Shown here piece by piece: positions 1 through 64,000 of a stretch of 64,000 bases of DNA. Source of the DNA: Burkholderiales bacterium (GTDB lineage: Bacteria > Pseudomonadota > Gammaproteobacteria > Burkholderiales > SG8-41). The stretch is from contig JAUXMZ010000062.1 in the NCBI GenBank assembly GCA_030683105.1, forward strand, positions 42,202 through 106,201, read 5' to 3'. The notes under the pieces are model-generated. The model saw only the letters and a list, made by a program, of their open reading frames with translations, was not told the DNA's origin and did no database searches. The position numbers were made by a program, and so were the translations under genes. Positions within the stretch are counted from its first letter, which is position 1, and each line of letters begins with the position of its first letter.

Positions 1-609
1 TTCGCTGACGCGGCTGCCCGGCAGCAGTGCGATCACCTTTGCACCCATCGGCAACCGCAGTTGTTCCCGAGTGGCGACAAGGCTCGGAAAATTCGCCAGC
101 TGGTCTGCCAGCGGATGGCCGACATAATCCACGGGTATCTGTGCCTGCCGGTAAATCTGAGCTTCAAATGGAAATAATGTCAGCATCCTGGAGACCGCGC
201 GTTTAATCTTGGGCAGACGCCCGGCGCGCCAGGCCCAGATCGACGGGCTCACATAATGTACGGTAGGCACGCCTGATGCCTTGAGCGCAAGCTCCAGATC
301 CAGGTTGAAATCGGGGGCGTCTATGCCGATAAACAACGCAGGTGGTCGCTTGAGGAAATACGCTGCAAGTTTGCGCCTTATGCCGGTGATTTCCGCGTAA
401 TGGCGCAGAACCTCGACGTAGCCCCGCACGGCGAGCTTTTCCATCGGAAACAGCACCTCCATGACACCGGTTGCTGCCATTTTCGGGCCGCCTATGCCCA
501 CGAAACGCACGCCCGGCACCTGTTCACGCAGCGCCTTGATGAGATGCGCGCCGAGCAGATCGCCCGAGTGTTCACCTGCCACGATCCCGATCACAGGTGC
601 GGATTGCAT
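1..609 (-). CDS. lpxB: Lipid-A-disaccharide synthase, C-terminus cut by window edge
   Basis: Reverse strand reads MQSAPVIGIVAGEHSGDLLGAHLIKAL...FVGIGGPKM...; directly follows lpxA. Confidence 0.9.
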   Translation of the reverse strand, partial: MQSAPVIGIVAGEHSGDLLGAHLIKALREQVPGVRFVGIGGPKMAATGVMEVLFPMEKLAVRGYVEVLRHYAEITGIRRKLAAYFLKRPPALFIGIDAPDFNLDLELALKASGVPTVHYVSPSIWAWRAGRLPKIKRAVSRMLTLFPFEAQIYRQAQIPVDYVGHPLADQLANFPSLVATREQLRLPMGAKVIALLPGSRVSE

Positions 610-628
610 CAGGCGGCTGACGGGATGG

Positions 629-1408
629 CTAGCGGATGATGCCGCGGGTCGAGCCGGCCAGAAAATCCAGCACAGCGACGATCTCGGGGCATTGCGCGAC
701 CTGTTGGGCCAGCTGTTTTTTGGCCTCTTCCAGCGTCAGGCCGGACTTGTACAGTGTTTTATAGGCGCGCCTGAGCATCGTGATGGTTGCAGCGGAAAAA
801 CCGTGCCGCTTCAGGCCCTCGCTATTGATGCCATAAGGCTGCGCCGAATTGCCGGAAGCCGTGACATACGGCGGAATGTCCTGCAGCACGATGGTCCCCA
901 TCGCCGTGATGCTGTAGGCGCCGATATGGCAAAACTGATGCACTACCGTGAAGCCGCCGAGTATCGAATAATCGCCGACATCCACATGGCCGGCCAGCTG
1001 TGCATTGTTGGCAAAAATCGTGTGATTGCCGACATGGCAGTCATGCGCCAGGTGAACGTAGGCCATGATCCAGTTATCGTTGCCGACGCGGGTCACCCCG
1101 GTATCCTGAGCCGTCCCGCAGTTGAAGGTGCAAAACTCGCGGATGGTGTTGTCGTCGCCGATTTCAAGGCGGGTCGGTTCGTCCCGGTACTTCTTGTCCT
1201 GGGGCGCCTCGCCCAGGGAAACGAACTGATAGATTTTGTTATTGCGGCCTATCCGGGTGTGTCCGGTAATTACCGCATGCGGGCCGATACGACAGCCTTC
1301 GCCAATCTCGACGTTTTTGCCAATGATGGTATAGGGGCCGATCTCGACATCGGGCGCAATCCGCGCGCCAGGGTCAACGATGGCCGTCGGATGAATGTTT
1401 ACTGTCAC
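629..1408 (-). CDS. lpxA: Acyl-[ACP]--UDP-N-acetylglucosamine O-acyltransferase
   Basis: Hexapeptide-repeat protein [30 protein letters not shown]...; lpx operon context. Confidence 0.96.
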
Positions 1409-1593
1409 TTTTTTGTCCGGGTTTCCGAAAACCGACTGGTCTAGTTACTTAGAGCGCATTTCAAAAAAACCTTTACCATCAATTGCAAATATTAATAAAT
1501 AAAAACAACTGGTTATATTATTTCTCTGTCTAATTACACCCTGGAGTTATAAATTTCTATTGGAGTTTATCGGCGGCTAAATTTTAGATTATG

Positions 1594-2052
1594 TTACGTG
1601 CTCTTAGCCTGTTCATCCTTCATCGAGCGAATTGTGCACATGAGATTGGCTTCAGCCACCAATACATCCTCCACTCGTGCTTCGGTCTTGAATTTCCAGA
1701 TGCCGCGTATCGTACGCTCGATGGTGGCGTGGAGCCTTAGGCTGTCCCCCGGTGTGACCGGTTTTTTGAAGCGGGCATTATCTATCCCCACGAAATAATA
1801 AACCGAATTACTGTCGGCCTTGCCCCCCGCGGTTTTGAACGTCAGGATCGCCGCCGCCTGCGCCATCGCCTCTATGATCAACACCCCCGGCATCACCGGG
1901 TGGTTAGGAAAATGTCCGCCGAAAAACGGCTCGTTGATAGTCACGTTCTTGAGCGCGACGATGTTCTTTCCCGGTTCGCAGGAAAGCACGCGGTCAATAA
2001 GCAAAAAAGGATAACGGTGCGGCAGATATTCGAGCACCTCGTGAATGTCCAT
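1594..2052 (-). CDS. fabZ: 3-hydroxyacyl-[ACP] dehydratase FabZ (start trimmed to [21 protein letters not shown])
   Basis: [10 protein letters not shown] and [20 protein letters not shown] motifs. Confidence 0.95.
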
Positions 2053-2057
2053 ACTGT

Positions 2058-3110
2058 TCAAGATTTTCTCCCATTCTGCTTTTTCAGCATCTGCTCGAGC
2101 GCGCGGACACGCGCTGCAAGCTCGCCAAGATGGCGCAACTGCGCAGCGTTCGTGCGCCACTCGCGGTTGGTGTCGAAAGGATATACGCCGGTATACGCGC
2201 CCGGCTTTTCTATCGATTTTGTAATCAGGGTATGCGCGGAAATCTCCACCCGGTCGGCAATCGTCAGATGCCCTGTGATGCCGGACATGCCGCCGATGCG
2301 GCAATGACGTCCGATCTTCGTGCTGCCGGCGATGCCGACGCACGCGGCAATTGCCGTATGGGCGCCGATGCGCACATTGTGGGCGATCTGGATCTGATTA
2401 TCGAGTTTGACACCGTCCTCGATCACCGTATCCTCTATGGCGCCGCGGTCTACCGTGGTATTGGCTCCAATCTCGACATCATTTCCGATCACCACTCGCC
2501 CGATTTGAGGGACTTTGAGCCAGCGCTCCTCAGACAGCGCAAAACCGAAACCATCCGCACCGATGACCACACCCGAATGCAGAATCACACGGCTGCCAAC
2601 CACGCTGCCATCGTAAACAGTCACGTTGGCGTGTAGTAACGCATCTTCGCCCAGCACCACGTCGCTGCCGATCACGCAGCCCGCACCTATGCGGCTGCGC
2701 GCGCCGACAATGCTATTTTTCCCAATCACCACCAGTGGGCCAACTTCCGCATCGCCGGCGACCACCGCAGTTGCGTCTATCACCGCACTCGGCTGCAGGC
2801 CTGGCTGCGCCGGGCGCAATGGGTTGAGCAGCCCTGAAACAAGCGCGAAGTAGGCGTAGGGATCGGGACACACGATGCGCGGCAGCCCGGTCAGCTCTGA
2901 AGCCGTCTCGCCGACTATGACCGCGGCGGCCCGTGTCGTCTGAAGCTGATTCCGGTAGCGCTCGTTGGCCAGAAACGCGATAGCCTCCGGGCCGGCGCTT
3001 TCCAGGGTTGCAACCCTGGAAATACGGGTATCCGGATCTCCGATCAGTCTTCCGCCAAAACGCCGGGAAATCTCCCCGAGAGTATGGTTTTTTTGATCGC
3101 TGCTGCTCAT
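2058..3110 (-). CDS. lpxD: UDP-3-O-(3-hydroxymyristoyl)glucosamine N-acyltransferase (start trimmed to [20 protein letters not shown])
   Basis: LpxD N-terminal domain plus hexapeptide repeats; operon context. Confidence 0.95.
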
Positions 3111-3168
3111 GGGCCGGGATATTGAGTAATGTCGTTGCCCAGCCGGTAGGGGCGCCAGGCCCTGCCGA

Positions 3169-3672
3169 TTACTTGCCGTCGGCAAGGGCCTTGAGGACTT
3201 TATCGGTAATATCAATACGCGGATTGCGATATACAGCTTCCTGAAGTATCAGGTCGAATTTCTCCGTCTCCGCAATCTGCTTGATGACCTTGTTGGCACG
3301 CTCAAACAACGTCGCCAGTTCCTGGTTGCGCCTCAGATTGAGATCTTCGCGGTACTCTCGCTGCAATCGCTGAAAATCAAGATTCATGCGCGCGAGATCC
3401 TGTTCCTTGGTACGGCGATCGCTTTCGCTCAAGGTAACCGCTTCCTTCTCAAGCTGTGTTTGCAAGGTCTTCATTTGACCTTCGCGCCGCTGCAACTCCT
3501 GGGCACGCGGTGCAAACTCCTTCTCGAGCTGCTTGCTGGCCCGCTCGGCGGGAGCCGATTCACGATTGATGCGCTCCGGATCGATAAACCCGATTTTCAG
3601 ATCCGCCGCCTCGACTGCCGCGATGCCAAGCGACAACGCCAGGACAGCAAAGGTCGAATAAATGTACTTCAA
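3169..3672 (-). CDS. skp: Periplasmic chaperone Skp/OmpH, probable TTG start
   Basis: Signal peptide LKYIYSTFAVLALSLGIAAVEA, IGFIDPERI and coiled-coil Skp body; AAGGAGA upstream of the TTG; next to bamA. Confidence 0.88.
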   Translation of the reverse strand: MKYIYSTFAVLALSLGIAAVEAADLKIGFIDPERINRESAPAERASKQLEKEFAPRAQELQRREGQMKTLQTQLEKEAVTLSESDRRTKEQDLARMNLDFQRLQREYREDLNLRRNQELATLFERANKVIKQIAETEKFDLILQEAVYRNPRIDITDKVLKALADGK

Positions 3673-3744
3673 GTCAGTCTCCTTGCAATAAACTGCTGGC
3701 AATATTTTCGGACAATCCGATAGTTCGCGACAACTTGGCGGCCA

Positions 3745-6012
3745 CTAAAACGCCCCCCCGAATGTAAACTGAAACACTTGGGAGCTGTCGCCGGTCTTGG
3801 CGTTTAGCGGCTTTGCCATGCTTATTTTGAGCGGCCCGAACGGCGATACCCATAGTACCGACAATCCCGTTGAATAACGCATTTCACCCATGTCATAGGT
3901 GTTTGCCACCATGCCGCCGTCAACGAATGCCCCGACCCTCACCGATTTGTCTTTTTCCAGTCCCGGGAACGGCAATAACAACTCGGCGTTGGCCAGCAGC
4001 TTGTGGCTGCCACCTTGCGGATTGCCGCTTTCGTCCTTGGGACCTATTGTGTAGGTCTTGTAGCCGCGTACCGAGCTGACCCCTCCCACGTAATAGTTTT
4101 TGAAGAACGGCAGCGGTTTATCACCATAGCCGCTGCCATAGCCGATTTCCCCGTTGAGCATCAGCGTATAGGTGCGGGTCAGCGGCAGGTAACGCTGGTG
4201 CTGGTAAGTGGTTTTGTAATATTTCAGAGTGCCGCCCGGTAGGCCTGTTTCAAGAACGGCCTTGTTCATCGCCCCCGTCGTGGGATAAATCAGGCTGTCG
4301 CGTCCATCGCGGATCCAGCCGACCGTACCTGTAACGGTTGAATTATTGCTGCCAAACGAATTGACATAATTCTTATAAAACAACGGGCTGTCGTCGAAGA
4401 TGTCTATCTTGGTCGTCTCATATCCCAAACCGTACTGTATGGTATCAATTTCAGTGACCGGCACCCCGAAGCGCATAGCGCCACCCACGGTCTTCGTCCG
4501 GTATTGACCTAACCCGCTGTCCACAGCGTCCAGTTTCCGCGTATAGACGTCGAAGCCGCGGCTGATGCCATCGATGGTGTAATACGGGTCGGTATAGGAC
4601 AGCGCATACACGGTATTGATCTTGCTGCTGTTGACCTGGGCCGAAATGTGTTTTCCAGATCCGAATATATTGTTCTTCGTCACTGAACCCGAGAGGATAA
4701 GCCCCTCGCCCGAACCGAACCCCGCGCCCAGCAGCACGTTGCCGGTGGGCTTTTCAATGACAGACACGTTCAGATCGACCTGATCGGTAGTGCCCTGCAC
4801 CGGCGGCGTTTCGACATTCACCTCGGTGAAATAGCCCAGCCTGTCTATACGGCTTCGCGACTTGTTGATGTTATCGCCTGAATACCAACCGCCTTCGATT
4901 TGCCGCATTTCCCGCCTGATCACTTCATCCCGCGTCTGCGTGTTGCCCGCGATATTGATGCGGCGTACATAGACACGGCGCCCTGGGTCAATGAAGAAAG
5001 TGAACGACACCTGGCGTTTTTCCTTGTTCAGATCAGGAATGGCGTTGACATTGGCGAAGGCGTACCCCTCGTTGCCCAGGCGGTCGCTGATCAGCTTGTT
5101 CGATTCCGTCAACAGCGCCCGCGAGAAAGTATCGCCGACCTTGATCTTGACCAGTTTAAGTACTTCCGGTTCCGGGATCAGAATCTCTCCCGCCACTTTG
5201 ATTTCGGATACGCTGTATTTCTCCCCTTCGGTAATGCTGATGGTGATGTAGATATCCTTCTTGTCCGGGGTAATCGAAACCTGGGTTGAATCGACGTTGA
5301 ACTCAAGGTAGCCCCGGTCCAGGTAAAAAGAGCGCAGCGTCTCGATATCGGCCGCAAGCTTCTGGCGCGAATACTGGTCATTCTTGCTGTACCAGGTCAT
5401 CAGACCCGGGGTCCGCGAGACGAACAGATCGGTCAGATCCTTTTCCTTGAACACGTTGGAACCGATGATGCTGATCTGCCTGATTTTCGCAATCTCACCC
5501 TCGTCAACGGTGAAGTTGATAGACACCCGGTTGCGTTCCAGCGGCGTCACAGTGGTATTCACCGACACCGAATACATGCCCCGGCTCAAGTACTGGCGCT
5601 TCAGTTCCTGCTCCGCGCGGTCGAGCAGTCCCTTGTCAAAAATGCGCCCCTCCGACATGCCGATCTGACGCAGGCCTTTGCCCAACTGCTCCTTGTCAAA
5701 TTCCTTGATCCCGACAAACTCTATTTGCGCCACTGACGGCCGTTCCTGAACCAAGACCACCAGCACGCCACTGTCGGACTCAAGACTTACGTCCTTGAAA
5801 AATCCCGTGGCAAACAGCGCGCGGATGGCCTGCGCTGCTTTCTCTTCTGTCATCGTGTCGCCAACTTTGACCGGAAGGTAGCTGAATATCGTGCCGGCTT
5901 CGGTGCGCTGTATGCCTTCGACCCGGATGTCTTTGATGACAAACGGTTCGATAGCCATTGCCGGCAATGCAAACAGCATGGCCATCATCAGGGAAAGACG
6001 CGAAATGCTCAT
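3745..6012 (-). CDS. bamA: Outer membrane protein assembly factor BamA
   Basis: 755 aa with signal peptide, five POTRA-like repeats and a C-terminal barrel (VRGY motif, ending FQFTFGGAF). Confidence 0.97.
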   Translation of the reverse strand: MSISRLSLMMAMLFALPAMAIEPFVIKDIRVEGIQRTEAGTIFSYLPVKVGDTMTEEKAAQAIRALFATGFFKDVSLESDSGVLVVLVQERPSVAQIEFVGIKEFDKEQLGKGLRQIGMSEGRIFDKGLLDRAEQELKRQYLSRGMYSVSVNTTVTPLERNRVSINFTVDEGEIAKIRQISIIGSNVFKEKDLTDLFVSRTPGLMTWYSKNDQYSRQKLAADIETLRSFYLDRGYLEFNVDSTQVSITPDKKDIYITISITEGEKYSVSEIKVAGEILIPEPEVLKLVKIKVGDTFSRALLTESNKLISDRLGNEGYAFANVNAIPDLNKEKRQVSFTFFIDPGRRVYVRRINIAGNTQTRDEVIRREMRQIEGGWYSGDNINKSRSRIDRLGYFTEVNVETPPVQGTTDQVDLNVSVIEKPTGNVLLGAGFGSGEGLILSGSVTKNNIFGSGKHISAQVNSSKINTVYALSYTDPYYTIDGISRGFDVYTRKLDAVDSGLGQYRTKTVGGAMRFGVPVTEIDTIQYGLGYETTKIDIFDDSPLFYKNYVNSFGSNNSTVTGTVGWIRDGRDSLIYPTTGAMNKAVLETGLPGGTLKYYKTTYQHQRYLPLTRTYTLMLNGEIGYGSGYGDKPLPFFKNYYVGGVSSVRGYKTYTIGPKDESGNPQGGSHKLLANAELLLPFPGLEKDKSVRVGAFVDGGMVANTYDMGEMRYSTGLSVLWVSPFGPLKISMAKPLNAKTGDSSQVFQFTFGGAF

Positions 6013-6018
6013 GAATGA

Positions 6019-7386
6019 TTAACCGCTTATCAGCCGATTGATGTCGTTATAAAGCGCAAAAGCCATCAGGGTCAACAGCAATGCCATGCCGAACTGCTGC
6101 CCTATTTCCATGACCCTGTCGGGTACCGGACTGCCCTTGAGAACTTCGACCGTATAATACATCAAATGTCCGCCATCCAATAAGGGGATGGGCAGAAGGT
6201 TCAGCACGCCAAGGCTGATACTGATCAGCGCCAGAAACATTAGATAGGAAACCCAGCCGCTTTGAGCGGACTGCCCGGCATAGTCGGCAATGGTAATCGG
6301 CCCGCTCAGATTCTTGAGCGACACCTCGCCGACGATCATCTTGCCCAGCATCTTCAGGCTGAATATCGACGTGTCCCAAGTCTTGAGCAACGCTTTCGAC
6401 ATGCTCTCCAGGGGACCGTAACGCACCTCGGTAATCAAATCCGCCATCGCAGTCCGGTCTATTTGCGGAGCCGCCCCGATCTTTCCCACGGGTTTGCCGT
6501 TTTCCATCACTTCGTTCGGCTTCAGAATGATCCCGGGCAACAGGACATCGTCTCTTCTGATCTGCACATCCAGGGACGCGCCAGGATTGCCACGTACGGC
6601 GGCGACCACCTGCGCCCAGTTCTCCATACTCTGTGCGCCAACAAAGACAATGAGATCGCCCGCCCTGAGTCCGGCGCGCTCGGCGGGGCTGCCCTCAACC
6701 ACGGTGCCGATCACCGGCCTGATCACGGGGTAATACAGCGACAAGCCCAGCGCCTTCATGAAGTCGCTGTCCAGATCTGAAGTCGCCAGCCCGGACAAGT
6801 CGAGTTTTCGCCACGCAATCTCGCCTTTCTCATTGCGCACTTCGATGGTCACCAGCGATTTCCGGACCGCATGCTGCAACAATATCCAGCGCGCATCCTG
6901 CCAGGTTTGTATCGCCTCATCCCCGACTCTCATCAGGGTTTCCCCCGGTTTGAAACCAGCAACGGCGGCCGGTGTATACGGTGTGACCGGGCCCAGAACC
7001 GGTTTGACCCCGGGCAATCCGTGCATGAACAAGGCCCAGTAGAGCACAATCGCCAGAAGAAAATTGGCAACCGGGCCGGCGACCACGATGGCTATGCGCC
7101 TGTATACCGATTGGCGGTTGAATGCACGCGGCAGATCAGCAGCGGCTACCTCACCCTCCCGCTCATCCAGCATCTTGACGTAACCGCCGAGTGGAAACGC
7201 GGCAATCACCCATTCCGTGGCGTCTGACCCGATTGATTTTCGCCATAACGGCCGGCCGAATCCGACCGAAAAACGCAGGACTTTCACGTTGCACCATCGC
7301 GCGACAAGGTAATGCCCGAACTCGTGCACCACGATCAGGCAGCCTAACGCCACGATAAATGCAAGAACCGTAACGAGCAGCGTCAT
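6019..7386 (-). CDS. rseP: Site-2 RIP metalloprotease RseP (start trimmed to MTLLVTVLAFIVALG)
   Basis: HEFGHYLVARW zinc motif, PDZ regions, C-terminal LNLLPIPLLDGGH. Confidence 0.95.
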   Translation of the reverse strand: MTLLVTVLAFIVALGCLIVVHEFGHYLVARWCNVKVLRFSVGFGRPLWRKSIGSDATEWVIAAFPLGGYVKMLDEREGEVAAADLPRAFNRQSVYRRIAIVVAGPVANFLLAIVLYWALFMHGLPGVKPVLGPVTPYTPAAVAGFKPGETLMRVGDEAIQTWQDARWILLQHAVRKSLVTIEVRNEKGEIAWRKLDLSGLATSDLDSDFMKALGLSLYYPVIRPVIGTVVEGSPAERAGLRAGDLIVFVGAQSMENWAQVVAAVRGNPGASLDVQIRRDDVLLPGIILKPNEVMENGKPVGKIGAAPQIDRTAMADLITEVRYGPLESMSKALLKTWDTSIFSLKMLGKMIVGEVSLKNLSGPITIADYAGQSAQSGWVSYLMFLALISISLGVLNLLPIPLLDGGHLMYYTVEVLKGSPVPDRVMEIGQQFGMALLLTLMAFALYNDINRLISG

Positions 7387-7421
7387 ATTGATATGCGTCC
7401 CTTTACACCCGAAATCAGAAA

Positions 7422-8657
7422 CTAGGATCGCATCAGGGAACCGTGCTTTTCCCTGATACGGTTTTTTTGCACTGTTGCGAGCCACTGTCCGGCATGAATG
7501 CGTGCTTCCTGGTCCGCATCAAGCACGTCGGCCAAGGCTGCGAGGGGCCGGTTGTCGAGTTGCTCCAGCACCGCCTCTATCAGCTGCGGGATCTGCAGAA
7601 AACCCAGTTCGCCAGCGAGAAAACTGGCAACCGCCACCTCGTTTGCGGCATTCAGCGCCGTCGGCGCCCGCCTGCCGGCCCGCAATGCATGATAAGCAAG
7701 TTTAAGACAGGGAAAACGCAACTCATCCGGCGCCTCGAAATGCAACACACCCAGCTTGGGCAGATCCAGGAATGGCACGCCTGCGGCGATCCGCTCCGGA
7801 TACGCCAGCGCGTAGGCTATCGGCGTTCGCATGTCGGGATTGCCAAGCTGCGCGATGACCGAGCCGTCTATGTACTCCACCAGGGAATGAATCACGCTTT
7901 CCGGATGGATCACGACCTCGATTTGCGCCGCTGTTGCGTTGAACAGCCAGTGCGCCTCTATCACCTCCAGGCCCTTGTTCATCATCGTCGCAGAGTCGAC
8001 CGAGATCTTCTGGCCCATCACCCAGTTTGGGTGCGCGCATGCCTGGGCCGGCGTAACCAGGTCGAGTTCTCCAAGCGGCGCTGTGCGAAATGGGCCTCCC
8101 GAGGCAGTCAATAAAATGCGCCGAATGCCGGATGTCCCGGGCTGGCCGGCGTAATCATGCGGCAGCGCCTGGAAAATCGCATTGTGCTCACTATCGATCG
8201 GCAGCAACGTAGCGCCGCCGGTGCGAACCGCGTCCATGAAGATCGGGCCTGCGGTTACCAGCGCCTCCTTGTTGGCAAGCAGTATTTTTTTCCCTGCTCG
8301 CGCTGCGGCCAGCGCGGGCCGCAGTCCGGCGATGCCCACGATGGCCGCCATTACGGCATCGACTTCCGGCAACGCGGCAACCTTTTCCATCCCCTCTACA
8401 CCGCACAGAACCTCGCAGTCCAGACCCGCCTGCTTTATTTTTCGGGCCAGCATCTCCGCCGCCTGCGGCTCCAGCATTACCGCATATTTAGGACCGAAAT
8501 TGAGACATTGCTCGAGAATCGCGTCGACCTGATGGCGTGCCGTCAGCGCCACTATCGTGAATTTCCCGGGATGGCGCGCCACCACGTCCAGCGTGCTGAT
8601 ACCGATGCTGCCGGTCGATCCCAGTATGGTCAGATTTTGTTTTTCAGTCATATGCAA
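7422..8657 (-). CDS. dxr: 1-deoxy-D-xylulose-5-phosphate reductoisomerase
   Basis: [39 protein letters not shown] motifs. Confidence 0.96.
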
Positions 8658-8668
8658 ATAAGTGCGGC

Positions 8669-9454
8669 CTATGCCGCATAAAGCACTGCAAGCGCAGCAA
8701 GAGGCATGGTGGAGGTCAGGCCGTCAATGCGGTCGAGCACCCCGCCATGACCCGGCAACAGGGTGCCGCTGTCTTTCACACCTGCCTGGCGTTTGATCCA
8801 CGACTCGAAGAGATCGCCCTCTATGCTCATAACGGTAATCATCGCAAACAGGATTACCCCGGTTAACGCACCCGGCCATGCAACGGCCGGTTCCAGGGCA
8901 AAATGCAGCACAATATAATATACCGCTACAGCGACGGCTGCGCCGATCGCGCCTTCCCATGTTTTTCCCGGGCTGATGTCCGGCGCCAGTTTTCTGCGAC
9001 CGAAGCGTTTACCGGAAAAATAAGCCGCGCTGTCGGCAATCCACACTATAGCCAGAAAGGACAGCAGTTGCAGCGGCTGAATCTGCAGACGGGTCAGCGC
9101 CAGCCACGTCGGCACCAGCACAATCCAACCGGTCAAACCCAGCAGTAATGAATGAGTGGCGCGCCACCTGAACTTCAGCCACGCCGGCGCCAGCAGCATC
9201 CAGAATGCGACCGAAGCACCGTAGACCCAGGCGTCATGCGAAAGCAGAAACACTGCCGCGGCTGAAATCAGCACAGCCGTCAGAAATAATCCGCTTCCAG
9301 TTCGCGAATAGCCGCAGAGTTTGGTCCATTCCCAGGCGCCGATGAGAAGCAGAAATAACAGGATGCCAGTCCAATACGGGTTTGGCAGCCACAGCAAGCC
9401 GCCGATGAACATCGATAGCGCTATGGCGGCGGTTACGAGGCGGGTGATTAACAT
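8669..9454 (-). CDS. cdsA: Phosphatidate cytidylyltransferase
   Basis: Polytopic membrane protein with [20 protein letters not shown] and [32 protein letters not shown]. Confidence 0.95.
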
Positions 9455-9487
9455 TTTCGTGATCGGGCGCCTTGCGCGCCAACCCGG

Positions 9488-10240
9488 TCAGGCACTGGGT
9501 TGCGGCAACTGTTCGCTGGTGCGCCCGAAACGCCGTTCCCGCTGCTGATAGGACGCGATAGCGAGATCGAGCGCTGCCGAATCGAAATCGGGCCACAGCA
9601 GATCGGTGAAATACAGTTCGGAATAAGCCAGCTGCCACAACACGAAATTGCTGATCCGCTGCTCGCCGCCCGTTCTGATGAACAGATCCGGTTCCGGCGC
9701 ATAGTCAAGCGCAAGATAGGGCGCAAAATCGCTCTCGCTGAAACCCGATACGAACTCCGGATGGTCCTTCAACATGCGGTTGGCTGCCTGCATGATATCC
9801 CAGCGGCCGCCATAGTTCGCCGCCACCGTAAGCGTCAGCCCCGTATTGCCGGATGTCAGCAACTCCGCGTCCTGGATCAGATTCACCAACTGGGGCTCAA
9901 AACGGGACAAATCGCCGATCACCTTGAAACGAATGCCGTTCTCATGCAGTTTTTTGACTTCCTGCTGCAGGGCGACGATAAACAACTGCATCAGGAACGA
10001 TACTTCTTCCGGCGGTCGCCGCCAGTTCTCACTGCTGAAGGCAAACAGCGTCAGATACTCGACGCCACGGTCGGTGCAAAAACGCACGACACTGCGAACC
10101 GCCTCCACACCCCGCTTATGGCCGGCAATCCGCGGCAAGAACCGCCGCTTGGCCCAGCGGCCATTGCCATCCATGATAATGGCAATATGCCGTGGTATCC
10201 GCCGCGTTTCAGGTATCTGCGTTGTTGAACTTTTGTGCAA
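9488..10240 (-). CDS. uppS: Undecaprenyl (polyprenyl) diphosphate synthase
   Basis: [16 protein letters not shown] and [20 protein letters not shown] motifs. Confidence 0.95.
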
Positions 10241-10245
10241 TCTGG

Positions 10246-10803
10246 TCAGACCGCCATCAGGTCGGTTTCTTTGGTCTGCAGCATCTTGTCTATATCCGCG
10301 ATGTGACGGTCGGTAAGCTTCTGCACATCATCCTGGGCGCGGCGTTCATCATCCTCCGCAACCTGTTTCTGCTTGAGCAGATCCTTGAGATGGTGGTTTG
10401 CGTCGCGACGAATGTTACGCACGGCAACGCGCGCGTTCTCGCCTTCGGTACGCACGACCTTGATCAGATCCCGCCGCCGCTCCTCGGTCAGGGCCGGCAT
10501 GGGAACCCGCACCATTTCACCCTGCGATGCCGGATTAAGACCGAGATCTGAATCACGGATCGCTTTTTCAATCGCGGGGGCCAGCTTCTTTTCCCACGGC
10601 GTAACGCCTATGGTCCGCGCATCAACGAGCGTCACATTGGCCACCTGGGGAACCGGCGTTGGCGTGCCGTAATAATCCACCATGACATGATCAAGTATCC
10701 CGGTATGAGCGCGGCCGGTGCGGATCTTGCCCAGATCGTTCCTTAGAGTCTCCAGCGTCTTCTGCATTTTTTGTTCTGCAGTTTTCTTCACGTCGGCAAT
10801 CAT
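10246..10803 (-). CDS. frr: Ribosome recycling factor
   Basis: [13 protein letters not shown], VRIPxPxLTEERR-type motif. Confidence 0.97.
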
Positions 10804-10815
10804 GACTACCTCCGT

Positions 10816-11535
<720 letters not shown>

Positions 11536-11550
11536 ATCATGAAGAGTGGG

Positions 11551-12465
11551 TTATTTTCCGCCGTCCTTGTTTTGCATCTGCCCGACCTGCGCCATCACTT
11601 CCGCCGCAAAGTCATCCTTTCTCTTCTCAATGCCCTCACCCACCACATACAGTGTGAAACCGGCGACCGAGGCGCTTTTCGATTTCAGCAACTGCTCCAC
11701 GGTCAGCTTGTCGTCCTTGACAAAGGGCTGACCGAGCAAGGTCACTTCCTTCAGAAATTTCTGCACCGAGCCTTCGACCATTTTCTCGACGATATTGGCG
11801 GGTTTTCCCGACTCTGCCGCCTTTGCCACCGCAATATCGCGCTCTTTCTGGATCAGCGCAGCAGGCACCTGCTCCTTTGAAAGCGACACCGGCTTGCTCG
11901 CGGCAATGTGCATCGCCAGATCTTTTGCCATGCCCTCGTCGCCGCCAACCGTGTCGATCAGAACGCCGATCTTGGCGCCGCCATGGATGTAGCTGGCCAG
12001 GCGTCCCTTGGCCGCTACGCGGACAAAGCGACGGATAGACAGGTTCTCGCCAATTTTGCCCACCAGCGTTTTACGGGTTTCCTCCACCGATGCGCCTCCA
12101 AGATCCAGCGCTGACAGCGCCGTTACGTCGGCCGGGTTCTGAGCCACCACCCGTTCGGCTAATGCAGCTGCAAACGCCAGAAAGTCATCGTTTTTCGCCA
12201 CGAAGTCGGTTTCACAATTTACCTCGATCATTGCGCCAAGCTTACCATCGGCGGCAATGTGGACCGCCACGATGCCTTCTGCAGCGATGCGCGAGGATGC
12301 TTTGCTTGCCTTGTTGCCAAGCTTGATCCTCAAAATTTCCTCGGCCCTGCCAAGGTCACCTTCAGCCTCGATCAAGGCTTTTTTGCATTCCATCATCGGC
12401 GCGTCGGTCTTCTCGCGCAGTTCCCGTACCATGCTTGCGGTGATATCCACCATTACGTGCTCCAC
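11551..12465 (-). CDS. tsf: Elongation factor Ts (start may be the internal MVDITASMV)
   Basis: [19 protein letters not shown]...[12 protein letters not shown]. Confidence 0.97.
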
Positions 12466-12470
12466 TGATT

Positions 12471-12494
12471 AAAAAAAGGGGGCTTGTCGCCCCC
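12471..12494 (-). terminator. Hairpin plus T-tract between rpsB and tsf (minus strand CTGGGGGCGACAAGCCCCCTTTTTTT)
   Basis: 6-bp G/C stem, 5-nt loop, 7 T in the rpsB-tsf spacer. Confidence 0.7.
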
Positions 12495-12587
12495 AGGATC
12501 TGCTAACCATTTCCGCATTAAAAGCGTTGTGGCCAACCAAGTCAGCCACGATTAATGATTAACAGGCCCTAGACCAGCAAACCGGTA

Positions 12588-13337
12588 TTAAGCGCCCGGT
12601 TCGTCGGCTTCTTCAACTTCGACAAATTCATCGCCACCCTTGACGATCTCCTTGAGACTGTCGCTGCGGCCCTCCAGGATCGCATCAGCCACACCGCGCG
12701 CATAGAGCCGGATTGCGCGGTTGGAATCATCGTTCCCGGGAATAATGTAGTCGATGCCTTCCGGGTTATGGTTGGTGTCGACCACAGCAATGATAGGGAT
12801 CCCCAATTTGTGTGCTTCCTCGACTGCGCCCTTCTGATATCCGACATCGATTACGAACATCGCATCGGGAATCCCGTGCATTTCCTTGATGCCGCCCAGG
12901 CTGCGGTCGAGTTTGACGATTTCGCGCTGGTATTGCAGCGCTTCTTTCTTGGCCAGGCGCTCCATGGATCCGTCTTCGACCATGGTCTCCATGTCCTTCA
13001 ATCGCTTGATCGACTGTTTGACCGTCTTGTAATTGGTCAGCATGCCGCCCAGCCAGCGGTGATCGACATACGGCGCACCGCAACGCTGCGCTTCCTCTTT
13101 GATAATTTCACGAGCCTGGCGCTTGGTGCCCACGAACAGCACCGTGCCTTTGTTCGTGGCAAGCTTGCGCACGAATTTAAGCGCATCCAGATACATGGTC
13201 ATGGTCGTTTCAAGATTGATGATATGGATCTTGTTGCGGTGCCCGAAGATATAAGGGGCCATCTTGGGGTTCCAATAACGGGTTTGATGTCCGAAATGGA
13301 CGCCCGCTTCCAGCATTTCGCGCATAGTGACCGACAT
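12588..13337 (-). CDS. rpsB: 30S ribosomal protein S2
   Basis: [25 protein letters not shown]. Confidence 0.98.
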
Positions 13338-13637
13338 GTGGTTCTCCTGTTAGGGTTAAGCCTCCATCTGCCTGCCTACACCCGCCGCTCGCGCGTCCGG
13401 GCACCCTGACTGTGGTGCAGATGTGTGGATTTATAGCTCTCCCGCGATATAAATCGGGAATTGAGCTAACTTTCTATTTTAACACGATAAAACTCTTTTT
13501 CTCAAGTCTTGCCCGATCTCAAGGATGGCCGCAGGTGCGGGTGCAAGCGACACCCAATCTGGTCTACAATCGCGGTTTCCCGAAAAACCAAGCACTTGCC
13601 CCTCTTTTCCCGGGGAAACCAAGCCCGGACACGCATC

Positions 13638-14438
13638 ATGACCGTCACCATCAAGTCGCCCGAAGAAATAGCAAAAATGCGCATCGCCGGCCGCCTTGCG
13701 GCCGAAGTGCTCGATTACATCACGCCGTTCATCAAACCCGGCATCACCACCGAAGAGATCGACCGGCTGTGTCACGACTATATGACAGACATCCAGCAGA
13801 CCATCCCTGCTCCGCTCAATTATGCCCCCCCGGGCTACCAGCCCTACCCGAAATCGATCTGCACTTCGGTCAATCACGTGGTCTGCCATGGCGTTCCCGG
13901 CGCGAAGAAACTGAAATCCGGCGACATCATCAATATCGACATCACGGTGATCAAGGATGATTACCACGGCGACACCAGCCGCATGTTCTATGTCGGCCAA
14001 CCCTCGATCCAGGCCAGACGATTGTGCGAAATCACTTTCGAATGCATGTGGCTTGGTATCCAGGCAGTGAAGCCCGGCGCATTCCTTGGTGATATTGGCC
14101 ATGCCATTCAGGACTGCGCGGAGCGGCATGGCTTCAGCGTGGTGCGCGAATTTTGCGGGCACGGCATCGGCATAAAATTTCACGAAGAACCCCAGGTTCT
14201 TCATTATGGACAGCCGGGCACCGGCCTCAGGCTCGAGCCGGGCATGACTTTTACCATCGAGCCCATGATCAACGCCGGCAAATCCGACATCCGGCAACTC
14301 GCTGATGGCTGGACCATCGTCACCAAGGACCACAGCCTGTCGGCACAATGGGAACACACCGTTCTGGTCTCCGCAACCGGCTATGACGTGATGACTGTGT
14401 CGGCCACCACACCGCTCCCGCCTCAACCGACCGTGTAG
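13638..14438 (+). CDS. map: Methionine aminopeptidase type I (start trimmed to MTVTIKSPEEIAKM)
   Basis: KSICTSVNHVVCHGVP, EFCGHGIGIKFHEEPQV. Confidence 0.96.
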   Translation: MTVTIKSPEEIAKMRIAGRLAAEVLDYITPFIKPGITTEEIDRLCHDYMTDIQQTIPAPLNYAPPGYQPYPKSICTSVNHVVCHGVPGAKKLKSGDIINIDITVIKDDYHGDTSRMFYVGQPSIQARRLCEITFECMWLGIQAVKPGAFLGDIGHAIQDCAERHGFSVVREFCGHGIGIKFHEEPQVLHYGQPGTGLRLEPGMTFTIEPMINAGKSDIRQLADGWTIVTKDHSLSAQWEHTVLVSATGYDVMTVSATTPLPPQPTV

Positions 14439-14442
14439 CGCG

Positions 14443-17037
14443 ATGGCCGGTGCTCCCATCCAAAGCACCCCCGCGGATAACATGCCGCGCGCCCGGATCA
14501 ACCTCTGGAAAGAAGCGCTGGCTGCCGGTCGCGATGAGTTGAGGCGCGCGTTTCTCGCCAAGACTTCCGCCGCTGAACTGCTGCGCCGCCATTCCGCGCT
14601 GGTTGACCGTCTGCTGAAACAGATATGGAAAGCGCACAACCTGCCCCCCAAAACCGCTTTGCTTGCGGTAGGAGGGTACGGGCGTGGCCAGCTTTTCCCC
14701 TATTCCGACATCGACCTGCTGCTGTTGCTTCCAGCCGCCGCGGATACGCAACTGCAGCACCAGCTCGAAGCGCTGATCGGCGTGCTGTGGGACATCGGCC
14801 TCGAAGTCGGACACAGCGTGCGTACCATCGATCAATGCGTCGAAATCGCCGGGCAGGATATCACCGTACAGACCACCCTGCTCGAAGCCAGGCTGCTCAC
14901 CGGAGACCGGAAACTATTCGACCGTTTCAGCAAACGCATGGGCGACGAGCTGGACGCGCCGGCTTTCCTGCAGGCCAAGCGCCTCGAGCAGCAGCAACGC
15001 CACACGCGTTTTCAGGATTCCAACCTCGAGCCCAACGTCAAGGAAAGCGCCGGAGGACTGCGCGATCTGCATAACATACTCTGGATTTCCCGCGCCTCGG
15101 ACATAGGCAGGAGCTGGGGTGAACTGGCGCGGCGCGGCCTGCTTACACCGGATGAAGCCCTCAGCATCAAGCGCCACGAGATGGTGCTGCTCAATCTGCG
15201 CATACGCCTGCATTATCTGGCCGGCAGGCGCGAGGACCGGCTACTGTTCGACCATCAGACGGCGCTGGCCAGACAGATGAAACTGCAAGACCGTCCCCAC
15301 CGGCTGGCCAGCGAACAACTGATGCAGCGTTATTACCGCACCGCGAAGCAGGTGTCCCAGTTGAATATCATCCTGCTGCAGAACCTGGGCGCGCGCATCA
15401 TGCCCAGGCAAGACCGTGAATACCACGCCATCAACCAGCGCTTTGGAGCGCGCGGCGAACTGCTCGAAGCGCGCACCGAGCGGTTGTTCGAGCAAAAACC
15501 TGAGGCCATCCTCGAGAGCTTCGTTTTGCTGCAGAAGCACCACGAACTCAAAGGCATGACCGCAGCAACGCTGCGCGCGCTGTGGCGCGCCCGGCACCGC
15601 ATCAACCCGGCATTTCGTCGCAACCCGGTAAACCGCGATCTGTTCATGCAGTTGCTGCGCACGCCATCGCGCCTGGTACGCGAACTGCGGCGCATGAACC
15701 AGTACAGCATCCTCGGCGCCTACCTGCCCGCCTTTGGCCGCGTTGTCGGCCAGATGCAGCACGACCTGTACCATGTCTACACCGTAGACCAGCACATCCT
15801 CAAGGTAATGCGAAATCTGCGCCGCTTTGCGGTGCCAGAACTGGCGCACGAGTTTCCCCTCTGCAGCCGGTTGATGAGCGACTTCGAGCGTCCCGAGGTG
15901 CTGTATCTCGCCGGTTTGTTCCACGATATCGCAAAAGGCCGCGGCGGCGACCATTCCCAGCTCGGCAAGTCCGACGCGCTGCGTTTCTGCAAGGCGCATG
16001 GGTTGATGCAGGAAGACGCTGAACTGGTGGCGTGGCTGGTCGAACATCATCTGGTAATGTCCGCAACCGCGCAAAAAAAGGATCTGACCGATCCCGGTGT
16101 GATGCGCGCCTTTGCCGAAACCGCGGGAGATCAGCGCCATCTCGCCGCCCTTTACCTGTTGACTGTCGCCGATATCCGCGGCACCAGTCCCAAGGTATGG
16201 AACGCCTGGAAAGCCAAGCTGCTTGAGGATCTGTTCCAGGTCACGCAGCAACGGCTGGCAGGACACAGAGTCAGCCTTGAAAGCGGTTTGCAGGCTCGCC
16301 AGCAGGAGGCCATGGCCAGGTTGCGCCTTTATGCGCTGGCGGAACAGGCGCACGAAAAGTTCTGGGCCGAGCTCGATACTGCCTATTTTCTGCGCCACGA
16401 ACCCCAGGAAATCGCGTGGCACACCCGTCTGCTGTACTACCGCGTGAATGCCACGACGCCGGTAGTCAAGGCCCGGCTGTCAGCGGTCGGAGAAGGGCTG
16501 CAGGTGATGGTTTATGTTCCAGATCAAAAAGAACTTTTTGCGCGCATCTGCAGCTTTTTCGAAGGCATCAGCTACGACATCTACGAGGCCCAGATTTACA
16601 CCACGCATCACGGCTACGCGCTGGACAGTTTTCAGGTGCACGATCCCGCCAACAAGCGCCCGCAGTACCGCGATCTGATCAGCTACATCGAATATGAACT
16701 GGGGGAGCGGCTGCGGCGGCAGTTACCCCTGCCGCCGCTGACCAAGCCGCGACTAAGCCGTCAGCTGCGCCACTTTCCGATTTCACCCGATGTCAACATC
16801 CAGCCCGACGACAAGGGAACCTACCATGTGCTGTTCATCACCGCCGGCGACCGCCCCGGATTGCTGTCGCGCGTGGCACGGGTGCTGAACGCCTACAACA
16901 TCGATCTGCACACCGCAAAAATCAACACCCTGGGATCGCGTGCTGAAGACGTTTTCCTGGTCACCGGTGCGACGCTCAGGGACCCCAAAACGGTGGTCAG
17001 GTTCGAACACGAACTGATCGAGCAGCTGAAAATCTGA
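14443..17037 (+). CDS. glnD: Bifunctional uridylyltransferase/uridylyl-removing enzyme
   Basis: 864 aa; GGYGRGQLFPYSDIDLLLL, HD domain LFHDIAKGRGGDHS, C-terminal ACT domains. Confidence 0.96.
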   Translation: MAGAPIQSTPADNMPRARINLWKEALAAGRDELRRAFLAKTSAAELLRRHSALVDRLLKQIWKAHNLPPKTALLAVGGYGRGQLFPYSDIDLLLLLPAAADTQLQHQLEALIGVLWDIGLEVGHSVRTIDQCVEIAGQDITVQTTLLEARLLTGDRKLFDRFSKRMGDELDAPAFLQAKRLEQQQRHTRFQDSNLEPNVKESAGGLRDLHNILWISRASDIGRSWGELARRGLLTPDEALSIKRHEMVLLNLRIRLHYLAGRREDRLLFDHQTALARQMKLQDRPHRLASEQLMQRYYRTAKQVSQLNIILLQNLGARIMPRQDREYHAINQRFGARGELLEARTERLFEQKPEAILESFVLLQKHHELKGMTAATLRALWRARHRINPAFRRNPVNRDLFMQLLRTPSRLVRELRRMNQYSILGAYLPAFGRVVGQMQHDLYHVYTVDQHILKVMRNLRRFAVPELAHEFPLCSRLMSDFERPEVLYLAGLFHDIAKGRGGDHSQLGKSDALRFCKAHGLMQEDAELVAWLVEHHLVMSATAQKKDLTDPGVMRAFAETAGDQRHLAALYLLTVADIRGTSPKVWNAWKAKLLEDLFQVTQQRLAGHRVSLESGLQARQQEAMARLRLYALAEQAHEKFWAELDTAYFLRHEPQEIAWHTRLLYYRVNATTPVVKARLSAVGEGLQVMVYVPDQKELFARICSFFEGISYDIYEAQIYTTHHGYALDSFQVHDPANKRPQYRDLISYIEYELGERLRRQLPLPPLTKPRLSRQLRHFPISPDVNIQPDDKGTYHVLFITAGDRPGLLSRVARVLNAYNIDLHTAKINTLGSRAEDVFLVTGATLRDPKTVVRFEHELIEQLKI

Positions 17038-17100
17038 GTACCGGGCCACCGTCTTTAAGTTTAATATAAAACAACATATTACGATGTCACCACCCCCGCA

Positions 17101-17634
17101 TCACTCGTCGCCGCCAACCTCTCCCGGAAACAATACCTCGGTGTAACCAAAATTGCGCATGTCGCGGATGCGCATCGGGTAGAGGATGCCCAACAGGTGG
17201 TCGCACTCGTGCTGCACCACGCGCGAATGGAATCCGCCCACCGTGCGGTCGATCGCATTACCGTACTGATCGAAACCGCGATAGCGCAGGCGCTTGTAGC
17301 GCGGGACCAGTCCGCGCATGCCGGGAACGGACAGGCAGCCTTCCCAGCCCTCCTCGATTTCTTCGTCCAGCGCCATCAGGGCCGGGTTGATCAGGGTCGT
17401 ATAAGGCACGGATTCCGCATCGGGATAACGCGGGTTTTGCCCGACGCCGAAAATCACGACCTGCAAGCCGATTCCGATTTGCGGCGCGGCCAGACCCGCA
17501 CCGTCCAACGCCTGCATGGTGTCGTGCATGTCGGCCAGCAGCGCATGCAGTTCCGGCGTGTCGAATTTTTCCACTGCAGCCGCCGTCCCGAGCAATAGCG
17601 GGTCGCCCATCCTGAGCACTGCCCTAACCGCCAT
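17101..17634 (-). CDS. def: Peptide deformylase
   Basis: [31 protein letters not shown]. Confidence 0.95.
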
Positions 17635-18370
17635 CGAGCGTCACCAGTTCTTCCAGAATATGCCGTACCTTTGCCATGGTCTTGTGCGACACGGCCTGAA
17701 TGTTCTCGAACTTGACGCCCTGGCCGCTGCTGCCGCGCCCTGCTGCGGGGTTGACCACCACAGCTATCGTGGCATAGCTCAACCCCATTTCGCGCGCGAG
17801 CGCTGCTTCCGGCATGCCGGTCATGCCCACCATGTGGGCCCCGTCGCGCTCCAGTCGGTTGATTTCGGCCGCCGTTTCCAGCCGCGGGCCCTGGGTTGCG
17901 GCGTACGTGCCGCCCGCCACAAGCGCTTCCCCGGCGCGCTCCGCCGCCCTGAACAGACGCTGGCGCAGCGGTTCGCTATAAGGATGCGTGAAGTCGATGT
18001 GCGTCACACTGTGATTGTTGGCGGTGAAAAACGTGGATTTCCGGTCATGGGTGTAGTCTATGATCTGGTCGGGAACGATCAGGGTACCCGGGGTGAGATC
18101 GGAACGTATGCCGCCTACCGTGGCAACCGCCACCACATTACTGACTTGCTGCGAGTGCAGCGCCCAGATGTTGGCGCAATAATTCACTTCGTGCGGCGGA
18201 ATCGTGAGCCCGTAGCCATGGCGCGCCAGAAAGATCACTTCGTGGCCCTGTATATTGCCGAAGGTGAGCGCGCCCGAGGGTTCGCCGTAAGGCGTGCGCA
18301 CCACCTGCCGGTGGGTCACCTCGAGATTCGAGAGTTGTGCAAGCCCGCTGCCGCCGATAATGGCTAGCAT
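17624..18370 (-). CDS. mtnP: S-methyl-5'-thioadenosine phosphorylase family
   Basis: [22 protein letters not shown] motifs. Confidence 0.88.
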
Positions 18371-18429
18371 CGTGTAAATGCTCGAGGTGCGAGACCAATC
18401 AAGATTGCGCGCCCTTCACCCTTCACTTT

Positions 18430-18987
18430 TCACCCTTCACCGTCTTTAAGCGCATAGATCCCGGGCAGATTGCGCCACAGACCCTTCACGTCCATGCCAA
18501 ATCCAAATACATAGCGGTTGGGCACCCTGACACCGACAAAGTCGGCGCCGACCGGTTTCGTGCGCCCCGTCTCTTTTTCGGCAAACACGGCACTGTAAAC
18601 GTGGCGTGCTCCGGCAGCAAGCAGCGCATCGCGTATTGCCGCCAGCGTCTGGCCTTCGTCAAGGATATCGTCGAGCACCAGCACCGTGCGTCCTGATACC
18701 GTAGTGCCGGGGGCGACTTTCCATGAAATGCTGCCGCCCCGGGTCGATTCGCCGTAGCGCGTGACATCTAGATAGTCGAATTCCAGCGGAAACCGGAGTT
18801 GCGGCAGCAAATGTCCGGCGAAGACCACGCCGCCGCGCATGACTCCCAGGACCAGCGGGAAGTCGCTTTGCAGCCGTACCGTGATTTCACCAGCCAGCCG
18901 CTCCACGGCCGCGGATACGACGACGGCGGAACAAATCTGCTCCGCCGTCTCGAGTATCCGCCATGCGTTGTCGGCTGGTTTATCCAC
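18430..18987 (-). CDS. hpt: Hypoxanthine-guanine phosphoribosyltransferase (GTG start)
   Basis: LGVMRGGVVFAGHLL, VLVLDDILDEGQTL PRPP motif. Confidence 0.9.
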   Translation of the reverse strand: MDKPADNAWRILETAEQICSAVVVSAAVERLAGEITVRLQSDFPLVLGVMRGGVVFAGHLLPQLRFPLEFDYLDVTRYGESTRGGSISWKVAPGTTVSGRTVLVLDDILDEGQTLAAIRDALLAAGARHVYSAVFAEKETGRTKPVGADFVGVRVPNRYVFGFGMDVKGLWRNLPGIYALKDGEG

Positions 18988-19356
18988 TCAATACGTAAAA
19001 GTAACTACGTTGTCTTCCATCGCCTGCTGGATCACGTAGGCGCCGCCCACAGTCTCCTCGATCTCGGGTATCAGGTCATTGCCCCACAACTCCAGTGTCG
19101 GCGTGCAGACTTTGAAATGCACGCCGGCTTCATGGGCGTCCTTGATGAAATCATAAACGCTTTTCGGCGATCCTGCTTTGACAAACAGCTTCTCGGCCAC
19201 CCCTTTTACCGCCAATTCACCAGAACGCGCGGTGAGTATGACCTCAACTTCATAATCCATTGCAGCCGCCACGGTGGCCTGGAAAAACGGTGCGCCGAGC
19301 TCGGAACCGTTCCTGGGATCGGTATTGACCATAACTATCATCAGTTTGTCTCTCAC
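18988..19356 (-). CDS. DsrE/DsrF-like sulfur-relay family protein
   Basis: 122 aa alpha/beta protein, LMIVMVNTDPRNGSELGAPFFQA..., conserved-looking VCTPTLELWG. Confidence 0.7.
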   Translation of the reverse strand: MRDKLMIVMVNTDPRNGSELGAPFFQATVAAAMDYEVEVILTARSGELAVKGVAEKLFVKAGSPKSVYDFIKDAHEAGVHFKVCTPTLELWGNDLIPEIEETVGGAYVIQQAMEDNVVTFTY

Positions 19357-19411
19357 GCCCTGCTCCTCTTCGGTAATGTATTAGCGAATTATAATACACC
19401 GATGAAGTAAA

Positions 19412-20302
19412 TCACTTCGGAATCCGGCAACCCATGCTTTTCAGATATTTGCGAAAATCCGCGCCGACCTCGGCATGCTTGAGCGCGTAAGCGAGGTTGG
19501 CCTTGAGATAGCCGAGCTTGCTGCCGCAATCATACCTGACCCCCTGAAACTCGTAGGCCAGCACTTTTTCCTCCGACAGCAGCCGCGCGATGCCATCGGT
19601 GAGCTGGATCTCCCCCCCGGCACCCGGTTTCACACGCTGCAGATGATGGAACACGCGCGGCGTCAGGATATAGCGCCCGACCACGCCCAGCAGGGACGGC
19701 GCGTCGGCCGGATCGGGCTTTTCGACGATGCCCGAGACTTCGCGCGCAGACCCGGCGCGCGCGCCGAGCTTGACGATGCCATATTGCCGGGTGTCCCGCC
19801 GCGCCACTTTGGTGACACCCAGGATGGCGCTGCCCTGCTGCCGGTAGAGCTGCATCATCTGCGTCAGCACGCCCGGGCTGCCATCGATCAGGTCGTCCGC
19901 AAGCACGACTGCAAACGGATCATCGCCGACCACATGCTGCGCGCAGAGCACGGCATGCCCGAGGCCCAGAGTCTCAGTCTGCCGTACATAGGTGCATGAG
20001 ACGTTACGCGGAAGGATGCTGCGTATCATCCTGAGCACCTGGGTGTTGCCCCGATGCTCCAGCCTGGCTTCGAGCTCGAACGCCGTGTCGAAATGATCTT
20101 CAATCGCGCGTTTTCCCCGTCCCGTGACAAAGATCAATTCGGTCATGCCGGCCGCCACCGCCTCTTCGACCGCGTACTGGATCAGCGGCTTGTCGACGAT
20201 GGGCAGCATTTCCTTGGGGCTGGCCTTGGTCGCAGGCAGGAAGCGCGTGCCCATGCCGGCGACCGGAAACACTGCTTTGGTTATTCTTTTCATCTTTGTC
20301 AC
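19412..20302 (-). CDS. galU: UTP--glucose-1-phosphate uridylyltransferase
   Basis: AVFPVAGMGTRFLPATKASPKEMLPIVDKPLIQYAVEEA. Confidence 0.96.
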   Translation of the reverse strand: MTKMKRITKAVFPVAGMGTRFLPATKASPKEMLPIVDKPLIQYAVEEAVAAGMTELIFVTGRGKRAIEDHFDTAFELEARLEHRGNTQVLRMIRSILPRNVSCTYVRQTETLGLGHAVLCAQHVVGDDPFAVVLADDLIDGSPGVLTQMMQLYRQQGSAILGVTKVARRDTRQYGIVKLGARAGSAREVSGIVEKPDPADAPSLLGVVGRYILTPRVFHHLQRVKPGAGGEIQLTDGIARLLSEEKVLAYEFQGVRYDCGSKLGYLKANLAYALKHAEVGADFRKYLKSMGCRIPK

Positions 20303-20304
20303 GC

Positions 20305-23438
<3,134 letters not shown>

Positions 23439-23448
23439 GGGAATTCCC

Positions 23449-23484
23449 TAGGAGTTTGTCGAACCAGTGTTCGACAAACTCCTA
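23449..23484. repeat. Dispersed palindrome, copy C: perfect 16-bp stem, 4-nt loop
   Basis: TAGGAGTTTGTCGAAC-CAGT-GTTCGACAAACTCCTA. Confidence 0.9.
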
Positions 23485-23594
23485 ACATGAAAAGCACCAA
23501 AAACAGAACCAGGTTTACTCTCATAGTCATTGCACCTCGGTCGCAGGTTTTCCAGTGGCACTTTCGCGTTTTCCCCAGGGCAATTTTGCTTAAA

Positions 23595-23624
23595 GAGCTT
23601 GCCGGACCCGGGTCCGGCAAGCTC
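23595..23624. repeat. Dispersed palindrome, copy D: 30-bp perfect palindrome
   Basis: GAGCTTGCCGGACCC/GGGTCCGGCAAGCTC just after the smc stop codon. Confidence 0.85.
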
Positions 23625-23627
23625 CTC

Positions 23628-26600
23628 TCAGGCCGCTTTTTCAGTCAACTTCATTGCCTCTTCGATATCGACCGCCACCACCCGCGACACCCCGGCCTCC
23701 TGCATGGTGATGCCGAGCAGCTGGTTGGCGATTTCCATGGTGATCTTGTTGTGGCTGATGAACAGAAACTGTGAGTACTCGGACATTTTCCGGACCAGAT
23801 CACAGAATCGTTCCGTGTTGTGGTCATCCAGCGGCGCATCGACCTCGTCCAGCAGGCAGAACGGCGCGGGGTTCAACTGGAACATCGAGAATACCAGCGA
23901 CAGTGCAGTCAGCGCTTTTTCTCCCCCTGACAGCAGGTGTATGGATGTATTTTTCTTGCCGGGCGGCTGCGCGATCACCTGCACGCCGGCGTCGAGTATT
24001 TCCTCGCCCGTCAGCACCAGCCGGGCGTGACCGCCGCCAAACAGCGCAGGGAACATCTCGCTGAAATGGCGGTTGACCTCGTCAAAAGTATGCTGCAGGC
24101 GTTCCCGGGTTTCACGGTCGATGCGCCGGATGGCGTCTTCCAGCGTTGCCATCGCTTCGTTCAAGTCGGCGGATTGCGCGTCGAGGTAGTTTTTGCGCTC
24201 CTGTGCGGCCTGCAATTCCTCGAGCGCGGCCAGATTGACCGCACCCAGGGCTTTGATTTCCTCGGCCAGGCGGCCGATTTCGGTCTGCAGAGCGTTCGCC
24301 CGCATGCCTTTTTCCAGGAGTGCGACCAGTTCCTCCTCACGCGCACCCGCCTCGGCCAGCTGCTGCGCAAACTGCTCCTCGATCAACCGTGCTTCCTGCT
24401 CCTTGAGCCGCACGTCATTGATACGCTCGCGCAGCGGCCCCAGTTTCTGCTCGCAGACCAGCCGTTCCTGCTCGATGGCCTTGAGTTGCGATTCCATGCC
24501 CTCGAGCGCATCCCGCGCCTGGGCCAGTGCCTGCTCGCGTTGAGTGCGAATGGTCAGCGTCTGCTGCAACTGGGTTTGCCAGGGCGTTTCGTCAAAGCCG
24601 GCAAGCTCGCGCTGCACGGTTTCAAGGTTCTCGGAGAGCTCGGATATATGCTCAGAAAAAACATTAATGTTATTTTCTATCTCTTTGATTTTATTATCAG
24701 TACTTCTAAGAGTAAATATTGCCTCCTGATGCTCGTGCTGCGCCTTGCGCAAGGCCTCGCGCTGCAGGCCCAGCACCGACTCCGCGCGACGGTACAGTTC
24801 GGTCGTCTGCTCCAGCTGCTGCCGCTGCTCAGTGACTTCGCTCTCAAGGCGCAGCATGCTGCGCTCGGCAGCCTGCTGGTGCTCGGCCTCAACCGCATGC
24901 TGCTCCCCAATTTCCTGAAGTTCCGAGGCTATTTTTTCCCCGCGCTGGGTCAGGCGCTGGGCCAGTTCCGACAAGCGCAGCGCTTCCATCTGCAAATCAT
25001 GGTGCTGCTGCTGGGTCTCGCCCACACTCTGGCGCAACTCATTGAGCTCCGATTTGCGCAGTTCTATGTCCTGTTCGGCTGCCGCCACCTCACCTCTGAT
25101 GCGGTCGAGTTGCGTCTGCTCCCCGACGATCTCGGTCTGCAGTTGTTCTATTTCGCGCTGACGCGACAACACCCCGTGCAACTCGGTATCCGGCGCATGA
25201 AAGCTCACGCTGCGCCGCGTGAAGATATGGCCTTCTTTTGACACCAGCATGGCGCCTGCAGGCAGTTGCCGGCGCTGATCCAGGCCGGCGGCGGCATCGG
25301 CCACGACAAATACATTGTGCAGCCACTCCGCCAGCACGCCTTCGAGCCTTGCATCGCGGCAGGTCACGTAGCGCTGCAGCGGCGCCAGCTCCACGTCCGC
25401 AGCCGCCGGCGCATCCGCCATGCCGCTGGTATCGAACACCGTCATTTTTCCGGGAGGCGCATCGCGCAGCCACGCCGCGGATTGCTCGAGCTGATCGAGC
25501 GCAATGCCGTTGAGCCGCTCGTTGAGCACCGCCTCCAGCGCATCCTCCCACCCGGATTCAATGGCGATGCCCTGCCACAGCCGCGGCGCTTTATCGAGCG
25601 CATGCGCCGACAGCCAGCCTTCCATGTCGACACCGCGCGCGAGCCGGTCCTGCAGCTGCTGCAGCGCATGAATGCGCGCCTCGGTGCCGGTTACTTGCTG
25701 GACGGCCGCCTCGAGCGCCTCGTTCCTGTCGCGCAGCCCCTGTTCCGCCTGGGGCAGCAACGCCTCCTTCTGCGCCAGTGCGGTACGCCGCTCTGTCAAC
25801 GTGTTCTCAAGCGCCTGCATCTGCTGACGCTTCTGTTCCACCGCCGTGGCGTCGGGAACCGGCAGCGCCTGCCGCTCTTCGAGCAAACGCTCCTCACGCT
25901 GCGCCAGTTGCTCGAGCACGCGCTGGGCGTGCGCGAGTTTGGTCTGCTCCACCTGCAGCCCTTGCTCGGTCTGGGACAGGCCGCGCTGCAGTTCGTCGCG
26001 CCGGTTCTGGGCGGCGCGGTACGCTTCCTCCGCGACCGGTAATTTTTCAGTCTCGGCGGCCACGCACGCCTCAAGCTCAGCCGCAAGCTGCCCGGCGCGC
26101 GTTTTGCCTTCACTCCACTCGGCAAGACTGAGCTGGGCCGTTGCCAGCTGCAACTGGTTGCTCTCCAGTTGCGTGCGTAGCGCAACCAGTTGCTGTTCAA
26201 CGCGCTGGCGGCTTTCGCGCACATGGGTGATCTGCTGCTCGATACGCGCCACCTCTGCATTGGCCTCATACAGCGCGCCCTGGGCGGCATGCGTCTCGTC
26301 GCTCAAGCGATAATGCTGGCTGCGCATTTCTTCCAGCCGCTTCTCGGCTTCGCGCAGCCCGGCGGTCTGCGCCTCGATTTCTATGCCCAGACGCTCGAGC
26401 TCGCGGGTATGGCGATTGCGGCTGGCCGCCGCTTCCTGCTTCCTGAGCAGCCACAGCATGCTCTGGGTCGTCTGCAACTGTGCCTGCAGCTCGTGATAGC
26501 GTTTGGCGACCTCAGCCTGACCTTGAAGGTGCTCGAGCTGTTTTTCGAGTTCCTGCCGGATGTCTTCGACACGCAGCAGATTCTCTCGCGTGTCACGCAG

Positions 26601-27149
26601 CCTTAATTCGGTTTCGCGCCGGCGCTCGCGGTATTTCGATATACCCGCGGCCTCTTCCAGGAATACGCGCAACTCCTCGGGCTTGGCATCGATCACGCGG
26701 GATATCATGCCCTGCTCGATGATGGCATAAGCGCGGGAACCCAGGCCGGTGCCCAGGAAAATGTCCGCCACGTCGCGGCGGCGCACGTGGATGTTGTTGA
26801 TATGGTAGGAGGAATCGCCGTCGCGCTCGAGAATGCGCTTGACCGAGATTTCGCCGTATTCGGACCATTGTCCGGCGGCCTTGCCCAGGCTGTTGTCGAA
26901 AACCAGCTCTACACTTGCGCGATTGACCGGCTTGCGATCGCCCGAGCCATTGAACAGGACATCCTGCATGGTCTCGCCGCGCAGGTGTTTGGCCGAGGTT
27001 TCCCCCAGCACCCAGCGCACGGCGTCGATGATGTTCGACTTGCCGCAGCCATTGGGACCGACGATGCCGACCAGTTGGCCGGGCACGGTGATGTGGGTGG
27101 GATCGACAAAAGATTTGAAGCCGGCGAGACTGATTTTAGTGAGGCGCAA
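23628..27149 (-). CDS. smc: Chromosome segregation protein SMC
   Basis: 1173 aa; Walker A GPNGCGKSNIIDAV, long coiled coils, hinge, LSGGEKALTALSL and CLLDEVDAPLDD. Confidence 0.97.
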   Translation of the reverse strand: MRLTKISLAGFKSFVDPTHITVPGQLVGIVGPNGCGKSNIIDAVRWVLGETSAKHLRGETMQDVLFNGSGDRKPVNRASVELVFDNSLGKAAGQWSEYGEISVKRILERDGDSSYHINNIHVRRRDVADIFLGTGLGSRAYAIIEQGMISRVIDAKPEELRVFLEEAAGISKYRERRRETELRLRDTRENLLRVEDIRQELEKQLEHLQGQAEVAKRYHELQAQLQTTQSMLWLLRKQEAAASRNRHTRELERLGIEIEAQTAGLREAEKRLEEMRSQHYRLSDETHAAQGALYEANAEVARIEQQITHVRESRQRVEQQLVALRTQLESNQLQLATAQLSLAEWSEGKTRAGQLAAELEACVAAETEKLPVAEEAYRAAQNRRDELQRGLSQTEQGLQVEQTKLAHAQRVLEQLAQREERLLEERQALPVPDATAVEQKRQQMQALENTLTERRTALAQKEALLPQAEQGLRDRNEALEAAVQQVTGTEARIHALQQLQDRLARGVDMEGWLSAHALDKAPRLWQGIAIESGWEDALEAVLNERLNGIALDQLEQSAAWLRDAPPGKMTVFDTSGMADAPAAADVELAPLQRYVTCRDARLEGVLAEWLHNVFVVADAAAGLDQRRQLPAGAMLVSKEGHIFTRRSVSFHAPDTELHGVLSRQREIEQLQTEIVGEQTQLDRIRGEVAAAEQDIELRKSELNELRQSVGETQQQHHDLQMEALRLSELAQRLTQRGEKIASELQEIGEQHAVEAEHQQAAERSMLRLESEVTEQRQQLEQTTELYRRAESVLGLQREALRKAQHEHQEAIFTLRSTDNKIKEIENNINVFSEHISELSENLETVQRELAGFDETPWQTQLQQTLTIRTQREQALAQARDALEGMESQLKAIEQERLVCEQKLGPLRERINDVRLKEQEARLIEEQFAQQLAEAGAREEELVALLEKGMRANALQTEIGRLAEEIKALGAVNLAALEELQAAQERKNYLDAQSADLNEAMATLEDAIRRIDRETRERLQHTFDEVNRHFSEMFPALFGGGHARLVLTGEEILDAGVQVIAQPPGKKNTSIHLLSGGEKALTALSLVFSMFQLNPAPFCLLDEVDAPLDDHNTERFCDLVRKMSEYSQFLFISHNKITMEIANQLLGITMQEAGVSRVVAVDIEEAMKLTEKAA

Positions 27150-27214
27150 TTTTTCTGATGCCCGAAAGGTTATAATTCGTTATTGAAATTTCGCGCCATT
27201 TTAACTGATTTACG

Positions 27215-27631
27215 ATGCCGACCAAACCCAATAAACACCTTGACACGTTTGCCAACCCGAGTCCGCGGCGGGATTACCGGATTCACATGGAAATACCGGA
27301 ATTTACCTGCCTGTGTCCGAAGACCGGCCAGCCCGACTTTGCCACACTCGTGCTCGATTATGTACCCGACAAGCTGTGCGTGGAGTTAAAAAGCCTCAAA
27401 CTCTACATCTGGTCGTTCCGCAACGAGGGTGCATTTCACGAGGACGTGACCAACCGCATACTCGATGATCTCGCACGCGCCCTGCGGCCGCGCTTCATGC
27501 GGCTGACCGCCCGTTTTTACGTGCGCGGCGGTATATACACCACCGTTGTCGCCGATCATCGCAAGTCCGGCTGGAAACCCGCAGCCGATCCGGGATTGTC
27601 GGCACTGCCCGGGCAATCCAGCACGCGCTAA
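27215..27631 (+). CDS. queF: NADPH-dependent 7-cyano-7-deazaguanine reductase
   Basis: [47 protein letters not shown]. Confidence 0.96.
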
Positions 27632-27712
27632 CAGCCTGTCGGATTTGGCTTCATTCGACGGAGCGTGTAACGTTAACGGATAGCTGTTAGTCGATGCTTA
27701 GGCGACAGGCTG
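27632..27712. repeat. Element with 10-bp terminal inverted repeat (CAGCCTGTCG...CGACAGGCTG)
   Basis: Terminal complementarity bounding about 81 bp downstream of queF. Confidence 0.5.
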
Positions 27713-27811
27713 CTTAAGAAAGAAGCTTTACGTGTCGAACCCCTATGCTCATCGGATCAAACGTCACTTGTATGACGTTCTTTTCACTCTGTTCTTTGGT
27801 TTTTTTCAATT

Positions 27812-27847
27812 TAGGAGTTTGTCGGGGCTAAGTCCGACAAACTCCTA
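27812..27847. repeat. Dispersed palindrome, copy A: 14-bp stem, 8-nt loop
   Basis: TAGGAGTTTGTCGG-GGCTAAGT-CCGACAAACTCCTA. Confidence 0.9.
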
Positions 27848-27929
27848 GGCGGCAAATACCTCTATAATTTGCGTTTTTTTTAACAGGCTGGGCGCTGTGC
27901 AGCGCTGCCGCCGCCGACGATAATCAGCC

Positions 27930-29123
27930 GTGAATCCCAATCTCGACCGCCTGCAAAGCTATCCGTTTCAAAAACTGAGCGCACTGTACTCCGGCGTGAC
28001 CTCGAATCCGGCGTTAAAACCGATCAGCCTGCATATCGGCGAACCCCGGCACCCGACTCCTGAATTCATTAAAAAAACACTCGCCGACAACCTCGAGGGT
28101 CTGTCGCATTACCCGACCACGCTGGGCGGTGAAGGACTGCGGCTGGCCATCGCCGGCTGGCTGAAACACCGCCACAACCTGACAGCCATCGACCCGCAAA
28201 CCGAAATCATTCCGATCAACGGCAGCCGCGAAGCGCTGTTTGCCTTCGCCCAGGCGGTCATAGACCCGACACGCGACGACGCGGTGGTGATCAGCCCCAA
28301 TCCTTTCTACCAGATTTACGAGGGCGCGGCACTGCTGGCCCGGGCGCAACCGCAGTTCCTGAATACGCTGGCGGCAAACCGCTATGCCTATGATTTCGAC
28401 GAACTGCCTGCGGCCGTCTGGCAGCGCACCCAGCTGATCTATGTCTGTTCACCGGGTAATCCGACCGGCAGCGTGATGTCTTTCGAGCAGTGGGAAAAAC
28501 TGTTTGCCCTGTCTGACCGCTACGGTTTTGTCATCGCTGCCGATGAGTGCTATTCCGAGATCTATTTTAATGAAGGACAGGCGCCGCTGGGCGCCCTGCA
28601 GGCCGCCCAGCGCCTGGGCCGGACCGGCTATCCGCGGCTGGTGGTGTTTTCCAGCCTGTCGAAACGCTCCAATGTGCCGGGCATGCGTTCCGGCTTTGTC
28701 GCCGGCGATGCGGCCGTTTTGAAAAAATTCCTGCTCTACCGCACCTACCAGGGCTGCGCAATGAGCCCGCCCATCCATATGGCAAGCATCGCCGCGTGGC
28801 AGGACGAAGCGCATGTGGTCGAAAACCGGCGCCTGTACAAAGAAAAATTCAGCAATGTAATCAATATCTTGAAACCTGCTCTCGACGTGACCCTGCCGGA
28901 TGCGGCATTTTATCTGTGGGTACCCACGACTATCAGCGATACTGAATTTACGCAACGGCTGTACCGGGAGCAGGCAGTATCCGTGCTGCCCGGCAGCTAT
29001 CTCGGGCGCGAAGTGCGCGGCATCAACCCCGGCGCCAACCGCGTCCGGATCGCGCTCGTCGCCTCGAGCGCAGAATGTACCGAGGCCGCACAACGAATCG
29101 CGGCTTTTGCCAAAAACTTGTAA
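27930..29123 (+). CDS. dapC: Succinyldiaminopimelate transaminase (class I/II aminotransferase)
   Basis: [19 protein letters not shown]...[34 protein letters not shown]-lysine region; adjacent to dapD. Confidence 0.92.
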
Positions 29124-29140
29124 ACCGATACGGAGCCGCC

Positions 29141-29962
29141 ATGAACGAATTGCAAACCACCATCGAGCAGGCGTGGGAGAACCGCGCCGAACTGAAGCCA
29201 GGCACCGCGCCCGCCAAGATCGGAGCCGCGGTCAATCAGGTGCTCAGCGACCTGGACGCGGGCAAAGTCCGCGTCGCCGAGAAAATCGCAGGGGTATGGG
29301 TGGTTCATCAATGGCTCAAGAAAGCCGTGCTGTTGTCGTTCCGGCTGGAGGACAATGTCCCGATGGCAGGGGCAGCGACGCAGTATTACGACAAGGTGCC
29401 GAGCAAATTCGCCGGTTATTCCCGCGAGGACTTCGTGCGTGGCGGATTCCGCGTGGTGCCGCCGGCAATGGTGCGGCGCGGCGCGTTCATCGCGAAAAAC
29501 GCCGTGCTCATGCCCTCTTATGTCAATATCGGCGCCTACGTCGACGAGAGCACCATGGTCGATACCTGGGCCACCGTCGGTTCCTGCGCCCAGATCGGCA
29601 AGAACGTTCATCTGTCAGGCGGTGTGGGCATCGGCGGCGTGCTTGAGCCCCTGCAGGCCAATCCCACCATCATCGAGGACAACTGCTTCATCGGCGCGCG
29701 CTCGGAAATCGTCGAAGGCGTGATCGTCGAGGAAGGCTCGGTGATCTCGATGGGTGTCTTCATCGGGCAAAGCACCAAGATTTATCACCGCGAGCGCGGC
29801 GAAATACTCTACGGCCGCGTGCCGGCCGGCTCGGTCGTGGTCTCCGGCTCGCTGCCGGCCGCCGACGGCAAATGCAATCTGTATTGCGCGGTGATCGTCA
29901 AGCAGGTCGATGCCAAGACCCGCGCCAAGACCAGCATCAACGAGCTGCTAAGAGCCGATTGA
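29141..29962 (+). CDS. dapD: 2,3,4,5-tetrahydropyridine-2,6-dicarboxylate N-succinyltransferase (start trimmed to [12 protein letters not shown])
   Basis: Hexapeptide-repeat acyltransferase, [30 protein letters not shown]. Confidence 0.96.
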
Positions 29963-30061
29963 CCGTCCATACTTTGCCATTCGCGCCTGCAGCGGGCACA
30001 ATTTACGAACGGCCGGACGGCATCGTCGGTTAAATCGGCAGCCGCACAAGAGGAAATCACC

Positions 30062-31225
30062 ATGTTCGTGACCCCGCTTTTCAAATTGATGGCAGACAAA
30101 CAGGCCTCGGACCTGTTTTTTACCGCAGGCGCGCCGATCCAGATCAAGATCAACGGCGTGGTCATGCCGATCAACAGCCAGGTGCTCGACCCCGACCAGG
30201 TCAGGAAGATCTCCTACGAGCTCATGACCCCGGCACAGATCAAGGAGTTCGAAGCCCAGCACGAGATGAATTTCGCGCACAGCAGCGGCGACCTCGGCAA
30301 CTTCCGCATCAACATTTTTCACCAGAAAAACACCGTGGCGATGGTGGTCCGTTTCGTCAAACCCGATGTGCCGTCATTCGATTCGCTCAAGCTGCCGCCG
30401 ATACTCAAGGACGTCATCATGGAGAAGCTGGGGCTGATCCTGGTGGTCGGCTCCACCGGTTCCGGCAAGTCGACCACCATGGCCTCGATGATAGACCACC
30501 GCAACAGCATCAAGACCGGCCATATCCTGACCGTCGAAGATCCAGTCGAATTCATCTTTAAGCACAAGAAGTCCATCGTCAACCAGCGTGAAGTCCGCGT
30601 CGATACCCACAACTACCAGGACGCGCTGATCAGCGCCATGCGGGAAGCGCCGGATCTGATCATGATCGGCGAAATCCGCGACCAGCCGACACTGCAAAGC
30701 GCGCTGCTGTTCGCGCAGACCGGCCACCTGTGCCTGTCGACGCTGCACGCCAACAACAGTTATAACGCGCTGAACCGCATCATCAACTTTTTTGCGCGAG
30801 ATGCGCGCGAAAGCCTGCTGTCCGACCTGTCGATAGCGCTGCGCGCGGTGATTTCACAGCGCCTGGTGCGCACCGCCGACGGCAAGCGCGTGCCCGCCGT
30901 GGAAATCCTGCTCAACACCAAGCACATCCAGGAATTGATCAAGGGCGGCGAGATCCATCAGATCAAGGATGCCATGGAACAAAGCCTCTCGCCCGGATCC
31001 CAGACCTTCGAGCAGGCGCTGTTTCAGCTTTACCGGACGGGACAGATCACGATCGAGGAAGCGATGGCCAATTCCGATTCGCCCAACAACCTGCACTGGC
31101 TGATCAGCAACGCCTCCAAGACCGGGGATGCGCCTCCTGCCACCGCGACCTCCGCCGCCTCTCCCAAGACCGCAACCCCCGAGGACCTGTCGAGCATCAA
31201 ACTCAATCTCGATGCGCTCGACTGA
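30062..31225 (+). CDS. pilU: PilT/PilU-type twitching motility ATPase, PilU-like
   Basis: GSTGSGKSTTMASMIDHRN, ILTVEDPVEF, EAPDLIMIGEIRDQPT, GHLCLSTLHANNS. Confidence 0.88.
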   Translation: MFVTPLFKLMADKQASDLFFTAGAPIQIKINGVVMPINSQVLDPDQVRKISYELMTPAQIKEFEAQHEMNFAHSSGDLGNFRINIFHQKNTVAMVVRFVKPDVPSFDSLKLPPILKDVIMEKLGLILVVGSTGSGKSTTMASMIDHRNSIKTGHILTVEDPVEFIFKHKKSIVNQREVRVDTHNYQDALISAMREAPDLIMIGEIRDQPTLQSALLFAQTGHLCLSTLHANNSYNALNRIINFFARDARESLLSDLSIALRAVISQRLVRTADGKRVPAVEILLNTKHIQELIKGGEIHQIKDAMEQSLSPGSQTFEQALFQLYRTGQITIEEAMANSDSPNNLHWLISNASKTGDAPPATATSAASPKTATPEDLSSIKLNLDALD

Positions 31226-32123
31226 GCGCCGGCCGCGCGCAGCACCCGCCCTGCGCACGCTGCGAGATGCATTGCACCACGGGGTCAGGCGTTTCAGGCA
31301 GGCGCGGCTCGCGTTCGGCCACGGCACCACCAATGCCTTTGACGAAGCCGCCTATCTCACGCTGCACGCCTTACGCCTGCCGCTGCACGAGCTTGAGCCT
31401 CATCTTGACCTCCGCCTCACGGCGCGCCAGCTCGACCGGATACTGAAACTGTTCGAACGCCGCATCGCCGAGCGCAAGCCTGCCGCATACCTGACCCGCG
31501 AGGCCTGGCTCGGCGATTTCAGGTTCTACGTCGATGAGCGTGTGATCGTGCCGCGCTCGTATATTGCCGAACTGCTGCGCGATGACCTGGCGCCGTGGAT
31601 CGCCAGGCCGGCGAAAATAAAAGCCGCCCTCGATCTGTGTACCGGTTCCGGTTGTCTTGCCATTCTGCTTGCGCACAGTTTCCCGCGCGCCCGGATCGAT
31701 GCAGTGGACATAGACCGCAATGCGCTGCGCGTGGCGCGGCGCAATGTTGACGACTACAGCCTTGCGGACCGCATTGCCCTGCACCAAGCCGATCTGTTTT
31801 CAGCGCTGCCTGGAAAACGCTACGACCTGATCCTCTCCAACCCGCCCTACGTGACAGCGGCGAGCATGCGCCGGCTGCCTCCCGAATACCGCAGCGAGCC
31901 CGGGATCGCGCTCGCTGGCGGCAGCGACGGGCTCGCGGTGGTGCGCACCATGCTCAGCCAGGCTGCGGCGCATCTGAATCCGGGGGGAATGCTGGTGGTC
32001 GAGGTCGGGCACAACCGGCGCGGTGTGGAAAAAGCTTACCCGCGCCTGCCCTTCACTTGGCCCGAGACGAGCGGCGGGGACGATTGCGTGTTTCTGCTGT
32101 CCCGTGAACAGCTGCTTCCGTAG
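31212..32123 (+). CDS. prmB: 50S ribosomal protein L3 N(5)-glutamine methyltransferase
   Basis: LDLCTGSGCLAILLA, DLILSNPPYV (NPPY), AYLTREAWLGDFRFYVDERVIVPRS; start overlaps the pilU 3' end. Confidence 0.92.
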   Translation: MRSTERRPRAAPALRTLRDALHHGVRRFRQARLAFGHGTTNAFDEAAYLTLHALRLPLHELEPHLDLRLTARQLDRILKLFERRIAERKPAAYLTREAWLGDFRFYVDERVIVPRSYIAELLRDDLAPWIARPAKIKAALDLCTGSGCLAILLAHSFPRARIDAVDIDRNALRVARRNVDDYSLADRIALHQADLFSALPGKRYDLILSNPPYVTAASMRRLPPEYRSEPGIALAGGSDGLAVVRTMLSQAAAHLNPGGMLVVEVGHNRRGVEKAYPRLPFTWPETSGGDDCVFLLSREQLLP

Positions 32124-32895
32124 CAACGTCTGGCTGCGGTTGCAGCCATTGCAGCACGCGTTGCGTCTCCTGCGGCGTGAGTTCGAGACATTGGCCGCGT
32201 TTTAACCGCGCCGGTAGCGCAACGATACCGAAACGCACCCGCATCAGCCGGCTGACAGTCATGCCGAGCGCCTCGAACATGCGGCGCACGATGCGGTTAC
32301 GCCCTTCCTTCAACACGATACGGTACCAGTGATTCGCGCCTTCACCGCCTTCATCCGTGAGCGATTCGCAGCGCGCCACGCCATCGGCCAGCGTGATCCC
32401 GGCTTTTAACCGGATAATCTGCTCCGCCGTAAGCTGACCCATGATACGCACCGCATATTCACGCTCGACCTCGAAACGCGGGTGCATGATGCGGTTCGCG
32501 ATGTCCCCGGAGGTGGTGAAAATCAGCAGTCCGCAGGTGTTGTAATCGAGCCGGCCGACAGCCAGCCACTTTGCGCCGCGCAGCCGTGGCAGCGCCGCAA
32601 ACACCGAGGCCCGGCCTTCGGGATCATCGCGGCTGACGATCTCGCCCTCGGGCTTGTGATAGAGCAGCACCCGCGGCAGCTGCTCCGGGGCGGGCATGCG
32701 CACGATACGCCGGCCGACCTTTACGAGATCATCCGGCCCGACCCGCGTGCCGATGGTGGCGACTTTCCCGTTCACCGTTACTCGACCCTCTTCTATCCAA
32801 ACCTCCATCTCACGGCGCGAACCCAACCCCGCCTGGGCCAGCATTTTTTGCAGCTTTTGTGAGTCAGTGATCGGCGCTGTAGGGGCTGATTTCAT
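32053..32895 (-). CDS. rluB: 23S rRNA pseudouridine synthase, RluB-like
   Basis: S4-like N-terminus, AVGRLDYNTCGLLIFTTSGDIANRIMHPRFEVEREYAVRI; KEGRNRIVRRMFEALG. Confidence 0.9.
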   Translation of the reverse strand: MKSAPTAPITDSQKLQKMLAQAGLGSRREMEVWIEEGRVTVNGKVATIGTRVGPDDLVKVGRRIVRMPAPEQLPRVLLYHKPEGEIVSRDDPEGRASVFAALPRLRGAKWLAVGRLDYNTCGLLIFTTSGDIANRIMHPRFEVEREYAVRIMGQLTAEQIIRLKAGITLADGVARCESLTDEGGEGANHWYRIVLKEGRNRIVRRMFEALGMTVSRLMRVRFGIVALPARLKRGQCLELTPQETQRVLQWLQPQPDVATEAAVHGTAETRNRPRRSSRAK

Positions 32896-32943
32896 GTGGA
32901 TCGCTTGCGTTATGAATATATGTTTTAAAACAGAATGTTATAT

Positions 32944-33540
32944 CTATACTTCGCGCCGCTCCAGCACCGCCTGCGCCAGCGTGCCACTGTCGACGTGTTC
33001 GAGTTCGCCGCCCACCGGCAGCCCGCGCGCAATGCGAGATGCCTTGATGCCGCGAGCACGCAGCAACTCACCGATGTAGTGCGCGGTCGCCTCGCCTTCA
33101 ACCGTGAAATTGGTGGCGAGTATTACTTCGCGTACCGTGCCATCCGCCGCGCGCTGGATCAGCCGGTCGAGATGGATGTCCTTGGGCCCGATGCCGTCCA
33201 GGGGCGACAACGAACCCATCAGCACGAAATACATGCCCTGGTAGCACTGGGCCTGCTCCATCATCAGCAGATCGCCAGGAGTTTCGACCACACACAACAC
33301 TGCGGCATTGCGGCGTGGTGAGCGGCACAGTCCGCACACCTCCTCTTCAGCAAAACTGTTGCACTTCTCGCAATGGCGTATGCGCTCGAGCGCGGCTTTG
33401 AGCGCGCCCCCGAGACGCAGCGCGCCGGGATGGTCGCGCTGCAGCAGGTGATAGGCCATGCGCTGCGCCGATTTGGGGCCCACTCCCGGCAGGCAGCGCA
33501 AGGCTTCGATAAGCTCTTCGAGGGTGGAGGGGGTCTTCAC
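32944..33540 (-). CDS. recR: Recombination mediator RecR
   Basis: [17 protein letters not shown], zinc finger [16 protein letters not shown], Toprim domain. Confidence 0.96.
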
Positions 33541-33634
33541 TGGGGAATGATGAATGCGGAATGCGGAATGATGACCGGAAAACCATCCCTCTCGATTTCA
33601 TTCATCATTCATCGCTCATCATTCATCGTTGCCG

Positions 33635-33964
33635 TTAAAACGGCATCTTGAAGCCGGGCGGCAGCGGCAGCCCGGCAGTCATGCCCGCCATTTTCTCCTG
33701 CGTTGTGGCTTCGACGCGGCGCACGGCGTCATTGACCGCAGCTGCAATGAGATCTTCGAGCATGTCCTTGTCGTCTTTGAGCAGGCTGTCGTCGATCACC
33801 ACGCGCTTCACGTCGTGGCGGCAGGTCATCACCACTTTCACCATGCCTGCGCCCGACTGGCCTTCGACTTCCACCGCGGCGAGCTGCTCCTGCATTTTTT
33901 TCATGTTCTCCTGCATCTGCTGCGCCTGTTTCATGAGGCCGCCAATTCCGCCCTTCATCATCAC
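33635..33964 (-). CDS. ybaB: YbaB/EbfC nucleoid-associated protein
   Basis: [26 protein letters not shown]; dnaX-ybaB-recR order. Confidence 0.93.
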
Positions 33965-35574
33965 TTGTCCTTTTGCTGTAATGGTCTGATTGTGGATTCA
34001 ACCACACGCGCATCAAAATTTTCAACCAGTTCGCGCACGAATGGGTCCTGCTCGATTTCGGCAATCGCCTCGGCCTGACGCTGCAAAGTGGTACGATCGC
34101 CAATCTCGGCCGGCGAATTGCCATTACCCTCGCCCACGCTGATCGAGAGCCTCAGTGCATTGCCAAAATGCTGCTGCAACGCCGCCTTGAGCTTGTCCTG
34201 GTACGGTTTGTCAAGGAGTCGCTCATGAGCCTTGGCTATGCTTAATTCAAATTTGGAGGCGGTACGGCTTACCAGTTCGCAATGCTGCGCCAGCATGCGC
34301 GCCATGCCGGACAGGCTCAGTTTCTCGACAATCTCACCCCATGCTGCGTTATCGCTGAAAACTGCAGGCACCGGCGTATCCGCCGGTGCCGCCGGGGTGC
34401 TCTCCGCCTGTATTGCGCGCATCGTTACCCGTGCTGGCGGCTCACTCTCCGGTCGTGCTGAGCGTGAGCGAACCGGCGCCGGCGTTGTTGCCGTGCCCGG
34501 CGCGAACGCCAGCATGCGCAACAGGGTCATGGTGAAACCGGCATATTCATCCGGGGCCAATCCGATGTCCTGCCGCCCCTGCAATGCGATCTGGTAATAG
34601 AGCTGCAACTCATCGGGGGCGAACAAGCCTGAAAGCTCGTTCAGAATGTCCAGATCCGGATCGTCTTCAGGCACCGTGGCAGGTACCTGCTGCGCCAGCG
34701 CCAGGCGGTGCAACAGCGAACCCAGATCCTGCAGCGCGCCCTCGAACGACAGGCTGCGACTGGCCATGCGCTCGGCCTCCGCGACCAGACCCTGGCCGTC
34801 GTGCCCGGCAAGTGCTTTCAGGATCGCATACAGATAGGTCTGGTCGACGGCGCCCAGCATCGCCCGCACCGAGGCTTCCTCCACCTTCCCGCCGCCGTGC
34901 ATGATGGCCTGATCGAGCAGGCTCAGCGCATCGCGCATGCTGCCCAGTGCTGCGCGCGCGATCAGCGCCAATGCCTGCGGTTCGAAGGCAATAGTCTCCG
35001 CATCAAGTATTTTCTGCAGCTGATCCCGGATCTGCGGCTGCGGAATCTGTTTCAGGTTGAACTGCAGGCAGCGCGAGAGTACGGTCACCGGGATTTTCTG
35101 CGGATCGGTGGTCGCGAGTATGAACTTGACATGCTGCGGCGGCTCTTCCAGCGTTTTGAGCATGGCATTGAACGCGTTGCGCGACAGCATGTGCACTTCG
35201 TCGATGATGTAGACCTTGTAGCGGCCGCTGGAGGGCGCGTAGAGCGCATTTTCCAGCAGTTCGCGCATATTATCGACCTGGGTGTTGGACGCCGCATCGA
35301 GTTCGATCATGTCGACAAACCGCCCGGCATCGATTTCCAGGCAGGCCCCGCACTTCCCGCACGGCTCATCGGTGACACCGGTCTCGCAGTTAAGCGCCTT
35401 GGCTATGATGCGGGCGATCGTAGTCTTGCCGACGCCGCGCGTGCCGGTAAACAGATAGGCGTGGTGCAGGCGCTGCTGCCTGAGCGCATTGGTCAGCGCC
35501 CTGACGACATGCTCCTGCCCTACCAATTGTGAAAAAGCCCTGGGACGCCACTTGCGGGCAAGTACTTGACTCAA
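33961..35574 (-). CDS. dnaX: DNA polymerase III subunits gamma and tau
   Basis: [34 protein letters not shown], zinc motif [10 protein letters not shown]. Confidence 0.97.
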
Positions 35575-35640
35575 ATGACTGCCTTTTATGCGGCTGCGGG
35601 CTCCGGAACGTTCAGCCCACCCGCAGTATGTAGTGCTGGA

Positions 35641-36195
35641 TTAAAACCGGTACTGAAGACGCAGCTGGTGAAAATTGATGCCCTGGTTCGGATCCTTGAG
35701 CCCGCCATTGGACAGGTGCTGATAGCGGTAGCCCAGATCGTAATGGCCCTTGTCCCCGAAACGCAGCCCCACGCCCAGATGGTCCCCGAACTGGAAGCCG
35801 CTGCCAAACTTGCGCTGCTCGCTTACCGAGCTCGCCGACAGCAGATGCACGCCTATTCCCACCTCGGCATAAGGAGATACCCCGGCCGGGTTGTTCTGCT
35901 GGAAACGGATAACCGGCGTCAGGCCGATGTCGGTAAGGCTGCTGTTGGTCTTGGCGGCGCTGTTGTTATCCCACTGACCGAGGTTCAGGTCCCAGTATCC
36001 GCCAAGGTGCCAGCCTCCGGTATCGAGCCACCTGGTTTTCCAGTCCCACTGCAGCCCAACGCGATAAGACTTGACGTCGGCATTCGAGGAGCTTGACTTG
36101 CCATACTCGAATGAAACGCCGTCCACTGCCGCGGCTGCAACCGGGAAAGCCAGCGCCAGCACTGCCAACGCACATTTAAGTTTGTTCACGGACAC
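35641..36195 (-). CDS. pagL: Acyloxyacyl hydrolase / PagL-family lipid A 3-O-deacylase
   Basis: Signal peptide plus small barrel; GHYDLGYRYQHLSNGGLKDPNQGINFHQLRLQYRF (His-Ser active-site region). Confidence 0.75.
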   Translation of the reverse strand: MSVNKLKCALAVLALAFPVAAAAVDGVSFEYGKSSSSNADVKSYRVGLQWDWKTRWLDTGGWHLGGYWDLNLGQWDNNSAAKTNSSLTDIGLTPVIRFQQNNPAGVSPYAEVGIGVHLLSASSVSEQRKFGSGFQFGDHLGVGLRFGDKGHYDLGYRYQHLSNGGLKDPNQGINFHQLRLQYRF

Positions 36196-36246
36196 CTCTT
36201 AACCGCGGTTATTTACGGTATCACGATGATATCGCAAAAGAAAATA

Positions 36247-36345
36247 GGAGGCGAGCCTTACCCCCGGCACTTGCATAAAATAGCTGTGGCTGCTTCCTTC
36301 CGGACCTGACCAGGTTCACTACCGTGCAATGCGGGGAGGCCCGCC
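36247..36345 (-). ncRNA. ffs: Bacterial small SRP RNA (4.5S)
   Basis: Minus strand contains the conserved SRP core GGTCAGGTCCGGAAGGAAGCAGCC; complementary ends GGCGGGCC.../...GGCTCGCC. Confidence 0.93.
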
Positions 36346-36523
36346 ATGTCCAAGTATGCATCTGATCAGGGATTTGCGCCAGAATTCCAGCGCCAGCGTC
36401 TTTACAATGCCGTCATTTAATGCTTTTATTCAACACATAATAATAATACAACGCAGCCTGCAATGGATGCCCGCTCTGTTCTGAGACGCCTAATACGTAG
36501 TGAAGACCGTAACCGGAGATAGC

Positions 36524-38497
<1,974 letters not shown>

Positions 38498-38502
38498 TCC
38501 CA

Positions 38503-38566
38503 TGAGGCGAGAGGCGTATCACACACCGGCCCCGGGCGGAGAACTGACGCCTCCCGCCTCCCGCCC
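38503..38566. repeat. Inverted pair of 7-bp repeat arrays (GAGGCGA GAGGCGT / ACGCCTC CCGCCTC CCGCC)
   Basis: Direct reading of the acs / small-ORF intergenic region. Confidence 0.7.
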
Positions 38567-38575
38567 GGAGGGCTC

Positions 38576-38776
38576 ATGATCAGATCTGGCGTCACAGGAC
38601 AGCGCCTCGCAGCGCTGTTTTTGCTGGGCTGCCTGCTGTTCAATTATCCCCTGCTGTCACTGTTCACCGGTCGCGGAGAAATCTTCGGCATCCCCGTGCT
38701 CTACGCTTATGTGTTCGCGGCATGGGCGCTGTTCATCGGGCTGATGGCGCTGGCAGTGGAAAAGCGCGGCGATTGA
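38576..38776 (+). CDS. Small membrane protein, two predicted TM segments, upstream of SLC5-type sensor kinase
   Basis: 66 aa; TM1 LAALFLLGCLLFNYPLLSLF, TM2 VLYAYVFAAWALFIGLMAL; conserved position resembles CbrX. Confidence 0.65.
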   Translation: MIRSGVTGQRLAALFLLGCLLFNYPLLSLFTGRGEIFGIPVLYAYVFAAWALFIGLMALAVEKRGD

Positions 38777-38821
38777 TGCCGGCGTTGCTTCCGGAACGCC
38801 CGACATGAACCAACGCGCAAG

Positions 38822-41587
38822 ATGCTGACCGGCGCCACGATCGTCCTGGTTTCTTTCGCCTACGTCGGCCTGCTGTTTGCGATCGCCTACTATGGCGACA
38901 AGCGTGCCGACGCCGGCCGCAGCATCATCGCCAATCCCTATATCTACGTGCTGTCACTCGCGGTCTACTGCACGTCGTGGACCTTCTATGGCAGTGTCGG
39001 CCGCGCCGCCACCAGCGGCATCGGCTTTCTGCCGATCTACCTTGGGCCCACGCTGATGGCGGCGCTGTGGTGGTACGTGATGCTGAAGATCATCCGCATC
39101 AGCAAGGCCAATCGCATCACCTCGATCGCCGATTTCATCGCCTCGCGCTACGGCAAGAGCCAGATGCTCGGGGGGCTGGTCACGATCATCCTGGTGATAG
39201 GGATCGTGCCCTATATCTCGCTCCAGCTCAAAGCGATATCGACCAGCTTTTCCATCATCCTCAAGTATCCGGAAGTCGTGATGCCCGACAAGGCCGGCGC
39301 AGCCTTGTTTCTCGGAGACAACACCTTCTACATCGCGATGCTGCTTGCCGCCTTCACGATACTGTTTGGCACGCGCCACCTTGATGCGACCGAACGCCAT
39401 GAAGGATTGGTGGCCGCCATCGCGTTTGAATCCGTGGTCAAGCTGCTGGCGTTCATCGCGGTCGGATTGTTCGTGACGTTCGGAATGTACAACGGCTTTG
39501 GCGATATTTTCACCCGTGCCGCCGAGGTTCCGCAGCTCTACGCACTGCTCATGCTGGGAGACGCCAGCGGCAGTTACACGACCTGGGCCTCGTTCACTTT
39601 TCTGTCGATGATGGCCATCATGTTCCTGCCGCGCCAGTTCCAGGTAACGGTGGTGGAAAACGTCAACGAGCGCCACCTCAACAAGGCGATCTGGCTGTTC
39701 CCGCTTTATCTGTTCGCAATCAACATTTTCGTGCTGCCTATCGCGCTGGGCGGGCTGATGCACTTCCAAGGCGGGAGCGTCGACGCCGATACTTTCGTGC
39801 TGACGCTGCCGATAGCGCAGCAACAACCGATACTGGCCTTGTTCGTGTTCATCGGCGGGTTATCGGCGGCGACCGGCATGGTGATCGTCGAAACCATTGC
39901 GCTGTCCACCATGGTCTGCAACGACCTGATCATGCCGGTATTGCTGCGCCTGAAGGCGTTGCGGCTCAATGAAAAAATTGATCTCTCGGGACTGTTCCTT
40001 GCCATCAGACGCGGCGCCATCGTATTCATCCTGGTGCTCGGCTATCTCTATTTCTATTTTGCCGGAGAAGCTTACGCGCTGGTCTCGATCGGGCTGATCT
40101 CGTTCTCGGCCGTTGCCCAATTCGCACCTGCCATCATAGGCGGCATCTTCTGGAAAAGCGGCACGCGCACCGGCGCCATCTGCGGACTGTCGGCAGGCTT
40201 TCTCGTATGGCTGTACACGCTGCTGCTGCCGTCCTTCGCCAAATCCGGCTGGCTGCCGATCACCTTCCTGTCCGAAGGCATATTCGGCCTGGATCTGCTC
40301 AGGCCGCAGCAACTGTTCGGGCTCAGCGGTCTGGACGACATTTCACATTGCCTGTTCTGGAGCATGCTCGCCAACATCGGCTGCTATGTCGGCATTTCCC
40401 TGCTGCAAAAACCCAGTGCCGCCGAACACAGCCAGGCCAATTTGTTCGTCGATGCCCTCAAGCAGTCTTCCACCTCTGGTTCCCGCTTCTGGCGCGGCAT
40501 CGCTTCGGTCGATGATCTGGTGGCGCTGCTCGGCCGGTTCCTGGGACCCAAACGGGCGCGCGAAGCATTCACCCTCTACGCCCGCAGCCGCGGCGAAAAA
40601 ACGATCAAGGCGCTGGTTGCAGATGCCGACCTGGTGCACTACACCGAATCGTTGCTTGCCGGCGCCATCGGCAGCGCCTCCGCGCGCGCCATGGTGGCCT
40701 CGGTCGTCGACGAGGAACCCCTGGGCATAGACGAGGTGATGACCATCATCGACGAGGCCTCGCAGGTCCTGGCCTACAGCCGTCAGCTCGAGCAAAAATC
40801 GCATGAACTTGAAGCAGCCACCAACGAGCTGCGGGACGCCAACCACAGACTGCAGGAACTCGACCGCCTCAAGGACGATTTCATCTCCACCGTCACCCAC
40901 GAACTGCGCACGCCGCTCACCTCGATCCGCGCGTTTTCCGAAATTCTCAGCGACAATCCCCAACTCGATACCGGACAGCGCGAAAAATTCCTCGGCATCA
41001 TCATCAAGGAATCCGAGCGCCTGACCCGGCTCATCAACCAGGTGCTCGATCTGTCCAAGATCGAATCGGGAAATGCCGAGTGGCATTCAAGCGAAATCGA
41101 CATGCGCGAAGTGCTTGACGACTCGGTGACGGCGGTAAGCCAGCTTTTCAGCGAGCAGAACATCGCGCTGGAAACGAGCGCACCTTCCGTAGTGCCGCCG
41201 ATAGTCGCGGACCGCGACCGGCTGATGCAGGTCATGCTCAATCTTTTGTCGAACGCCGCGAAATTCTGCGAACGTCAGGACGGCCGGGTCATCGTCAGGC
41301 TCACGCAAGAGCAGGACGCGCTGCGCATCGACGTCATCGACAACGGCATCGGCATCAGCCCGGGCGATCAGGAGGTGATTTTCGACAAGTTCCGCCAGGT
41401 TGGCGACACACTAACCCAAAAACCTATGGGCAGCGGTCTGGGCCTGGCCATCACCCGGGAAATCATCAGCCACTTCGGCGGCAAGCTGTGGGTTACCAGC
41501 TCCCCCGGGGCAGGCTCGACCTTTTCATTTACCCTGCCGCTCAGATCGGGTTCAAAGTTCCAAGTTCCGAGTTCCAGGTCAAAGTGA
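38822..41587 (+). CDS. SLC5 transporter-domain sensor histidine kinase (CbrA/CrbS-like)
   Basis: 921 aa; about 13 TM N-terminal symporter domain, STAC-like linker, HisKA DFISTVTHELRTPLTSIRAFSE and HATPase DNGIGISPGDQEVIFDKFRQ. Confidence 0.9.
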   Translation: MLTGATIVLVSFAYVGLLFAIAYYGDKRADAGRSIIANPYIYVLSLAVYCTSWTFYGSVGRAATSGIGFLPIYLGPTLMAALWWYVMLKIIRISKANRITSIADFIASRYGKSQMLGGLVTIILVIGIVPYISLQLKAISTSFSIILKYPEVVMPDKAGAALFLGDNTFYIAMLLAAFTILFGTRHLDATERHEGLVAAIAFESVVKLLAFIAVGLFVTFGMYNGFGDIFTRAAEVPQLYALLMLGDASGSYTTWASFTFLSMMAIMFLPRQFQVTVVENVNERHLNKAIWLFPLYLFAINIFVLPIALGGLMHFQGGSVDADTFVLTLPIAQQQPILALFVFIGGLSAATGMVIVETIALSTMVCNDLIMPVLLRLKALRLNEKIDLSGLFLAIRRGAIVFILVLGYLYFYFAGEAYALVSIGLISFSAVAQFAPAIIGGIFWKSGTRTGAICGLSAGFLVWLYTLLLPSFAKSGWLPITFLSEGIFGLDLLRPQQLFGLSGLDDISHCLFWSMLANIGCYVGISLLQKPSAAEHSQANLFVDALKQSSTSGSRFWRGIASVDDLVALLGRFLGPKRAREAFTLYARSRGEKTIKALVADADLVHYTESLLAGAIGSASARAMVASVVDEEPLGIDEVMTIIDEASQVLAYSRQLEQKSHELEAATNELRDANHRLQELDRLKDDFISTVTHELRTPLTSIRAFSEILSDNPQLDTGQREKFLGIIIKESERLTRLINQVLDLSKIESGNAEWHSSEIDMREVLDDSVTAVSQLFSEQNIALETSAPSVVPPIVADRDRLMQVMLNLLSNAAKFCERQDGRVIVRLTQEQDALRIDVIDNGIGISPGDQEVIFDKFRQVGDTLTQKPMGSGLGLAITREIISHFGGKLWVTSSPGAGSTFSFTLPLRSGSKFQVPSSRSK

Positions 41588-41623
41588 AAGTCAAAATTTG
41601 AAATCCGAAACCCGAAACCCGCA
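41548..41623. repeat. 7-bp degenerate arrays bridging kinase and receiver genes
   Basis: GGGTTCA AAGTTCC AAGTTCC GAGTTCC ... ATTTGAA ATCCGAA ACCCGAA ACCCGCA. Confidence 0.75.
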
Positions 41624-41993
41624 ACGGGTGTTGATTGCCGAAGACGAGCCGAGCATCGTTCTGTCGCTGGAATTCCTGCTGCAGGGCGCAGGCTACGAGG
41701 TGACGACCGCTCGCGACGGCACTGCAGCGCTGCGCATGGCCGAATCCACCAGACCCGACCTGATCGTGCTCGATATCATGCTGCCGCTGCTCGACGGGTT
41801 TGAAGTCTGCCGCCAGATCCGCGCCAACGCACTGCTGGGACACACCAGGATACTGATGCTTACCGCACGCGGACATCAGCGCGCAGTGGAAAAAAGCCTG
41901 ACGCTGGGGGCCGACGCCTACATGACCAAGCCGTTTTCAACCAGAGAATTAGTGTTAATTATAAATGAATTACTTTCATCCCCGGCAGCATAG
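41598..41993 (+). CDS. Stand-alone response regulator receiver domain (no output domain)
   Basis: RVLIAEDEPSIVLSLEFLLQ...LIVLDIMLPLLDG...KPFSTREL; ends about 130 aa; TTG start in repeat or GTG near 41628. Confidence 0.88.
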   Translation: MKSETRNPQRVLIAEDEPSIVLSLEFLLQGAGYEVTTARDGTAALRMAESTRPDLIVLDIMLPLLDGFEVCRQIRANALLGHTRILMLTARGHQRAVEKSLTLGADAYMTKPFSTRELVLIINELLSSPAA

Positions 41994-42215
41994 CCGCCAG
42001 CCAGCATGTTTCACGAGCAGCCGGTGCGGAGATGATTTTAGCGATTGCGGGAAATCAATAGCTTGTGGACATGCGGACTGAATATTTTTGAGCAATTCCC
42101 GGCGTCCGAGCCTTGAAAACCGCAGCATCCCCGTTGTACCATCACAATCTGTCGTCGGCGCATCCTCCGCAAACATGGCGTTCTTTTCACGTCATGCTTT
42201 GGGTTTTTTCATTTG

Positions 42216-42249
42216 AGGAGCTTGTCGGACTCAAGGCCGACAAACTCCT
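42216..42249. repeat. Dispersed palindrome, copy B, overlaps stop codon of the OmpR-type regulator
   Basis: AGGAGCTTGTCGG-ACTCAAGG-CCGACAAACTCCT. Confidence 0.88.
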
Positions 42250-42919
42250 ATTCAGAGACGTAATCGAGCAAATAGCCGCGACCATAAAGGGTGCGCACGG
42301 TCACACCGGCGCCCGCTATTTTCTTGCGCAACCGGTGCACGTAGACCTCGATGGCGTTATGACTGACTTCCTTGTCATAACTGTAGAGTTGTTCCACCAG
42401 CTGCTCCTTGCTCACCACCCTGCCAAAGCGATGCAGCAGGCATTCGAGCACGCCGACCTCATGAACCGACAATTGTAGAGTCCGCCCGCCGGCACTGGCA
42501 ATGCGGCCTATGGTGTCGAAACTGAGGCGCCCATAGCTGATCGCGGGGGTTACACTGCCCTGCCCGCGTCGCACCAGCGCCCGCACCCGCGCCTGCAGTT
42601 CGCCCAGGCTGAATGGTTTCACCAGGTAATCATCAGCGCCCAGATCGAGACCGATTACTTTTTCCTCGGGCTGTTCGCGCCCGGACAGGATCAGTACCGG
42701 CATCGTCAGATTACGCCGCCGCAACCGGCGCAGGACCTCAAAACCGTCGAGCTTGGGTAGACCCAGATCAAGGATAAGCAAGCCAAACACATCCTGCTTC
42801 AGCGCCTCGTCGGCTGCCGCACCGTTGGCGACCCAGTCCACGGCATAACCCGCCTGCGCCAGAGAGAACTGCAGTGCTTCAGCCAGCGCGGAATCGTCTT
42901 CTGTAATCAGTATCCTCAA
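42248..42919 (-). CDS. OmpR/PhoB-family response regulator (QseB/PmrA-like)
   Basis: MRILITEDDSALAEALQFSLAQAGY...; C-terminal winged helix EVYVHRLRKKIAGAGVTVRTLYGRGYLLDY. Confidence 0.92.
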   Translation of the reverse strand: MRILITEDDSALAEALQFSLAQAGYAVDWVANGAAADEALKQDVFGLLILDLGLPKLDGFEVLRRLRRRNLTMPVLILSGREQPEEKVIGLDLGADDYLVKPFSLGELQARVRALVRRGQGSVTPAISYGRLSFDTIGRIASAGGRTLQLSVHEVGVLECLLHRFGRVVSKEQLVEQLYSYDKEVSHNAIEVYVHRLRKKIAGAGVTVRTLYGRGYLLDYVSE

Positions 42920-43130
42920 GTCATCTCCTCACCTCACCGCACCGCACGGGCGCTGCCCCGCACCAAGCCTAAATTCGGCGCATGCCGCGCTGATACCTTG
43001 CAACACTTTGTTTTTATTTATTTTTATTCCCACACGGGCGTGAAATCGCTTTTGTTACCCGGTTACGCTGACGGCATATTTTAATCACACCGGTTCAGGA
43101 TTTTGTAAGCATTTATCTTTAGCATTAGAC

Positions 43131-43167
43131 CAGCAAAAAAACCATAAGAAAACCCATTTTTTTGCTG
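43131..43167. promoter_or_regulatory. 11-bp perfect inverted repeat in leader of the symporter operon
   Basis: CAGCAAAAAAA-N15-TTTTTTTGCTG about 45 bp upstream of the DUF4212 start. Confidence 0.5.
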
Positions 43168-43209
43168 TTTGCGAATACTGCCGTTTTCAAACTACCAAAG
43201 GAGGGGGCT

Positions 43210-43476
43210 ATGGAGTTGACCGCCAAGCACGAAGAGTACTGGCGCAAGAATCTTGTCATCACTGCAATCCTGATGGTGATCTGGTTTCTCGCTACGTTTG
43301 TCGAGGGATGGTACGCCCGTGAATTAAACAGCATAACCTTCCTCGGCTTTCCGCTCGGGTTCTACATGTCGGCGCAAGGCTCGTTGATCATCTACGTGGT
43401 GATCATCGGTTTTTACGCGCGCTACATGAACCGCCTCGACAAAGAATATGATGTCCATGAGGAGGAGGTAAAATGA
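43210..43476 (+). CDS. DUF4212 small subunit of sodium:substrate symporter
   Basis: 88 aa, two TM; YWRKNLVITAILMVIWFLATFVEGWYARELN; 4-bp overlap with large subunit; start preceded by GGAGG. Confidence 0.88.
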   Translation: MELTAKHEEYWRKNLVITAILMVIWFLATFVEGWYARELNSITFLGFPLGFYMSAQGSLIIYVVIIGFYARYMNRLDKEYDVHEEEVK

Positions 43477-45560
43477 GCCAGGCGACCTTCAGTCAGAGCG
43501 CATTTACCCAGCAGCTCAAGAAATACTACTTCTTCTATACCGGCGGCTTCCTCGCCTTCATCATCCTGCTCGCCATCGCCGAGCAGCTGGGGTTGTCGCG
43601 ACAATACATCGGATACACCTTCCTCGTCGCCACTATCGGTCTTTACGCCATGATCGGCATCATGAGCCGCACGGCGGAGGTGGCCGAATACTACGTCGCT
43701 GGACGGCGGGTGCCGGCATTCTTCAACGGCATGGCCACCGGTGCGGACTGGATGAGCGCGGCCTCCTTCATCGGCATGGCCGGCACGCTGTATCTTACCG
43801 GCTTCGACGGCCTCGCGTTCGTCATGGGCTGGACCGGCGGTTATGTGCTGGTGGCGCTGTTTCTCGCGCCGTACCTGCGCAAGTTCGGTCAATTCACCAT
43901 CCCCGACTTCCTTGGCGCGCGCTACGGCGGTAACATCCCGCGCACGATCGGCGTGTTTTGCGCCGTGCTCGCCTCGTTCGTCTACGTGGTGGCGCAGATC
44001 TACGGCGTGGGCCTGATCACCAGCCGCTTCACCGGCCTGGAATTCGGGATCGGGGTGTTCGTCGGCCTCGGCGGCATCCTGGTGTGTTCATTCCTCGGCG
44101 GCATGCGCGCGGTGACCTGGACCCAGGTGGCGCAATACATCATCCTGATCATCGCCTACCTCACTCCCGTGATCTGGCTCGGCATCAAGCACACCGGCAT
44201 CCCGGTGCCGCAGATCGCCTATGGCCCGGTGCTGCAGAAAGTGACCGATCTGGAGAAAAAGCTCACTGCCGACCCCAAAGAGCAGGAAGTGCGCAAAATC
44301 TTCAAGGACAGGGCGGATGCCGCCAATGCCGCGTTGAAGGACCCGGGCAAGGCCTACGCTGAAGGCAAAGCCGCTATCGAGAAGAACGCGGCCGACCTGA
44401 AAGCAGCCAACGCGCCTGCCGACAAGGTGGCCGCAGCGGAAAAAGCCGTTGCGGCCTATCCCAAGGACGTGGATGCGGCGAAGGAGCAATGGGGCAAGGA
44501 AAAAGGGCTGGCGGCACGCGCGGCCCCGCCCCGGCCCCATGCCACGCCTTTCCCGGGCAAGGACGAGGCCGCGCAAAACACCGCGCGCCTGAACTTCCTG
44601 GGCATCGTGTTCTGCATGATGTTCGGCACAGCGGCCCTGCCCCACATCCTGATGCGCTACTACACCACGCCCAGCGTGACGGAAGCGCGGCGCTCGGTGT
44701 TCTGGTCGCTGTTCTTCATCTTCCTGCTCTACTTCACCGCGCCCTGCCTGGCCGTGCTGGCCAAGTACGAGGTGTATTCGGGGCTGGTCGGCAGCGCATT
44801 CGCCGAACTGCCGCGATGGGCGGCGGCGTGGGCGACGGTCGATCCAACGCTGCTCAACATCACCGACATCAACAAGGACGGCATCGTGCAACTGGCGGAA
44901 ATCGTCATCGGCGGCGACCTGATCGTGCTGATGACGCCGGAAATCGCCGGCCTGCCCTACGTGGTATCGGGGCTGGTGGCGGCCGGCGGCCTGGCCGCGG
45001 CGCTGTCCACCGCGGACGGCCTGCTGCTGACCATCGCCAACGCGCTGTCGCACGACGTCTATTACAAGATGATCGACCCGCATGCTTCCACCAAACGCCG
45101 CGTCTCCGTGTCCAAGGCGCTGCTGCTGGTTGTGGCTTTGGTTGCGGCCTACGTAACGTCGCTCAAACCGGGGAACATCCTGTTCCTGGTCGGCGCGGCG
45201 TTCTCGATCGCTGCTTCCTCGTTCTTCCCGGCTCTCGTGCTAGGCGTATTCTGGAAGCGGGCCAACAAGTACGGCGCCATTGCCGGCATGCTGGTCGGGC
45301 TGGGGGTGTGTCTGTATTACATGGCCGTCACCTACCCGTTCCTGCGCGACATGATAGGCATCACCAAGCCCATCGCCGAGTACATGTGGTTCGGTTTGAA
45401 CCCGATCTCGGCCGGCGTGTTCGGATTGCCGCTGGGCATGCTGACCATCATCATTGTCAGCCTGCTCACCCCGGCGCCGGACAAGGAAACCCAGGAACTG
45501 GTAGAGCACGTGCGCTACCCGAACCTGCGCGGCGACACCGTGGTATCCGAAGCCGCGTAA
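43473..45560 (+). CDS. Sodium:solute symporter (ActP/VC_2705-like) with Ala/Lys-rich hydrophilic insertion
   Basis: 695 aa; VAEYYVAGRRVPAFFNGMATGADWMSAASFIGMAG SSF signature; insertion between TM segments at about 44230-44590. Confidence 0.9.
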   Translation: MSQATFSQSAFTQQLKKYYFFYTGGFLAFIILLAIAEQLGLSRQYIGYTFLVATIGLYAMIGIMSRTAEVAEYYVAGRRVPAFFNGMATGADWMSAASFIGMAGTLYLTGFDGLAFVMGWTGGYVLVALFLAPYLRKFGQFTIPDFLGARYGGNIPRTIGVFCAVLASFVYVVAQIYGVGLITSRFTGLEFGIGVFVGLGGILVCSFLGGMRAVTWTQVAQYIILIIAYLTPVIWLGIKHTGIPVPQIAYGPVLQKVTDLEKKLTADPKEQEVRKIFKDRADAANAALKDPGKAYAEGKAAIEKNAADLKAANAPADKVAAAEKAVAAYPKDVDAAKEQWGKEKGLAARAAPPRPHATPFPGKDEAAQNTARLNFLGIVFCMMFGTAALPHILMRYYTTPSVTEARRSVFWSLFFIFLLYFTAPCLAVLAKYEVYSGLVGSAFAELPRWAAAWATVDPTLLNITDINKDGIVQLAEIVIGGDLIVLMTPEIAGLPYVVSGLVAAGGLAAALSTADGLLLTIANALSHDVYYKMIDPHASTKRRVSVSKALLLVVALVAAYVTSLKPGNILFLVGAAFSIAASSFFPALVLGVFWKRANKYGAIAGMLVGLGVCLYYMAVTYPFLRDMIGITKPIAEYMWFGLNPISAGVFGLPLGMLTIIIVSLLTPAPDKETQELVEHVRYPNLRGDTVVSEAA

Positions 45561-45581
45561 CACCGGCTTTTCGCAAGACGA

Positions 45582-45610
45582 CAAAGCCCGCTTCGGCGGG
45601 CTTTGTTATT
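45582..45610 (+). terminator. Rho-independent terminator after the symporter
   Basis: CAAAGCCCGC-TTCG-GCGGGCTTTG followed by TTATTT. Confidence 0.88.
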
Positions 45611-45663
45611 TCAGGCGGCATGCATTGGACCACAGACCGGCTGTGGTAGAATGCGCCCCTTCC

Positions 45664-45977
45664 GGAGAGGTGGATGAGTGGTTTAAGTCGCACGCCTGGA
45701 CAATACGCGGCAGCTTATTGCGGCGCAGACTAACCTTCAGACAACACGCGGAGCTTGTTGCGGTGAAGACTGACCTTTAGGTCATGTCGGAGCCAATATG
45801 TCGAAGCCAAAGCGTGTGTACGGTGTAAGCCGTACCGAGGGTTCGACAACCGAACATCCGGTGAATGTTCGGTTGGACGCCGGGACGTATTGAGGCCCGG
45901 CGGTCCCGAGCCGGAGTGTGGCGAGGGATGCGTGGATCGCAGAGGCAATGCGAGACGCGCACAATCCCGCCCTCTCT
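45664..45977 (+). pseudogene. Second tRNA-Ser(GGA) copy interrupted in the anticodon loop and the T loop
   Basis: 45664-45700 and 45810-45846 match the intact tRNA 46038-46129 over 74/74 nt; 45964-45976 resembles its 3' end with changes and no CCA; separated by 109- and 117-nt inserts. Confidence 0.85.
45701..45781. repeat. Two-copy imperfect tandem repeat (about 41 bp) inside insert 1
   Basis: CAATACGCGGCAGCTTATTGCGGCGCAGACTAACCTTCAGA / CAACACGCGGAGCTTGTTGCGGTGAAGACTGACCTTTAGG. Confidence 0.85.
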
Positions 45978-46037
45978 AAACTAAATAGTCTGACGTCAGC
46001 CGGTTGCAACCGGTGATCTGGTAAAATGCGCACCTCC

Positions 46038-46129
<92 letters not shown>

Positions 46130-46132
46130 AAT

Positions 46133-46159
46133 AAAAGAGCCCATCTTGGGCTCTTTTTA
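46133..46159 (+). terminator. Rho-independent terminator after tRNA-Ser
   Basis: AAAAGAGCCC-ATCT-TGGGCTCTTTTTAT. Confidence 0.88.
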
Positions 46160-46210
46160 TTTGGCGGTATGGGGAGGACTCATTCGAACCCGCTGGTTCT
46201 TCGGATTTTG

Positions 46211-46990
46211 TCAGTATGTCCCGGGATACGTCCCCCCGTCGATCAGGAAGTTTTGCCCGGTGATGAACGCCGCCTGTGCGCTGCAGACGTAAGCGCATAA
46301 TTCACCGAATTCCGCCGGGTCGCCGAAGCGGCCTGCGGGTATGGTTTTGCTGCGTGCTTCCAGATGCTGCTCGAGCGTCTGCCCGGCCGCTTTGGCGTTA
46401 ACGGCCAACCTGCCTTTCAGACGGTCGGTCGCGAACTGGCCAGGCAGGATGTTGTTGATGGTTACGTTGTGGCGCACAGTCTTGCGCGCGAGCCCGGCAA
46501 CGAAGCCGGTGAGTCCGGAGCGCGCGGCATTTGACAGCCCGAGCTCCTCGATCGGCGCCTTGACCGAGTTGGACGTAATGTTGACGATACGGCCGAACTT
46601 GCGCCCGATCATACCGTCCACCGTGGCCCTGATGAGTTCGATAGGCGTCAGCATGTTGGCATCGACCGCCTTGATCCAGTCCTCCCGGTTCCAGTCGCGA
46701 AAATCTCCGGGCGGTGGCCCGCCGGCATTGTTGACGAGAATGTCGGGCTGCGGGCAGGCTGCGAGCGCCGCCGCCCGCCCTTCCGCTGTCGTGATGTCCG
46801 CGGCAACGGCTGTCACCCGTGCCCCTGTTGCCGACCGGATATCGGCGGCTGTCTGTTCGAGCGCCTCGCGCCCGCGCGCGACGATGGTGACGTTTGCGCC
46901 CTCGCGGGCGAGCGACATGGCGCAGGCCCTGCCCAATCCCTTGCTCGCTGCGCACACCAGCGCGTTCCTGCCCTTGATGCCGAGGTCCAT
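46211..46990 (-). CDS. SDR-family NAD(P)-dependent oxidoreductase
   Basis: LGIKGRNALVCAASKGLGRACA, LVNNAGGPPPGDF. Confidence 0.85.
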   Translation of the reverse strand: MDLGIKGRNALVCAASKGLGRACAMSLAREGANVTIVARGREALEQTAADIRSATGARVTAVAADITTAEGRAAALAACPQPDILVNNAGGPPPGDFRDWNREDWIKAVDANMLTPIELIRATVDGMIGRKFGRIVNITSNSVKAPIEELGLSNAARSGLTGFVAGLARKTVRHNVTINNILPGQFATDRLKGRLAVNAKAAGQTLEQHLEARSKTIPAGRFGDPAEFGELCAYVCSAQAAFITGQNFLIDGGTYPGTY

Positions 46991-47104
46991 TTAAATTTCC
47001 TGATTGATTGCAGCAGATGAAAAGAACGATAATCTTAGCACGACGACAGCCGCGATCCTGAAAGCGAAGCGCCGGCGGCACCAACCTCCACAAGGAGAAC
47101 TCCG

Positions 47105-48085
47105 ATGAAATCGACGAATGGTCCGCGGCTGGTCCGCGTGCTGTTGCTCCTGGCGCTCTCGGGCATGGCATGGGCGGTGCAGGCCCAGGCCTATCCCGTC
47201 AAGCCGGTCCGCATGATCGTGCCATTCGCGCCCGGCGGGAACACCGACATCATTGCCCGCATTGTTGCCCCCGAGATGGCCAAGGCGCTAGGCCAGCAGA
47301 TCATCATCGACAACCGCGGCGGTGCGGGCAGCATGCTCGGCACCGATGCCGCGGCCAAATCGCCACCCGACGGCTATACGCTGCTGATGGTTTCGGCAGC
47401 GCACGTCATCAATCCGGCAATGGTAAAGAAGCTGCCGTTCGATCCGGTGAGCAGCTTCGCCGCGATTTCCATGGTGGCTGACGTGCCGAGCGCGCTGGTG
47501 GTGCACCCGTCATTGCCGGTCAGGAACGTGAAGGATCTGATTAACCTTGCCAGGGCGAACCCGGGTAAGCTCAATTATGCGAGCGCCGGCCGCGGCAGCA
47601 TCGGCCATCTGTCGGCGGAACTGCTCGGCTCGATGGCCGGGATCAAGATGACGCATATACCGTACAAGGGCGCGGGACCGGCGGTGGTCGATACGATGGC
47701 CGGCCATGTCGAACTGCTGATCAGCAGCATGCCGGCCGTGATCGGATTTGCGCGCTCCGGCAAGCTGCGCATGATCGCGCAGGGCGGCGAGAAGCGCTCG
47801 ACTGCCGCGCCCGACGTGCCCACGATGATCGAAGCCGGTGTTCCGGGTTTTGTAGTCTCGGCAGGATTCGGCTTGTTTGCGCCGGCCGGAACACCGCGTC
47901 CGGTGATCGACCGCGTGCTCGCCGCACTGAAATCGGCGCTGTCGGATTCCGCGGTTCGCAAGAACCTGTCCGACCAGGGTGCAGAGCCGGTCGGCGGCAC
48001 ACCGGAAGCCTATGCCGCATTCACCCGCTCGGAAATTGACAAATGGATCAAGGTCGCCCGCACAGCCGGCATCCAACCCGAATGA
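47105..48085 (+). CDS. Bug/TctC-family tripartite tricarboxylate transporter substrate-binding protein
   Basis: Signal peptide; YPVKPVRMIVPFAPGGNTDIIARIVAPEMAKALGQQIIIDNRGGAGSMLGTDAAAK. Confidence 0.92.
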   Translation: MKSTNGPRLVRVLLLLALSGMAWAVQAQAYPVKPVRMIVPFAPGGNTDIIARIVAPEMAKALGQQIIIDNRGGAGSMLGTDAAAKSPPDGYTLLMVSAAHVINPAMVKKLPFDPVSSFAAISMVADVPSALVVHPSLPVRNVKDLINLARANPGKLNYASAGRGSIGHLSAELLGSMAGIKMTHIPYKGAGPAVVDTMAGHVELLISSMPAVIGFARSGKLRMIAQGGEKRSTAAPDVPTMIEAGVPGFVVSAGFGLFAPAGTPRPVIDRVLAALKSALSDSAVRKNLSDQGAEPVGGTPEAYAAFTRSEIDKWIKVARTAGIQPE

Positions 48086-48118
48086 TCGGACTCTGACTTT
48101 ATATATTTTTGCCAGGAG

Positions 48119-48742
48119 ATGCACATGACCAAGCCAGTTCGCAAAAAACCCGCCGCGGCCAGGAAGCCCGTTCGGCGATTTTCCTGGCTGCGCCTTCCGG
48201 AGCCCGCGAGCTGCGAGCCGGCGGTTCAGCGGCTACAGGAAGAAAGCCGCGAGCGCCTGGGCTATGTGCGCAATTTTCTCAAACTGCCGTTCGGGCCCGG
48301 CCGGCTTGCGCTCTACCAGGGCTATCTCGACCGGTTGATGCGCTCGGTGGACGGTCATCTTCCGCCGCTCGAGCGCGAGCTGCTTGCGCTGGTGACAAGC
48401 GTGGAAAATCGCTGCGAGGTATGCATCCTGTCGCATGCCGCGGCACTGAAGAAGCACGGAATGGACCGCCATCTGGTCGATGCGATGGCGCTTGCCTGGC
48501 GTCGTGCCGAACTCTCCCCGCGGCACCACGCGCTCGCGGAGTTCGCCTCAAAGCTCACGCTGCACCCCGCTGATGTTGACGCGACTCTGATGGGCGGACT
48601 GCGCGCAGCAGGGTTTGGCGAAGAGGAGATCTTCGAGGCGATCCAGGTCGTTGCAATCTACAATTCCAACAACCGCCTCAACAACGCCCTCGGCATGCAG
48701 CCCAACGACGAGGCCAGGCCGGGCTTCCAGCAGGCGCAATAG
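48119..48742 (+). CDS. AhpD-like/carboxymuconolactone decarboxylase-family peroxidase-related protein
   Basis: LPPLERELLALVTSVENRCEVCILSHAAALKKHG (CxxC...H motif). Confidence 0.82.
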   Translation: MHMTKPVRKKPAAARKPVRRFSWLRLPEPASCEPAVQRLQEESRERLGYVRNFLKLPFGPGRLALYQGYLDRLMRSVDGHLPPLERELLALVTSVENRCEVCILSHAAALKKHGMDRHLVDAMALAWRRAELSPRHHALAEFASKLTLHPADVDATLMGGLRAAGFGEEEIFEAIQVVAIYNSNNRLNNALGMQPNDEARPGFQQAQ

Positions 48743-48790
48743 CCGCTATCCCGCCGTTACGTGGCGTTTTAATTCACCGATCAACAATTG

Positions 48791-48818
48791 AAAAAACGGG
48801 CACACAGGCCCGTTTTTT
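48791..48818. terminator. Bidirectional terminator between convergent genes
   Basis: AAAAAACGGGC-ACACA-GGCCCGTTTTTT. Confidence 0.85.
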
Positions 48819-48836
48819 CTGCCGCCTGCCCGCCTC

Positions 48837-51167
48837 CTACTTGATGCAAACCGCGCGCACAGCCTGCATACTGGTGTGCCCCTGCAGGACCTTTTCGATG
48901 CCGTCCTGCTTCAGCGTCCGCATGCCTTCGTTCACCGCGGTGGTCAGTATCGCGGACACCCGGGTATGCTCCTGGATATGCAGCTTGATGGCGTCCGAAG
49001 CCGCCAGGAGTTCGTGCAGGCCAATCCGCCCTCTGTAACCCGTGTTGCGGCATTCATCGCAGCCGACCGACTCATAGAGTATGAACTGCCCGTTTTCGTA
49101 GGCATAATTCTTCACCCACTCAGCGTATATGGCTTCGCGCGCCGCTTTGGGATCGGATTTGAACTGATGGGTATGCCTGAGTTCCTCGATGAATTCCGTG
49201 AGCATCGTTTTGACTTCATCCTGCTTGCCCATGTGCGGTTTCTTGCACTTGGGGCATAGCCGCTTTGCAAGACGCTGCGCCATCACACCCAGCAGCGCGT
49301 CGGCGAAGTTAAACGGGTCCATGCCCATGTCGAGCAGCCGGGAGATGCTTTCCGGAGCGCTGTTGGTATGGAGCGTCGCGAAAACACGGTGACCGGTCAG
49401 CGAAGCCTCGATACCGATGGCAACCGTTTCCTTGTCGCGAAGCTCGCCAACCATGATCACGTCCGGGTCGGCGCGCAGGAAGGCGCGCATCGCGCGCGCG
49501 AACGTCAGATCGGCACGCACGTTGATCTGCACCTGGCGCAGCGATTCCTCGGTGATTTCGACGGGATCTTCCGCGGTCCAGATCTTGGTCTCGGGAGTAT
49601 TGATATAGCCCAGCACCGAATGCAGCGTGGTCGTTTTCCCCGAGCCGGTCGGCCCGCACACCAGAAACAGGCCATAAGGCTTGGAAATCAGGGATTGCAG
49701 CAACTGCTGATTGTGCGAACTGAGGCCCAGTTCCCCGAGCGGAACCGGCTTGCCCGCCGCCAGGATCCGCAATACCACGTCTTCCTTGCCGCCGGATGTC
49801 GGGATCGTGGCAACACGCAATTCTATATCGAGCGAGGAAAGATACTGCTTGTATTTAATTTTTCCGTCCTGCGGTTCCCTGCGGTTGGAAATATCCAGAT
49901 CGGCCATGATTTTGATGCGCGCAACCAGCTTCGCGTGATAGCTTGCCGGAACCTCGATATAGTCCATCAGCGAACCGTCGATGCGAAAACGGATCCTGGT
50001 CTTGCCATTGCCCTGGCGCGGCTCGATGTGGACGTCGGAGGCGCGCATTTTATGGGCTTCGACTACGATTTTGTGAACCAGCTGCACCGTGGCGCTGTCC
50101 GGCTCCACGCGTTCATCGTTAGCGCTGCCGCTGCCGCGCTCCTCCGCCGCGTCCCGCTCCATCCTTCTGATGATCGTGTCAACGGACGCGGGCGTGCTGT
50201 CCACTCCATAGAATTGTTCAACCGTTGCCGTAAATTCGCGATTCGTGCAAACACGGTAACTGATCTTTTCCTTGATGAAGACGTGATTGACGATACGAGA
50301 GCCGATCACATGCTCGGGGTCGGGAGTCATGATGACCAAATCGTTATCGGTTTCCTCGACCGGAATCCAGGCCTGGCTCTCCACGAAATTGCGCTTGAGC
50401 TTTCTCAGCAGATGTACGGGCCTGATCCGGTCTTTGCGAAACGGCTCGTGCGGCAAGCCGTAAAATTTGGACAAAGCCCGGCCCAGGGCCGTGTCAGTGA
50501 CCTGAAATTCGTCGGCCAGCACCTGCTCGATGTCGACTTTTTTTCTGCGCGCCAGATTGATGGCAAGCCCCAGTTCCGCAGCGGCTATCACGCCTTCAAT
50601 CACCAGATAATCGTATTTGGTCTTGATGGCAGGGCGCCCGGTCACCTCCCGGTTCCTGAAAGCGACCGCCAGCGTCTTGCACAACCCGATCACGCCATCT
50701 TCAACGGCACTGGAAAAAGGCTGGCCTGACTTGGAGTTGATGATCTGCACCACGCCGATAGCCTCACTCGAGTCAGCACTGGCGAAAATCGGCGCTGCAA
50801 GCATTTGCTTGGTCAGGTATCCCGTCGACTTGTCGACATCTCTGAGGAAATACACCGGGGGATCAAAGCTATTGAGTTCCTCGATATCGTATACATTTTT
50901 GATGTTGATCACGCGCTTGTGGCGTGCCGCATAGCCGGCGATGCTGTATTCAGCCGAGATAGGCAGTTTCAAATCGTCATGCGCATCAAGACCGGTCTTG
51001 ATCTTCGACACGATCAGGGTTTTGTCTTCGTTGACGAGATAAATCGTGAGCCGGTCCGCCTCCAGGACGTCGCAGATATCCTGACTGATGTCGCGCAATA
51101 TCTCATCGATATTGTCCGCCGCGCTGATCTTGCCCGAGATCTCCTGGAGTTTCCTGGATAAAATCAC
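48837..51167 (-). CDS. GspE/PilB-family secretion ATPase with N-terminal GAF domain
   Basis: GAF-like N-terminus (DICDVLEADRLTIYLVNEDKTLIVSK); CGPTGSGKTTTLHSVLGYIN, zinc motif CPKCKK...CDECRNTGYRGRIGLHELL. Confidence 0.9.
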   Translation of the reverse strand: MILSRKLQEISGKISAADNIDEILRDISQDICDVLEADRLTIYLVNEDKTLIVSKIKTGLDAHDDLKLPISAEYSIAGYAARHKRVINIKNVYDIEELNSFDPPVYFLRDVDKSTGYLTKQMLAAPIFASADSSEAIGVVQIINSKSGQPFSSAVEDGVIGLCKTLAVAFRNREVTGRPAIKTKYDYLVIEGVIAAAELGLAINLARRKKVDIEQVLADEFQVTDTALGRALSKFYGLPHEPFRKDRIRPVHLLRKLKRNFVESQAWIPVEETDNDLVIMTPDPEHVIGSRIVNHVFIKEKISYRVCTNREFTATVEQFYGVDSTPASVDTIIRRMERDAAEERGSGSANDERVEPDSATVQLVHKIVVEAHKMRASDVHIEPRQGNGKTRIRFRIDGSLMDYIEVPASYHAKLVARIKIMADLDISNRREPQDGKIKYKQYLSSLDIELRVATIPTSGGKEDVVLRILAAGKPVPLGELGLSSHNQQLLQSLISKPYGLFLVCGPTGSGKTTTLHSVLGYINTPETKIWTAEDPVEITEESLRQVQINVRADLTFARAMRAFLRADPDVIMVGELRDKETVAIGIEASLTGHRVFATLHTNSAPESISRLLDMGMDPFNFADALLGVMAQRLAKRLCPKCKKPHMGKQDEVKTMLTEFIEELRHTHQFKSDPKAAREAIYAEWVKNYAYENGQFILYESVGCDECRNTGYRGRIGLHELLAASDAIKLHIQEHTRVSAILTTAVNEGMRTLKQDGIEKVLQGHTSMQAVRAVCIK

Positions 51168-51458
51168 GTCGTTTCCTGTTCCACAGTTAGTCGCATCTGC
51201 AGCTACGCCGTTTTAGCTGACCTGCGGCATAGACCGGCCCCAGGGCCGGGCACGATCACAGAACACATTACAAGGCAGAGTTCGGCTCGCCAGGCTGGGC
51301 GGTATGGCTCATTCTGCGTAGCCGGTTCCTAGCCCATTGACCGATGGTTCAGTTTAGCAGAAATATGCCTTATAACTTTGATCTGAAACAATTTATATCG
51401 GCAGGCTGGTCTGCCTGTCAAGCGCTGTTCAGCGGCAGTGTCATGGTTCAAATTTTCT

Positions 51459-53360
<1,902 letters not shown>

Positions 53361-53404
53361 TGCTGTTCTCCTCCAAGAACGTACCAATTAAAATCATGAA
53401 CAGG

Positions 53405-53500
53405 CCACAGAGAACACAGAGTTCACAGAGGAACCCCTCCCCATAAACCTGATCGGCGTTGCATTTCGTTTTTTCTCTGTGACCTCTGTGACCTCTGTGG
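53405..53500. repeat. Inverted arrays of 9-bp CACAGAG repeats, 3 units per arm
   Basis: CCACAGAGA ACACAGAGT TCACAGAGG ... TCTCTGTGA CCTCTGTGA CCTCTGTGG. Confidence 0.88.
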
Positions 53501-53564
53501 CTAAATCGTTTGGGGGTTGATCTTATCGGCGTTCATCGGCGGTTTCATTGGTGTTACGAAAGTC

Positions 53565-54551
53565 TTAAGAAATCCTGACCACCGCCCGCCCCCGGGTCTC
53601 CCCTTTCAGCATTTTCCCGAAATAACCAGACAAATCGTTCATGGTTATGGTTGATGCGATGTCCTGCAGATGACGCGGCTTGAGCTCCGTCGCCAGCCGC
53701 GCCCACACCTTGCGCCGCAGCGCCATCGGCGTGAACCCGGAGTCGACGCCGATCAGACGCACGCCGCGCAGGATGAAAGGCAATACCGTCGTTTTAAGCT
53801 CTATGCCCCCGGCGTTGCCGAAACTGGCGATCACGCCGGACGGTTGCATGGTGCGCGTGAGCCAGGCGAGGTGCTCGCCGCCAATCGAATCGAAGGCGGC
53901 GGCCCACATCGTCTTTTCCAGCGGCCGACTGCCCAGTTCCAGGCTGTTGCGGGACAAGATCTCGGCAGCGCCCAATGTCTTCAGGAATGCATGCTCGCTG
54001 TCCTTGCCGGTCAGGGCGGTGACCTGATAGCCCAGATTGGCCAGCATGTCTATGCACAAGCTCGCCACGCCGCCGGTGGCGCCATTGACCAGCACCTTGC
54101 CATTGGCGGGCTGCATCTCGTTCTGTTCCAGCAGCGTGATGGCCAGTCCCGCGGTGTAGCCAGCGGTGCCCAGCGCCATGGCTTCGAACAGGGTCAGGCC
54201 CTGCGGCAGCGGCACTACCCAATCGGCGGGTACCCGGCAAAACTCGGCATAACCGCCGTCATGCGCGACACCCATGTCGTAGCTGGTGCAGATAATCTCG
54301 TCACCCTCCTTGAACCGGCTGTCGCCCGACGACACCACGATGCCCGCGGCATCGATGCCGCCGGTCAGCGGGAAGTTGCGGATGATTTTTCCGGTGCCGG
54401 TCGCCGCCAGCGCATCCTTGAAGTTGACACTGGAATATGCGGTCTTGAACAACACTGCGCCCGCGCCCGGATCAGCCACCGGCACCTCTGCAATTCGTCC
54501 TTCTATCTTGTTGTTTTCATTAAATATTCTGAACGCCTTGCATGTATCCAT
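53565..54551 (-). CDS. acuI: Acrylyl-CoA reductase / YhdH-family quinone oxidoreductase
   Basis: SSVNFKDALAATGTGKIIRNFPLTGGIDAAG, VNGATGGVASLCIDML, FDSIGGEHLAWL. Confidence 0.85.
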   Translation of the reverse strand: MDTCKAFRIFNENNKIEGRIAEVPVADPGAGAVLFKTAYSSVNFKDALAATGTGKIIRNFPLTGGIDAAGIVVSSGDSRFKEGDEIICTSYDMGVAHDGGYAEFCRVPADWVVPLPQGLTLFEAMALGTAGYTAGLAITLLEQNEMQPANGKVLVNGATGGVASLCIDMLANLGYQVTALTGKDSEHAFLKTLGAAEILSRNSLELGSRPLEKTMWAAAFDSIGGEHLAWLTRTMQPSGVIASFGNAGGIELKTTVLPFILRGVRLIGVDSGFTPMALRRKVWARLATELKPRHLQDIASTITMNDLSGYFGKMLKGETRGRAVVRIS

Positions 54552-54559
54552 GCACCCTC

Positions 54560-55717
54560 CTAAGGCAAATGTGGCTGGGTCAGATATTCACGCGTCTGCA
54601 TCTCCGTAAGCCGGCTGACCAGCCGATCCTTGAGCGATGCGTTCAGATTCGCCTGAAAGCGGTCCCCGGAATCAGCGTCTGCAACGAGTTCGGACGCGGC
54701 AACCCCGGCCGAAATGATGAGTTTAACCCGCTTGTCGTAAAACTCGTCGATCAGCCACACGAAACGCCGCAGCCGTTCGGCATCCCCGGCCGTAAAGCGC
54801 GGCACGCCCGAGAGCAGCAGCGTGTGATAGCGGCGCGCCAGCTCGATATAATCGGGCTTGCCGCGCGGCCCGTCGCACAACGCCTGAAAATCAAACCACG
54901 CCACGCCGCGCGCATGGTGCCTGACCCTGATCATTCTACCCTCGATTTCAAGGCTGTCCGCATCATCGGCCTCATGCCTCACCAGGCTCGCGTAAGCCTG
55001 CGCCATGGCCTGCTCCGCATCCGCCTCAACATGGTAGACACCGGCCTTTTCCAGTTCGCGCAAACGGTAATCCGTGCCGCCGTCGAGATTGACCACCTCA
55101 AGCTTGTCCAGGATCAGGGCGATTGCCGGCAGGAACTGATTGCGCTGCAGACCATGCAAGTACAGCTCGGCCGGATGAAAATTCGAGGTGGTGGCCAGCA
55201 CCACGCCCTGATCAGCGAGGCCTTCGAGCAGCCTGCGCATCAGCATCGCATCGGTAATATCCGTGATGTGAAATTCATCGAGGCAGACGAGGCGAAAATC
55301 CCGGGCGATGTCACGTGCCACCAGCATCATGGGATCGGTCTCGCCCTGGTGTCCGTGCAGCGCCTGGTGGATCTCCTGCATGAAACGGTGGAAATGGATG
55401 CGGCGCTTGCGCTTTATCGGTGCGCAGGTGAAAAAGCTGTCCATCAGAAAACTTTTCCCGCGCCCCACGCCCCCCCACAGATAGATGCCCTGAACGGTGC
55501 GCTTGGCGGCCAGCAGCCTGAACAACGGCGCCTCCTGCCGCTCCAGCCGGATCAGTTCATCATTGAGCCGTTCGAAATGCCGCAGGGCGCGGGTTTGCGC
55601 CGCATCGAGTTCGAAGCCGTTTTTCTGCGCAAGGCGGCTTACCCATTGCGTGACACCCGGGGAGTCATTGGATAACGCGTTGTTGATGTCCGGAAATGGC
55701 GGCGTGGGACCGTTCAC
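54560..55717 (-). CDS. zapE: Cell division protein ZapE (AFG1-like ATPase)
   Basis: GIYLWGGVGRGKSFLMDSFF, FHRFMQEIHQAL, LVCLDEFHITDITDAMLM. Confidence 0.93.
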   Translation of the reverse strand: MNGPTPPFPDINNALSNDSPGVTQWVSRLAQKNGFELDAAQTRALRHFERLNDELIRLERQEAPLFRLLAAKRTVQGIYLWGGVGRGKSFLMDSFFTCAPIKRKRRIHFHRFMQEIHQALHGHQGETDPMMLVARDIARDFRLVCLDEFHITDITDAMLMRRLLEGLADQGVVLATTSNFHPAELYLHGLQRNQFLPAIALILDKLEVVNLDGGTDYRLRELEKAGVYHVEADAEQAMAQAYASLVRHEADDADSLEIEGRMIRVRHHARGVAWFDFQALCDGPRGKPDYIELARRYHTLLLSGVPRFTAGDAERLRRFVWLIDEFYDKRVKLIISAGVAASELVADADSGDRFQANLNASLKDRLVSRLTEMQTREYLTQPHLP

Positions 55718-55728
55718 AGATGCCCGAC

Positions 55729-55836
55729 GTGAAGGGTGAAGAGTGAAGAGTGAAGGGGAACTGCCCCCTCTCCCCCGTCACTGGGGGAGAGGGTTGGGGT
55801 GAGGGGGTTCACGCATTCACCCTTCACTCATTCACC
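55729..55836. repeat. 7-bp GTGAAGG-type arrays flanking a CCCTCTCCCCC/GGGGGAGAGGG hairpin
   Basis: GTGAAGG GTGAAGA GTGAAGA GTGAAGG ... core hairpin ... CATTCACCCTTCACTCATTCACC. Confidence 0.85.
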
Positions 55837-55841
55837 TGTCC

Positions 55842-57266
55842 TCACAGGTTCAAGGTGCGATTGTCCACCGCCAGCGCCGCTTCTTTCATCGCCTCGGACA
55901 GCGACGGATGAGCGTGACAGATGAGCGCGATATCTTCCGCCGCGGCGCCGAATTCCATGGCGACGACGGCCTCGGCGATGAGCTCTGACGCCATGGGACC
56001 GATGATGTGCACGCCCAGCACGCGGTCGGTTTTTTCGTCGGCAATGAATTTGACGAAACCCGTGGTATCGCCCAGCGCGCGCGCGCGGCCGTTGGCCATG
56101 AACGGAAACGTGCCGGTGCGAAACGCCACGCCTTCGGCCTTGAGTTGTTGCTCGGTTTTTCCGACCCATGCGATCTCGGGCGAGGTATAGATCACCCACG
56201 GCACAGTATTAAAATCGACGTGGCCATGCTGGCCGGCGATGCGCTGTGCCACCGCCACGCCTTCTTCCTCCGCTTTGTGCGCGAGCATGGGTCCGCGCAC
56301 GACGTCACCCACCGCCCATACGTTGGGCAGATTGGTGCGGCAATCGTCATCGACGGCGATGCGACCGCCCTCATCGAGCTTCAGCCCCGCGGTTTCCGCG
56401 GACAGCCCGCCGGTATTGGGCATGCGGCCGATGGACACGATAAGTTTGTCGACGGTGAGCGACTGCGCCTTGCCCGCGCTGTCGGTGTAATCGACTGTCA
56501 CGTCTTTCTTCACAGTCACTTTGCCGACCTTGACCCCGGTGTGTATGGCCAGTCCCTGTTTTTTGAAAACCTTGAACGCTTCCTGCGCAACCTGCTCATC
56601 CACCGCGCCCAGGAACGCCGGCAGCGCTTCGAGCACCGTCACTTCGGACCCGAGCCGGCGCCACACGCTGCCCATTTCGAGACCAATGACGCCCGCGCCG
56701 ATGACGCCGAGTTTTTTCGGCACCTCGGGAATCGTCAGCGCGCCGGCATTGTCCAGGATCAGCTTGTTGTCGAATGCGGCGCCGGGCAGCGGGCGCGGGC
56801 TGGAACCGGTGGCGACAATCACATGTTTGGCCACCAGCGTTTCTGCGGACTGACCCGATACCTTGATCTGCCAGCTGTCGGCGTTCTTTCCGGCAAAACT
56901 GCCGCGGCCGTGGAAAAACATCACCTTGTTCTTTTTGAAGAGATAGAGGATGCCTTCATTGTTCTGGCGCACCACCCTGTCTTTGCGGGCAAGCATTTTC
57001 GCCAGGTCCAGAGACAGGCCTTTAACCTGTATGCCGTGATCGGCAAAGCTGTGGCCGGCGTGCTCGTAATTTTCCGACGATTGCAACAGCGCCTTCGACG
57101 GAATGCAGCCGACGTTGGTGCAGGTGCCGCCCGGCGCCGGCTTGCCCGCAGCCGTGCTCCAGTCATCGATACAGGCTACCTGCAAACCTAGTTGCGCGGC
57201 GCGGATCGCCGCGATATAGCCGCCGGGCCCGGCGCCGATTACCACCACATCAAATACTTTTGCCAT
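55842..57266 (-). CDS. lpdA: Dihydrolipoyl dehydrogenase (E3 of 2-oxoglutarate dehydrogenase)
   Basis: [37 protein letters not shown], downstream of sucB. Confidence 0.96.
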
Positions 57267-57285
57267 AATTCAAACCCATTATTGA

Positions 57286-57356
57286 AACCGCAGATGAACG
57301 CCGATGAACGTAGATAAAAACGAGTATATCGGCGTAATCGGCGTTCATCGGCGGTT
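57286..57356. repeat. Near-palindromic 9-bp-periodic repeat (AACCGCAGATGAACGCCG...CGGCGTTCATCGGCGGTT)
   Basis: Inverted arms between sucB and lpdA; ATCGGCGTA ATCGGCGTT CATCGGCGG. Confidence 0.85.
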
Positions 57357-57365
57357 ATATGATTT

Positions 57366-58589
57366 TCAGATTTCGAGCAACATCCGCGCCGGATCTTCCA
57401 GCGCATCCTTCATCGCCACCAGCGCCAGCACCGCTTCGCGGCCGTCGATGATGCGGTGGTCGTACGACAGCGCGAGATAATTCATCGGCCGGATCACGAT
57501 CTGTCCGGCCTCGACCACCGGACGCTCCTGGGTGGCGTGAACACCGAGGATCGCGCTTTGCGGCGGGTTGATGATGGGGGTGGACAGCATCGAGCCGAAC
57601 ACGCCGCCGTTTGAAATCGAGAACGTGCCGCCGGTCAGTTCCTCGATCGTGAGCTTGCCCGCCTGCGCGCGCGCGCCAAAATCGGCAATCTGCTTCTCGA
57701 TGTCGGCAAGCGACATCTGGTCCACGTTGCGCAGTATCGGCACCACCAGCCCGCGCGGACTGCCGACCGCCATGCCGATGTCGAAATAGCCGTGGTAGAC
57801 GATGTCGTTGCCGTCGACCGAGGCATTGACCACCGGAAACTTCTTCAACGCATACACCGCGGCCTTGACGAAAAACGACATGAAGCCGAGCTTGACGCCG
57901 TGCGCCTTTTCGAACTGTTCCTTGTACTTGCTGCGCAGGGCCATGACCGGCTGCATGTTGACTTCGTTGAACGTGGTCAGGATCGCTGCCGTTGCCTGCG
58001 ACTGCACCAGCCGCTCGGCGATCCTTGCGCGCAATCGCGACATCGGCACGCGTTGTTCCGGACGCTCGCCCAGGGCTCCGAGATCGACCGCAGGCGCCGG
58101 TGCGCGCTGCGGCGCGGCGGGGAGTGCGCCGGCCGCGGGGGGCGCAGGCTTCGCACCGGTTTGCATCGCTTCCAGCACGTCGCCCTTGGTCACCCGGCCG
58201 CCGCGGCCGGTGCCGCTGATGGCGGTGGTATCGAGTTGCTTCTCGGCGGCCAGTTTCTGCGCCGCCGGCATTGCCGGCGCCACTTGAGGACCAGCCTTGC
58301 CCGGTGACTTTGCTTCTACTTTAGCCGCGGTGGCGGGCACCGCCGCCGCGGCTTCGGTGTCGATCTGCGCGATGACTTCCTTGCTCGCCACCGTGCTGCC
58401 GTCACCCTTGATGATTTTTACGAGCACGCCGTCCCGCGGCGCCGGTGTCTCCAGCACCACTTTATCGGTCTCGATATCGACCAGGTTTTCGTCACGCTTG
58501 ACGAAATCCCCGACCTTTTTGTGCCAGGTGAGCAGCGTGGCTTCGGCCACCGATTCCGACAACTGCGGCACCTTTACCTCAATGACCAT
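57366..58589 (-). CDS. sucB: Dihydrolipoamide succinyltransferase (E2 of 2-oxoglutarate dehydrogenase)
   Basis: [43 protein letters not shown] lipoyl domain; [15 protein letters not shown]. Confidence 0.96.
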
Positions 58590-58616
58590 GAAAACTCCAT
58601 AACCTTATGTTTTTAA

Positions 58617-61496
58617 TCAATGTTCTTCACCTTCAGACAACGGCCTGGGCCGCAGCTTCTGTATCCTCGGCTCGCTGCCGCCGGACAGGGTAAGCGCCTG
58701 GTCGACCAGGTCCTTCTGCTGCCTGTCGTGCAATGACTTGTAACCGGGGGCCGGTGTTGCCGAAGAATCGCGGCCCGCATAAAACAGTTTCTGGTGCGGC
58801 AGCAAATGACGCTGCAGGTAGTGCTGGATATGGCGCCACGAACCCTGGTTGCGTGGCTCTTCCTGGCACCACACGATCTCGGTCGCTTTTTTGTAGCGCT
58901 CGATCTGGGCGCGGAAATCATCGTGCGGGAACGGGTAGATCTGCGCAATGCGCACCAGCGGCACGTCCTTCAGGCCGCGGGCGCTGCGCTCGGTCCGCAG
59001 GTCATAATATACCTTGCCACTGCAGAAAATGACACGCTCGACCTTATCCGGGTTGATGTCATGGGCATCCCAGTCTTCGTTGACCGGATTGAATTTGTCG
59101 TTGGCGAATTCTTCCAGCGGCGACACCGATTCCTTGTGCCGCAACAGGCTCTTGGGCGTGAAAATGATCAGCGGTTTGCGATGCGGCCGTATCATCTGCC
59201 GCCGCAGCAGATAATACATTTGCACCGGGGTCGCCGGCATGCACACCTGCATGTTGTAATCGGCGCACAACTGCAGGAACCGCTCGATGCGGCCGGAAGA
59301 ATGCTCCGGCCCGGCGCCTTCATAGCCATGCGGCAGGAACAGCGTAAGCCCGTTCATGCGGCCCCACTTGACCTCGCCCGAGGCGATGAACTGATCGATC
59401 ACCACCTGCGCGCCGTTGACGAAATCACCATATTGAGCTTCCCAGATCACGAGTTCGTTGGGCACGGATGTGGCATAGCCATATTCGAAACCCAGCACCG
59501 CCTCCTCGGACAGCACCGAGTCGATGACGACGAAATCGCCCTGGTCCGGGCTCACGTGCTGCAGCGGAACGTAAATGCCCTGGTCCCACCGTTCGCGGTT
59601 CTGGTCATGCAGCACGGCATGGCGATGGAAAAACGTGCCGCGGCCGGAATCCTGTCCGGAGATGCGGATGGAGTAACCCTCGTTGAGCAAACTGGCGTAA
59701 GCGAGCATTTCCGCCATGCCCCAGTCCAGCGGCATCTGGCCCAGCGCCATCTGGCGCCGGTCTTCGATGATCTTCTGCACCCGCGGATGGAGCTTGAAAT
59801 CCCTGGGAATGGTGGTGACCTTTTCGCCCAGCATTTTCAACGTTTCCAACGGCAGGCGCGTGTCGTCGTTCTCGTTCCACTTGGTTCCCTTGAACGGTTT
59901 CCAGTTGGTCTCGAACGGCGGACGGTAATTGGACAGTATCGTCTGGTTGGTGTGATAACCGTGATCGAGCGCATCGCGGAAGGTGGATACCATCTGGTCG
60001 CTCTCGTCGGCGGAAATGACGCGCTCTGCGATGAGGCGGTCCGCGTACACTTTGCGCGGCGTGGGATGCGAATGAATTTTTCGGTACATCAGCGGTTGCG
60101 TCACCATCGGCTCGTCCTGCTCGTTGTGGCCGAGGCGGCGATAGCAGACGATGTCGATCACCACATCCTTGTGAAACTGCATCCGGTAATCGAGCGCGAT
60201 CTCCGTGACGAAGCACACCGCCTCCGGATCGTCGCCGTTGACGTGAAAAATCGGCACTTCGAGCATTTTGGCCACGTCCGAGCAATACAGCGTCGAGCGC
60301 GAATCCCGGGGATCCGACGTGGTAAATCCGATCTGGTTGTTGATGACGATATGCACCGTGCCGCCGGTGGTGTAGCCGCGGGTCTGGGCCAGGTTGAGCG
60401 TTTCCATGACCACGCCCTGCCCCGCCATCGAGGCGTCACCATGGAGCAGCACCGGCAGCACCTTGTCTCCGACCGTGTCCCTGCGCCGGTGCTGACGCGC
60501 GCGCACCGATCCTTCGACCACCGGGTTGACGATCTCCAGGTGCGACGGATTGAACGCGACCGTCACGTGCACCGGGCCGCCGGAGGTCATGACATTGGAT
60601 GAAAAACCGTCGTGGTATTTGACGTCGCCCGCCAGCACTTCCGGATTCTGCTTGCCCTCGAACGAGGAAAAGAGATCCTTGGGCATTTTTCCCAGCGTGT
60701 TGACCAGCACGTTGAGCCGTCCGCGGTGCGCCATGCCGATCACCATTTCCTCCACGCCCGCCGTGCCTGCGCGCTGCAGCAGATGGTCGAGCATGGGAAT
60801 CAGGCTGTCGCCGCCCTCGAGGGAAAAGCGGGTCTGGCCGACGTACTTGGTATTGAGGTATTTCTCCAGCGTCTCGGCCGCGGTCAGGCGTTCGATAATG
60901 TGTTTCTTGTATTGCGCATCGTAATTCGGCTGCCCGCGCGTGGGCTCGAAGCGCTCGGACAGCCAGCGTTTCTGCGGGATGTCCGAAATATACATATATT
61001 CGGCGCCGATGCTGCGGCAATACGTGTCCTTGAGCGTCTGCAGAATGTCGCGCAGCGTGGCCCGCTCCGCCATGTGCAGCGTGCCGGAGTTGAACACGAC
61101 ATCGAGATCGGCCGGGCCCAGGCCGTAGAATGCGGGATCGAGTTCGGCGATGACCGGCTTTTCCAGGCGTTGCAGGGGATCGACTTCGGCGACGCGGCAG
61201 CCCTGGAACCGGTACGCTGAAATCATCTGCAGTACGGCAAACTGCTTGTGCAGGGTGTCCGCGCTGGGTCCCGCCTCGACCGGGCGGCGCTCCCGGGCCA
61301 GCGCGACAAAGCGCTCCTGAACCTCGCTGTGCGACACGTCGGGCGCACCGTCGTCCAGGCGCTGCAGTTCGTCGAAATAGCTGCGCCAGCGCGGCTCGAC
61401 CGATTGCGGATCCTTCAGATAGGCGTCGTACAGCGCCTCGATGAACGGCGCGTTGGCGCCGTACAGGTAGGAAGTGCCGAACAGTTGTTTCATCAT
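58617..61496 (-). CDS. sucA: 2-oxoglutarate dehydrogenase E1
   Basis: SYLYGANAPFIEALYDAYLKDP, GMAHRGRLNVLVN, CYRRLGHNEQDEP. Confidence 0.97.
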   Translation of the reverse strand: MMKQLFGTSYLYGANAPFIEALYDAYLKDPQSVEPRWRSYFDELQRLDDGAPDVSHSEVQERFVALARERRPVEAGPSADTLHKQFAVLQMISAYRFQGCRVAEVDPLQRLEKPVIAELDPAFYGLGPADLDVVFNSGTLHMAERATLRDILQTLKDTYCRSIGAEYMYISDIPQKRWLSERFEPTRGQPNYDAQYKKHIIERLTAAETLEKYLNTKYVGQTRFSLEGGDSLIPMLDHLLQRAGTAGVEEMVIGMAHRGRLNVLVNTLGKMPKDLFSSFEGKQNPEVLAGDVKYHDGFSSNVMTSGGPVHVTVAFNPSHLEIVNPVVEGSVRARQHRRRDTVGDKVLPVLLHGDASMAGQGVVMETLNLAQTRGYTTGGTVHIVINNQIGFTTSDPRDSRSTLYCSDVAKMLEVPIFHVNGDDPEAVCFVTEIALDYRMQFHKDVVIDIVCYRRLGHNEQDEPMVTQPLMYRKIHSHPTPRKVYADRLIAERVISADESDQMVSTFRDALDHGYHTNQTILSNYRPPFETNWKPFKGTKWNENDDTRLPLETLKMLGEKVTTIPRDFKLHPRVQKIIEDRRQMALGQMPLDWGMAEMLAYASLLNEGYSIRISGQDSGRGTFFHRHAVLHDQNRERWDQGIYVPLQHVSPDQGDFVVIDSVLSEEAVLGFEYGYATSVPNELVIWEAQYGDFVNGAQVVIDQFIASGEVKWGRMNGLTLFLPHGYEGAGPEHSSGRIERFLQLCADYNMQVCMPATPVQMYYLLRRQMIRPHRKPLIIFTPKSLLRHKESVSPLEEFANDKFNPVNEDWDAHDINPDKVERVIFCSGKVYYDLRTERSARGLKDVPLVRIAQIYPFPHDDFRAQIERYKKATEIVWCQEEPRNQGSWRHIQHYLQRHLLPHQKLFYAGRDSSATPAPGYKSLHDRQQKDLVDQALTLSGGSEPRIQKLRPRPLSEGEEH

Positions 61497-61597
61497 GATG
61501 GTAACCGTTTGATAATCAAGGTAAAAAAGGAACGAGGCGACAGGCGCCCTTCCCGGCAGCCCGGCGCCTCACGCCCGTCCCTGATGCTAGCTTATTT

Positions 61598-62896
<1,299 letters not shown>

Positions 62897-62966
62897 AATA
62901 TTCTCCATGATAACAATGGATTAAAAAATACATCTCTCACTTTACATCAACTTCGGCGGCCGTAAT

Positions 62967-63200
62967 TCACGCATCGCGCATCAGGTCAAGCAGCGCCTTG
63001 CAACGTCGGCCAGTAAGCTCAGCCCGGCACATCACCAGGTCCAACAGATCGTTGTCCGGGTAGTCGAGCAGTTCTTTGAAAATCTCCAGCTGATCCGGAT
63101 CCAGCGCCTCAAGGTGACGCTCGAGAAACTGCGCCAGTATCAGGTCCAGCTCCAGCAGGCCGCGGCGGCAGTTCCAGCGTATGCGATCCAGATCACTCAT
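62967..63200 (-). CDS. sdhE: Succinate dehydrogenase assembly factor SdhE
   Basis: RIRWNCRRGLLELDLILAQFL (RGxxE motif), next to sdhB. Confidence 0.92.
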   Translation of the reverse strand: MSDLDRIRWNCRRGLLELDLILAQFLERHLEALDPDQLEIFKELLDYPDNDLLDLVMCRAELTGRRCKALLDLMRDA

Positions 63201-63240
63201 TGCGCGCCGTACCGCTGAATATGGTATCTCGCCATATCGT

Positions 63241-63936
63241 TCAAACCATGCGCTTGATCAACATATCTTTGATTTTGCCGATCGCCCGGGTCGGATTCAG
63301 CCCCTTGGGGCAGACATCGACACAGTTCATGATCGAATGGCAGCGAAACAGGCGGTACGGGTCCTCAAGATTATCAAGCCGCTCATTGGTCTCCTGGTCG
63401 CGGGTATCGGCCAGGAAGCGGTAGGCCTGGAGCAAGCCCGCGGGACCTACGAACTTGTCCGGATTCCACCAGAAAGAAGGGCAGGCCGTGGTGCAGCAGG
63501 CACACAAGATGCACTCGTAAAGACCGTCCAGCTCTTCACGGTCCTGCGGTGACTGCAGGCGCTCCTTCTCCGGCGCAGTATCGTTGTTGACCAGGTACGG
63601 CTTGACCGAGTGATACTGCTTGAAGAACTGCGACATGTCGACGATCAGGTCGCGGATCACCGGCAGCCCCGGCAGCGGCCGGATGACTACCGGTTGCTTG
63701 AGATCGGCGATTCGCGTAACGCATGCCAGCCCGTTCTTGCCGTTGATGTTCATGGCGTCGGATCCGCACACGCCTTCGCGGCAGGAGCGCCGGAACGCGA
63801 ACGTATCGTCCTGCTCCTTCACGCGGATCAGGGCATCGAGCAGCATATTGTCGGCGGGCTCGAGCGCAACCTCGTAATCCCGCATGTAGGGTTTGGCGTC
63901 GGTATCCGGGTTATAGCGATAAAGCGATAAACGCAT
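63241..63936 (-). CDS. sdhB: Succinate dehydrogenase iron-sulfur subunit
   Basis: FRRSCREGVCGSDAMNINGKNGLACVT, CILCACCTTACPSFWWN, CHSIMNCVDVCPKGLNP. Confidence 0.97.
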   Translation of the reverse strand: MRLSLYRYNPDTDAKPYMRDYEVALEPADNMLLDALIRVKEQDDTFAFRRSCREGVCGSDAMNINGKNGLACVTRIADLKQPVVIRPLPGLPVIRDLIVDMSQFFKQYHSVKPYLVNNDTAPEKERLQSPQDREELDGLYECILCACCTTACPSFWWNPDKFVGPAGLLQAYRFLADTRDQETNERLDNLEDPYRLFRCHSIMNCVDVCPKGLNPTRAIGKIKDMLIKRMV

Positions 63937-64000
63937 TGGGTACCTTTTTGTTTAGTGAAGGGAGAAGGGTGAAGAGTGATCCCCCTCGCCCCGTCCCTCT

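Follow-up and report, generated by a model that had tools for sequence, protein, structure and literature searches.

A tRNA-linked repeat core in the T loop of a disrupted tRNA-Ser(GGA) duplicate in a Burkholderiales genome

Immediately upstream of an intact tRNA-Ser(GGA) gene, a second copy of this gene is interrupted precisely in its anticodon loop and in its T loop, and every base of its first 74 positions is identical to the sister gene. Such an arrangement raises the question of whether a bacterium contains a tRNA with two short introns or whether the interruptions have some other origin. The locus lies in the window, the whole stretch of 64,000 nucleotides (nt) analyzed here from the draft genome G000. 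Our analyses indicate that the T-loop insert is the structured core of a repeat family that is associated with stable-RNA genes across a large share of the Gammaproteobacteria, and that the copy itself most likely has no function as a tRNA.

The disrupted copy and its anticodon-loop insert

The intact gene occupies positions 46038 to 46129 on the plus strand, as do all features of the locus, and is recognized both by ARAGORN and by Rfam model RF00005 (56.2 bits). In the disrupted copy, nt 1 to 37 (45664-45700) match 46038-46074 at 37 of 37 positions, and nt 38 to 74 (45810-45846), which end with the GGTTCGA of the T loop, match the intact gene at 37 of 37, so that the earlier note was base-exact on both segments. 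Its inserts of 109 and 117 nt and its 1-nt A ambiguity at the first junction likewise agree with the sequence. The copy ends with ATCCCGCCCTCTCT (45964-45977), which is followed by AAAC and, when compared with the intact gene and with relatives, contains a T-stem mismatch and no CCA. The T-stem strand of this piece reads CCCGC, as in the tRNA-Ser of relatives, versus CCCTC in the window's intact gene, and its 13 nt of T-stem and acceptor strand equal those of the relatives, with the last nucleotide and the CCA lost.

Upstream of the disrupted copy, the promoter-like sequence TTGGAC-16-TAGAAT (45625-45652) is in place as previously described, and by synteny (locus L200) it is the counterpart of the tRNA promoter region at the single-copy locus of the same-genus genome G002; a consensus promoter scan called nothing above threshold at 45625-45652. 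The motif GGTARAATGCGC was found to be common to both copies, again as noted before. An Rfam scan of the window passed only the intact tRNA and a bacterial small SRP RNA gene (36247-36345, minus strand; RF00169, 81.8 bits).

The insert in the anticodon loop (insert 1, 45701-45809) is built of hairpin units of about 40 nt. A search of the locus against its own genome returned two disjoint sets of matches for the two inserts. Those of insert 1 are intergenic and without linkage to tRNA genes, with about 91% identity over 94 nt to copies on contigs C64, C59, C33 and others, and its consensus matches eight places in the genome when the window locus is counted. A tRNA with an interrupted T loop in a related genome (G023) lacks insert 1, its additional insert being located in the variable arm. 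From its sequence matches, insert 1 appears to be an ordinary dispersed repeat of the lineage, unrelated to insert 2. A repeat related to insert 1 (GTTTCAGTGAAGRCTAAC...) also occurs in two relatives between GGTTCGA, or a remnant of it, and the core of a tRNA-linked repeat (L012, 1435-1500; L048, before 1501).

Since both inserts are dispersed repeats of their own genome and the T-loop insert recurs elsewhere, including at the corresponding tRNA in other genomes (L010, L088, L190), a chance origin of the arrangement is ruled out.

Fold and identity of the T-loop insert

The T-loop insert (insert 2, 45847-45963) interrupts the T loop between its TTCGA and its ATCCC and was identified by blastn, by alignment and by a covariance model (R1), which scores 159.8 bits over 45840-45976. 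Within its own genome, it matches three other places, every one at a tRNA gene: on contig C44 a core lies 3' of tRNA-Ser(GCT), and on contig C48 cores flank tRNA-Gly(CCC) on both sides, one of them interrupting the T loop of a duplicated tRNA that precedes the intact gene.

The core folds into four hairpins. In an alignment of 75 copies, all 11 base pairs of P1 (45847-45875) and all 9 of P2 (45878-45902) covary, P3 (45903-45929) appears in the consensus fold with a tandem-GA-like internal loop (GA.AG), and 8 of the 10 pairs of P4 (45930-45960) show double changes. A tandem GA motif has been reported for RtT (PMC7657543). Overall, 94% of cells are paired, versus 34 to 47% in controls with slid partners, and 35 of 39 pairs have changed on both sides, a result that none of 500 shuffles equaled; this alignment was fitted to the structure, and its counts therefore lean towards it. 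A consensus of seven copies that was not fitted to the structure yields four hairpins, with 13 compensated pairs, and the covariation signal recurs in the gammaproteobacterial copies alone. The core of insert 2 is thus a structurally conserved four-hairpin family, and the earlier view that the T-loop insert is something other than random filler has been borne out.

The identity of this family emerged from E. coli. tRNA-linked repeats (TLRs) occur in the operons of tRNA and rRNA and finish with 18 to 19 bp that are identical to the 3' end of the RNA gene preceding them; E. coli K-12 has 22 of them, they were stated in 2021 to be without known function, and the conservation search for one of them, rrB, reached only the Enterobacteriales (PMC8144298). 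They are traced there to work of 1978 in E. coli (Egan and Landy 1978 and Rudd 1999, as cited in PMC8144298). A covariance model (R3) that was built from 23 gammaproteobacterial copies only, with E. coli left out, was run on selected E. coli loci. It recovered TLRs at four of them (rrB, proK, argQ/argZ/argV and tyrTV), reaching 50 bits (1.3e-12) at the rrB of rrnB and matching all four RtT units at E <= 1e-7, and it gave no match at the TLR-less loci argX-hisR-leuT-proM, leuQPV, proL and glyW-cysT-leuZ. The architecture of tyrTV with its RtT repeats also matches that of the family units. Because R3 recovers the E. coli TLRs and the tyrTV architecture is alike, insert 2 can be assigned, by sequence and fold, to the TLRs, the family that includes RtT and rrB of E. 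coli.

With RtT RNA (RF00391; rttR of the tyrT operon), the units share the left motif GGATGAGAA.C, GGTTCGAC, the CCCGAAGGG hairpin, and AATCC plus the tRNA 3' end on the right. RF00391 itself does not recognize the betaproteobacterial copies: none of 399 genomes of the order exceeded its cutoff, and nothing in the window matched at E <= 5. L160 and L161, two sub-threshold RtT matches in Burkholderiales, are not close to any tRNA and were taken as chance. The RrA, RrB and RrF small RNAs, which the rrn operons of E. coli encode between T1 and T2 (PMC8144298), share the core, but they are inserted at 5S rRNA rather than at tRNA, and binding of CsrA and Hfq is known only there (PMC8144298). Of all E. 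coli matches, the tRNA-trained model scores highest on the repeat 3' of the 5S rRNA of rrnB (L193, 1333-1425), which implies that the insertion rule may be a distance of about 18 nt from the RNA 3' end and not the T-loop sequence.

Like the E. coli TLRs, the units described here are located at tRNA or rRNA 3' ends, carry 18 to 19 bp of the upstream RNA 3' end, occur in tandem and follow the order gene, T1, repeat, T2. They differ in having beta- and non-enteric gammaproteobacterial hosts, tmRNA targets and other P1 and P2 sequences. The window core also differs in position, as it interrupts the T loop of a duplicated tRNA rather than lying downstream of an intact gene and behind a terminator, the usual location of a TLR, where a truncated unit is found instead (46130-46199). 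This flank, which the earlier note overlooked, is the stump of a second unit: a terminator-like hairpin (46130-46161) occupies the position of terminator 1 of other units and is followed by an inverted tRNA-Ser 3' end and GGTTC, the left end of the truncated repeat (46162-46199). The inverted 3' end aligns with a score of 30, which none of 1,000 shuffles attained. The window core is a positional variant of a TLR, and the homology of the core holds. The BRE repeat of Bordetella, also betaproteobacterial (PMC3110155), was considered as well, and no link was established.

Unit architecture, distribution and spread

The usual order of a unit is RNA gene, terminator, inverted RNA 3' end, GGTTCGAC, core, (C)ACA and copied RNA 3' end, frequently followed by a second terminator. 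The copied 3' end runs from the T loop onward and is 18 nt long. This right flank is gene specific, being the 3' end of the adjacent RNA, with 18 of 18 nt identical in 23 of 74 copies, and the inverted tRNA 3' end was detected in 33 of 42 spacers at P <= 0.05. The core usually starts 55 to 93 nt 3' of the RNA gene. Adjacent genes include those for tRNA-Ser (GGA, GCT, CGA and TGA), Gly, Glu, Ala, Phe, Tyr, Arg and Gln, as well as tmRNA. Tandem arrays occur at four loci (L027, L028, L059, L088), and the tmRNA of G258 has three tandem units spaced 200 nt apart. At L067, L086, L059 and L088, the 3' half of the tRNA or tmRNA, the terminator and the inverted 3' half make up one long near-palindrome, which matches what a double fold-back copying event would leave.

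With model R1, matches were obtained in 26 of the 74 family genomes and in 57 of the 399 genomes of the order. A further model (R2) matches 15 of 369 genomes of the class, and R3 matches 96 of 321 at E <= 1e-4; R1 and R2 connect the window core with the copies on which R3 was trained. Nearly all of 22 additional R3 loci that were inspected lie 3' of a tRNA. Exact-pattern matches outside the Pseudomonadota are not adjacent to tRNA genes (one has a tRNA 511 nt away) and look like chance. Collections of plasmid and phage DNA yielded no match for the queries tried.

In a weakly resolved tree of 75 cores (114 columns), the copies of a host lineage cluster together even when they come from different tRNAs; eight copies of one family, for instance, which lie at genes for tRNA-Gly, tRNA-Glu and three tRNA-Ser, fall in a single clade of ten rows (100/95). 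Within one genus, tRNA-Phe has a TLR in G141 that is absent there from G258 and G288, and at tmRNA, G258 and G288 have this TLR core and G141 has a unit whose core is a different one. As judged from these sequences, the pattern is compatible with units having moved from one RNA gene to another, or with concerted evolution combined with loss. The G141 unit (L217) and a similar one in G451 (L218) are TLR-like, lie 3' of tmRNA and have a different core (..GACACAAAACATGAACTGCTTCATGTTTTGCG..), the L217 unit terminating in a copied tmRNA 3' end. There may be several classes of TLR core.

In E. coli, transcription that reads through terminator 1 produces rrB, which is processed and short-lived; Hfq and CsrA bind it, and its phenotypes are modest (PMC8144298). 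At the window locus, the TLR core may be transcribed along with the tRNA. As a family, TLRs may be regulators, processing by-products or selfish elements.

Interruption of a T loop by the core is not confined to the window. In G023 (L010) and at tRNA-Gly of G000 and G163 (L050), a tRNA duplicate upstream of the intact gene carries a core within its T loop, and the layout at tRNA-Ser(GGA) is repeated in G769 (L088) and at L190; remnants of such copies are located upstream of tRNA-Ser at L014, L016 and L204. The question of whether relatives share the inserts thus has a divided answer: insert 2 is conserved, insert 1 is not shared with relatives, and the syntenic site of G002, 3' of the same symporter gene, carries just one tRNA-Ser, without interruption, indicating that either the window lineage gained the copy or G002 lost it. 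At the G769 locus, the T-loop core is nearly equal to the last core of the array 3' of the intact tRNA, which suggests, from sequence similarity, that it was joined by recombination between GGTTCGA repeats. The two Gly copies of G000 differ, unlike the near-identical G769 pair.

Origin of the disrupted copy

A functional split tRNA, in which excision of two short introns, one from the anticodon loop and one from the T loop, would produce a second tRNA-Ser(GGA), is the reading that the precise junctions, the 74/74 identity and the promoter-like sequence upstream bring to mind. tRNA introns usually sit just after the anticodon, where insert 1 begins. However, joining the segments does not give a complete acceptor stem, discriminator and CCA: the acceptor end and CCA are missing, A50 faces G64, and all T-loop copies examined have a degraded acceptor end or CCA, rendering a working spliced tRNA very unlikely. 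The two inserts, moreover, come from unrelated repeat families, of which only the T-loop insert is common to relatives. The one is a dispersed intergenic repeat absent from the G023 T-loop copy, and the other normally lies outside tRNA genes, behind a terminator; an intact gene is adjacent. Group I introns of bacterial tRNA genes also interrupt loops, but they are single, much longer and contain a catalytic core, and a search for them returned no match up to E = 5. We regard a two-intron tRNA, which the earlier note had entertained, as highly improbable. Its default, a decayed tRNA pseudogene, proved right. The plainest form of that default, a decaying duplicate with only unrelated filler DNA, would accommodate the degraded 3' end and the lineage-specific insert 1, but it is refuted for insert 2, whose fold and position are conserved across the class, and we give it almost no weight. 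Misassembly deserves equally little credence: the assembly is a draft in 78 contigs, but the layout recurs in independently assembled genomes (L010, L050, L088, L190), with remnants at L014 and L016.

Integrases that target tRNA genes leave copied tRNA 3' ends and regenerated tRNAs, and the units could accordingly be scars of the attachment sites of integrative elements; in that case the core would correspond to an arm region for the integrase, and the copied tRNA 3' sequence would be the displaced end. The copied 18-nt ends and the spread over tRNA genes within lineages are as such a process would leave them. Against it, compensatory changes demand a folded single-stranded RNA or DNA and not duplex arm sites, the units are about 200 bp long without any gene or integrase, plasmid and phage DNA gave no match for the queries tried, and the E. 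coli core is found at 5S rRNA; altogether, this origin seems unlikely. Of interest in this context are tRNA-Glu cores in G321 (L078-L079; C25, 277000-297500), which are separated by stretches of 13 kb and 5 kb that encode universal stress proteins, a P-type ATPase, a Na/H exchanger and a Band 7 protein. Within this 19-kb region, no integrase was recognized among ten open reading frames scanned, and its interpretation as an island was set aside.

The best explanation of the whole, to which we assign a probability of roughly 0.9, is that 45664-45977 is a nonfunctional tRNA-Ser(GGA) duplicate with a TLR core joined into its T loop. The locus would formerly have been an array of the E. coli tyrT-TLR-tyrV-TLR type. 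GGTTCGA occurs as direct repeats, one at the tRNA T loop and one starting each unit, and a deletion between them could have joined the 5' part of the tRNA to a core; alternatively, the core could have inserted straight into the T loop. A dispersed genomic repeat would subsequently have entered the anticodon loop and the acceptor end decayed, with gene conversion by the intact gene keeping the first 74 nt identical. The core would most likely be transcribed with the tRNA, here from the tRNA promoter and elsewhere by read-through of terminator 1, on the model of rrB, and might then be released as a short-lived RNA by tRNA maturation enzymes; splicing to the tRNA is not expected. Within a lineage, cores would spread between tRNA genes by a mechanism that copies the target 3' end. 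A broader and more speculative proposal, which we hold only tentatively and consider rather less probable than its negation, is that TLRs are class-wide, miniature, mobile structured RNAs whose insertion, templated by RNA or a single strand, takes place about 18 nt from the 3' end of a tRNA, tmRNA or 5S rRNA gene, duplicates and inverts that end of the target and restores a working gene; copies in T loops would then be direct products of insertion or excision.

Relative to the literature searched and to Rfam, the reach of the TLRs, their consensus structure and the T-loop layout are new here. The models detect TLRs over a large part of the Gammaproteobacteria, Burkholderiales included, both at tmRNA and at numerous tRNAs. 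Together with the consensus structure and the presence or absence of copies in congeneric species, they make TLR origin, mobility and RNA function directly testable. TLRs also explain some apparently interrupted bacterial tRNA genes, which annotation could misread as containing introns.

The 74/74 identity to the intact gene has a candidate explanation in the T-stem. In six other genomes (G002, G023, G018, G012, G005 and G076), the T-stem of tRNA-Ser(GGA) is GCGGG/CCCGC; in the window, the intact gene has GAGGG/CCCTC, and the disrupted copy combines the new GAGGG with the old CCCGC. The simplest reading of these sequences is that the first 74 nt were homogenized with the intact gene and the piece beyond the insert was not, which would account for the A50-G64 mismatch. 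The promoter-like sequence and the 74/74 identity would also fit an RNA that still serves as a carrier of the TLR.
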